A DNA stretch of 44,516 bases from Burkholderiales bacterium (lineage in GTDB: Bacteria; Pseudomonadota; Gammaproteobacteria; Burkholderiales; Burkholderiaceae_C): NCBI GenBank assembly GCA_003963075.1, contig RXJV01000030.1:1-44516 (forward strand), written 5' to 3'. The notes beneath the pieces are model-generated. The model was not told the origin of the DNA, made no database searches, and saw nothing but the letters and a program-made list of their open reading frames with translations. How positions within the stretch are numbered: the first letter of the stretch is position 1; every line of letters begins with the position of its first letter. The position numbers were made by a program, and so were the translations under genes. Below are positions 1 to 44,516 of this stretch, piece after piece.

Positions 1-181
1 GGCTTCCCCTTTCACAGGCTTGCAGATTGACGATTCGCACCATCAATCTTGGCGCCTCGACGCCGTCAGCCAGAAGGTGGGAAGTCCCTTCGTATTCGTG
101 CACTCGCTCTTTGGAGATGAGCGCAGGATCTATGCGATTAGTCTTGACCAGGGCTCCCAAAAATTCCAGAGGCAGCCGCAC
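1..181 (-). CDS. possible partial hypothetical protein (GTG start, runs off left edge)
   Basis: A leftward reading frame is open from a GTG at 181 to the window edge, about 60 codons, and encodes a peptide beginning VRLPLEFLGALVKTNRIDPA. An in-frame stop lies upstream, so if it is a gene it starts near here. I recognise no family. No ATG or clear ribosome binding site supports the start. The rightward 93-codon frame over the same bases (20-301) has no better support. The rest of the stretch to 414 shows no convincing gene; it holds two copies of the 15-mer CATCGCGCGCGCGTA near 183 and 284. Confidence 0.25.
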   Translation of the reverse strand, partial: MRLPLEFLGALVKTNRIDPALISKERVHEYEGTSHLLADGVEAPRLMVRIVNLQACERGS

Positions 182-414
182 ACATCGCGCGCGCGTACTG
201 TTCGGGCCCAGTCGATCAAATATTCAAACGACCCCTATGCTTTGATGCCAAGCGGCAGACAGCTCGGGTTGCTGCAACATGCACGCATCGCGCGCGCGTA
301 GAAGGCTGCAATTTATTCCGGTGGCACGCGCCGACACGGTCGATGAGCGTCTTGCACTGAAGAATCGAGGTGTTTGCCGAGCCGACCACTATTGCCGGAC
401 GCTCAAAGTGGGTC

Positions 415-1176
415 CTAGTTTACCGTGGGTGCCGTTTTAGGCGATGAATGGTAAACCAGCCGATCGATGCCAACTTCATCAGAATTATCTCGCGGCTTCC
501 ATTTTATCCTGGCAGAAACACAATATATGGCTCCACTTTGGATTTCAAGAAGGAACGTCTCTTCCAATTCGCCATTGGGTAAGAAAGTGTATTCATCTTT
601 GTCCAGAAGGTCGAAAGTGACACTTGACTTTTCATCTTCCGAAAAATCGATGCTGGCGCTAGCGTCTTTTGTTCCCTTGGCGCGAGTGACTGAAATTTTT
701 GTGTCCGGCAATTTGTAGGCCTTGAGCCAAACATCGCCCGACCCAAGCGCCTGTTGTGAATCATTCGAGGAGTTGGGCTTCTGTCGGAAAACCTTCAAGG
801 TATAAGAATGTTTTTTATCTTTTTTCAAACGAACTCGAAATGCGCTGGGATTTTTAGCGCGAAGCCGCACTGACAAAAAGAGTTTGCCAGATGCATCTTG
901 GAAGACGTCAGTAGTCATATCCAAATTGATCATCCAGTCGAAGCTGCCCTTGCGGAAATAATTGAAAAAATCGATCGTTCTAGAGAGCAGTCCACCTAGA
1001 AAACCAGCACCTAGCGGTAGGAGTGTAGGCTGTAATGCAGGCGGAATAATCGAATCGAAAATATTCTGATCCATACGCTTGTTGAAAAAGTGATGGTTTA
1101 ATGTGTCTTGAAGGCTCGAAACGAACATAGCAGCCGTTTGTGAATGGCCTGTGACCCATAATTTAGTTAGGCGCAT
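415..1176 (-). CDS. hypothetical protein, AT-richer cargo gene
   Basis: This 253-residue protein has no family I recognise. A hydrophobic, glycine-rich stretch around residues 45-65 (PTLLPLGAGFLGGLLSRTIDF) could be a short membrane segment. The remainder is charged and probably beta-rich, with many Lys and Ser. Base composition is visibly poorer in G+C than the genes beside it, which fits recently acquired cargo at the distal end of the element's operon. The start is uncertain: internal ATGs at 1128 and 1074 are alternatives and none has a strong Shine-Dalgarno. A 16-bp gap separates it from the small gene upstream. Confidence 0.6.
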   Translation of the reverse strand: MRLTKLWVTGHSQTAAMFVSSLQDTLNHHFFNKRMDQNIFDSIIPPALQPTLLPLGAGFLGGLLSRTIDFFNYFRKGSFDWMINLDMTTDVFQDASGKLFLSVRLRAKNPSAFRVRLKKDKKHSYTLKVFRQKPNSSNDSQQALGSGDVWLKAYKLPDTKISVTRAKGTKDASASIDFSEDEKSSVTFDLLDKDEYTFLPNGELEETFLLEIQSGAIYCVSARIKWKPRDNSDEVGIDRLVYHSSPKTAPTVN

Positions 1177-1192
1177 CGAGTCGCGCCGCTGA

Positions 1193-1450
1193 TCATTCTG
1201 GTGGTATCACGCCCCGCTCTATGGCCCACGACCGCACGATGCGATTGATGACACTGGACAGGTCGCCGCTGAGTCCGGGCCGCGTCATGCCGTAGATCAG
1301 CGCAACTGCCTCGGCGTCCGGGTAGTAGTCGATCCTCGGATTTCTTGCCCTGCGCCACCGCTGGGCCTCGCGCTTTCGTTCCTTGCGCCACGCCTCCCAG
1401 TCGGCATGATCCTGTACGGTGGTGACCGGGGTTCCGGGTTGCCAAGTCAT
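1193..1450 (-). CDS. small hypothetical protein of the left element
   Basis: This 85-residue protein is very rich in Arg and Trp in its first half (WEAWRKERKREAQRWRRARN) and has no membrane segment or cysteine cluster. It follows the TubC_N-like gene in the same leftward direction after about 40 bp, so it probably belongs to the element's replication operon. Its basic N-terminal half could bind nucleic acid, but that is inference. A second frame over the same bases (1167-1445) lacks credible composition and was discarded. Function unknown. Confidence 0.5.
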   Translation of the reverse strand: MTWQPGTPVTTVQDHADWEAWRKERKREAQRWRRARNPRIDYYPDAEAVALIYGMTRPGLSGDLSSVINRIVRSWAIERGVIPPE

Positions 1451-1492
1451 GTTCGATTTCCTCTGAATGTTTTCAAAAGCCAGGGCGCGCCT

Positions 1493-2005
1493 TTAGGGGC
1501 TGACAAAACCCGCCGCGTCGACTGCGAAGCCGATGCAGCGCTTGGCCTTGGTTGCCAGCTCGGTTCCCAACTCGCGCGGCATGTCGGCGGCCTTGTGGTT
1601 GCCGCAGATCCTGGGGCGGGCTCTGAAGTGCCGACAGTCAAAGCAGGTGACTCGCTCGTCGTCAGTGCGCTGCGTCATCCACTCGGCCAGCGCCGACGCC
1701 TCGGGGTCGTCCAGGCCCATCGCGATCAGACGGGCGTGTGTCAGGTCTTGCGGGTCCAGCTCTTGCCCGGTCCAGGGCTCGCCATGATCGGTGTCAGGCT
1801 CACGACTGAAGCTCTGGACGACGGGCAGGGGCCTGGACGATGGCGTGGGCGTGAGTGCCGCCAGTAGCGCGGCCTTGTGCTCACGGATCGTGTCGCGCAG
1901 CTCGTCGGTGAGTCTGTCGCGGGGCGTGACGATCAGCTTGTCACCGTCCGCTGTGAGCGTCAGGCCAGCCGCGCGCAGGTATTGCAGCAAGTCGGGGGCG
2001 CCCAT
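1493..2005 (-). CDS. TubC N-terminal docking-domain-related protein
   Basis: The first 50 residues (PDLLQYLRAAGLTLTADGDKL, then REHKAALLAAL) match the TubC_N-type small helical domain, which often occurs in proteins of phage-like islands next to a RepA-like ATPase. The C-terminal part has a Cys cluster (CFDCRHF, then C after about 8 residues, and a late C), suggesting a small zinc-binding unit. ATG at 2005 shares one base with the stop of the upstream ATPase gene, indicating translational coupling; a TTG at 2008 is the alternative start. The role on the element is unknown; replication or host takeover is possible. Confidence 0.6.
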   Translation of the reverse strand: MGAPDLLQYLRAAGLTLTADGDKLIVTPRDRLTDELRDTIREHKAALLAALTPTPSSRPLPVVQSFSREPDTDHGEPWTGQELDPQDLTHARLIAMGLDDPEASALAEWMTQRTDDERVTCFDCRHFRARPRICGNHKAADMPRELGTELATKAKRCIGFAVDAAGFVSP

Positions 2006-3249
2006 CAAAACGCCTCGCTTTCGCCGTCAACCGTGCCAAGGGTGCCAACAGTGCCAAGGTTTTTGAACGTGGATTCCTTGGCCTCCTTGGCATCCTTGGC
2101 CTTCTTGGCTGCTCCGTCGGCGGTCATGCTCCATAGCCAGCCGGACGACTCCTTGCGCGAGTCGATGCCCAGCTTGGCCTTTGCGCGCTTGATGGTGCGC
2201 TCGCTGTGCCCAGCTTGCCGCCCTTCGCCCAGCAGGTATTTAGCCGGCTTGGGGCCTCGATCCAACTCACTGCGCAAGAACTCGCAGGCGTCATCAAGCG
2301 CCGTGAGTTCATCGTCGTCCTCGTTGGCCTCCGCTTCGCCGAGCAGCTCACGCGCAGTGCCATCGACCGGCTTGCCCCACACAATCCGAGACGCCACGAC
2401 GCCGGGGTAAGCGTCCAGCTCGGCCTGATCAATGCCGTACTCGAAGCCGCCATCGTCCGGGCCGATGTTGGATTTACTGCGCACCAGAATCCGCCGGTCG
2501 TCCTCGCCGTCCTGCCCCTTCACCTTGGCTGCGGCCATGACCACGCGCGCCACAGCGCCGAAGGCCATCGAACCCACAACCCGCTCCGTCGGATCGCGGC
2601 CTGCTGACCCCTTGCTGAAGTGCGAGATGCCCAGCACCGCCGCGCCCAGGTTCGCCCCGAGGTCTACCAGCGGTTGCAGCTCGCGCCTTACCTCGGTGTT
2701 CTTGTGGCTGTCGCCGGCCACGGCAGACACAACCGGATCAACTACAAGAAGGCGAACATTGCCGATTGCCTCGGCCTGGGCCATCAGGTGAGCCATGTCG
2801 CGCGCCGGGTCGAACGGGCAGACCTCGCCGGCCATGCGCGTGCCGGTGACGAAGAACACCCGCGCGGGGTCTGCGCCCATGGCGATCAGCCTGGGCAGCA
2901 AGGTATCGCCGGGATCATCCTCGCCGGACCACATCAGCACGTTGCCAGCCGGACAGCGTGAGCCATCAGGCCAGCGACCCCCGGTCGTGATCAGCGCCAT
3001 CACAGCCAGCGCCAGCGTCGTTTTGCCTTGTCCGGGTGCCCCCGCAAGGATGTGGAACTTACCCAGCGCTAACCATCCCTCCCAAAGCCACGAAACGGGC
3101 TCAGGCGTGAGCGTCGCAGCGCAGGTGAGCACTACCCCGTCCGGAGCCTCACCGTTCACGCTTAGCGTGGCCTTAGCGTTCGCTGCCGCTAACACTTTCG
3201 CCCGGTCGGCGTCCAACTTCTGCCAGTTCGGTTTCGTCACGACGCTCAT
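2005..3249 (-). CDS. RepA-like AAA family ATPase (replicative helicase-type)
   Basis: This 414-residue protein has an AAA_25/RepA-type RecA-fold domain. Walker A GAPGQGKTT lies near residues 72-80, and a Walker B-like LLVVDPVVS follows about 100 residues later, with the typical MWSGEDDPGDTLLPRL segment between. The C-terminal 100 residues look like a helical or winged-helix tail. Such proteins act as hexameric helicases or loaders on plasmids and phage satellites. It overlaps the zinc-finger gene upstream by 4 bp (ATGA). Together the two resemble a split primase-helicase, which suggests that the element can replicate after excision. Confidence 0.8.
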   Translation of the reverse strand: MSVVTKPNWQKLDADRAKVLAAANAKATLSVNGEAPDGVVLTCAATLTPEPVSWLWEGWLALGKFHILAGAPGQGKTTLALAVMALITTGGRWPDGSRCPAGNVLMWSGEDDPGDTLLPRLIAMGADPARVFFVTGTRMAGEVCPFDPARDMAHLMAQAEAIGNVRLLVVDPVVSAVAGDSHKNTEVRRELQPLVDLGANLGAAVLGISHFSKGSAGRDPTERVVGSMAFGAVARVVMAAAKVKGQDGEDDRRILVRSKSNIGPDDGGFEYGIDQAELDAYPGVVASRIVWGKPVDGTARELLGEAEANEDDDELTALDDACEFLRSELDRGPKPAKYLLGEGRQAGHSERTIKRAKAKLGIDSRKESSGWLWSMTADGAAKKAKDAKEAKESTFKNLGTVGTLGTVDGESEAF

Positions 3250-3710
3250 GCCGGCACCTCCGACATGATGTGCTGGATGGTGCGGGCGGCCTCGATCAGC
3301 CGTGCGCGGTCCTGCTCGTCGGGCAGTGCGTCCGCCGTCGCCAGCGCCGTGCAGGCAATCAGCCAGGTCTCGGACTGAATTAGCGCCAGCGCAGCGGCGG
3401 GGGATAGCGTCGCTTTCGGCCTGGGCCTGGACGGAGTGCCGTCCTCCACCACTGCGCCGAGCCGCTCGGCGGCTTGCATGAACTCCAGCAAGTGAAAGCG
3501 CATGACGAAGGCGAGCAAGTCGCCGCCATGCTCACCGCAGTTCATGCACCGCCACGCGCCGGACTCGGTGTTGATACGCATCGAGTCGCGGCCACCGTGG
3601 AAAGGGCAGGCGGTCGTTTTCCAGAGTCCAGGCCCCTTGAGGGTGAGCCCCTCGGCCTCGAAGCCAGAAACCGGGTCGGGCAGGCGGTCGCGGTCAAAGC
3701 GCTTAACCAT
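3246..3710 (-). CDS. CHC2 zinc-finger primase-like protein
   Basis: In this 154-residue protein residues 30-65 form a DnaG-type CHC2 zinc finger: CPFHGG, then about 20 residues on WRCMNCGEHGGDLLAFVMRF. The family binds single-stranded template during primer synthesis. The catalytic TOPRIM domain of a full primase is absent, so this is a stand-alone zinc-binding module, as often seen in small integrative elements. It overlaps the preceding gene by 8 bp and the RepA-like ATPase gene by 4 bp, so all three are probably translated together. Confidence 0.75.
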   Translation of the reverse strand: MVKRFDRDRLPDPVSGFEAEGLTLKGPGLWKTTACPFHGGRDSMRINTESGAWRCMNCGEHGGDLLAFVMRFHLLEFMQAAERLGAVVEDGTPSRPRPKATLSPAAALALIQSETWLIACTALATADALPDEQDRARLIEAARTIQHIMSEVPA

Positions 3711-3975
3711 GCTGGCCTCCGATCCGGCGCAGCAGGGCGCCCACGGCGCGCAAGCACGGCACCTCTTTGCAGTGTCCCCAGCGGCAGAGCAGGAACCCGC
3801 CGCCAGCCATTTCGTGCAGGCTGCACCCGCACTGCGCGGCGCGAGCTTTCATGCGCGCAGTGGCTTCCTCTAGCGCGTCGGTGCTGGCAAACTCTTGTGT
3901 GTTCTCTGTGGCTTGTCCACCGAAGGCCTGCACCGCTGCAACGGTCAGGCCTTCATTCTTTGCGGGGCTACTCAT
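3703..3975 (-). CDS. small cysteine-containing hypothetical protein
   Basis: This is a 90-residue protein starting MSSPAKNEGL. It has cysteines in the order CGC, C (LLCRWGHC) and C, and a basic C-terminus, so it may bind zinc. I recognise no family. ATG at 3975 is chosen over a longer upstream frame because it overlaps the end of the HTH gene by 8 bp, in keeping with the tight spacing of the whole operon. The stop overlaps the start region of the CHC2 gene. Function unknown. Confidence 0.55.
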   Translation of the reverse strand: MSSPAKNEGLTVAAVQAFGGQATENTQEFASTDALEEATARMKARAAQCGCSLHEMAGGGFLLCRWGHCKEVPCLRAVGALLRRIGGQHG

Positions 3976-4276
3976 GACGCCCCCCCTTGCGCAGCACATA
4001 GACGCCGATGCTGTGGCGCTCGCCGCTCTCGGTCGCATCGCTGCGGCGCAGCGTGAAGATGTCCATGCCGTCGCGCACCAGCTCCAGCTTTCGCGGCCGG
4101 GGGTCGAAGATGTCCAAATAGCGCATCGCCTCGAAGGTCGTCACGCTCCCGAGGATTTCCAGGGCATCACGCAGACGGGCGCGCTGTGTGGCGCCTGTGT
4201 GTCCTGAGTGGCGGTCTCGGATCGAGTGCAGGGCCGCGATGCGCTCGGGCGGCGTGGTGTACAGCGGAGAACTCAT
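3968..4276 (-). CDS. helix-turn-helix domain protein (HTH_39-like)
   Basis: In this 102-residue protein the segment from about residue 27 to 75 (TGATQRARLRDALEILGSVT, then a second helix ending in YLDIFDPRPRKLELVRDG) has the pattern of a small phage winged-helix domain. That fold is common in regulators beside the primase-helicase genes of prophage-like islands. It overlaps the AlpA-like gene upstream by 4 bp (ATGA). A role in controlling the replication operon or assisting replication is inferred from position only. Confidence 0.6.
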   Translation of the reverse strand: MSSPLYTTPPERIAALHSIRDRHSGHTGATQRARLRDALEILGSVTTFEAMRYLDIFDPRPRKLELVRDGMDIFTLRRSDATESGERHSIGVYVLRKGGRHE

Positions 4277-4515
4277 TGCAAGCCCTCCTTCCGCTGTGCG
4301 TGGAGCTTGTCCACCAACGTGCGCAATTCCATCTCGCTGGCGCCGGCAATGCGGGCCTTGATGATGGCGTCCACCTCATAGTCGGGAAACCCCACTGCGC
4401 GCTCGCCCAATTTAATGGGCTTCACCATGACGCCACGGTCAATATCGGCATAGGTTGCGCTGCGCCCCTTGCCGGTTTTCGCCTGTACTTCAGGCAGCCT
4501 GAGAATCGTAGCCAT
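4273..4515 (-). CDS. AlpA-family phage regulator / excisionase-like
   Basis: This is an 80-residue protein beginning MATILRLPEVQAKTGKGRSA. The recognition-helix region and the following VKPIKLGERAVGFPDYEVDAII are diagnostic of the AlpA (MerR-like winged helix) family, which activates integrase or excision genes of P4-like elements and doubles as an excisionase. It is the first gene of the leftward operon 4515-1193. The 155 bp upstream (4516-4670) should hold the operon's promoter, although I see no strong consensus there. Confidence 0.8.
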   Translation of the reverse strand: MATILRLPEVQAKTGKGRSATYADIDRGVMVKPIKLGERAVGFPDYEVDAIIKARIAGASEMELRTLVDKLHAQRKEGLQ

Positions 4516-4670
4516 TTGGCCTCCTATTCACTAGGCGGCTTGCTGGCTCCTATTAGCTGCACTTGCCGCCATGGATTTAGCGTGCAAGGGTGCTCGCTAA
4601 CTTCCATAGCGATACGGTATGGGGTGCAGCGGGAGATTTATATGGGGTCGCGGAAGCGTGACCCCATCAT

Positions 4671-5426
4671 TTAGCCGGCTTGGTAGCGGCGCAGGATAGC
4701 GAGCATGGGTGAATCCTCGAATACCGATAGATCTTCGATTGGCGGCGCGGCCGGGGGGTGTCGCCCCGTGTTCAACGCCCACGTCGTCGACGGGTCCAAT
4801 AAAGGAATATTTGAGCGGTTCGACTTGTTCGGTATGGTGAAAGACATGCCAAACCGTTGAAAGTAGGCGGCAGCCCGGAAGAACGCGTTAATGTAGTTGG
4901 GGTGAAATATTTCCCTGGCCGGGGCGTAAGGAAAGACTTGATTCATGCTCACAGCTGCCCAGAGATGCGCAACGGGACGGAACTCCAGCCATGCAGCCTT
5001 GATCTTTGTCATCTTGGCTAGGGGGACGCCATCACCCCACGCGTTGCCTTGCCGCGCCCATTCATCAGCAATAGCAAATGCCTTATCCAATGTGGCGCCC
5101 GCTGCTCCACGATTCGGCAATCGATCGCGAAGAAGATTCATTAGGTACATCGAAACCAAAACGTCTCCGGCGATCATTCCTCGCCTTGTGCGCTCTTTCG
5201 CCTGCCTTACCAGCTCCGGCCAGCTCGGTGCTTCCAGTAGCTTCTGAATGTCTTCAACAGAAACTAGCAACTGAGGTGGGCCGGGCTCATACGCAACGCC
5301 GCGATAAAAGTCGGTCACGTAGTATTGTCGGCGACCTTCTTCTTCGCCTTCGCCGGGCCATTTCATTAAGGCACGAATCAATATCGAGTCATGTGGCAAC
5401 GTTCCATTCGTCGCAATCTCGGCCAT
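4671..5426 (-). CDS. hypothetical protein between integrase and alpA
   Basis: This 251-residue protein is soluble and Trp- and Pro-rich, with no recognised domain, signal peptide or membrane segment. ATG 5426 is preferred because an AGGG lies five bases upstream; a GTG at 5441 is the alternative. It stands as a single leftward gene between the integrase and the regulator, a usual position for accessory (moron or defence) genes in P4-like elements. Function unknown. Confidence 0.55.
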   Translation of the reverse strand: MAEIATNGTLPHDSILIRALMKWPGEGEEEGRRQYYVTDFYRGVAYEPGPPQLLVSVEDIQKLLEAPSWPELVRQAKERTRRGMIAGDVLVSMYLMNLLRDRLPNRGAAGATLDKAFAIADEWARQGNAWGDGVPLAKMTKIKAAWLEFRPVAHLWAAVSMNQVFPYAPAREIFHPNYINAFFRAAAYFQRFGMSFTIPNKSNRSNIPLLDPSTTWALNTGRHPPAAPPIEDLSVFEDSPMLAILRRYQAG

Positions 5427-5554
5427 GCATCCCTCATGCACCCCTGAAAAGATGTCGCGCCAGCCCGTCAGGGAAACGGGTTTTCGGGGATCAGCCTAGG
5501 CGCGGCAGAAATTGGGTTACTCAGGTGCGGCTGCCGGCCGCTGCGGTCTTGCGG

Positions 5555-6862
5555 TCATGCCCGCTTGCTCGCGATAGAGAAAACTTGCGCGGCACCGTCG
5601 CGGATCGCCTGAAGATGTGCGCCAGCCCGGTCCCAGGCGTCGGCCATCTCGGCCGTGTAGTCGTGTCCGTCATAGACGCGGCGCATGGTTTCCTTCTCTT
5701 GATGGTTCAGGCACAGCTCGGCGACGTGCGGCGCGACGCCGATGCGCGAGAGCATCGTGCGGAAAGTGCGGCGCAGGTCATGGGGTCGCAGCTTGCGGCC
5801 ACCTGCATCTAGAGTGCGCTCAGTCAGGCGGGCCAGGGCGCGGGCAACCGCCATCTTCTCCATCGGCGTCTTCTCGTCCTTGGTGCCGGGGAAGACGTAA
5901 ACGGGCTTGGTGCCGCCCAGCGCCTTGGCTTGCTTCAGCACTTCCAGTGCCTGCGGGGAAAGATGTACTCGGAACTCGCGGGCGGATTTGCGGCCATCGG
6001 TCGCCGGCAGGGTCCACAGGGCGCGACTCAGATTGAACTCGGCCCAAGTGGCTTCCCGGACTTCGCCGGGACGCGCGCCAGTCAGTAGCTGAAACTCAAT
6101 CGCCAGCTTAGTCGCCAGTCCCAGGCGCGACCGGTTCAGCTCGTTGAGCAGCACCACCAGCTCGGCGTCGTTCGCCGCGTTGACCGGGGCCGGGCGGTAG
6201 GGGCGGGGGTTCTCAATCCCGCGCATAGGATCGGCGCCGTCGATGTGCCCCCGCTTGATGGCGAACGTGATCAGACCGCGCAGGGTCCGGTATACATGAG
6301 CAGCAGCGCCAGGGGCGCCGCGCTTGCGGGGGGCGTCGATGCAGGTCTGCAGCGCCTCGGGCGTCAGCTTTGCGATCTTGGCGTCACCAATGCGGGCCTT
6401 GATGTCGGCCTTGTAGCTGTCGTCCAGCAGCGTGATCGTGCGCTCGCGTACCGGAGCGCCTCCCTTGCGCTTGCTCCCCAGGCGCTTGTCGGCGACCCAC
6501 TCGTCAAACACATCAGAGACGGTCGCCTCCTCCTTGCGAGCCTTCCGCGCGAAGCGGGCCGCCAACACCGGGTGATCGGCCTCGCCCTTCTTGGCTGCCT
6601 CATGGGTCTTGCTGTGGTCGGCGACCTCCTTCTTTGCATCTGCGAACGTGACCTCTGGGAAGGCGCCGAGGGATAGCCAGCGGCGTGATCCGGCAACTTG
6701 CGCCCGGTACAGCCAGTGGCGGGAGTAGCCGTCACGCTCCTTGCTGCTGGGGCGTACATATATATAGAGGCCAGGATCAACCAGCACCCGCTGCTCGCGC
6801 TTGCCATCGGCCGGCTTCAGCGCCTTGATCTTCTCGTCCGTCCACTTGGTTGCGCGTGCCAT
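5555..6862 (-). CDS. P4-type tyrosine integrase (left element)
   Basis: This 435-residue site-specific recombinase should integrate and excise the left element. The N-terminal DUF4102 arm-binding domain spans about residues 1-100, the core-binding domain about 110-210, and the catalytic domain the rest. The catalytic Arg lies in LTGARPGEV, the HxxR box in PHDLRRTFR, a later His in LCLNHQ, and the nucleophilic Tyr in RRVYDGHDY. The gene starts 151 bp from a tRNA-Thr fragment and reads away from it, so the fragment is probably its attachment site. Full family length; no sign of decay. Confidence 0.9.
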   Translation of the reverse strand: MARATKWTDEKIKALKPADGKREQRVLVDPGLYIYVRPSSKERDGYSRHWLYRAQVAGSRRWLSLGAFPEVTFADAKKEVADHSKTHEAAKKGEADHPVLAARFARKARKEEATVSDVFDEWVADKRLGSKRKGGAPVRERTITLLDDSYKADIKARIGDAKIAKLTPEALQTCIDAPRKRGAPGAAAHVYRTLRGLITFAIKRGHIDGADPMRGIENPRPYRPAPVNAANDAELVVLLNELNRSRLGLATKLAIEFQLLTGARPGEVREATWAEFNLSRALWTLPATDGRKSAREFRVHLSPQALEVLKQAKALGGTKPVYVFPGTKDEKTPMEKMAVARALARLTERTLDAGGRKLRPHDLRRTFRTMLSRIGVAPHVAELCLNHQEKETMRRVYDGHDYTAEMADAWDRAGAHLQAIRDGAAQVFSIASKRA

Positions 6863-6880
6863 CTCGCTGCCTCCGTTTAT

Positions 6881-6910
6881 GTACCACTCTGTGTACCATT
6901 TCGTGTACCA
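6881..6910. repeat. three GTACCA repeats with exact 12-bp period
   Basis: GTACCA occurs at 6881, 6893 and 6905, each copy exactly 12 bp from the last, directly upstream of the integrase start and between it and the att fragment. The position and spacing suit arm-type integrase sites or an operator over the integrase promoter. The ICE integrase has a comparable set of GGTACA copies (16549, 16559, 16571). Role inferred. Confidence 0.5.
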
Positions 6911-7013
6911 GAATAGGCGGACACTGGCGGCAGGTCAAGGACGATTGCGGACGCTAATCTAGGTAAATCAACAGGTTGCAGGACAGTTGTGGATTGCGTC
7001 GGACGCTATGCGG

Positions 7014-7063
7014 ATCGCCTTGTAAGCGGTAGGTCATCAGTTCGAATCCGATAGCCGGCACCA
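7014..7063 (+). other. partial tRNA-Thr(TGU) 3' end: attachment site of left element
   Basis: The 50 bases from 7014 form an anticodon arm (loop CTTGTAA at 7019-7025, anticodon TGT), variable loop, T-arm (TTCGAAT at 7041-7047), a 3' acceptor strand AGCCGGC and ACCA. No D-arm or 5' acceptor strand precedes them, so this is not a whole gene. It is best read as the tRNA 3' end duplicated when the element integrated; the intact copy should lie off the left edge. The T-stem has one mismatch (A7039 against C7049) and the anticodon stem one T-G pair, showing drift. Confidence 0.75.
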
Positions 7064-7070
7064 AACGAAA

Positions 7071-7100
7071 CCCCAGCGCCTTGCGGCGCTGGGGTTTTCT
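7071..7100. terminator. rho-independent terminator
   Basis: A perfect 10-bp stem (7071-7080 with 7085-7094, loop TTGC) is followed by TTTTCT. It lies 7 bases after the tRNA CCA and directly after the dciA stop on the other strand, so it would end the original tRNA transcript and may also serve the leftward dciA gene. Confidence 0.8.
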
Positions 7101-7438
7101 CATTTCTGCAGCAGCTTCACTCGAATTCGCCCGGGAAGGCCGGCCTGCACCAGAAGCGCCTCGAGGCGGGGCAGCAGGTGGCGCAGCTTGGCGGCGACGG
7201 CGGCATTCGCGGCGAGCAGACTCCAGCCGTCCTCATCCACAGGGCCTGGCTGAAGGTTGGACAGCAGTGCGACCGGAATGGCGGGCGAGATGGTGCGCAG
7301 CCGCCGGCGCGAGGCCTCAAGCCGTGCGTTGAGCTGGCTCAGCCCGTCGTGGGCGCGCATTGCATCCGCCACAGGCGTCGGTGACGGAATGCTGGCGCGC
7401 AGGCTCCTCGGGCTGAGATAGCGCGGCGCGTTAGTCAT
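7100..7438 (-). CDS. dciA: DciA (DUF721), DnaB helicase-loading factor
   Basis: This 112-residue protein starts MTNAPRYLSPRSLRASIPSP. Its C-terminal half (LAANAAVAAKLRHLLPRLEA, then RIRVKLLQK) is the KH-like DUF721 domain. DciA loads or recruits the replicative helicase DnaB in bacteria lacking DnaC/DnaI. Divergent placement beside secA is typical of Burkholderiales and supports the call. The ATG at 7438 is chosen because upstream codons are not protein-like. It lies next to the tRNA-Thr fragment, so the left element inserted between dciA and whatever once lay beyond. Confidence 0.75.
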   Translation of the reverse strand: MTNAPRYLSPRSLRASIPSPTPVADAMRAHDGLSQLNARLEASRRRLRTISPAIPVALLSNLQPGPVDEDGWSLLAANAAVAAKLRHLLPRLEALLVQAGLPGRIRVKLLQK

Positions 7439-7541
7439 GGTGCCAGTGTAGTCAAGCGGCCGGAGCCGCGAGCAGCGCCGCCACGTCCGGTCATGCCCCG
7501 CTGCTAAACTGCGTCGTTTTGCGTGGCGGGGCGGGTCGCTC

Positions 7542-7569
7542 TTGCAGCGCGCTGTCACGCCCTTAAATT
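7542..7569 (+). promoter_or_regulatory. possible secA promoter
   Basis: TTGCAG (7542-7547) and TAAATT (7564-7569), 16 bp apart, resemble a weak sigma-70 promoter about 50 bp before the secA ATG. No SecM-like leader gene fits in the 179-bp dciA-secA gap. Confidence 0.3.
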
Positions 7570-7617
7570 CGCGCGTTCCGCCCACCCCTCGGTGCTCGCC
7601 AGCTCACTCTTCGCAGC

Positions 7618-10362
<2,745 letters not shown>

Positions 10363-10572
10363 GGCCCCTGCGGCGCAGTCCGGTGGGTCGTTGGCGTTGA
10401 ACTTGCCGGATTCCGCCCCACCCACTCGGGTGTAAAGCCGTGCATTTGGGCACAAACGCGTGCACTGCCCACGCGCATGGGGGGTGCTCGCCAGCACTCA
10501 ATCCCCCTAGAGTGCGACTTAAATGTTCAACCATCCTCGGGTTAGCCCGATGGAAATTTCAGAAAGCCTGAA

Positions 10573-11076
10573 ATGAAAGCCCTCTTCGCCGCCGCCGCCC
10601 TGAGCATGGCGACCTGCGCCATGGCAGGCACTGTGACCGTCAGCAACATCACTCACAAAGACCCCACCGGTTTTGGTACGGCGTTCAACGACGCGAACGT
10701 CTACAGCTTCACGCTCACCGAGAACACCTGGGTCAGCGGATTCCTCAACACCAAAGGCAGGCTGGCAACGACGCCGGCGATCGACATCCAGTCGGTCACG
10801 CTGACCAACGCCGGTACCGGTCAGACCTTCGATTGGTCCGAACTGCTCGCGGTTGACTGGAACAAGCTGCGCGCGGGTCTCGAGCAGTGGGAACTGCAGC
10901 CCCGTGATCTGTCTGCCGGCACCTGGGACCTCAGCGTCCGGGGGGTCAGCTACTCGAACAAGCAGGCGAATGGCTACACCGTGACCCTGGAGCTGCCGGA
11001 GCCGGGCACCGTCGCGCTTGCCGCCGTCGCCGTCCTGGGCGCAGTGAGCTCGACCCGCCGCCGCAAGTCGGCCTGA
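10573..11076 (+). CDS. PEP-CTERM sorted secreted protein
   Basis: In this 167-residue protein a signal peptide (residues 1-18, ending CAMAG) precedes a beta-rich domain. The C-terminal tripartite PEP-CTERM signal consists of LPEPGTVAL, a hydrophobic helix and the basic tail STRRRKSA. The family is processed by an exosortase and is often linked to exopolysaccharide or biofilm. TTTCAG (10557-10562) and CTGAAA (10568-10573) form an inverted repeat touching the ATG, so its mRNA could fold over the start. The 210-bp secA gap holds no other gene. Confidence 0.75.
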   Translation: MKALFAAAALSMATCAMAGTVTVSNITHKDPTGFGTAFNDANVYSFTLTENTWVSGFLNTKGRLATTPAIDIQSVTLTNAGTGQTFDWSELLAVDWNKLRAGLEQWELQPRDLSAGTWDLSVRGVSYSNKQANGYTVTLELPEPGTVALAAVAVLGAVSSTRRRKSA

Positions 11077-11103
11077 ATGACTCGCTTTTCACCGCTGAAG
11101 ACC

Positions 11104-11787
11104 ATGAAGAATCACTTGATCCCGCTGGTTGGTGCCGCGCTCTTGACCTTCGGGGCGCAGTTTGCCGCCGCCGCCGAAGTGACCATTGCATGGCAGGGCA
11201 ACAAGGCGCTTGCTGGTGTTGAGCTTCAGGCGTTTGACACCACGGTCAGTTCGTCCGAGCCGGTGTTTGATGACTACGCCCTGCGCCTGAGCTACACGAA
11301 CCTGAGCAACAACTCCAGTTTTGCGGCGTTTTGCATTGCGCCTCTGAAAGGCAATTCGGTGCTGCCCGAGCAGTACACGAAGTCCGCGTTTGGCGGCGAT
11401 CAAGGGGCGCATCTGGCGTCTCTCTACCAAGTCGCTTACCGTGCCAATATGGATGCGACGCAACAAGCCGCGTTCCAACTGGCCGTGTGGGAGTTCACCC
11501 AGGAAGTGCCCAACGCTTCGGGGGTGATCTCGTTCGGCACCCGGACCGGCAACTTCCACGTCAACGCGCCGGACTCGGTCCTGAACTTGGCAGACAGTTA
11601 TGTTTCCGATGCGCTGAACTTCAAAGGTCACAGCGCCTTCAGCGTCTTCAAGCTAAAAAACGCGAGCTATCAAGACCTGGTCACGGCCGAGATCACCTCC
11701 GCGGTGCCCGAGCCCGAGACGTTTGCTCTGTTCCTGGGCGGCCTGGGCGCCATCGGCCTGCTGGCGCGCCGCCGGACGGTACGCTGA
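11104..11787 (+). CDS. PEP-CTERM protein with thioester-domain signatures
   Basis: This 227-residue protein has an N-terminal signal peptide (MKNHLIPLVGAALLTFGAQF, then AAAAE) and ends in a PEP-CTERM signal (VPEPETFAL, hydrophobic helix, ARRRTVR). In the middle, AAFCIAPL and, about 50 residues later, FQLAVWEF match the Cys- and Gln-bearing motifs of surface thioester domains, whose internal Cys-Gln bond can attach covalently to targets. ATG 11104 is preferred over 11077 because it begins a clean signal peptide. It lies 27 bp after another PEP-CTERM gene, probably in one transcript. Confidence 0.7.
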   Translation: MKNHLIPLVGAALLTFGAQFAAAAEVTIAWQGNKALAGVELQAFDTTVSSSEPVFDDYALRLSYTNLSNNSSFAAFCIAPLKGNSVLPEQYTKSAFGGDQGAHLASLYQVAYRANMDATQQAAFQLAVWEFTQEVPNASGVISFGTRTGNFHVNAPDSVLNLADSYVSDALNFKGHSAFSVFKLKNASYQDLVTAEITSAVPEPETFALFLGGLGAIGLLARRRTVR

Positions 11788-11811
11788 CCTGTTCGTTCGA
11801 GCAGGGCTCTG

Positions 11812-11846
11812 AAAAAGAAACGCCCCGCAGCGTCCGCTGCTGGGCG
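11812..11846 (-). terminator. rho-independent terminator of rpoH
   Basis: On the minus strand a 12-bp stem with one mismatch (11835-11846 with 11821-11832, 2-nt loop) is followed by TTTCTTTTT. It lies about 80 bases beyond the rpoH stop and facing the end of the rightward PEP-CTERM gene. Confidence 0.75.
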
Positions 11847-11924
11847 TTGTCGCTTGAGGTCAGGCAGTTCCAGTGATGCAATTGCCGCAGCGCCGGCTCA
11901 GGTCGCTGGAGGCGCCACAACCGT

Positions 11925-12842
11925 TCAGGTCGTCTCGGTCAGCGCCTTCTTCATCTTCTTCATCGCGGCGACTTCGATCTGGCGGATGCGCTCGGCCGAC
12001 ACGCCGTATTCGGCGGCCAACTCATGCAGCGTCATGCCGCCTGAGGCATCGTCGTTCACCCGCAGCCAGCGTTCCTCAACGATGCGTCGGCTGCGCGGGT
12101 CCAACACGTCCAGGGCTCGCTGGATGCCGTCGCCTGCAAGATCGTCGCGCAAACGGGCTTCAATGACGCGAGTCGGCTCCTGGCTGTCATCAGCCAGATA
12201 GGCGATCGGCGCAAAGCTCTCTCCATCGTCGTCGCTCTGCGGCTCCAGGGCCACGTCGCCGCCGGACATGCGGGTTTCCATTTCCAGCACGTCTTCGCGT
12301 TTGACGTTGAGTTCGCGAGCCACATGGGCCACCTCACCCTCGGTCAACGTGTTGCGGTGGGTGGAGGCGTCGTCCTGGCCCGATTTGAGCTGGTGCTTCA
12401 TCGAACGCAGGTTGAAGAACAGCTTGCGCTGGGCCTTGGTCGTCGCGACCTTGACCATGCGCCAGTTCTTCAGGATGTACTCGTGAATCTCGGCCTTGAT
12501 CCAGTGCATCGCATAGCTCACCAGCCGAACGCCCTGGTCGGGGTCAAACCGCTTGACGGCCTTCATCAAGCCGACATTGCCCTCCTGGATCAGGTCGCCC
12601 TGGGGCAGCCCGTAGCCGACGTACTGGCGCGAGATGGACACCACCAGCCTCAGGTGCGACAGCACCAGGCGCCCGGCGGCCTCCAGGTCGCCATGGTCCC
12701 GCAGGCGGCGGGCAGCCGTGCTTTCCTCCTCGGCGGTCAGCAGCGGCAGGCGGTTGACCGCGTTGATGTAGGCATCAAGATTGCCCAGCGAGGGCACCAG
12801 GGCCCAGGGGTCGCGGACGGCAATGGCGGCGGTGGCAGGCAT
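11925..12842 (-). CDS. rpoH: RNA polymerase heat-shock sigma factor RpoH (sigma-32)
   Basis: This 305-residue protein directs core RNA polymerase to heat-shock promoters. Sigma region 2 (GDLIQEGNVGLMKAVKRFDP, then YAMHWIKAEI) spans about residues 80-118. The RpoH-specific box QRKLFFNLR follows near 138. The region 4 helix-turn-helix (LHELAAEYGVSAERIRQIEV) is near the C-terminus. A GAGG element lies about ten bases before the ATG at 12842. The promoter region carries a CIRCE operator and the leader an inverted repeat. Confidence 0.96.
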   Translation of the reverse strand: MPATAAIAVRDPWALVPSLGNLDAYINAVNRLPLLTAEEESTAARRLRDHGDLEAAGRLVLSHLRLVVSISRQYVGYGLPQGDLIQEGNVGLMKAVKRFDPDQGVRLVSYAMHWIKAEIHEYILKNWRMVKVATTKAQRKLFFNLRSMKHQLKSGQDDASTHRNTLTEGEVAHVARELNVKREDVLEMETRMSGGDVALEPQSDDDGESFAPIAYLADDSQEPTRVIEARLRDDLAGDGIQRALDVLDPRSRRIVEERWLRVNDDASGGMTLHELAAEYGVSAERIRQIEVAAMKKMKKALTETT

Positions 12843-12862
12843 CGTGACGAGTCCTCAAACAA

Positions 12863-12883
12863 CCATCGCGAAACATGCGATGG
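12863..12883 (-). promoter_or_regulatory. hairpin in the rpoH leader
   Basis: CCATCGC (12863-12869) and GCGATGG (12877-12883) form a perfect 7-bp stem with a 7-nt loop. It lies between the promoter and the ribosome binding site of rpoH, so the leader RNA would contain it. It could tune translation or stability; a thermosensor role is speculative. Confidence 0.4.
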
Positions 12884-12890
12884 CGGCGTG

Positions 12891-12920
12891 ATATTAGCAC
12901 TCTGCCATGTTGAGTGCCAA
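12891..12920 (-). promoter_or_regulatory. CIRCE operator (HrcA site) overlapping rpoH promoter
   Basis: TTAGCACTC (12894-12902), a 9-bp spacer, then GAGTGCCAA (12912-12920) matches the CIRCE consensus TTAGCACTC-N9-GAGTGCTAA at 17 of 18 arm positions. Read on the minus strand the same bases give a -35 TTGGCA (12915-12920), a 17-bp spacer and a -10-like CTAATA (12892-12897). HrcA bound here would block the promoter 50 bp before rpoH. Confidence 0.9.
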
Positions 12921-13009
12921 AGCCGGCCAGGACCAGCCTGAAATGCAGTGTTGCTGCCGGCGCAACGGTGTGCAGTCACCAACATCTGGTGGCTGGAACT
13001 TCTCGTGGG

Positions 13010-13510
13010 TCAGTCGACCAAGCCGAAATCCGGGCTTTTGATCATTGCTTCGATGTCCAGCAGGATCAGCATCCGCTCGCCAATCTTGCCCAGGCCGGTG
13101 ATGAAGCGGGCATCCATCGCCGCCGGTACCTCGGGGCGGGGCTTGATTTCCTCGGCGCTCAGCTCCAGCACGTCGGAGACCGAGTCGACGACGATTCCGA
13201 CCACGCGTCCGGCCACATTGAGCACGATGACGACGGTAAAGCCGTTGTACTCGGCCGCCTGGCCCAGGCGCAGCCGCAGGTCGAGGATCGGAACGATGAC
13301 GCCGCGCAGATTGACCACGCCCTTGACGAAAGCCGGCGCGTTGGCCACGCGCGTCGGCGCTTCATAGGATCGGATTTCCTGAACCCTCAGGATGTCCAAG
13401 CCGTATTCCTCTTCGCTGATGCGGAAGGTCAGGAACTGGCGGTTGTCTGTACGGGCCAAGGCCTGCCCGGCCTGGGCGCCGGTGCTGGGAACGAGGTCGG
13501 TGGAGCTCAT
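13010..13510 (-). CDS. cheW: chemotaxis coupling protein CheW
   Basis: This 166-residue scaffold links chemoreceptors to the kinase CheA at the cell pole. The CheW beta-barrel starts at QFLTFRISEEEYGLDILRVQ and includes VKGVVNLRGVIVPILDLRLR and VGIVVDSVSDVLEL, all conserved in the family. Length is normal, with a 25-residue unstructured N-terminal tail. It stands alone; no other chemotaxis gene is nearby. It lies 167 bp upstream of rpoH on the same strand, but the rpoH promoter in the gap suggests separate control. Bases 13511-13684 show nothing recognisable. Confidence 0.93.
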   Translation of the reverse strand: MSSTDLVPSTGAQAGQALARTDNRQFLTFRISEEEYGLDILRVQEIRSYEAPTRVANAPAFVKGVVNLRGVIVPILDLRLRLGQAAEYNGFTVVIVLNVAGRVVGIVVDSVSDVLELSAEEIKPRPEVPAAMDARFITGLGKIGERMLILLDIEAMIKSPDFGLVD

Positions 13511-13684
13511 CGGGCGCTGTGCAAGGGGAAGGAGGAAGCTTCATTTTGCCCGCTCCGCGAACGCAGCCGCTGCGAACATTCCTTGATCCCAGCCTCTGGC
13601 TCATCGACGGTCGGCAGCCCGGCTGGTCTGCGCCAGGCGGCTGACCAGCGCGCGCTCCGCCGGAGCCGGCAGCGGCCACCGGAT

Positions 13685-16252
13685 TCATTCGGCCTGGGCC
13701 TCGCGCAGGGTCTGCACCACGGGCCGCATCAGCAGGCCGCGCAGGCTCCACCAGCCGGCGCTCCAGGCCAGCAGCGCGCCGCAGGCCGCGCCGACGAGTG
13801 GCACCCAGGGCTTGATCTGCCAGTCGAACTCGAATACCCAGCGCGCCAGCAGCGCCGCCAGCACCAAGGCCACGGCGCCGGCCAGAAAGCCTGCCAGCGC
13901 ACCCACGCCCAGCAATTCGGCGCGTTGCACCTGTGCCAACAGCGTGGACGGCGCGCCGAGCGCCCGCATCAGTGCGAACTCGCGCGTGCGCGCCTCGCGC
14001 GTGCTGCCCACGGCCGCCAGCAGCACGACCAGGCCGGTCGCCAGCGTGAAGCCGAAAAGGAATTGCACGGCCTGGATCACCTGGTCTAGCACACCCTGAA
14101 CCTGGTTGAGCTGGGCCGACACATCGATGACGGTCAGGTTCGGAAACTGCCGTGCGAGATCGCGGTCCAACCGGCTGCCCGCCGGCAGGCGGTAGGCGGC
14201 GATCTGCGTCGCCGGCAGGTCGGGCAGCTCGGCAGTCTCGAACAGCACGAAAAAGTTGACCCGCATCGATGACCAGTCCACCTTGCGCAGGCTGGTGATG
14301 CGGCCCTGCACCGGCTGGCCGCCGATGTTGAACGCCAGCGTGTCGCCGAGCTTGAGCCCGAGCGTCGTGGCGAGGCCCGACTCGACGCTCAGGCCGAGTT
14401 CGCCCGCCGGAGCGCTGCCCCAGCGCCCGGCGACGATCTCGTTGTGGGCCGGTGCGGCCCCGGCATGGCTGAGATTGAACTCGCGCTCTGCGAGGCGCTG
14501 GGCGCGCTCGTTGGCAAAGCGCCGGGCCTGCACCGCCTCGCCACCGATGGCGGTCAGCCGGCCGCGGATCATCGGATACCAATCAAAGCGCTCGACACCG
14601 GCGCCGGTCAGCGTCGCGCGGAAGGCCTCGCTCTGGTCGGGCTGGATGTTGATGACGAAACGGTCCGGTGCCGCCGCCGGCGTGGCGCGGCGCCAGCTGT
14701 CGATCAGGTCGGTGCGCAGCAGCACCAGCAGGGCCAGGGCCAGCATGCCGACGGCCAGCGAGGCCACCTGCATGACTGCAAACCATGGCCGCGCCGCCAC
14801 CTGGCGCGTGGCCAGCAGCAGCCAGCGGGGCAGGCCGGCGCCGCTGACATTGACCGGCACCAGCCGGCGCAACAGCCCGACAGCGGCCCAGGCCAGCAGC
14901 CCGAACAGAAGCACCGCGGCGGCAAAGCCTGCCGCCGCGATGGCGCCGAGCTTCAGGTCGTCGGCAAGCACCACGAGGATGGCCGCGAGGCCCGCGACAC
15001 CGGCGCCCAGCACCAGCAGCGATCCGGCCTTGGGCGCGCCCAGGTCGCGGCGGATCACGCGCAGCGGTGGCACGGCCGCGAGCTGCAACACCGGCGGCAG
15101 GCCGAAGCCCAGCAGCAGCGACAGCCCCAATCCGAGGCCGAGCAGCGCAGGCCAGGCTCTGGGAGGCGGCAGGTCCACGTCGATCAGGCCGGCCAGCAGC
15201 GACACAAAGACCTGGTGCAAGCCCAGGCCGACGACCACGCCGGCGAGGCTGGCGCTCAGGCCTGCAAGGAGGAACTCCAGGCCATAGGCCCAGGCGATGC
15301 GGCGCTGCGGCTGGCCAAGCACACGCAGCATGGCGCAGGCGTCCAGATGCCGGGCTGCAAAGTCGCGCGCGGCCAGGGCCACCGCCACCGCGGCGAGCAG
15401 GGCCGAGAGCATGGCCACCAGGCGGAGGAAGCGTGCGGCACGGTCCAAGGTCTGGCGCATCTCGGGGCGGCCGGACTCCAGCGACTCGAGCCTCACACCG
15501 CGCAGCCCGTCACCCTCGATCAGGCGCTCGGCGCCCGCGACGAAGCGACGCACCGCGTCGGGTGCCGCACGCGGGCCCGGCACGACCGCCAGACGGTAGG
15601 TGATGCGGCTGGCCGGCTGAACGAGGTGGGTGGCTGCCAGGTCGCCCTCGGTCAGCATCACGCGCGGCGCGAAGTTCATGAAGCCGGCGCCGCGGTCGGG
15701 TTCGGTGTCGATGATGGCGGCCAGCTTGAAGCGGCCGTCGCCCAGCAGCAGCATGTCGCCCAGCTTGAGGCCGAGGCCGTCCGCCACTGCCGGGTCGACC
15801 CAGATCTCGCCGGGCGCCGGTGCGCCGCTGCGGCCCGGCAGGGCCTCGCGCAGCGCGATCCGGCCGCGCAGCGGATAGCCTTCGCCAACCGCCTTCACGG
15901 CCACCAGCCGGGTCTCGCCGCCCTGTGCGTCTTCGGCCCGCGCCATGCTGGCAAAAGTCAGGCTGCGCGCGCCGCTCAGTTGCAGCGTGGCGGCCAGATC
16001 GAGCAGGGGCTGCGGTGTCGGCTGGTCGCTGGCGACCACGGCGTCACCGCCGAGCAACTGCGCCGCGTCTCGACGTAGCCCCTGGTCCAGCCGATCGGAC
16101 AGAAAGGCCACCGCGCACAGCGCCGCGACCGCAAGGGCCACGGCCAGCATCAGCAATCGCAGTTCCCCGGCCCGCCAGTCCCGCAGCAACTGGCGCCAGG
16201 CGACGGCCAGGATGAGGGGCGGACGCGGTGCGGGCGGGGCGGCGGGCTTCAT
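13685..16252 (-). CDS. FtsX/YbbP-type ABC transporter permease
   Basis: This 855-residue inner-membrane protein has an N-terminal helix (LRLLMLAVALAVAALCAVAF), a periplasmic MacB-PCD-like domain and two FtsX-type four-helix blocks. It resembles E. coli YbbP, the permease partner of the ATPase YbbA, implicated in exporting or extracting lipophilic molecules. No ATPase gene is adjacent, so the partner is encoded elsewhere or off the usual operon. ATG 16252 (MKPAAPPAPRPP) is chosen over an upstream in-frame start. The gene ends at 13685, 175 bp from cheW. Confidence 0.8.
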   Translation of the reverse strand: MKPAAPPAPRPPLILAVAWRQLLRDWRAGELRLLMLAVALAVAALCAVAFLSDRLDQGLRRDAAQLLGGDAVVASDQPTPQPLLDLAATLQLSGARSLTFASMARAEDAQGGETRLVAVKAVGEGYPLRGRIALREALPGRSGAPAPGEIWVDPAVADGLGLKLGDMLLLGDGRFKLAAIIDTEPDRGAGFMNFAPRVMLTEGDLAATHLVQPASRITYRLAVVPGPRAAPDAVRRFVAGAERLIEGDGLRGVRLESLESGRPEMRQTLDRAARFLRLVAMLSALLAAVAVALAARDFAARHLDACAMLRVLGQPQRRIAWAYGLEFLLAGLSASLAGVVVGLGLHQVFVSLLAGLIDVDLPPPRAWPALLGLGLGLSLLLGFGLPPVLQLAAVPPLRVIRRDLGAPKAGSLLVLGAGVAGLAAILVVLADDLKLGAIAAAGFAAAVLLFGLLAWAAVGLLRRLVPVNVSGAGLPRWLLLATRQVAARPWFAVMQVASLAVGMLALALLVLLRTDLIDSWRRATPAAAPDRFVINIQPDQSEAFRATLTGAGVERFDWYPMIRGRLTAIGGEAVQARRFANERAQRLAEREFNLSHAGAAPAHNEIVAGRWGSAPAGELGLSVESGLATTLGLKLGDTLAFNIGGQPVQGRITSLRKVDWSSMRVNFFVLFETAELPDLPATQIAAYRLPAGSRLDRDLARQFPNLTVIDVSAQLNQVQGVLDQVIQAVQFLFGFTLATGLVVLLAAVGSTREARTREFALMRALGAPSTLLAQVQRAELLGVGALAGFLAGAVALVLAALLARWVFEFDWQIKPWVPLVGAACGALLAWSAGWWSLRGLLMRPVVQTLREAQAE

Positions 16253-16358
16253 TAACAGGACTGTAGCCGCGGCGTCCGGGCCACGGGACCTCACCTCACC
16301 GCTGCCGTTCGCGCCCGTCGGATGTCACCGTGCCGAGCCTGTAAACTCGCGCCCTGAC

Positions 16359-16432
16359 GCGGGTGTAGTTCAATGGTAGAACGCTAGCTTCCCAAGCTCG
16401 ATACGTGGGTTCGATTCCCATCACCCGCTCCA
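16359..16432 (+). tRNA. tRNA-Gly(CCC)
   Basis: This 74-nt gene has acceptor strands GCGGGTG/CACCCGC, D-arm GTTC-GAAC, anticodon loop TTCCCAA (anticodon CCC), T-loop TTCGATT and an encoded CCA. It resembles the glyU type. The anticodon stem CTAGC/GCTCG has one T-C mismatch at its second pair. The right-hand ICE begins directly at its 3' end, so the last bases are shared with the element's att site. Confidence 0.93.
16415..16432 (+). other. ICE attachment site at tRNA-Gly 3' end
   Basis: The last 18 bases of the tRNA gene are the expected crossover segment: ICEclc-family integrases recombine at the 3' end of tRNA-Gly, and such an integrase follows at 16672. The partner repeat at the other end of the ICE was not seen within the window. 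The exact length of the core is inferred. Confidence 0.6.
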
Positions 16433-16671
16433 CTTCGACTTTCCACGGACTTCCAGAAAAGACCATGGAGTGTCGCAAGTGATTGTCACGGTTCAGCTTT
16501 TTCGCCATCGTTGAATCCAGTGACTGCCAGCGAAAACCACTGACTGCCGGTACAAAGCGGTACATCAAGTGGTACATCGGAACGCGGAGCTTCCCACTTT
16601 CGCATTCTTGCTGGAGGAGCGCGGGGACGAACAGGACCATGCAGCCAACTCGATTCTCAGGAGTTGGGCTC

Positions 16672-18597
16672 ATGCTCTCAGACCTCATGGTTCGTCAGGC
16701 CAAGACGACCGGCAAACCGTACACGCTGGCCGATGCCGACGGCCTCTCCCTCTTCGTTTCCGCCAACGGCGCCAAGGCTTGGCACTTCCGCTTCACGTGG
16801 GGCGGCAAGCGCGATCGCATGTCCTTCGGCAGCTACCCGGCCCTCTCCCTGAAGGAGGCGCGCGAGCTTCGTGATGGAGCCCGCACGCTGCTCGCCAAGG
16901 GCGTCAACCCGCACACCGAACGCAAGCGCAAGCGCCACGCCATCGTGTTGGCGGGCGAACACACGTTCAAAGCGGTCTATGACCAGTGGCTGGCACATCG
17001 CAAGCTGTCGTTGGAGGAAGGACGGCAGACCAGCCTGGAGCAGATCGCCCGCGTCTTCAAGAAAGACGTGTTCCCGGTGCTGCACCACCTGACGATCTAC
17101 GACATCACGCGCGCGCACCTGCTGGACATCATCGGCAAGGTGGAAAAGCGCGGCTCGCTGTCGGTGGCCGAGAAGCTCAGGACGTGGTTCACCCAACTGT
17201 TCACCTATGCCACGGTGGCGATCCCGAACATGCACGACAACCCCTCCAAGGACTTGGAGGTCGTCGCGCTGCCGCTGCCGCCGGTCGAACACAACCCGTT
17301 CCTACGCATGCCAGAGCTGCCGATCATGTTGCAGACGCTGCGCAAGTACCGCGGGCGCCTGAACACGCAGTTGGGCATTCGGCTGCTGATGCTCACCGGC
17401 GTGCGCACCGGCGAGCTGCGTTTCGCCACGCCCGACCAGTTCGACCTTGAGCAAGGCCTGTGGATCATCCCGGTGGCCAGGCTCAAGCAGCGCGCGCTAC
17501 TCACGAAGAAGAAGCGCAAGCGCCTGGTGGACATCCCGCCCTACATCGTGCCACTGTCGGTGCAGGCCCAGGAAATCGTTCGCCACCTGCTGGACCAGTG
17601 CAAGCCGGCCCAGGCCTACCTCATCCCGGGCGACTGGTGCTTGAAGCACACCGTCAGCGAGAACACGTTCAACGGCGCGCTCAAGCGCATGGGCTACGAG
17701 GACCAGCTCACGGGGCACGGCATCCGCGCGACGATTTCGACCGCGCTCAACGAACTCGGCTACCCGAAGAAGTGGGTGGATGCCCAGCTCTCGCACGCCG
17801 ACCCGGACAAGATCAGCGCGACCTACAACCACGCCGAGTACGTCGAGCAGCGCCGCGTGATGATGCAGGATTGGGCGGATCGCCTGGACCTGTTCGAGCA
17901 GAACCAGGTCGAGATCGCCAGCCGCCACCTGACCATCACGCTGCAAGGTCTGCCGACCATCGCCGGCCAGGCGGCCGTGCAGCCGCCGGTTGTCGACCTC
18001 ACCGCGCCGCAGTTGATCGTGACCGCGCCGACGCCCAATATGCCCACAGCGCCGGCATCGGTGCAGCGGTTGTCGGCCGTGCGCATGCCCGAATACGCCC
18101 GGCCGCGGCTGTCGGACGCGCAGCGCGAACGCCTGCAGGTGCTGGAGACCTTCGAGGCGCCGCACAACCTTTCGGTGGCGAACTACGCCAAGCTCGCGGG
18201 CAAGTCGCGCCGCTGGATCACCTATGAGATCCAGGCCGGCAACCTGCTGTCCATCCACATGGGCCATCGGGGGCAGCGGGTGCCGGACTGGCAGCTCGAT
18301 CCGCTCAAGCGCAGGCTCGTGCAGTCCGTGCTCAAGCAGGTGCCGCGGGGTCTCGACACTTGGTCCATCTACCACTCGCTCCTGCAGTCCTATGACGCGC
18401 TGGGCGGACGCTCAGCCATCGAGGCCGTCAGCCCGAAGAACCTGCATCTGGCCGCGCGGCTGGTCGCGGCGCGGAGCGTCGCGGTGGACGACCCCGCAGA
18501 GGCTTCCAACATCCCGGTGGAAGTGCGGCAGCGCGTGCAGCGGCTGGTGCGTGACGCCATTACGGCAGATGTGTCGGATGACCTGGTAGCGCCATGA
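16672..18597 (+). CDS. ICEclc-type (IntB13-like) tyrosine integrase
   Basis: This 641-residue integrase carries a P4-type N-terminal arm-binding domain (about 1-90) and a catalytic domain. Visible are LTGVRTGELRFA (catalytic Arg), HGIRATISTALN (HxxR), LSHADPDKISATYNHAEY (His and nucleophilic Tyr), and a roughly 200-residue C-terminal extension. That extension and the tRNA-Gly target are features of ICEclc and PAGI-2 integrases. ATG 16672 (MLSDLMVRQAKTTG) is chosen because the 63 codons before it are not protein-like. Upstream, GGTACA repeats at 16549, 16559 and 16571 may be regulatory or arm sites. Confidence 0.92.
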   Translation: MLSDLMVRQAKTTGKPYTLADADGLSLFVSANGAKAWHFRFTWGGKRDRMSFGSYPALSLKEARELRDGARTLLAKGVNPHTERKRKRHAIVLAGEHTFKAVYDQWLAHRKLSLEEGRQTSLEQIARVFKKDVFPVLHHLTIYDITRAHLLDIIGKVEKRGSLSVAEKLRTWFTQLFTYATVAIPNMHDNPSKDLEVVALPLPPVEHNPFLRMPELPIMLQTLRKYRGRLNTQLGIRLLMLTGVRTGELRFATPDQFDLEQGLWIIPVARLKQRALLTKKKRKRLVDIPPYIVPLSVQAQEIVRHLLDQCKPAQAYLIPGDWCLKHTVSENTFNGALKRMGYEDQLTGHGIRATISTALNELGYPKKWVDAQLSHADPDKISATYNHAEYVEQRRVMMQDWADRLDLFEQNQVEIASRHLTITLQGLPTIAGQAAVQPPVVDLTAPQLIVTAPTPNMPTAPASVQRLSAVRMPEYARPRLSDAQRERLQVLETFEAPHNLSVANYAKLAGKSRRWITYEIQAGNLLSIHMGHRGQRVPDWQLDPLKRRLVQSVLKQVPRGLDTWSIYHSLLQSYDALGGRSAIEAVSPKNLHLAARLVAARSVAVDDPAEASNIPVEVRQRVQRLVRDAITADVSDDLVAP

Positions 18598-18670
18598 GGC
18601 ACAAGACTGGGCCGTACCTCGATACGGTGCGGCGCTTCATAGGAGACATAGCGAGTGATCCAGCCCAGCG

Positions 18671-19363
18671 TCAACCTGCTTCAGGGTCTTTGGGCTTTTC
18701 GCCCGTGGTCGCTCCTTCGCCGTAGAACTGCACGCCGAGTTCGATGCGTGGTCGGCCCGAGGCGATGCGATGACGGTTGGTGTCCCGCAGCGAGTAAACA
18801 CAGCCGCAGTATTCCTGCTGGTAGAAGTTCTCGCGCTTGCTGATCTCGATCATGCGCGCCGAGCCGCCACCCTTGCGCCAGTTGTATTCCCAGTACATCA
18901 CACCTGGGTACTTGGCCGCCGCACGCACGCCGCAGTCGTTGATCTGCTGCATGTTCTTCCAACGCGATATACTCAGAGAACTGGTGATCACCGGAAAGCC
19001 ATGCTCATGCGCATACAGCGCCGTGCGCTCGAAGCGCATGTCGAAGCACATGGTGCAGCGCACGCCGCGCTCGGGCTCGTGCTCCATCCCCCGGGCCCGC
19101 TCGAACCAGTTGTCCCGATCGTAGTCGGCATCGATGAAGGGCACGCCGAACTGCTCGGCGAAGCGGATGTTCTCGTTCTTGCGCAGCTCGTATTCCTTGA
19201 GCGGATGGATGTTGGGGTTGTAGAAGAAGATGGTGTAGTCGATGCCAGAGGCCAGCATGGCCTCCATGACCTCGCCCGAGCACGGCGCGCAGCAGGAATG
19301 CAGCAGCACCTTGTCATGGCCGCCGGGCAGCGCAAGCGGTTTGCGTTCGATGGTGGTGTTCAT
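18671..19363 (-). CDS. queH: QueH, epoxyqueuosine reductase (DUF208)
   Basis: This 230-residue protein catalyses the last step of queuosine synthesis, reducing epoxyqueuosine in tRNA. The DUF208 hallmarks are all visible: HSCCAPCS near residue 22, the segment [28 protein letters not shown], and [13 protein letters not shown] near the C-terminus; these cysteines bind the iron-sulfur and metal centres. Its ATG overlaps the stop of the MetR-like gene by 4 bp (ATGA), so the two are co-translated. Its presence in ICE cargo beside methionine genes is unusual. Confidence 0.92.
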
Positions 19364-20271
19364 CTTTTGGCTCCTCGCGCGGTGGCGGTGGCTGGCTGGC
19401 GGGCCAGTTCGATGAAGGCCCGCACGTAGTCGATGGCCGTGTCCGCCTCGCGCGCGCCCAGGAAGATCTGCTTGGCAATGCCGCGCGCACCCAGCCGCAC
19501 GGGCACCACGTCCATCTTGGCCGCGTACTCCTCGACCAGCCAGCGCGGCAGGGCGGCCACCCCGCGGCCGCTGGCCACCATCTGCAGCATGATGTCGGTG
19601 GTTTCGATGGCCTTGTGGCGCTTGGGCGTGACACCGGCCGGCAGCAGGAACTGGTTGTAGATGTCCAGGCGCTCGATGTCCACGGGATAGCTGATGAGCA
19701 CCTCTTGGGTCAGCTGCTGGGGCTTCACGTAAGCCGCCGAAGCCAGGGCATGGCCCTTGGCCACGACCAATACCTGTTCGTAGTCGAACACCGGCTCGAA
19801 CTTCAGGCCCGGCTTGTAGAGCGGATCAGGCGTGACCAGCAGGTCGATCTCGTAGCCGAACAGCGCGCCGATCCCGCCGAACTGGAACTTCTGCTTGACG
19901 TCCACATCCACGTCGGGCCATGCGGCCAAGTAGGGCGACACCACCTTGAGCAACCACTGGTAGCAAGGGTGGCATTCCATGCCGATGCGCAGCGCACCGC
20001 GCTCGCCCTGCGCGAACTGGCCTAGGCGCTCTTCGGCCAGGTCCAGTTGCGGCAGCACACGGTTCGCCACCGCCAGCAGGTACTGCCCGGCTTGTGTCAG
20101 GCGCAGGCTTCGGCCTTCGCGCAGCCAGATGTCGGTGCCCAATTGTTGCTCCAGCTTCTTCATGCTGTGACTCAGGGCCGACTGGGTGAGGTTCAACACG
20201 CCCGCGGCAGCCGTCAACGACCCTTGCTTTTCGACCTGCTGGACGATGCTGAGGTGGATGCGCTCAAGCAT
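19360..20271 (-). CDS. LysR-family regulator, MetR-like
   Basis: This 303-residue regulator has an N-terminal winged helix-turn-helix ([20 protein letters not shown], then [18 protein letters not shown], residues 5-45) and a C-terminal co-inducer domain. The sequence style ([40 protein letters not shown]) is that of MetR, which senses homocysteine and activates metE and related genes. It is divergent from the flavin reductase-mesX-mesD unit and near metE, so those are its likely targets, probably through the conserved block at 20287 and 23342. Confidence 0.8.
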
Positions 20272-20286
20272 TCAAATGACTCGTGC

Positions 20287-20323
20287 TCATGGATTGTTGA
20301 AATAAGACCATTTTACTTCATTG
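20287..20323. promoter_or_regulatory. conserved 37-nt regulatory block, copy 1
   Basis: TCATGGAT (20287-20294) and a 22-nt segment (20302-20323, ATAAGACCATTTTACTTCAT plus TG) recur with identical spacing at 23342-23378 before metE. This copy sits in the divergent gap between the MetR-like gene and the flavin reductase. TGAA and TTCA half-sites flank it (20299 and 20317), making it a candidate MetR operator/promoter. Confidence 0.6.
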
Positions 20324-20422
20324 ACTCACATCAATACCATCCGTTCCCATTGTTCGTTTGCACTCTGGGAGCGGCCATGGCAAGGCCGGGCGAATTTCCC
20401 GGCGCGGCGCGAACCCATCCTC

Positions 20423-21016
20423 ATGAAAGCAAAGATGACACGTCCACTCCGCTTGGTCGCGGTGTCCGGCGGGCTGCAACGCCCCTCCAGGTCGGCAGCC
20501 TTGGCAGAGCACCTGCTGGACCTGATCGCCGAAGAAGTCCCGTGCGAACAGCGCCTGGTCGAACTGGGTCAGCTCGCACCGCAGCTCGCCGGTGCCGTCT
20601 GGCGCTCCCAACTGCCCGATACAGTGGAGCGGGAACTGGCGGCGGTCGAGCGCGCCGATGTTCTGGTGGTGGCGACACCGGTCTTCCGCGGCTCCTACAC
20701 GGGCTTGTTCAAGCACTTCTTCGACTTCATCGACCAGGACGCCTTGGTGGACAAGCCCGTCCTGTTGGCGGCCACAGGCGGCAGCGAGCGTCATGCCCTG
20801 GTGATCGACCACCAGCTGCGGCCGCTGTTCAGCTTTTTCCAAGCACGCACATTGCCGCTGGGCGTCTACGCGACCGACAAGGATTTCTTCGACTACCGCC
20901 TGCGGGACGAGGCCTTGATCGCCCGGGCCGGACTGGCGGTCCAACGGGCATTGCCGCTGGTCGAACTGGCGCGCCATGCCAAGCCATCTCCGATCGAGGA
21001 AGTGCTTGCGGCCTGA
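20423..21016 (+). CDS. NADPH-dependent FMN reductase, MsuE-like
   Basis: This 197-residue flavodoxin-fold protein has LVAVSGGLQRPSRSAALAEH at the flavin-phosphate loop and the signature VVATPVFRGSYTGLFKHFFD near residues 80-100, as in MsuE/SsuE reductases that supply reduced FMN to partner oxygenases. No sulfonate monooxygenase gene is nearby. Instead it leads a rightward set with mesX (45 bp on) and mesD. Since MesD-type methionine synthesis is reported to need oxygen and MesX, reduced flavin may be an input; that link is inference. ATG 20423 is chosen; 20435 is possible. Confidence 0.82.
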   Translation: MKAKMTRPLRLVAVSGGLQRPSRSAALAEHLLDLIAEEVPCEQRLVELGQLAPQLAGAVWRSQLPDTVERELAAVERADVLVVATPVFRGSYTGLFKHFFDFIDQDALVDKPVLLAATGGSERHALVIDHQLRPLFSFFQARTLPLGVYATDKDFFDYRLRDEALIARAGLAVQRALPLVELARHAKPSPIEEVLAA

Positions 21017-21061
21017 GGCACGCATCGACCTTCATCTCCACCATCCGCGCAGCAGATCGTC

Positions 21062-22045
21062 ATGAACGAAGAATTTACTTTCAGCCTCAAAAGCATTTGT
21101 TTCGATGAGAACTACCACCCTTCGGACAGCACACGCATCACCACCAACTTTGCCAACCTGGCCCGGGGGACGAGTCGGCAACAGAACCTGCGCAACACGC
21201 TGAGGATGATCGACCATCGCTTTAACGACCTGGCGCATTGGGACAATCCGACGGGAGACCGCTACTCGGTCGAGCTTGAGATCGTGTCCGTCGAGATGAA
21301 CATGGACGCCGAGAGCAGCCATGGTGCATTTCCATTGATCGAGATCCTGAAGACCTACATCATCGACAAGAAGACGAACCGACGCATCGACGGCATCGTG
21401 GGAAACAATTTCTCCTCCTACGTGCGCGACTACGACTTCAGCGTCCTGCTTCCGGGGTACAACGCCGATCGCGCGGAATTCAGTACCCCGGACGATTTTG
21501 GCGACCTGCATGGCAAGCTGTTCAAGCAATTCGCCAACTCGCGCACCTACAAGGAGCGCTTCCACAAGCCGCCCGTCATCTGCATCAGTGCCTCGACCAG
21601 CAAGACCTACCGACGGACCGGCAACCAGCACCCCATCCTGGGCGCCGAGTACCAGCAGAACGAACTGTCCTCCACCGACCAGTACTTCGCGAAGATGGGG
21701 ATGCAGGTCCGCTTCTTCATGCCGCCCAATGGCGTCGCGCCGTTGGCGTTCTACTTCCACGGCGACCTGCTGAACGACTACACGAATCTGGAGCTGATCG
21801 GCACCATCAGCACGATGGAGACCTTTCAGAAGATCTACCGCCCCGAGATCTACAACGCCAACTCCGCGGCGGGCATCTTCTACCAGCCGAGCCTGAAGAA
21901 CCAGGACTACTCGCTGACGCAGATCGTCTACGACCGGGAAGAACGCAGCCAGCTGGCAGTCAAGCAGGGGAAGTTCGCGGAAGAGCACTTCATCAAGCCG
22001 TACAAGAACGTTCTTGAACAATGGGCTGCCAGTTGCGCGCTCTGA
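21062..22045 (+). CDS. mesX: MesX (DUF1852), partner of methionine synthase MesD
   Basis: This 327-residue soluble protein matches the DUF1852 family throughout, for example FDENYHPSDSTRITTNFANL, HWDNPTGDRYSVELEI and YHFHGDLLND-type text (FYFHGDLLNDYTNLELIGTI). The family is nearly always encoded directly before a short MetE-like protein, and MesX has been shown genetically to be required with MesD for folate-independent methionine synthesis in Acinetobacter. The biochemical role is unresolved. Here it lies 85 bp before mesD and 45 bp after a flavin reductase, a likely operon. Confidence 0.88.
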   Translation: MNEEFTFSLKSICFDENYHPSDSTRITTNFANLARGTSRQQNLRNTLRMIDHRFNDLAHWDNPTGDRYSVELEIVSVEMNMDAESSHGAFPLIEILKTYIIDKKTNRRIDGIVGNNFSSYVRDYDFSVLLPGYNADRAEFSTPDDFGDLHGKLFKQFANSRTYKERFHKPPVICISASTSKTYRRTGNQHPILGAEYQQNELSSTDQYFAKMGMQVRFFMPPNGVAPLAFYFHGDLLNDYTNLELIGTISTMETFQKIYRPEIYNANSAAGIFYQPSLKNQDYSLTQIVYDREERSQLAVKQGKFAEEHFIKPYKNVLEQWAASCAL

Positions 22046-22130
22046 CACCACCGCATTGCTTCGCAAATCGGGCAAAACGGTCCCCAAAGTACGCCCGCCA
22101 CCCTCATCCTTGTTAGAAAGAAATCCTCAG

Positions 22131-23156
22131 ATGTTTGAAACCTCCATCGTCGGCAGCCTGCCAAAACCCGCCTGGCTGGCCGAAACCAACAAGCTCTGGC
22201 CCCAGTGGCGGGCCGAAGGCGATGCGCTTGTGCAAGCCAAGGCCGATGCGACCCTGCTGTGGATCAAGGCCCAGGAAGACGCAGGCCTGGACATCGTGTG
22301 CGACGGCGAGCAGTCGCGACAGCACTTCGTGCACGGCTTCCTGGAGCAGATCGAGGGCATCGACTTCGAGCACAAGGTGAAGATGGGCATCCGCGACAAC
22401 CGCTACGACGCGATGGTCCCGCAGGTGGTGTCGGCCCTGCGCCTGAAGGGTCGCGTGCATGCCTTCGAAGCGCAACTGGCGCGCGCGCACACGAAGAAGA
22501 AGCTGAAGTTCACCTTGCCCGGCCCGATGACCATCGTCGACACCGTGGCGGACCGCTTCTACGGCGACAAGGTCAAGATGGCCTTCGCGTTTGCAGAACT
22601 GCTCAACCAGGAGGCGCTCGCGCTGCAGGCCGACGGAGTGGACATCATCCAGTTCGACGAGCCCGCCTTCAATGTCTACATGCAAGATGCCGCCGACTGG
22701 GGCGTGCAGGCGGTCGAGCGCGCGGCGGAGGGCTTGACCTGTACGACGGCGGTGCACATCTGCTATGGCTACGGCATCAAGGCCAATACCGACTGGAAGA
22801 GCACCCTGGGCGACGAATGGCGCCAATATGAGGCGGTGTTCCCCGCGCTTGCCCGCAGCCGCATCGACCAGGTGAGCCTGGAATGCATCCACTCCCATGT
22901 GCCGCCCGACCTGATGAAGCTGCTGGCAGGCAAGGACGTGCTGGTAGGCGTGATCGATGTGGCCAGCGACGTGGTCGAGACACCCGAGGAAGTTGCTGAC
23001 ACCATCGGCCGGGCGCTGGAGTTCGTGCCGAAGGAGCGGCTGTTCCCATGCACGAATTGCGGCCTGGCGCCTATGGGGCGGGACGTGGCGTGGCGCAAGC
23101 TGAAAGCGCTGGCAGAAGGCACGAGGCTGGCAAAGGAGCGGTTCACTGGGATGTGA
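22131..23156 (+). CDS. mesD: MesD, folate-independent methionine synthase (core-MetE)
   Basis: This 341-residue protein is only the C-terminal catalytic barrel of MetE; the N-terminal folate-binding half of MetE is missing. Zinc and substrate residues are visible in TTAVHICYGYG, LECIHSHVPPDL and FPCTNCGLAPMGRD. IQFDEPAFNVY is the family homocysteine-site strand. Placement after mesX identifies the MesD subgroup, which methylates homocysteine from an as yet uncertain donor rather than methyl-folate. ATG 22131 gives the family start MFETSIVGSLPKP. Full-length metE follows at 23433. Confidence 0.88.
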   Translation: MFETSIVGSLPKPAWLAETNKLWPQWRAEGDALVQAKADATLLWIKAQEDAGLDIVCDGEQSRQHFVHGFLEQIEGIDFEHKVKMGIRDNRYDAMVPQVVSALRLKGRVHAFEAQLARAHTKKKLKFTLPGPMTIVDTVADRFYGDKVKMAFAFAELLNQEALALQADGVDIIQFDEPAFNVYMQDAADWGVQAVERAAEGLTCTTAVHICYGYGIKANTDWKSTLGDEWRQYEAVFPALARSRIDQVSLECIHSHVPPDLMKLLAGKDVLVGVIDVASDVVETPEEVADTIGRALEFVPKERLFPCTNCGLAPMGRDVAWRKLKALAEGTRLAKERFTGM

Positions 23157-23265
23157 CGCAGGCCCGGTCTCGTCACGCCCAAACTTTTGATTCCATCCGG
23201 AGTGACCGGGCAAGGCCCCTGGCTCAGGATTGCCTGGAACTCAACACCTTGTTTCTCGACCTCGT

Positions 23266-23321
23266 GCCCGATGGCCCGATGGCCCGATGGCCCGATGGCC
23301 CGATGGCCCGATGGATGTGCT
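23266..23321. repeat. seven tandem copies of GCCCGATG
   Basis: Seven perfect 8-bp repeats run from 23266 to 23321 in the non-coding gap between mesD and metE, ending 21 bp before the conserved regulatory block. The unit is not a multiple of three and no gene covers it. Copy number is likely to vary by slippage. Confidence 0.95.
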
Positions 23322-23341
23322 CCAGAACAATTGAGCAGAAT

Positions 23342-23378
23342 TCATGGATATGTGAGATAAGACCATTTTACTTCATTG
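23342..23378. promoter_or_regulatory. conserved 37-nt regulatory block, copy 2
   Basis: This is the partner of the block at 20287-20323: TCATGGAT at 23342 and the identical 22-mer at 23357-23378, 15 bp apart start to start in both. It lies 55 bp before the metE ATG. A shared element before the two methionine synthase units suggests one regulator, most likely the MetR-like protein encoded at 19360. Confidence 0.6.
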
Positions 23379-23432
23379 CCTGGCTTCCCTAGGATTTGCG
23401 TCATTCCACGTTTCCTGTTTTGAGAGCAGACC

Positions 23433-25724
23433 ATGACGACGATCCATAACCTCGGTTTCCCCCGCATCGGCGCCAAGCGCGAACTGAAGTTCGCGCTGGA
23501 GTCTTACTGGAATGGCGAGTCCTCGCTCGACGAACTCAAGGCCCTGGGTGCGCAGCTACGCCAGCGCAACTGGGAGAACCAGACCGGCCTGGACCTGGTG
23601 CCTGTGGGCGATTTCGCCTTTTACGACCAGGTGCTGGATATGAGCTTCACACTGGGCAACCTGCCCGAGCGGGTGCAGGGCTTCCACGGCGATCCGCTGG
23701 ACAACTACTTCCGCGTGGCGCGCGGCCGCTCGGCTAAGGGTATCGACGACCATGCGGCATGCTGCGGCAGCGTGGCCGCTGGCGAGATGACCAAGTGGTT
23801 TGACACCAACTACCACTACATCGTCCCCGAGTTCACCGCCGCCACAGCGTTCATGCTCGACGCTTCGCGCCTGCTGGAGCAGTTAGCCGAAACCAGGGCG
23901 CAGGGGTTGAAGGCAAAGCCGGTGATCATTGGACCAGTGACCTATCTGGCGATCGGCAAGGCTAAGGACGACTCGAACAAGCTGGCCCTGCTGGAGCGCC
24001 TGCTCCCCGTGTACGCCGAGCTGCTGGACACGCTGGCGGCGCAGGGCGTCGAATGGGTGCAGGTCGACGAACCCATCCTTGTGACGGAACTCGATGCCGA
24101 CTGGCAGCACGCCCTCAACACGGCTTACCACCAGCTCAAGGACGCCAAGGTCAAGCTGCTCCTGGCGACCTATTTCGGTCAGCTACAGGAAAACGCCTAC
24201 CTCGCGGCCGGCCTGCCGGTAGCTGGACTGCACATTGATGCCATCAACGACCGTGAGGGCGTGCAGACCCTGATCAACCTTCTGCCGGCTCACAAGGTGC
24301 TGTCGCTGGGCGTCATCAATGGTCGCAATATCTGGAAGACCGACTTGGCGGCCGTGCTCGACTGGATCGAGCCGCTGGTCGAGCGGCTGGGTGAGCGCTT
24401 GTGGATCGCGCCGTCGTGCTCGCTGCTGCATGTGCCAGTGGACCTCGCGAGCGAGCAGAAGCTGGACGCCGAGGTCAAGTCCTGGCTGGCCTTCGCGCTG
24501 CAGAAGCTCGAAGAACTGCGCGTGCTCGGCAAGGCCCTGCGCGAAGGCCGAGCTGCGGTCCAGGACGCGCTGGCAGCCAACCAGGCTGCGCTGGCTGCCC
24601 GCCGCGCCTCGCCGCGCGTGAACAACCCGGCGGTGGAGGCCGCGGTAGCCCGCGTCAACGTCGACATGGGCCAGCGCAAAAGCGCCTACGCCAATCGTGC
24701 GGCCAAGCAGGCGGGATTCCTCAAGCTGCCGGCGTACCCGACAACCACTATCGGCTCCTTCCCGCAGACCGCCGAAATCCGCCACGCGCGCAGCGAATTT
24801 AAGGCCGGCTGCCTGGACTACCTGGGCTACCAGGCCGCGATGCGGGCCGAGATCGAGCGCAGCGTGCGCGAGCAGGAAAAGCTGGAACTGGACGTGCTGG
24901 TGCACGGCGAGGCCGAGCGTAACGACATGGTCGAATACTTCGGGGAGCAACTCGACGGCTACGCCTTCAGCCAGTTCGGTTGGGTGCAGTCCTACGGCTC
25001 GCGCTGCGTCAAGCCGCCGATCCTGTTCGGCGACATCAGCCGCCCGAAGGCGATGACGGTGGAGTGGATCACCTATGCCCAGTCGCTCACCAAGAAGCCC
25101 ATGAAGGGCATGCTGACCGGCCCGGTGACGATACTGAACTGGTCCTTCGTGCGCGACGACCAGCCTCGCTCGGCGTCGTGCAAGCAACTCGCGCTGGCCA
25201 TCCGCCAGGAGGTACTGGACCTTGAGCAGGCCGGTGTTCGCGTGATCCAGATCGACGAGGCCGCGCTGCGCGAGGGCCTGCCGCTGCGCAAGTCGCAATG
25301 GCAGGAGTACCTGGACTGGGCCGTCGAATCCTTCCGCATCACTGCCAACGGCGTGGGTGACGAGACCCAGATCCACACCCACATGTGCTACTCGGAGTTC
25401 AACGACATCATCGCGTCCATCGCCGACATGGACGCCGACGTCATCACGATTGAGACCTCGCGCTCGGACATGGAGTTGCTGGATGCTTTCGACAGCTTCA
25501 AGTACCCCAACGAGATCGGTCCAGGCGTCTATGACATCCACTCGCCCAATATTCCAACGCAGGAGCATATCGTCCAGCTCATGAAGAAAGCTGCGGAGCG
25601 CATTCCCGCTGAGCGGCTGTGGGTCAACCCGGACTGCGGCCTGAAGACTCGCCAGTGGGCCGAGGTGATTCCGGCGTTGACCAACATGGTCGCGGCTGCG
25701 AAGACGCTGCGTCAGTCCGTCTAA
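23433..25724 (+). CDS. metE: MetE, cobalamin-independent methionine synthase
   Basis: This 763-residue enzyme transfers a methyl group from 5-methyltetrahydropteroyl-glutamate to homocysteine in the cytoplasm. The N-terminal folate barrel begins [20 protein letters not shown]. The C-terminal barrel carries [17 protein letters not shown], the zinc ligands in [10 protein letters not shown] and [15 protein letters not shown], and [16 protein letters not shown]. Length is full and no frame is broken. No cobalamin riboswitch is visible upstream, so control is probably through the conserved block and the MetR-like regulator. Confidence 0.97.
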
Positions 25725-25740
25725 ACCTCACGCGGAGCCC

Positions 25741-25868
25741 ATCTTCCCCGGTATCCAGGGCGGACCGCCGATGCACGTCATCGCTGGCAAGGCCGTAGCC
25801 TTCAAGGAGGCATTAGCGCCCGAGTTCAATATCTACCAGGAACAGGTTATCAAGAACGCCAAGGTACT
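25741..25868 (+). pseudogene. glyA: glyA fragment 1 (serine hydroxymethyltransferase, middle part)
   Basis: Translation from 25741 reads [20 protein letters not shown] and on to [11 protein letters not shown], the conserved middle of serine hydroxymethyltransferase. The roughly 240 residues before it, including the active-site lysine, are absent: the fragment begins 16 bp after the metE stop. It is cut at 25868 by the insertion sequence. The product of the intact gene makes methylene-tetrahydrofolate, a precursor of the methyl group used by MetE. Confidence 0.88.
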
Positions 25869-27370
25869 GATATGGTCGCTTTCGTCAATGCTGGCTGTTT
25901 GATCCTTTGGACAAGCGGCTTGGGGTGATGCGGCACGAGTCGGTTGCAGCGACGATGGATCAGTCTGATATCCGCGGGTTGGTTACCGCCCAGCATCGAT
26001 CCGTCATGGAAGCTACCTCCGTCTAGCAGCGCAGGTTGCCCGAAGGCCTTTCTGTGGATAGTGCCGGCGAGGGTTCTTCCCGTCGTGATGCGTGCCGCAT
26101 CACCGCAGGCCGCTTGCTACAGGGACGCCGCTCAATGCGGCGGGGTTGTGGGCAACGATGCCTGTTGGGCGATGGCCCAAACGAAGCCGGCCAGCTCGCG
26201 TGCCACCGCGACACAGACCTTGTTGGTCTGCACGCCCCGCGAAGACAGACGTGCGAACCGTCCGCATAGACGCAGTTGAGCCTTCCAGGCGTGTCGACAC
26301 ACCGCCTCGGGCAGGGCATTGCTGCGTTCGCGCAGCGCTTGGCTCAGGCGCGCTGGGAACCGGTAGTTCCAAGCCGCCTCGGTCAGCAGCCGCCTGGCGT
26401 GAGCGTTGCCGGTCTTGGTGATCGAGCCGCGACGAATGCTGTTGCCGCTGGAGTGCTCTGATGGCACGAGCCCGAGGTATCCCATGAACTGGCGTGCCGT
26501 GCCGAAGCGGCGGAAATCCCCGATCTCGGCCACCAGGCCGATGGCGCTGACCGTGTCGATGCCACGCAGGGCACGCAGCGCCGCCACGACCGGCTCCAGC
26601 CGCCAGCCTGCAGCCGCCTCGGTCAGCGCAGTGGTCAACCGCTGCACGCGTTGTTCAGCCGACTGCTGCGCCAACTGATACTCCCCCAGGGCAATGCGGT
26701 CACCTTGGTGGTCGAAGCGTTGATCGCTGATCCAGCGCTCGTGGCTCTTGGTCCACGAGGTCTTGCCCGGATAGCGCCGGCCATGACGTAGCAAGAAGGC
26801 CTTGAGCTGCTGACGCGCCTTCAGCCGCATGCCCACTGCATCCTCGCGGGCACGCCACAGGTTGCGCATGGCCTCATGCGCTTCGTCGGGCACCCAGATC
26901 GGCTTGAGTTCGCCTGAGCGCGACAACTCCGCCAGCCGCAGGCAGTCGCGCCGGTCGGTCTTGATGCGCTCGCCGGCTCGCCGTGGGATCAGGGTGGGCG
27001 CGATGATCTCGCAGTGGTAGCCGCGCCGGCTCAGCTCGCGGTACAGCCCGTAGCCCGTCGGGCCGGCTTCGTACACCACACTCACCGCAGCAGGATCTCC
27101 TGCCTTGCCCAGTACCTTCAGCAGTGCCCGCACATCCGGCCCCAGCGTGCCGGCAAAGCGAGCCGGTTCACGTCCGGCTTCGCAAGCCGCCACCGCAATC
27201 GTGTCCTTGTGGGCGTCCAGACCGACGAAGAACTTGATACGCTCGTCCATGGCTCGTCTCCTTAACGCTGCGGCTGGCCCGCCCTGCCGCATGTGGCTCG
27301 GCACACCTCGGTGCGCAACCCACGATACTGGAGACGAGCCTTCGCCGCAGCCGGCGAGCGACCATGATGT
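25869..27370 (-). mobile_element. IS110-family insertion sequence, IS1111-type, inside glyA
   Basis: The element, about 1.5 kb, lies between the two glyA fragments. Removing it with a single CT retained (25867-25868 or 27371-27372) restores [11 protein letters not shown] in frame, which fixes the ends. Subterminal inverted repeats ATGGTCGCT (25872-25880) and AGCGACCAT (27357-27365) lie 3 and 5 bp from the ends, as in the IS1111 subgroup. About 260 bp of non-coding sequence follows the transposase, the place where this subgroup encodes its guide (bridge/seek) RNA. GGCTCGTCTCC (27251) and GGAGACGAGCC (27329) form a further inverted repeat. Confidence 0.85.
26132..27250 (-). CDS. IS110-family transposase (DEDD recombinase)
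   Basis: This 372-residue protein has a RuvC-like DEDD domain at the N-terminus: FFVGLDAHKDTIAVA (first Asp), VYEAGPTGYGLY (Glu), and IKTDRRDCLRLAEL (paired Asp). The C-terminal Transposase_20 domain has LRGIDTVSAIGLVAEIGDFR and the serine-bearing LVPSEHSSGNSIRRGSITKT. These enzymes join DNA through a circular intermediate guided by a structured RNA. The start MDERIKFFVGLDAHK at 27250 is chosen over an upstream in-frame ATG. The gene is intact, so the element may be active. Confidence 0.93.
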   Translation of the reverse strand: MDERIKFFVGLDAHKDTIAVAACEAGREPARFAGTLGPDVRALLKVLGKAGDPAAVSVVYEAGPTGYGLYRELSRRGYHCEIIAPTLIPRRAGERIKTDRRDCLRLAELSRSGELKPIWVPDEAHEAMRNLWRAREDAVGMRLKARQQLKAFLLRHGRRYPGKTSWTKSHERWISDQRFDHQGDRIALGEYQLAQQSAEQRVQRLTTALTEAAAGWRLEPVVAALRALRGIDTVSAIGLVAEIGDFRRFGTARQFMGYLGLVPSEHSSGNSIRRGSITKTGNAHARRLLTEAAWNYRFPARLSQALRERSNALPEAVCRHAWKAQLRLCGRFARLSSRGVQTNKVCVAVARELAGFVWAIAQQASLPTTPPH

Positions 27371-27730
27371 CTAGCCAAGACGCTGATCGCGCGCGGTTTG
27401 CGCATCATCTCCGGCCGCACGGAAAGCCACGTCATGCTGGACTTGCGTGCCAAGAAGATTGCCGGCATGGAGGCAGAGAAGGCATTCGGCGAGGCGCGCA
27501 TCACGGGCAACAAGAATGCGATCCCGAGCGACCCAGAGAAGCCGTTCGTGACCTCGGGCATCCGCTTGGGCACGCCCGCCATGACGACACGCGGTTTCTG
27601 CGAGGATGAGGCACGCTTGGTAGGCAACCTCGTGGCCGACGTACTGGATGCACCGCATAATGCTGACAGAATCCAGCGCGTGCGGGAACAAGTTGCTGCG
27701 CTGACGAGGCGCTTCCCTGTCTATAAATGA
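27371..27730 (+). pseudogene. glyA: glyA fragment 2 (serine hydroxymethyltransferase C-terminus)
   Basis: Reading [20 protein letters not shown] and on to the natural end LTRRFPVYK with a stop at 27728-27730, this is the C-terminal domain of serine hydroxymethyltransferase. It continues fragment 1 across the insertion sequence without loss of residues. It has no own start and cannot make an active enzyme. A further gene starts 4 bp after its stop and was probably once coupled to it. Confidence 0.88.
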
Positions 27731-27734
27731 GTCG

Positions 27735-28343
27735 ATGCTTGCCGGTCGCGCCAGCCAACATGATGCAGCCAAGTATGCGGGGCGCGTAGCCGCGGTGGAC
27801 TGGAGCGCGGCCTTTCGCGCCGAGGTGGCACATGCGCTCGGATCAGGCCAGCCGAACCAGATCGAGCGGATCTACCGGGATGCTCTGCGCAAGAGGTATG
27901 CGAACGCAGCCCAGTTGCAACTAGGTATCCTGATCGTCTGCGCGCAACTGGGCAGCAAGCGGGCAGCGCGTCCGTGGATGGAGCGGCTCGCGCAGCGGCC
28001 AGAAGCGCTTCGGCCGGATGAGTTGGCGCACGCGATCACGATGGCAGTGGAGATGCGGCAAGCAGAATCCACTCTCCTGCTGTGCAGGTGGCTCGCAGCC
28101 ACCGACCCCGGCGCCAGCGCCCTACACCGCCTCGACGCATCGCACCGGGTCATGGCGCTTGCCAAGCGCATGCGCCTGCCCCATGGGCGCAACGGTGCGT
28201 GGACTATGCACCTCCGATTGCTGGCGGTGGTGTGCGAGATGCTGGAGCCCGCGCTGCCGCGCCTGCCTGACGCTTGTCGATGCCAAGCCTGCCGGCTGCT
28301 TGATGGTGTGCGGCTGTTGCAGCCAGCATCGTCGCGTCACTGA
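27735..28343 (+). CDS. hypothetical protein downstream of glyA remnant
   Basis: This 202-residue protein is mostly helical by composition, Ala- and Arg-rich, with a C-terminal CRCQACRLLDG cluster; no domain is recognised. It starts 4 bp after the glyA stop, so it may depend on transcription that the insertion sequence now interrupts. Its last 7 bases overlap the end of the convergent HD-domain gene. Codon use is like its neighbours, but coding status is not certain. Function unknown. Confidence 0.45.
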   Translation: MLAGRASQHDAAKYAGRVAAVDWSAAFRAEVAHALGSGQPNQIERIYRDALRKRYANAAQLQLGILIVCAQLGSKRAARPWMERLAQRPEALRPDELAHAITMAVEMRQAESTLLLCRWLAATDPGASALHRLDASHRVMALAKRMRLPHGRNGAWTMHLRLLAVVCEMLEPALPRLPDACRCQACRLLDGVRLLQPASSRH

Positions 28344-28993
28344 GGATCGGAGGCTTGCGGGGTGCTGCGACGGGCACACGCGTCTTGCAGCACATCATGG
28401 AACCGTTGCGCCGCCACGTCGAGACGCCACGGCGCCCATGGCACACCGCCATACCGGGCGGCCAGCGGATCAGCGTCGATGATGGGCGCTTCGATTCGCA
28501 GGATGTCGCGAACCTCCCCGTGAGTCCAGCCCACGCAATGCACCGCTTCGCTGGCCGCCGCCGCCAGATCGGCCTGCTTGTGCAGCCGGTAGCGTTCGGG
28601 TGTCCAGGGCGGCAGTTCGTAGCGCTGTGCAACGACCTGCATAAGGCGGTTGGCAACCGCGCGGAAGGGCTCACCCAGAACTGCCTTGAGCGGCGATATG
28701 CAGTCGAACCCCAGAAACCCCTCTTCCGCGTCGTGCAGCACTTCCAACAGTTCTTCCTCGGGGCTCAGCGGGCCTGATGCGGCCATGCGCCGCAGTTCCA
28801 ACACCAGCAGCGAATGCTGCGCGACTGACAGGGGCAGCGGCCAGGCGGATTCGCCGCCCCAGCGCGCCGTGCGCGACAGGCGCACCGCCAAGTCCATGTC
28901 GGTCCATGTGTCAGGACTCGGATTGATCAGATCGAGGTGTGCACCGGAGGGCAGACGCATCCAGGCGCGTGAAAGCGAGGTGCTGGAAGTCAT
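28337..28993 (-). CDS. HD-domain phosphohydrolase-like protein
   Basis: In this 218-residue protein the motif order VAQHSLLVLEL (metal His, near 58), LEVLHDAEEGFLGFDCISPL (HD pair, near 86) and a late Asp in HKQADLAAAA fits the HD phosphohydrolase fold, near the YfbR 5'-nucleotidase group. Similar proteins are frequent on conjugative elements, where their substrate is unknown. The gene lies 37 bp downstream of mmsB on the same strand and may be read through from that operon, though it has no evident link to valine catabolism. Confidence 0.7.
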   Translation of the reverse strand: MTSSTSLSRAWMRLPSGAHLDLINPSPDTWTDMDLAVRLSRTARWGGESAWPLPLSVAQHSLLVLELRRMAASGPLSPEEELLEVLHDAEEGFLGFDCISPLKAVLGEPFRAVANRLMQVVAQRYELPPWTPERYRLHKQADLAAAASEAVHCVGWTHGEVRDILRIEAPIIDADPLAARYGGVPWAPWRLDVAAQRFHDVLQDACARRSTPQASDPQ

Positions 28994-29030
28994 CTATTCA
29001 TTGTGACGGCCCCTGCCGTGGCGAAGCAGA

Positions 29031-29930
29031 TTAGACCTTCTCGCTGACAAGTTTGACCACGCTGGAGAAGTCCAGGCTGCCGCGGCCAGCCTGTTTGTTC
29101 AGTGCGTAGAGGTTGCGTGCCAGCTCGCCCAGCGGGATCGTCGCACCGACGCCCATCGCCGCCTCGACCGCCAAGCCCAGGTCTTTCAGCATCAGGTCGT
29201 TGCCGAAGCCGCCCGTGTAGCCGCGCGACGCTGGCGCGTTCTCCAGCACGCCGGGCCAGGGGTTGCAGACCTCGGTGGCCCAACTGCGGCCGGTGCTGAC
29301 GGCCATCATCTGCGACAGCACTTTGGCGTCCAGTCCATGCGCGACACCCAGCGCGAGCGCCTCGCCAGTGACGGCCATGATGACGCCCAGCGCCATGTTG
29401 TTGCACAGCTTGGCGACTTGGCCGGCGCTGTTGCTGCCCATATGGAAGATGTTCTTGCCCATGGCCAGGAGAACTGGCCGCGCGCGCTCCAGAACCTGGG
29501 CTTCTCCGCCGACGATGAAGGTCAGCGTGCCAGCGGCGGCTCCGGCCGTACCACCGGAGACTGGGGCGTCCAGCATCGCCACGCCGCGCGCGGCAGCGGC
29601 CTGCGACACCTTGAACGCCGACGCTGGTGCAATGGTGCTGCAGTCAATAACCAGCGTGCCGTGGGACAGTATGGTGAGCAGGCCATCGTCGCCCAAGTAC
29701 AGCGACTCCACATGTCTGCTGGCCGGCAGCATAGAGATGACGATCTCGGCTGCGTCCACGGCCGCGGCGGCCGATGCGGCGATGGTGACGCCCGGCTGCC
29801 CTGCGGCCTTCGCGCAGGCCTCAGAGCTGAGGTCGAAGGCATGGATCGCGTAGCCGGCCTTGGCGAGGTTCACGGCCATCGGGCCGCCCATGTTGCCCAG
29901 GCCCAAAAAGGCGATGTGAGGTGTCGTCAT
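29031..29930 (-). CDS. mmsB: 3-hydroxyisobutyrate dehydrogenase MmsB
   Basis: This 299-residue NAD-dependent enzyme oxidises 3-hydroxyisobutyrate to methylmalonate semialdehyde in valine breakdown. The N-terminal Rossmann motif is FLGLGNMGGPMAVNLAKAGY. The substrate site DAPVSGGTAGAAAGTLTFIV and the catalytic-lysine segment GQVAKLCNNMALG follow, all typical of the beta-hydroxyacid dehydrogenase family. Length is normal. It is the last pathway gene of the leftward operon, 26 bp after the 3-hydroxyisobutyryl-CoA hydrolase gene. Confidence 0.92.
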   Translation of the reverse strand: MTTPHIAFLGLGNMGGPMAVNLAKAGYAIHAFDLSSEACAKAAGQPGVTIAASAAAAVDAAEIVISMLPASRHVESLYLGDDGLLTILSHGTLVIDCSTIAPASAFKVSQAAAARGVAMLDAPVSGGTAGAAAGTLTFIVGGEAQVLERARPVLLAMGKNIFHMGSNSAGQVAKLCNNMALGVIMAVTGEALALGVAHGLDAKVLSQMMAVSTGRSWATEVCNPWPGVLENAPASRGYTGGFGNDLMLKDLGLAVEAAMGVGATIPLGELARNLYALNKQAGRGSLDFSSVVKLVSEKV

Positions 29931-29956
29931 GGTCTTGTCTCCGTATGTGGTGTCGT

Positions 29957-31090
29957 TCAGAACAAGTCCGCGAGCGGGTTAGTGCCGCGCGGCTGCAGAT
30001 GGGCAGCGACGTGTGCACGCCAGCCCACTTCATCCAATGCGTCAAGGGTGGCTGGCTGCCAGCGTGGCTGCTTGTCCTTGTCGACCAGCAATGCGCGCAC
30101 GCCCTCGGCGAAGTCCGCGTGCATGCAGCAACCCACCGAGGCTTGCCATTCGAGACGAAAAACCTCGGCCAGGGAGCCGTGGCGCAGCCGTCGCTGCAAC
30201 GCCAGCGCCAGCTCGGCCGAGCTTGGGGAGCCTTTGGTGAAGGCGGTGCCGGCCTGGGCCAACCAAGGATCGGCATCCGCCGTCAAGGCGGTAAGGCGTG
30301 GCGCCAGATCCTGCAAGCGCTGGTGCTGACCAACCAGCTCGCGAATACGATCACGGTGCTCGCGGACCGGCGACGCCGGAAGTTCGGTCGGCCGAAGCGC
30401 TTTGGCCTGCAAGAGCCGGCTCAGCGCGGCACGATCGGTTTCGGCATCGCCTTGCCAAAGGGCGGCTGCGATGGCTTTCAGCACGGCACCCTGGTCTTCG
30501 TGCCGCAGCACGAAGTCGGCCAATTGGACCTCCAGCGCGTCGGCGGCGTTCAGCGAAACACCGGTCAGCGCCAAGAACTCGCCCAGGCCACCGGGCAGGC
30601 GCGCGAGGAACCAACTGCCGCCCACATCCGGGTAGAGGCCGATGGTGATCTCAGGCATCGCCAGCCGCGTCTTCAACGTCGCAACTCGGTGAGAGGCGCC
30701 AGCCATCAGCCCAATACCACCGCCCATCACGATGCCGTGGCCCCAGCACACAATGGGCTTGGGATAGGTGTGGATGAGATAGTCCAGCCGGTACTCGCGC
30801 TCGAAGAAGGCCGCGGGCTCGGCCGGCACCTCGCCTCGCGGCGTGGCCTTGATGGCGCCATAGAGGCCCACCACGTCGCCACCGGCGCAGAAGGCCTTGT
30901 CACCCGCCGCGTCGAGCCAGACGCCGGCAATTTGAGGGTCGACCGCCCAGGCGCGCAACTGTGCATCCAGGAGATCCACCATCGGCAGCGACAGTGCATT
31001 GAGGCTAGCCGGCGCATTCAGTGTCGCGCGACCGAAGCAGTGGCTGCCAGCGGTCGCGATCTCGGAAAACAAGACAGGCGCGTCGCTCAT
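29957..31090 (-). CDS. 3-hydroxyisobutyryl-CoA hydrolase (crotonase family)
   Basis: This 377-residue protein is longer than ordinary enoyl-CoA hydratases, as expected for HIBYL-CoA hydrolases. Family text includes FCAGGDVVGLYGAIK, GIVMGGGIGLMAGASHRVAT (oxyanion hole), MPEITIGLYPDVGGSWFLAR (catalytic Glu and Asp region) and a C-terminal FAEGVRALLVDKDKQPRW. It releases free 3-hydroxyisobutyrate for MmsB. The ATG at 31090 overlaps the stop of the enoyl-CoA hydratase gene (TAATG), so the two are translationally coupled. A longer start at 31105 is unlikely. Confidence 0.88.
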   Translation of the reverse strand: MSDAPVLFSEIATAGSHCFGRATLNAPASLNALSLPMVDLLDAQLRAWAVDPQIAGVWLDAAGDKAFCAGGDVVGLYGAIKATPRGEVPAEPAAFFEREYRLDYLIHTYPKPIVCWGHGIVMGGGIGLMAGASHRVATLKTRLAMPEITIGLYPDVGGSWFLARLPGGLGEFLALTGVSLNAADALEVQLADFVLRHEDQGAVLKAIAAALWQGDAETDRAALSRLLQAKALRPTELPASPVREHRDRIRELVGQHQRLQDLAPRLTALTADADPWLAQAGTAFTKGSPSSAELALALQRRLRHGSLAEVFRLEWQASVGCCMHADFAEGVRALLVDKDKQPRWQPATLDALDEVGWRAHVAAHLQPRGTNPLADLF

Positions 31091-31878
31091 TAGCCGTTCT
31101 TCCACTGTGGTGCGCGCTTGGAGAGGAAGGCGCCCACGCCTTCACGCTGATCCTCGGTATCGAAGAGAGCGACGAACGCCTCACGCTCAGATGGCAACTG
31201 GCCATGCGGGCCAGCGTAGCGTGCTCCCTGGATTAGGCGCTTGCAGGCGCGCACGGCGCTGGGGCTCTGCTTGGCAACCTTGTCGGCCAGCGCGAGTGCG
31301 GTAGCCAGGCCCTGACCCTTCTCGGCCAGTTCATCGGCCAGGCCAATTCGCAGCGCCGTGGCGGCGTCTACGCGTTCACCGAGCAGCACCATGCGCTTGG
31401 CCCAGCTCTCGCCGATGGTCCAGGACAACCACTGCGTGCCGCCCGCGCAAGGCAGTAGACCCACGCTGGCTTCGGGCAGCGCGAGCTGCGCATGCGATTC
31501 GACGACGCGCAAGTCGCAGGCCAACGCGCATTCCAGCCCACCACCCATCGCATAGCCGTTGATGGCGGCGATGCTGACGCCCCGGAAGGCGGCCAGCGTC
31601 TCGAAGGCTTCTCCGAAGCGCTGGGCCATCGTCGCGGCGCGTCCCTTGTCGCCATCGGCGAAGAGCTTCAGGTCAGCACCGGCGCTGAAGAACTTTTCGC
31701 CGTCGCCAGTGACAACCAACGCATAGATGTCGCGGTCGGCGTCGAGGTCGCGCACGAGACGCGCGAGCCCGGTCAGGCTCTCGGCCGTCCAGGTATGGGC
31801 AGGCGGGTTGTGCAGCGTGATGAGAGCCGTATGGCCGCGCTTTTCGAGCAGCAGGCCGGGGTAGTCTTGGGTGGTCAT
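31090..31878 (-). CDS. enoyl-CoA hydratase (methacrylyl-CoA hydration)
   Basis: This is a 262-residue crotonase-fold enzyme. FSAGADLKLFADGDK and INGYAMGGGLECALACDLRV form the CoA-binding and oxyanion regions, and LPEASVGLLPCAGGTQWLSW carries the second catalytic-site loop. Its place between the acyl-CoA dehydrogenase and 3-hydroxyisobutyryl-CoA hydrolase genes makes methacrylyl-CoA the likely substrate. ATG 31878 is chosen because the preceding 49 codons lie within the neighbouring gene and are not family-like. Confidence 0.9.
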   Translation of the reverse strand: MTTQDYPGLLLEKRGHTALITLHNPPAHTWTAESLTGLARLVRDLDADRDIYALVVTGDGEKFFSAGADLKLFADGDKGRAATMAQRFGEAFETLAAFRGVSIAAINGYAMGGGLECALACDLRVVESHAQLALPEASVGLLPCAGGTQWLSWTIGESWAKRMVLLGERVDAATALRIGLADELAEKGQGLATALALADKVAKQSPSAVRACKRLIQGARYAGPHGQLPSEREAFVALFDTEDQREGVGAFLSKRAPQWKNG

Positions 31879-31894
31879 GGTTGGTGGGAGTGGG

Positions 31895-33055
31895 TTAGCG
31901 GATCGCGTCGCCCGCGTCTTCCTGCAGCACACGGCGGGAGACGATGACGCGCATGATTTCGTTGGTGCCTTCGAGAATCTGGTGCACGCGGGTGTCGCGT
32001 GCCAGCCGTTCCAGCGGAAACTCATTCAGGTAGCCATAGCCACCGTGCAGTTGCAGGGCTTCGTTGCAGACGGCGAAACCAATGTCGGTGGCGAAGCGCT
32101 TGGCCATCGCGCAGTAGGTGCAGGCCTCAACGTGGCACGCATCCAACTTGAATGCCGCCAGGCGCACCATCTGGCGCGCGGCAACCAGCTCGGTAGCCAT
32201 GTCCGCCAAGCGGAACTGCAACGCCTGCAGACTGGCCAGCGGCTGGCCGAACTGCTGGCGCTCGTGCAGGTAACGCCGCGCGGCGTCAAGCGCGCCCTGC
32301 GCGCCGCCAACGGAGCAGGTCGCAATGTTGATGCGTCCGCCGTCCAGCCCCTTCATCGCAATGCGGAAGCCCTGGCCTTCCTCGCCCAGCAGGCATTCGG
32401 GGCCGACGCGAACGTTGTCGAACGCGATGGCGCGTGTGGGCTGGCTGTTCCAACCCATCTTGTGCTCCTTCTTGCCGTAGCTGACGCCTAGCGCATCGGC
32501 TGGCACTGCGAAGGCCGAGATGCCGGCCGGTCCGGCGCCGCCGGTGCGCGCCATCAGCACCAGCACGTCGGTGACACCGGCGCCAGAGATGAAGGCCTTG
32601 CCCCCGTTGATGACCCAGTGCTCGCCGTCCCATTCCGCCTTCGTCTTCAGCGCGCCAGCATCGGAGCCGGCACCGGGTTCGGTCAGGCAGTAGGAGGCGA
32701 GTTTGCGGCCGCTGGCCAGATCGTGTCCCCAGCGCTCGCAAACGGCATCGCTGCCCCAGCTACCCAGCATCCACGTGGCCATGTTGTGGATGGTGATGAA
32801 GGCTGTCGTCGATGGATCGACCGCGGCCAGTTCCTCGAAGACGACGGTGGCATCCAGCCGCGGCAGCGCGAGGCCACCGATGCGCTCGGGCGCGTACAGC
32901 CCGCAGAAGCCCAGCTCGCCCGCTGCCGCGATGGCCTGACGCGGGAATGCCTGCTCGCGGTCCCACTGGGCCGCGAACGGCGCCAGCTCGCTGCGGGCAA
33001 ACGTGCGCGCAGCCTCCCCAAAGGCGCGTTGTTCTTCGTTCAGCTCGAATTCCAT
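31895..33055 (-). CDS. acyl-CoA dehydrogenase (probable isobutyryl-CoA dehydrogenase)
   Basis: This 386-residue flavoenzyme should oxidise isobutyryl-CoA to methacrylyl-CoA. Family signatures are CLTEPGAGSDAGALKTKAEW (FAD/substrate segment near 135-155), GFRIAMKGLDGGRINIA and LHGGYGYLNEFPLERLARDT with the C-terminal EGTNEIMRVIVSR. Substrate assignment rests on operon context: it sits between mmsA (18 bp upstream) and the enoyl-CoA hydratase (16 bp downstream). Length and motif order are normal. Confidence 0.9.
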   Translation of the reverse strand: MEFELNEEQRAFGEAARTFARSELAPFAAQWDREQAFPRQAIAAAGELGFCGLYAPERIGGLALPRLDATVVFEELAAVDPSTTAFITIHNMATWMLGSWGSDAVCERWGHDLASGRKLASYCLTEPGAGSDAGALKTKAEWDGEHWVINGGKAFISGAGVTDVLVLMARTGGAGPAGISAFAVPADALGVSYGKKEHKMGWNSQPTRAIAFDNVRVGPECLLGEEGQGFRIAMKGLDGGRINIATCSVGGAQGALDAARRYLHERQQFGQPLASLQALQFRLADMATELVAARQMVRLAAFKLDACHVEACTYCAMAKRFATDIGFAVCNEALQLHGGYGYLNEFPLERLARDTRVHQILEGTNEIMRVIVSRRVLQEDAGDAIR

Positions 33056-33073
33056 CGCGGTGCCGGCTCGGGC

Positions 33074-34582
33074 TTACTTCAACGCAATGGTCGTGTTGAC
33101 GCCCGTGCTGACGTCGTCCTCGAACCAGCGCGCGGTGACCGTCTTGGTCTGCGTGTAGAAAAGGACCACTTGTTTGCCGTAGGGGCCCAGGTCGCCCAGC
33201 TTGGAGCCGCGTGAGCCGGTAAACGAGAAGAGCGGCACAGGCACTGGGATAGGCACGTTGATGCCCACCTGGCCCACCTCGATCTCCTCCTCGAACTTGC
33301 GAGCCGCCGCGCCCGACTGCGTGAAGATGGCCGTGCCGTTGCCGTTCGGGTTGGCGTTGGTGATCGCGATGGCCTCATCCATCGTCTCGGCCTCTACGAT
33401 GCACAGCACCGGGCCGAAGATTTCCTGCTCGTAGACCGACATGCCCGGCCTCACGCCGCTGAAGATGGTCGGGCCGACGAAGTTGCCTTCCTTCAGTGCG
33501 CCGGGCAGCGACGGTATGCGGCCGTCTAACTCCAGCTGGGCGCCGTCCTCGACACCTCGGGCGATCAACGCCTCGACGCGCTCGCGCGCTGCACAGGAGA
33601 TCAGCGGGCCGACGTCCGTTGATGCCGAGTCGCCGGCACCCACGCTGAGCTTCTTGGCGCGCGCCACCAGGTCAGGCACCCACTTGCGGGCTTCGCCCAC
33701 CAGCACGGCCACCGAAACCGCCATGCAGCGCTGGCCGGCAGCGCCGAAAGCAGCACCGGCAAGCGCGTTGAGCGTCTGCTCCTTGTGTGCGTCCGGCAGC
33801 ACGATGGCGTGGTTTTTCGCGCCCATCATGCACTGCACACGCTTGCCGGCCAGGCTGGCGCGCTCGTAGACGTGCGTGCCCACACGGGTGGAGCCGACGA
33901 AGGAGATCGCTTTCACGTCCGGGTGGTCGCACAGCGCGTTGACGACGTGCTCGCCACCGTGCACCACGTTCAGTACGCCGGGCGGGACGCCGGCTTCCAG
34001 CGCCAGTTCCACAAGGCGCATCGTCACCAGCGGGTCCTGCTCCGAGGGCTTGAGCACGAAGGTGTTGCCGGTGGCGATGGCCATCGGAAACATCCACAGC
34101 GGGATCATGGCTGGAAAGTTGAATGGTGTGATGCCGGCGCACACACCCAGGGGCTGCAGCAGCGTGTAGGTGTCTACCCCGCCGGCCACGTTGTGGGCGC
34201 GCTCGCCCATCTGCAAGCTGCCGATGTTGGCGGCGTGCTCCACCACTTCGAGGCCGCGGAACACGTCGCCCTCGGCATCAGCCAGCGTCTTGCCCTGCTC
34301 GGCGGTCAGCGTTGCGGCGAGGGATTTGATGTTGTCGCGGATGAGTTGCTGCAGCTTCAGGAAGATGCGCGCGCGCTGGCCGATGGGCGTCTTACGCCAG
34401 GTCTTGAAAGCGGCCTGGGCCGACGCGATGGCCGCTGCGACCTCATCGGCCGTGGCCATGGGCACGCGCGCCAGGCGTTCCTGGGTGGCCGGGTTGACCA
34501 CCTCGCGCCATTCGGTGCTCTTGGATTGCACGAATTCGCCGTTGATTAGCAACGGAACATGGGGCAGGTTATCGCGGCTCAT
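33074..34582 (-). CDS. mmsA: methylmalonate-semialdehyde dehydrogenase MmsA
   Basis: This 502-residue CoA-acylating aldehyde dehydrogenase converts methylmalonate semialdehyde to propionyl-CoA. Typical MMSDH text includes [20 protein letters not shown], the NAD loop [16 protein letters not shown], the catalytic cysteine in [14 protein letters not shown] and [18 protein letters not shown] near the C-terminus. ATG 34582 ([12 protein letters not shown]) is chosen over an in-frame start at 34603. It is the first gene of the leftward valine operon and is divergent from the ScfR-type regulator. Confidence 0.95.
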
Positions 34583-34632
34583 GAAGTCTCCTAGACAGGT
34601 CAATTGATTTCACACAGAATCTATCCACACGC

Positions 34633-34663
34633 TTCACATCGATCAACAAGTGGTTGATGTGAA
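34633..34663. promoter_or_regulatory. inverted repeat in mmsA-regulator gap
   Basis: TTCACATC (34633-34640) and GATGTGAA (34656-34663) are perfect inverted arms, and a nested pair ATCAAC/GTTGAT (34642, 34653) is centred two bases away. The position in the divergent gap fits an operator for the valine operon and its regulator. Which protein binds is unknown. Confidence 0.5.
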
Positions 34664-36185
34664 AAGGAAAAACTGCAAATCACTTCGCAATCAATCCGTG
34701 AAAGCTGCGAACTTTGCAAAGTCGGATGCACCCGGCCGAAAGCTCTTCGTCGGCCCGCGCCTGCGCCGGCTGCGCGAACAACTGGGCTGGAACCAGAGCC
34801 AACTCGCGGCCCGGCTGGAGCTGTCGCTGAGCTACATCTCCCAGATCGAGACCAACCAACGACCCGTCACGGCCGGCGTGCTGCTCAAGCTGGCCGAGGT
34901 CTTCGGCGGCGACGTCGCGCAGTTCTCTGAGGAGCAGGACAAGCGGCTGCTCACCGAGCTGGATGCCGCGCTGAACGACCGCACGCTCGGCCACGACCCT
35001 CCTCATGCCGCTCAGCTTGCCCGCCTCGTTGAGCAGGCGCCCGAACTGGCCGAGGCTTATGTGGCGCTGTACCAGCGCCATCAGCGCCTGCAGGATGAGC
35101 ACGCCCAACTCATCGACCGCTTCTACGGCGAGCAGGGACAGGATCTCGGTACCGGCCAGCCTCCCGCGTGGACGGCGCCGCTGCCGCACGAAGAAGTGCG
35201 CGACTTCTTCAACCGGCGCAACAACTACATTGACGGGTTGGATCGCTTGGCCGAAGCGCTCGCGCAGGATCTGGTGCTACAGCCAGCCGAGCGTGCCGCG
35301 TCGCTACGCGAGGCCCTGCTGCAACGCTGCGGCGTGACCGTCGAGCCGCTAACTGACCCAGGCGACGCTGGCCTGCTGCGTCACTACGATGCCCGCCGCC
35401 GACGCCTAAGCCTGCCGTCGCATCTGACTGATGCACAACAAGCCTTCCAGATGGCCACGCAGTACGCGCTGCTGGCTGCGGCCGACGCCTTCGCCGCCGA
35501 AGTTCGCGAAGCTGGCTTCTCCGATGATGCAACGCGCGCGCTGGCCCGCCAGGGCCTGGCCCACTACTTCGCTGGTGCGGTGCTGCTGCCCTACGGGGCC
35601 TTCCTCGACGCCGCGCGCGGCTGCCGCTATGACGTGGAGTTGCTGCAGCAGCGCTTCCACGTCAGCTTCGAGACCATCTGCCACCGACTGTCCACGCTGC
35701 AGCGCAATGGGGCTCGCGGCGTACCGTTCTACTTCGTGCGAGTCGACCAGGCGGGCAATATCTCCAAGCGCCAGAGTGCCACGAGCTTCCATTTCGCCCG
35801 CCACGGTGGCGCCTGCCCGCTGTGGAACGTACATGAGGCCTTCGCCCAGCCCGGCCGCATCCTGACCCAGATCGCCGAGATGCCCGATGGCAGCCGCTTC
35901 TTCGGCATCGCCCGCACCATCGAGCGGCACGGCAGCGGTGGCTTTCGGGCTCAGCGCAAGCTCTTTGCCATTGGCCTGGGCTGCGATCTCGCGCATGCGC
36001 GTGAGCTTGTCTATGCGGACGGACTGGACTTCGGCCGCTCAGCACAGGCTGTACTCATTGGGCCCGGTTGTCGCGTGTGTCCGCGGGAGCACTGCGTACA
36101 GCGAGCGTTCCCTCCGGCGGGCAAGCTGCTGGTAGCAGACAGCGACAGGGAGTCGCTGGTGTCGTACAGGTTCAGTCCTGGCTAA
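34650..36185 (+). CDS. ScfR/RamB-type XRE-family regulator of short-chain acyl metabolism
   Basis: This protein of up to 511 residues has an N-terminal XRE helix-turn-helix (PRLRRLREQLGWNQSQLAAR, then LSYISQIETNQRPVTAGVLL), an IrrE-like middle domain and a C-terminal DUF2083-type domain with clustered cysteines (GPGCRVCPREHC). The family senses short-chain acyl-CoAs and controls propionate, acetate or branched-chain catabolism (PrpR, RamB, MccR). Divergent placement makes the mmsA operon its likely target. The start is uncertain: GTG 34650, 34659 or 34698, none with a good Shine-Dalgarno. Confidence 0.8.
   Translation: MVDVKRKNCKSLRNQSVKAANFAKSDAPGRKLFVGPRLRRLREQLGWNQSQLAARLELSLSYISQIETNQRPVTAGVLLKLAEVFGGDVAQFSEEQDKRLLTELDAALNDRTLGHDPPHAAQLARLVEQAPELAEAYVALYQRHQRLQDEHAQLIDRFYGEQGQDLGTGQPPAWTAPLPHEEVRDFFNRRNNYIDGLDRLAEALAQDLVLQPAERAASLREALLQRCGVTVEPLTDPGDAGLLRHYDARRRRLSLPSHLTDAQQAFQMATQYALLAAADAFAAEVREAGFSDDATRALARQGLAHYFAGAVLLPYGAFLDAARGCRYDVELLQQRFHVSFETICHRLSTLQRNGARGVPFYFVRVDQAGNISKRQSATSFHFARHGGACPLWNVHEAFAQPGRILTQIAEMPDGSRFFGIARTIERHGSGGFRAQRKLFAIGLGCDLAHARELVYADGLDFGRSAQAVLIGPGCRVCPREHCVQRAFPPAGKLLVADSDRESLVSYRFSPG
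34711..34722. promoter_or_regulatory. TTTGCAAA palindrome, candidate ScfR-type operator
   Basis: ACTTTGCAAAGT is a perfect 12-bp palindrome containing TTTGCAAA, the core bound by RamB/PrpR-type regulators. Weaker look-alikes (ACTGCAAA near 34672, ACTTCGCAA near 34682) lie upstream. It falls at the very start of the regulator's reading frame. Confidence 0.5.
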
Positions 36186-36456
36186 CGACATGACAGAGCA
36201 TTTGGCCGAAGCAGCATGGCGTGCGACTGTCAGAAATCGTATGCGGCCTGTCGGGATTGGTGTGGTGTAGCACTAGCCTCTTGTCTCCTCAGTGCCCGCA
36301 GGTTGATTCGGCCGCCAGCATTCGGGTTCAGTGCTGCTGGCCAGCGCGCGCGTCCGTCGCACTGGCACTGGGGCGCACGCCTGGCAACCGGCGCCACCCT
36401 CCCAGCGCGCTGCGCGTGTTGGACGTGTATGGCCTGATAGATGGGAGAAAACAAAT
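36186..36456. other. intergenic gap before the ICE control module
   Basis: No convincing gene is present in these 271 bases, which separate the cargo regulator from the LysR gene. Short overlapping open frames (36216-36460) have poor composition. GGGAGA about 10 bases before 36457 is the ribosome binding site of the LysR gene. No terminator hairpin with a T-run is seen. Confidence 0.5.
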
Positions 36457-37371
36457 ATGAACATGCGTCATATCGAGGCGTTCATCGCGGTGGCCGGTGA
36501 ACTGCACTTCGGCCGGGCCGCGAAGCGCCTGCACATCGAGCAGTCGCCACTATCGCGCCGGATCGGTCGCCTGGAAGCCGACCTTGGCGTGACCTTGCTC
36601 CACCGCAACGGACGCGGCGTGCGTCTGACCACAGCCGGGCAGGTATTCCTGGAAGATGCCCGGCGTGTGATGCTGGCCTGCGAGCAGGCGCAGGCCCGCG
36701 CGCGGGCCGTCGCGGCGGGCTATCACGGCACGCTGCGCATCGGGCTGGCGGGCGACATCGGGCGCACGCGTCTGGCGGCGCTGCTTGCGCTGTGCCGCCA
36801 GGAGGCGCCGGAGGTCTGCATCCGGCTGTCCGAAGTGCCGTTGGCGCAACTCCTGGACGGGCTCGCTGCGAGCTTCTTCGACGCCGGCCTTGCGTCGGTC
36901 GGACACGTGGAAGGCGAGATCGTGGCGGTGCCGCTGTGGCGCGACCCGTTCCTGGTGGCCTTGCCGGCGCGGCACCCACTGCTGGCATACAAGGAAGTTC
37001 CGCTGCAGGAAGTGGTGAAGTATTCGCTGGTGCTGTGCGACCCGCAGGTGTGCGACGGTTGCCACGAGCAGCGGGAACATCTGTTCCGCTCCGCAGGCGT
37101 GCGGCCGACGATCACCGAGTGCGTCAGCACCCATTCGCTGATGCTGGCCCTGGTGGCCGCGGGCTATGGCGTGGGCTTTTCCAGCGCGGCGCATCTCGAA
37201 GGCTGCACGCAAGCCGATGTGGTGGCACGACCGCTTGCAGAACGGGACGCCTCGTTGACGACGCATCTGCTGCGGCCGCATGGCGTCATACCGGAACCCT
37301 TGCGTCAATTCATCGACCGCGCGGAACGGGTTGCTGGCACACAAGATGCTGGCGATCAACGTCCGGTATGA
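36457..37371 (+). CDS. LysR-family regulator, BisR-like ICE activator candidate
   Basis: In this 304-residue protein the winged helix-turn-helix spans residues 1-60 (RHIEAFIAVAGELHFGRAAK, then IEQSPLSRRIGRLEADLGV), and the effector domain reads HGTLRIGLAGDIGRTRLAAL onward. It stands upstream of alpA-parA-shi-parB in the position where ICEclc encodes BisR, the LysR activator that turns on the alpA operon and transfer competence. Homology to BisR is inferred from position and family, not from an alignment. ATG 36457 has GGGAGA upstream; a longer frame from 36331 is not protein-like. Confidence 0.8.
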   Translation: MNMRHIEAFIAVAGELHFGRAAKRLHIEQSPLSRRIGRLEADLGVTLLHRNGRGVRLTTAGQVFLEDARRVMLACEQAQARARAVAAGYHGTLRIGLAGDIGRTRLAALLALCRQEAPEVCIRLSEVPLAQLLDGLAASFFDAGLASVGHVEGEIVAVPLWRDPFLVALPARHPLLAYKEVPLQEVVKYSLVLCDPQVCDGCHEQREHLFRSAGVRPTITECVSTHSLMLALVAAGYGVGFSSAAHLEGCTQADVVARPLAERDASLTTHLLRPHGVIPEPLRQFIDRAERVAGTQDAGDQRPV

Positions 37372-37899
37372 CATAGGGGCTTTAGATCGGATGATGCAAT
37401 TTCGGTCTGACGCGAGACCCGACCTGCATCGTTATCCGACACTCATGCGTCACTGCGGTAGACGGCTAAGGACTAGGGCGATCCGCATGGCACCAGAGGC
37501 TGATGCCTGTGAACTGGCGAGGTCAGCGCGCTGACGCAGAACGCATGAGCTTTGCATGGATGCAAACCAGCTCATCCGGCAGACGCATTGACGCTTTACC
37601 TTCCCCCATTTCCTACGAAAGATTTGCCCTGGTTTTCCGGTTGAGCGCGGCACCGTCGATGGACGCGCGACATTTCAAATCGTTGCGCCGGTAACAAGAT
37701 TTTTCGCAGGCGCATTATGGTGGGGCGTATCGGGCATCGCAAGAAGTGTTTGCCCCTTGTGCGACGCTCGGCTTCAGCGCCGAACCCAACGCTCACCATG
37801 TGCCGGCCGGCCCGCGCTCGATCGGGTTCAGGGCAATCGCCGCGCCCACGTGGGCCGTGCGCGCTTGCCAGTTGTCGATCCGACGATGGGAAGAGCGCG
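37372..37899. other. 528-bp gap with strong inverted repeats
   Basis: No gene is recognised. The gap holds a perfect palindrome GTCAGCGCGCTGAC (37522-37535). It also holds a nested inverted repeat with outer arms ATGAGCT (37545-37551) and AGCTCAT (37569-37575) and inner arms TTGCAT (37552-37557) and ATGCAA (37560-37565). These are candidate operators or a structured leader ahead of the ICE gene at 37900. Confidence 0.5.
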
Positions 37900-38658
37900 A
37901 TGACGAAATCGAGTAGCCTTGCCTTTGGTGCTAAGACCTACTACCGCCCGATGGAAGCGGCGATCCGCTGGTGCGGGCTGCTGCGATTCGAGCAACGCAT
38001 TCTGCAAACGCTGAGGCAGCGCGCGATGCCGGAGCCCGGCGAGTTTCCGCGCTGGCCACTGCTGCGCCTATATGCCGACCGCATCTTCGACGCGCTGACG
38101 CATGGCGAGCTGGCCGGCGGCAGGGACGGTATCGTAATGGACGGTCAACGGCCGGCGCTGGATGATCCGCAACTGACCGTGCGCCATGTGGACCTCAAAG
38201 CGTGGATGACCCACTACTACCCCGGCGAGCGGCCGGGGTTTTTGTTTGACGAGATTGAACGCGCGGTGCATCCGTTGGTGAGCGTGGACACGCTCAACAT
38301 CCTGCTGGCCGACCGCGAAGCGGCGAAGGTGCAACTCGCCGAACTCTTGCAGGTGCACGAGGCGCTGCGCGCCGCGCATGAAGCCCTGGCGAAGGAGCAG
38401 GCGGCGCGCGGCGATGCCAACGGCACCTCGCGCGGGCCGGGACTGCGCAGCGAAACGACCTATCTCAACATCATCGGCGGGCTGCTGACGCTGCTGCTGG
38501 GCAAGTCGCCCTCGGGCGCGGCCTATTCGTCGTTCCACAGCCTGGATGCCGTGGTGAGCGCACTGCTTGCACACCACGAGGGCCGGCCGGGCCTGAGCGA
38601 ACGCACCTTGTGGAGCAAGCTCGCGCAGGCGCGCCGCCACCTCGAAGCGTCGCGCTGA
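37900..38658 (+). CDS. conserved ICE protein upstream of alpA
   Basis: This 252-residue soluble protein has an N-terminal part (KTYYRPMEAAIRWCGLLRFE) and a C-terminal domain with the recurring pattern TTYLNIIGGLLTLLLGKSPSG followed by FHSLDAVVSALLAHHEGRPG. That C-terminal domain is found in many proteins of ICEs and islands, often as the only recognisable part; its function is unknown. A GGGAAGAG element precedes ATG 37900. It lies immediately before the alpA promoter region and in the same direction, consistent with a regulatory or accessory role in the ICE. Confidence 0.65.
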   Translation: MTKSSSLAFGAKTYYRPMEAAIRWCGLLRFEQRILQTLRQRAMPEPGEFPRWPLLRLYADRIFDALTHGELAGGRDGIVMDGQRPALDDPQLTVRHVDLKAWMTHYYPGERPGFLFDEIERAVHPLVSVDTLNILLADREAAKVQLAELLQVHEALRAAHEALAKEQAARGDANGTSRGPGLRSETTYLNIIGGLLTLLLGKSPSGAAYSSFHSLDAVVSALLAHHEGRPGLSERTLWSKLAQARRHLEASR

Positions 38659-38678
38659 CCTGCGTCCTCGGGCCCGCT

Positions 38679-38711
38679 CTGCAATTGCAGTCGCGCCTTC
38701 TGCAATTGCAG
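38679..38711. promoter_or_regulatory. two phased CTGCAATTGCAG palindromes before alpA
   Basis: Perfect 12-bp palindromes at 38679-38690 and 38700-38711 are 21 bp apart centre to centre, two helical turns, so both present the same DNA face. They lie about 80-110 bp before the alpA start. A dimeric regulator, for example the upstream LysR protein or AlpA itself, is the likely ligand. Confidence 0.75.
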
Positions 38712-38787
38712 TGATTCCGACGGCGGCCGTCTATTCAATGCGAGGCACTTTCCGAACAGCGCCAGTGAGCGTCAAGGAGTGTCTCTC

Positions 38788-39006
38788 ATGTCTTCGCAGA
38801 CCACAGCAACGGCGGCGCCGGCCGAGCACCGCATCCTGCGCCGCGCCGAAGTCGAGGCCAAGACCGGCTTCAAGCGCGCCCACATCTACAGCCTCATGAA
38901 GGAAGGCAAGTTCCCCAAGGCGCTGCGCCTGGGCGTGCGCGCCGTGGGCTGGGACTCGGTGGAGATCGAGCAGTGGATCGCCGAACGCCTCAACGAGCGC
39001 GCCTGA
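38788..39006 (+). CDS. alpA: AlpA-family regulator of the ICE
   Basis: This 72-residue protein has HRILRRAEVEAKTGFKRAHI then YSLMKEGKFPKALRLGVRAV, the complete AlpA winged-helix signature. In ICEclc-type elements alpA heads the par operon and its promoter is switched on by BisR. ATG 38788 is chosen because AAGGAG lies nine bases upstream; the GTG at 38779 would touch that site. It is followed by parA after 39 bp. Confidence 0.9.
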   Translation: MSSQTTATAAPAEHRILRRAEVEAKTGFKRAHIYSLMKEGKFPKALRLGVRAVGWDSVEIEQWIAERLNERA

Positions 39007-39045
39007 CGCTTCTTCCGGCACATGCCAATCAACCGGGAGAAGCCC

Positions 39046-39912
39046 ATGCAGGTGGTTTCGATCATTTCGACCAAGGTAGGCGTGGGCAAGACCACGACGG
39101 CGGCCAACCTGGGCGGCTTCGCGGCCGACTCCGGGCTGCGCGTGCTGCTGCTGGACCTGGACGTGCAGCCCACGCTGTCGAGCTACTTCACGCTGACCGA
39201 ACGTGCGCCGGCCGGCATCTACGAGATGCTGGCCTACAACGAGCAGCGCGCCGAGCAACTGGTGTCGCACACCGCCATCGCCGGGCTGGACCTGGTGCTG
39301 TCGAACGACGACCGCGGCGAATTGAACACGCTGCTGCTGCATGCGCCGGACGGCAGACTGCGACTGCGTCACCTGGTGCCCACGCTCGCGCCGCGCTACG
39401 ACCTGCTGCTGATCGACACCCAGGGCGCGCGCAGCGTGTTGCTCGAAATGGCGGTACTGGCCTCGGATCTGGCACTGTCGCCGGTGACGCCGGAAATCCT
39501 CGCGGCACGCGAGCTGCGCCGCGGCACCTTGCAGCTCATCGAGGACATCGCGCCGTACCGGCACCTCGGCATTGAGCCACCGCCGCTGCATCTGCTCATC
39601 AACCGCGTGCATTCGGTGTCATCCAACGCGCGGCTGATCCAGCAGGCGCTGCGGCAGGTGTTCCAGGGACAGTCCGGCGTGCGTGTGCTCGACACCGACG
39701 TGCCGGCTATCGAGGCCTATCCGCGCGCTGCCACGCAGGGCCTGCCGGTGCATCGGGTGGAGTACCGCCAGCCGGCGGGCCGCTCCGCCCCCGCGGCGCT
39801 GGACACCATGCGCGCGCTGGCCGGCGAGCTGTTTCCGGCGTGGCATGAGCGCTTCGCGCTCGTCACCGGCCGAGGCAGCACAGGAGGCGTCGGCCGTGGC
39901 CAGCGAGCATGA
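39046..39912 (+). CDS. parA: ParA/Soj-type partition ATPase of the ICE
   Basis: This 288-residue protein belongs to the deviant Walker A family that positions DNA with ParB. The P-loop reads STKVGVGKTTTAANLGG: the signature lysine is present, but the usual KGG is KVG. YDLLLIDTQGARSVLLEMAV is the Walker A' / B region. In ICEclc, parA together with shi is linked to arrested division of transfer-competent cells. ATG 39046 with GGGAGAAG upstream is preferred over 39022. The end overlaps the next gene by 17 bp. Confidence 0.9.
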   Translation: MQVVSIISTKVGVGKTTTAANLGGFAADSGLRVLLLDLDVQPTLSSYFTLTERAPAGIYEMLAYNEQRAEQLVSHTAIAGLDLVLSNDDRGELNTLLLHAPDGRLRLRHLVPTLAPRYDLLLIDTQGARSVLLEMAVLASDLALSPVTPEILAARELRRGTLQLIEDIAPYRHLGIEPPPLHLLINRVHSVSSNARLIQQALRQVFQGQSGVRVLDTDVPAIEAYPRAATQGLPVHRVEYRQPAGRSAPAALDTMRALAGELFPAWHERFALVTGRGSTGGVGRGQRA

Positions 39913-40153
39913 ACTGGCCCGCGGCCACAAGCGGCTGCGAGTGCTGATCGAGTTTGCCCTGAGCGAAGGATGGAAGGTGGTGCGCACCCGTGGCGGGCAC
40001 CTGTTGTTCACGAAGCCGGGCTGCGCGCCGATCTACACCAGCTCGATGGCGAGCGACCACCGCGCCGAGCGCAATGCCCGTGCGCAGCTTCGCCGCGCCG
40101 ACCGCCAGGCGCAGGCTGCCGAGGCATCGCCGCAGGAGAACGGCCATGGCTGA
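39896..40153 (+). CDS. Shi-position small protein with HicA-like fold
   Basis: In this 85-residue protein the central segment LRVLIEFALSEGWKVVRTRG then HLLFTKPGCAPIYT follows the pattern of the HicA/YcfA double-stranded-RNA-binding-like fold, including the Gly-Gly-His stretch. No HicB-type antitoxin is adjacent, so a classical toxin-antitoxin pair is not supported. By position (between parA and parB) it corresponds to shi of ICEclc. GTG 39896 is chosen: AGGAGG lies eight bases upstream. It overlaps parA by 17 bp and parB by 8 bp. Confidence 0.65.
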   Translation: MASEHELARGHKRLRVLIEFALSEGWKVVRTRGGHLLFTKPGCAPIYTSSMASDHRAERNARAQLRRADRQAQAAEASPQENGHG

Positions 40154-41825
40154 CATGACGCCGGACGACATGGCCGCCAAGCTGCTGGCCTCGGGCTTCG
40201 AGCGCAGCGGCCCTTCTGCCGCGGCCCTGACCGACCCCATCGCCGACACGCCGATGGTCGTAACGCTGGACCAGTTACGCTCCTATGACCATGACCCGCG
40301 CGTGACGCGCAACCCAGCCTACGAGGACATCAAGGCGTCGATCCGCGAGCGCGGGCTGGACGCGCCGCCTGCCATCACGCGCCGGCCCGGCGAGCCGCAC
40401 TACATCATCCGCAACGGCGGCAACACGCGCCTGGCTATCCTGCGCGAGCTGTGGAGCGAGACGAAGGACGAACGCTTCTTCCGCATCTCCTGCCTGTTCC
40501 GCCCTTGGCCGCAGCGCGGCGAGGTGGTGATGCTCACCGGCCACCTGGCCGAGAACGAGCTGCGCGGGGGCTTGAGTTTCATCGAGCGGGCCTTGGGCGT
40601 GGAGAAGGCACGCGAGTTCTACGAGCAGGAGATGGGGCGGGACAGCGGCCAGCCACTGTCGCAGAGCGAGCTGGCGCGGCGGCTCACGGCCGATGGCTTC
40701 CCGCTGCCGCAGTCGCACATCAGCCGCATGCAGGACGCGGTGCACTACCTGCTGCCGGCGATCCCGAACCTGTTGTACGGCGGGCTGGGGCGGCACCAGG
40801 TCGAGCGGCTCGCGGTGCTGCGCAAGGCCTGCGAGCGCACCTGGGAGCGGCGTGCGCTGGGCCGCAGCCTGTCGATGGACTTCGCCGCGCTGTTCCAGGA
40901 CGTGCTCGCGCAGTTCGACACGCAGCCGGACGACTTCTCACCCCAGCGCGTGCAGGACGAGCTGGTAGGCCAGATGGCCGAGCTGCTGGAAGCGGACTAC
41001 GACACGCTGGCCCTGGAGATCGACGACACGGAGAGCCGGCAACGTGCGCTGACCAGCGATCCGGCGCCGCCAGCGGCAGCACGACCTGCGGCGCCGACCG
41101 CACCTGCCCCCGAGCTGCGGCAACCTTCATCGGCTTCGTCGCCGGCTGGTCCTTCAGTGCAGTCGTCGGAGCCTCGTGCGTCCGTGCCGGCAGGTACTGG
41201 CAAGGCAGCACTGGCCGTTGGCGCCGAAGGCACGCAGCAGAACGAGCAGCACGACGAGCGCCTGCAGGGCCACATCGTGTCGCCGGCGCCGACCACCGAA
41301 CGCCTGCAATCCATCCAGCGCATGGTCGCCGACCAGATGGGCGACAAGCTGCCCGACTTCGAGGCTGACGCGTTGCGCGCGATTCCCGTCCAGGCGGGCG
41401 GGCTCTACCCCATCTCGGACGTCTGGTACATCGAGCCGGGCCTGGACGTACCGGATCGGCTGCGCGTGCACATCGCGCAGTTCGCGCGCGAGATCGCCGA
41501 GGAAGCCAGCGTGGCCGAACAGGTCGAGCCTAGCGACGCCGGCATCGGCTTCGCCTGCGTGACGCCGCCAGCTGCGCGCGCGATGCCGCCGTTTGCGCGG
41601 GCGGTGCTGACGCTGCTGCAGGCGCTGTGCGCCGCACGTGCCGCAGCCGGACTCGATCGCGCCCGGCTCGCCGATGATCTGGCGCCCTTGCTGTATGGCG
41701 GCGGCGCCTACCCTCGCCTGAGCGATGCCGGGCTGGTCAAACTGTTCCGGCTGCTGCGCCTGGCGCGTCGGCTTCTGGATCTGGAAGCCGGCGCGGGCGC
41801 CAGCGCTTCCGGCCACGGCGCCTGA
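40146..41825 (+). CDS. parB: ICE ParB-family protein (BisD-like)
   Basis: This 559-residue protein has a ParB/Srx-type domain near residues 38-120 (DQLRSYDHDPRVTRNPAYED, then ITRRPGEPHYIIRNGGNTRL), a helix-turn-helix region (SQSELARRLTADGFPLPQSH), a Pro/Ala-rich linker around 305-365 and a C-terminal domain. This large architecture is specific to PFGI-1/ICEclc-type elements. In ICEclc a ParB-domain protein, BisD, acts with BisC as the transfer-competence activator; equivalence here is inferred. Overlaps the preceding gene by 8 bp. Confidence 0.85.
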   Translation: MADMTPDDMAAKLLASGFERSGPSAAALTDPIADTPMVVTLDQLRSYDHDPRVTRNPAYEDIKASIRERGLDAPPAITRRPGEPHYIIRNGGNTRLAILRELWSETKDERFFRISCLFRPWPQRGEVVMLTGHLAENELRGGLSFIERALGVEKAREFYEQEMGRDSGQPLSQSELARRLTADGFPLPQSHISRMQDAVHYLLPAIPNLLYGGLGRHQVERLAVLRKACERTWERRALGRSLSMDFAALFQDVLAQFDTQPDDFSPQRVQDELVGQMAELLEADYDTLALEIDDTESRQRALTSDPAPPAAARPAAPTAPAPELRQPSSASSPAGPSVQSSEPRASVPAGTGKAALAVGAEGTQQNEQHDERLQGHIVSPAPTTERLQSIQRMVADQMGDKLPDFEADALRAIPVQAGGLYPISDVWYIEPGLDVPDRLRVHIAQFAREIAEEASVAEQVEPSDAGIGFACVTPPAARAMPPFARAVLTLLQALCAARAAAGLDRARLADDLAPLLYGGGAYPRLSDAGLVKLFRLLRLARRLLDLEAGAGASASGHGA

Positions 41826-41838
41826 GCGGAGATCGGCC

Positions 41839-42399
41839 ATGTCGGCACCGCACCCGCTCAACCAGGCCGTAATCGCGCAGGCGCTGCACGACCTGCGCAA
41901 CGGGCAACTACGACGCTGCAAAGCGATGGGCTTCGGCGAGGAAGAACTCGATGCGCTGAAGCATCCCGAACTCGTGAGCATGCTGGTCAACGCCACTGTC
42001 TCGTGGTGCTCGGTGTCGGTCAATCGCGAAGTGCTCAAGCGATTGCTGAGCCAGGTGCATGATGTGGAGCGCGAGATCGCGACGGTCGACCGCATGCTGC
42101 GCCTGGGAGCCAGCACGGAGATGGTCAGCCGCTTCTACGGCCTGACGCATCAGGAGGTGGCCCTGCGCCGCGACATCCTCGGCCTGCCCAAGCGCAAGGG
42201 GCGCCATCCGGTGCTGGACGAGGCGCAGGACACGGCGCTATGGAAGCAGTGGAAGGCTGGCGTCACGGAGCGCGGCATCGCGCTGGACGACGAGATGGCG
42301 ATGCTGGCGCTGACCATGGACCTGGCCGAGACCCTGAGCCTGCCGATGTCGGTGATCTGGTCGGCGATACGCAACTGGATCGACCAGGGGCTGGTATAG
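41839..42399 (+). CDS. DUF2857 protein (BisC/FlhC-like ICE activator candidate)
   Basis: This 186-residue protein starts MSAPHPLNQAVIAQALHDLR and contains LLRLGASTEMVSRFYG-type text (MLRLGASTEMVSRFYGLTHQ) diagnostic of DUF2857, a family with remote resemblance to FlhC-type activators. In ICEclc the protein after the ParB-like gene is the activator component BisC, which switches on ICE core genes in a minority of cells. It begins 13 bp after parB and ends 3 bp before the replication gene, so it is in the same operon. Confidence 0.8.
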   Translation: MSAPHPLNQAVIAQALHDLRNGQLRRCKAMGFGEEELDALKHPELVSMLVNATVSWCSVSVNREVLKRLLSQVHDVEREIATVDRMLRLGASTEMVSRFYGLTHQEVALRRDILGLPKRKGRHPVLDEAQDTALWKQWKAGVTERGIALDDEMAMLALTMDLAETLSLPMSVIWSAIRNWIDQGLV

Positions 42400-42402
42400 G
42401 CC

Positions 42403-43629
42403 ATGGCGACCGGCGGCGCACCCCGGCGCGATGGCCCTGTGGCGCTGTCGGCGCTGTTCGACGATGCGCTGCGGGAACTGGTGCCACCCGCACCGCCGGC
42501 TGCACGCGGCAACGCCCCTACGTCGCCGGCCGCGCCGGTCAGCGACGGCTTTCTCTACAGCGGCAACCGGCATGAGAGCGTGCCGCGCGCGCTGTTCCTC
42601 GACCGGCGCCTGACGCCACTGGAGCGCAATGCCTGGCAGGTGTTCCGCCTGCAGCTCCAGAGCGACGGTGTGACGGCGTTCCCGACCTACGACCAGCTCC
42701 GGCCCTATCTCGCGTCGATGCCTTGTGCGGCGCAGGCCTCGCACGAGACCGTGGCTCGCGCCCTGACGCTGCTGCGGCTGACGCGCTGGCTGAGCCTGGT
42801 GCGACGACGCCGCGACCCGAAGACCGGGCGCATCCTGGGAAATCTCTACGTGCTGCACGACGAACCGCTGACGCCCTTCGAGGCGATGCAGCTCGACCCC
42901 GACTACCTCGGCCTGGTCAGCCAAGCGCTGACCCATGCCGCGAAGGCGGTGCAGATCGTCGGCGCGAACACCCTGCGCGAGATCGCCGAAGACCCGATGC
43001 TCAATGGCCGCACGCTGCCCACGCGCTTGCAGGTGCTGGCACAGCGCATGGCACGCAACGAATGGGCCGATGCGAGTTGTCCACAAGAGCCTGTGGATCA
43101 CGATTCCGAAGAAGGCCAGGGCGGCCTACTTCGGAATCTCGATGGCCCGTCTTCGGATTCCGAAGCAGGGCCGAAGCCCGCGCCAGACGGCTCACTTCGG
43201 AATCCGAAGGAGGACCGTACTGTACGTATGGATCGTATAAATCAAGTACGTACAGTACCGCGCGCGAAAGCGCTGCAGCACTTGCGCCTGCCCGAGCGTC
43301 TGCTGCGATTGAAGGACGAGCAGCAGAGCGGCGCGCTCGTGGCTTTGCAGCAGGTGGACGAGCCCCTTCGGCAGGCGGTGCTGGACGAATGGGATGCGCG
43401 TTGCCGCAACAGCGCGGTGCGCAACCCGGCCGGCTATCTGTTCGGCATCATCCAGAAGGCGATCCGCGGGGAGTTCAAGGCCTGGGCAGGTGACAACGGC
43501 GCAGCGCCACAAGTCGCTCGAACACCTGCGCCGGCACACGCCACACCTGCTGCCGAGTCCCGTCCCGCCGATCCCGAGGTGGCGCGCGCCTACCTGGCAC
43601 AGATTCGATCCAACCTCCGCCGCCCTTGA
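42403..43629 (+). CDS. STY4528-family island replication protein
   Basis: This is a 408-residue protein. The N-terminal half carries a winged-helix-like region (NAWQVFRLQLQSDGVTAFPT, then TVARALTLLRLTRWLSLVRR) typical of STY4528-type pathogenicity-island replication proteins. Residues about 225-285 form a low-complexity linker. The C-terminus has LFGIIQKAIRGEFKAWAG, which recurs in plasmid replication factors. Many ICEs replicate after excision, and this is the likely initiator or primosome factor. The DNA of the linker contains an origin-like repeat cluster (43077-43258), so protein and cis-site may be encoded by the same bases. Confidence 0.8.
   Translation: MATGGAPRRDGPVALSALFDDALRELVPPAPPAARGNAPTSPAAPVSDGFLYSGNRHESVPRALFLDRRLTPLERNAWQVFRLQLQSDGVTAFPTYDQLRPYLASMPCAAQASHETVARALTLLRLTRWLSLVRRRRDPKTGRILGNLYVLHDEPLTPFEAMQLDPDYLGLVSQALTHAAKAVQIVGANTLREIAEDPMLNGRTLPTRLQVLAQRMARNEWADASCPQEPVDHDSEEGQGGLLRNLDGPSSDSEAGPKPAPDGSLRNPKEDRTVRMDRINQVRTVPRAKALQHLRLPERLLRLKDEQQSGALVALQQVDEPLRQAVLDEWDARCRNSAVRNPAGYLFGIIQKAIRGEFKAWAGDNGAAPQVARTPAPAHATPAAESRPADPEVARAYLAQIRSNLRRP
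43077..43258. other. origin-like cluster inside the replication gene
   Basis: Two DnaA-box-like sites in opposite orientation (TTGTCCACA 43077-43085; TGTGGATCA 43092-43100) are followed by four repeats of one palindromic core. These are GATTCCGAAG (43102-43111), CTTCGGAATC (43129-43138), CTTCGGATTCCGAAG (43151-43165) and CTTCGGAATCCGAAG (43195-43209). Then comes a perfect 12-bp inverted repeat (43217-43228, 43247-43258) around an AT-rich 18-nt loop. This resembles a replication origin; function is inferred. Confidence 0.55.
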
Positions 43630-43638
43630 CCGTCTGGG

Positions 43639-43655
43639 CTATCCCCAGGGGATAG
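43639..43655. repeat. CTATCCCC-A-GGGGATAG palindrome after the replication gene
   Basis: Perfect 8-bp arms around one base lie 10 bp after the stop of the replication gene. No T-run follows, so it is not a classical terminator. It may be a protein site at the junction with the leftward gene that follows. Confidence 0.6.
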
Positions 43656-43688
43656 TTGGGACAGCCCCTCTTCCGCAAGTCCGTCCCG

Positions 43689-44516
43689 TCAATCTGCTTC
43701 CACCTCTCCCGAGGATTCACCCCAATAGGCGTAGTTGAACAGTGCATCCAATTCCGTGAAGTCGGCCAGGCCCAGCGCCTGTCGCACCTCCTCGGCATGC
43801 TGGCAATACCTTGCGTAGTCGTCGGGACCGACGTTTTGCTTGTTTGGATGTAGGGGATATGCCCTGATCCCGGCCAATGCCAGCCCCGACACCGCGTTTT
43901 GGTTCATCACCGCGAACCGCTTGTTGTCAAGTGCGTGCAGCACCTCGGTCAGTAGGTTGATGCCTGCTCGCGGGATGTGCTCGAAGTGCGCATGAAGAAC
44001 TGCGAAGGCGTCTCCAGGTGGGAGAGTGCCTTGGCCCACGATGTCTCTTACCGCTGCGACGAACTGACCTGGATGCTCCGCGATTCGGTTCTTGCCGCGA
44101 TGCAAGCCACCCGAATGCAGCAGGCCGATCAACGTTTCAAATCGGGCCAGGAACCCTTGACTCGTATTCCCACGCGCGACGGCCCATTCCTCCAACATCC
44201 GCCTTGCCTGGCGAAGGTTGCCCTTTCGTAGGGCTTTCTGTTCCGTGAAGCCATGTTCTGAATCGTCGCTTTTCATCAACTCCAGAATGCCGGCCAACGT
44301 CGTGAAGTTCGGGCCAATCGCGCTGCTTGCCTTCTGCGCACGCTTCTTGGCCACCTTTCGGAAGATGTCGTGGATGACGTACTCCCGTTCATAGGCGTCA
44401 ATGCGGTCCCTGGTCGCCGGGACGATGATTTCGTCATCGATCAGAGCGTCGAAATGCTGAGTGACCGAGGCCATCAGCGTGTCGCTCGTGCCCTCGACCA
44501 AGGCTGATGCCTCATA
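43689..44516 (-). CDS. hypothetical protein, partial at right edge (possible defence-related)
   Basis: The frame is open from the window edge (reading YEASALVEGTSDTLMASVTQ) to a stop at 43689-43691, about 275 residues; the true start lies outside. No domain is firmly recognised. The segment HIPRAGINLLTEVLHALDNK followed by RFAVMNQNAVSGLALAG resembles a pattern I associate with McrB-like and other restriction or abortive-infection proteins. Its leftward orientation against the rightward ICE operon, and its lower G+C, suggest inserted cargo. Function unknown. Confidence 0.6.
   Translation of the reverse strand, partial: YEASALVEGTSDTLMASVTQHFDALIDDEIIVPATRDRIDAYEREYVIHDIFRKVAKKRAQKASSAIGPNFTTLAGILELMKSDDSEHGFTEQKALRKGNLRQARRMLEEWAVARGNTSQGFLARFETLIGLLHSGGLHRGKNRIAEHPGQFVAAVRDIVGQGTLPPGDAFAVLHAHFEHIPRAGINLLTEVLHALDNKRFAVMNQNAVSGLALAGIRAYPLHPNKQNVGPDDYARYCQHAEEVRQALGLADFTELDALFNYAYWGESSGEVEAD

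Follow-up and report, generated by a model that had tools for sequence, protein, structure and literature searches.

An origin-like element under selection at the DNA level within a STY4528-family gene, in the part that codes for a predicted disordered linker

The locus and the encoded protein

The window, the whole 44,516-nucleotide stretch analysed here, is one complete contig (G000:C82) of a 173-contig Burkholderiales assembly. We take the element it carries to be of the ICEclc kind; elements of the pKLC102, ICEclc and SPI-7 kinds are widespread in Proteobacteria. Near the right end of the window, four genes follow one another on the forward strand in the order ParA-like, parB, DUF2857 and STY4528. 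The upstream block (39022-42399) is made up of the ParA-like gene (39022-39912), parB (open reading frame 39990-41825, with a likely start at about 40146) and the DUF2857 gene (41725-42399), and the STY4528-family gene, our proposed replication initiator gene, occupies 42403-43629. Records of P. veronii, Stutzerimonas and pKLC102 carry the same four genes in the same order. In several relatives a dnaB gene also stands beside the STY4528 gene, and the STY4528 relatives found here span many genera.

The 408-residue translation of 42403-43629 scores 404.7 bits against NF040582 (NCBIfam), for which the curated cut-off is 130, and thus belongs to the STY4528 family, to which NCBI gives the name 'pathogenicity island replication protein'. 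An AlphaFold model of the full-length protein, made with 20 sequences, is of middling quality (mean pLDDT 69.4, pTM 0.49). It contains an N-terminal domain (residues 47-221, encoded on the forward strand by 42541-43065), which we read as a winged helix-turn-helix from its predicted secondary structure, with a likely recognition helix at residues 111-126 (42733-42780). A stretch predicted to be disordered follows (residues 222-289, pLDDT < 50, encoded by 43066-43269), and then a C-terminal helical domain (residues 298-354, encoded by 43294-43464; pLDDT 80-91 per 10-residue block), which is the proposed partner-recruiting part. Modelled in isolation, the N-terminal domain has a pLDDT of 83.4, and in the full model the helices reach residue 218.

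Fold comparison of the full and N-terminal models with the PDB returned no solved structure at E ≤ 0.001. The winged-helix reading is therefore based on predicted secondary structure together with HTH_36, a profile that is matched at E ≤ 1 by 7 of 32 members of the family but not by the window protein itself. In a viral structure library there were two matches at E ≤ 0.001, one to an uncharacterised protein and one to an HTH-domain phage protein, with query TM-scores of 0.15 and 0.22. The C-terminal stretch also matches within other large proteins. A PDB sequence match to ribosomal protein S17 (E 0.0056) was taken as chance.

Motifs in the linker-coding segment

An initial annotation of this DNA had placed two opposed DnaA-box-like 9-mers, four copies of a palindrome and a perfect 12-bp inverted repeat at 43077-43258, in the part of the gene that codes for the linker of the protein. 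All of these features lie at those positions, and the linker is predicted to be a disordered stretch between two folded domains. The first DnaA-box-like 9-mer, TTGTCCACA, is on the forward strand at 43077-43085 and the second, TGTGGATCA, is on the reverse strand at 43092-43100; each is one mismatch away from TTATCCACA. The palindromes need a finer description, as two of the four are full sites and the other two, which keep one half each, are half sites only. Sites 3 (43151-43165, CTTCGGATTCCGAAG) and 4 (43195-43209, CTTCGGAATCCGAAG) are perfect palindromes of the form CTTCGG-N3-CCGAAG. Site 1 (43097-43111) keeps the right half, TCCGAAG, at 43105-43111, and site 2 (43129-43143) keeps the left half, CTTCGGA, at 43129-43135. 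These two half sites each match 11 of the 15 letters of the palindrome, and together they form a larger inverted repeat. When the 4.65-Mb assembly (completeness 95.65) was searched, CTTCGGAWTCCGAAG was found only at the two full-palindrome places.

The sites, which we call iterons, thus lie inside the proposed initiator gene, between the coding parts of the two protein domains, and an AT-rich tract (43217-43258) directly adjoins them. The tract begins and ends with inverted arms, GTACTGTACGTA at 43217-43228 and TACGTACAGTAC at 43247-43258, which are perfectly complementary across a loop of 18 nt. It is 62% AT, a level reached by 0.7% of the 42-nt windows of the contig. From this AT content and from the synonymous ratio given below, we propose the tract as the unwinding element.

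We compared the motifs with 2000 synonymous-codon shuffles of the gene, in which both the protein and the codon usage are fixed. Neither the two 13-mers TTCGG-N3-CCGAA nor the six half-site 7-mers were reached in any of the 2000 shuffles, and the same was true of the two DnaA-like 9-mers at one mismatch or fewer (0/2000; at two mismatches or fewer, 132/2000). The 12-bp inverted repeat was reached in 49 of the 2000, which makes it, taken alone, no more than moderately unusual. Less decisive was a dinucleotide shuffle of the window in which as many as three mismatches were allowed: 4 of 100 shuffles attained the 4 strand-wise matches.

Synonymous constraint in close relatives

Relatives of the gene were pooled from genome contigs, other genomes' loci, viral contigs (in which the scans gave three relatives only) and plasmids. 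As only the best 80 of at least 559 genome-contig loci were kept, the sample leans to close relatives. A match was present at 131 of the 149 loci, and 105 genes, window included, passed the score of 480 set for the clade test. The codon alignment was reduced from these 105 to 88 unique sequences and then to 59 representatives below 97% identity; one row, L001, was dropped because it is the window itself again. Constraint was expressed as a ratio: the synonymous differences observed, divided by those expected, among codons that encode the same amino acid.

Among the 59 representatives, this ratio is 0.44 over 43078-43258, compared with 1.09 in the remaining gene. Its minima are 0.27 over 21 codons (43189-43251), 0.34 over 41 codons (43129-43251) and 0.44 over 66 codons (43069-43266), and for each of the three sizes none of 2000 column permutations gave a value as low. 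The trough stops where the motifs stop, and the linker-coding DNA (43066-43269) coincides with the constrained segment. In 11-codon windows, the lowest ratios of the gene (0.22-0.36) are found across the AT tract at 43217-43258. At the amino-acid level, the linker has an identity of 0.78, compared with 0.91 for the N-terminal and 0.84 for the C-terminal domain. Low synonymous change together with lower identity in the linker indicates that the DNA letters are kept where the protein is freer to change.

Two neighbouring genes served as controls. For ParB (40 sequences), read from its true start, the minima are 0.60, 0.72 and 0.78 at 21, 41 and 66 codons; values of 0.19, 0.31 and 0.63 appear only when an out-of-frame 5' extension, which overlaps a HicA-like frame, is included. 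For DUF2857 (59 sequences), the ratio falls to 0.56 at 21 codons only at the very start, where the gene overlaps the end of parB, and the minimum is 0.91 at both 41 and 66 codons. The suggestion that selection acts on the DNA itself within this coding sequence is supported by the trough seen here and by that of a second clade, in Enterobacterales, described below.

The same alignment shows which parts of the element are conserved. Most relatives in the clade have TTATCCACA exactly at box 1 (81/88 unique sequences, 55/59 representatives), with the window among the 7 unique sequences in which it is altered; within one mismatch, the box is present in all, and it is kept beside the iterons in 59/59 representatives. 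Full palindromes number at least two in 78/88 unique sequences and 51/59 representatives, and at least one in 58/59. At least five half-site 7-mers are present in 57/59 representatives, and an AT tract with at least two GTACGTA/TACGTAC words is likewise present in 57/59. The other two features first listed with box 1 and the palindromes are lineage-specific, and we rejected both as defining parts: the second DnaA box is kept in 15/88 and 8/59, and a perfect inverted repeat of at least 12 in 11/88 and 6/59. One relative, L060, has an open reading frame but degenerate sites.

The arrangement across the wider family

An origin-like anatomy with different repeat sequences is found in many members of the family. 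In pKLC102, whose protein is about 40% identical to that of the window, four GTTCGG-N3-CCGAAC sites and then an AT-rich tract lie in the same part of the gene. We counted repeats in 35 genes chosen from 140, each against 30 synonymous shuffles, and took lambda O as a positive control (208 repeat pairs, against a mean of 90.7 and a highest value of 157 in 100 shuffles). The count is above all 30 shuffles in 25 of the 35 diverse genes, and in 31 of the 35 it reaches its peak within 0.48-0.73 of the gene length; as many of the tested genes are related, counts across 31, 32 or 35 genes are not numbers of independent events. Homologues with the same linker and unconserved repeats had been named in advance as evidence against an origin. 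Most genes do not fit that description, but there are ten exceptions among the 35, in which the count is not above all shuffles (L002, L060, L062, L019, L022, L042, L023, L020, L026 and L029). Two further genes, L063 and L003, are above all shuffles yet have no exact repeated palindrome.

The letters of the palindrome vary by lineage, within the same part of the gene. The STY4528 gene of ICEHin1056 (L154) has AGTTCCAATAAGGAACT, of AGTTCC type, a gene on an E. coli island has CAGTCTCCTGAGGAGACTA, and L025 and L024 have GTGTGCAAATATTGCACAC and AAGTTCAAAATTTGAACTT. The AT maximum of the gene falls at 0.53-0.73 of its length in 29/31 genes, and it exceeds all 40 shuffles in just 21/32. In an Enterobacterales set of 13 genes, 11 of them below 98.5% identity, at least two GTTCGG-N3-CCGAAC sites are present in 13/13. 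With sequence pairs of less than 62% identity left out of the scan, the synonymous ratio of this set has minima of 0.18, 0.30 and 0.40 at 0.60-0.66 of the gene, and 0/1000 permutations gave values as low. Two further features were considered as family-wide parts and rejected: a DnaA box, present in 6/32 diverse genes, and a CGCGCG tract on the 3' side of the AT tract, for which 9/32 genes against 3.0 expected is too weak.

Many of the diverse genes also carry arrays of the form (TAG)3+ or (CTA)3+. These are present in 15 of 32 genes, compared with 0.23 expected from synonymous shuffles, although several of the array-bearing genes are closely related and 15 is not a count of events. All of the arrays lie at 0.52-0.77 of the gene, at the AT tract; the window gene has none. 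In chromosomal origins, the preferred DnaA-trio is 3'-GAT-5', that is, TAG read 5' to 3'. The trio is described as a 3'-GA-5' pair and a following T in the available text of one paper (PMC10721633). As a DnaA box (one mismatch or fewer) is nearby in only 3 of the 15 array genes (L061, L031 and L026), the likeness to the DnaA-trio may mean that the opened strand is captured by another protein.

A comparison of helix and palindrome suggests that the two may change together. Residue 114, in the likely recognition helix, is His in sequences with CTTCGG arms and Arg or Lys in those with GTTCGG arms, and rows in which residue 114 is not followed by Glu have other arms; the arm labels were assigned by hand from the compared sequences. 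A quick protein tree places the change between C and G at a single point, so the match between residue and arm is a lead and not a test, and we rejected it as statistical proof. The tie between residue 114 and the palindrome arm is thus suggestive.

Some members of the family are found on circular records. For pY89 and S. zhaodongensis A252 (117 kb), no gene of the initiator kind is listed outside the module of STY4528, STY4534 and DnaB, in PLSDB gene tables that are incomplete; both records carry an integrase gene. pY89 and pKLC102 are both typed rep_cluster_322, and 8 of 9 further Erwiniaceae records have a PLSDB replicon type. Pantoea plasmids were considered as proof of autonomy and rejected, as pPant4 has another 'replication initiation protein'. 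The gene lists of pY89 and A252 speak for an initiator role of the STY4528 module, and the replicon types and pPant4 speak against it.

A proposed origin and the alternatives to it

Computation establishes the motifs, the selection at the level of DNA, the position in the predicted linker and the recurrence with changing palindromes, and we regard an origin-like element under DNA selection as well supported. What this element does is a further question, to which the answer is probably that it is an iteron origin inside the gene for its own initiator, bound by the product of that gene. Specifically, the palindromes would be bound by the N-terminal winged-helix domain, with a dimer probable at the full sites. 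With the aid, in this clade, of DnaA at one box, the complex so formed would open the adjacent AT-rich tract, and the C-terminal domain would then bring the replicative helicase. Binding by the STY4528 protein, unwinding, recruitment of the helicase and the start of replication after excision are the steps that we infer. That the segment codes for a disordered linker fits with such a dual role, since the protein there can tolerate the letters that the DNA element needs.

The palindromes might instead be operators or parS-like sites, bound by the STY4528 protein or by ParB, that serve regulation or segregation and not initiation. The ParA-like and parB genes directly upstream accord with this, operators, too, are typically dyads to which an HTH protein binds, and loss of soj destabilises PAPI-1, according to the available text of that study (PMC4489591). 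Against it, the sites are found some 690-810 bp into the reading frame. The AT maximum of the gene comes after them and, in this clade, a DnaA box comes before them, and a centromere or an operator has need of neither. Moreover, the exact palindrome is nowhere else in the assembly and is thus absent upstream of the operon. We consider such a role unlikely.

It is slightly less likely again that the element replicates only by rolling circle from relaxase and oriT, with the segment a relic or an accessory origin retained by common descent. This explanation draws on ICEclc, in which loss of TraI or of oriT1 reduced replication of the excised element, as reported in the part of that paper available to us (PMC6561031); from this dependence, which also weighs against our main reading, the relaxase route may dominate. 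In the same text, its authors allow that the residual replication may point to other mechanisms (PMC6561031). A relic would decay, as may have occurred in L060, whereas two distinct clades each show strong synonymous constraint.

Still more remote is the prospect that the constraint acts on RNA, through hairpins in the mRNA. Palindromes do give hairpins in RNA too, and sites 1 and 2 make a larger inverted repeat, but each of these two sites persists as one half, conservation extends to the DnaA box and the AT tract, and from lineage to lineage the arms change along with the recognition helix. Finally, an artefact of codon bias or of low complexity in the protein is scarcely credible, for while the linker is of low complexity and some low stretches occur in DUF2857 and the ParB open reading frame too, nulls that preserve protein and codons lack the motifs, column permutations lack the trough, and the low control values are confined to the overlap at the start of DUF2857 and the out-of-frame extension of ParB.

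Beyond the proposed origin in the window, we tentatively offer a broader model for the family, which we think somewhat less likely than not. In this model, the STY4528 proteins would be widespread initiators of the theta type that arose independently of lambda O and RepC. Each gene would hold its origin where it codes for the linker, and palindrome and DNA-reading helix would change together. About half of the diverse members would have an unwinding tract of TAG arrays resembling the DnaA-trios of chromosomal origins, mostly without a DnaA box, and the opened strand would be captured by the initiator or by DnaA that it delivers.

Our analysis puts forward a candidate initiator and, at single-nucleotide resolution, a candidate origin. 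It suggests that an origin hidden in the linker of its initiator is a recurrent solution, and the family supplies naturally occurring pairs of initiator and iteron from which DNA specificity could be read out. In the published picture, as far as the available text of the two papers goes, PFGI-1 is said to encode no Rep protein (PMC2647930) and replication of ICEclc is credited to the relaxase and oriT1 (PMC6561031).

Comparison with known systems

The initial annotation had taken an intragenic iteron origin in this family to be undescribed. In the literature searched, outside which most subscription papers lie, we found no paper on an intragenic origin for the STY4528 family and no work that assigns an origin to a STY4528 protein. 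The claim of novelty needs narrowing, however, as an oriV had been proposed for PFGI-1 in 2009 and for ICEHin1056-type islands. In the text available, neither of these two reports places the repeats in a gene of the STY4528 type or names its protein as the initiator. Already known, then, are the palindromes of the wider group as a proposed oriV, and the database name 'replication protein'. The part that seems new is that, across much of the family, they form a conserved element within the proposed initiator gene itself, one that is under measurable selection and matches the predicted disordered linker.

One precedent is the putative oriV of PFGI-1, upstream of PFL_4669, whose AT-rich half holds four direct repeats of the palindrome CTGAGTTCGGAATCCGAACTCAGT (PMC2647930, in the text available). 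The GTTCGG-N3-CCGAAC sites of the pKLC102 STY4528 gene, also four, agree with them in core. Of four sites with a TTCGG-N3-CCGAA core next to an AT tract, pKLC102 has all in full and the window has two in full and two as halves, so that its assignment to this type of oriV is tentative. The second half of the PFGI-1 oriV consists of G+C-rich 46-bp repeats, for which pKLC102 has 57-bp repeats; this half is placed at the 3' end of the gene or past it. In the available text, the PFGI-1 oriV is described without being placed inside an initiator gene (PMC2647930). Because a PFL_4669-family gene comes after the STY4528 gene in the records of relatives, the PFGI-1 palindromes most likely lie in PFL_4668, a presumed STY4528 homologue. 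For ICEHin1056-type islands, the replication module was reported to hold a putative oriV, marked by iteron-like and indirect repeats in an AT-rich stretch; its position inside a gene and a link to the encoded protein are not stated in the portion of the paper available to us (PMC2258188). A postulated oriV of pKLC102 is also mentioned in the accessible text of another report (PMC7685784).

Two better-known systems show a similar layout. In lambda, the origin lies within O and has four inverted-repeat iterons with an adjacent AT-rich tract, and the N-terminal half of the protein binds the iterons, according to the text available from three papers (PMC4488673, PMC5043065, PMC7466680). Like lambda O (PF04492, Phage_rep_O) and ori-lambda, the STY4528 gene has origin-like repeats inside a proposed initiator gene, followed by an AT-rich tract. 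Unlike in lambda, where the iterons annotated in J02459 lie at 0.39-0.48 of the gene, the repeats are at about 0.6 of the STY4528 gene, its clade keeps a DnaA box, and partition genes and, in several relatives, dnaB adjoin it. Descent from lambda O was considered and rejected, as we found no homology between STY4528 and lambda O (hhalign probability 0.1%; PF04492 in 0/32 members). The pKLC102 protein has a weak match to phrog_678, 'replication initiation O-like' (E 0.03).

The second system is the repABC plasmid p42d, in which oriV lies inside repC and silent changes in its AT-rich part abolish replication; this origin is described, in the text available, as having neither iterons nor DnaA boxes, and its RepC as working in cis only (PMC3155836). 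Like p42d, the window has partition genes and then the proposed initiator gene, with the candidate origin inside that gene; unlike repC, the STY4528 gene has iterons and, in this clade, a DnaA box. RP-C_C gives weak matches, below the cut-off, in 5/32 members (best E 0.045). By analogy, STY4528 may thus work as lambda O and RepC do, with no membership in either family implied.

Sequence features within STY4528 genes

At the AT tract of the STY4528 gene, DnaA-trio-like TAG/CTA trinucleotide arrays were found in 15 of 32 diverse, partly interrelated genes, against 0.23 expected from synonymous shuffles of the homologues. The carriers are the homologues at loci L025, L018, L016 and L042 and 11 others. 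At another relative's locus, L060 (1384-2577), the STY4528 reading frame is open and the palindromes are degenerate; this gene may represent a decaying candidate origin.

The C-terminal part of STY4528 is also present in proteins of 439-640 aa, whose match excludes the N-terminal part. One is encoded at 1189-2505 (-) of L035, and the others lie in L004, L005, L064, L066 and L067. In each of the six genes, internal repeats outnumbered those of all 30 synonymous shuffles, and the L035 protein matches DnaA_N weakly, at E 0.00063, which falls short of the cut-off. It is possible that STY4528 and these proteins make up a wider initiator superfamily.

Genomic context and distribution

Upstream, the ParB ORF (39990-41825) has an out-of-frame 5' extension, overlapped by a reading frame (39683-40153) that we call HicA-like from its position and its likeness to the annotated HicA of a relative. 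ParB probably starts near 40146.

A contig scan giving the best 80 of at least 559 relatives included two loci, from a Burkholderiaceae MAG (L070) and a Nevskia MAG (L071), whose best segments are 100% identical to the window's STY4528 protein, which suggests that the element spread recently or that contigs were mis-binned.

The Erwiniaceae plasmid pPant4 (L160-L161) carries the STY4528 module together with another replication initiation protein, and PLSDB assigns a replicon type to 8 of 9 other Erwiniaceae plasmids (L168-L176). In pKLC102, about 15 copies of a 57-bp tandem repeat (L012, 13370-14235) lie immediately 3' of STY4528, possibly as a separate control or partition site.
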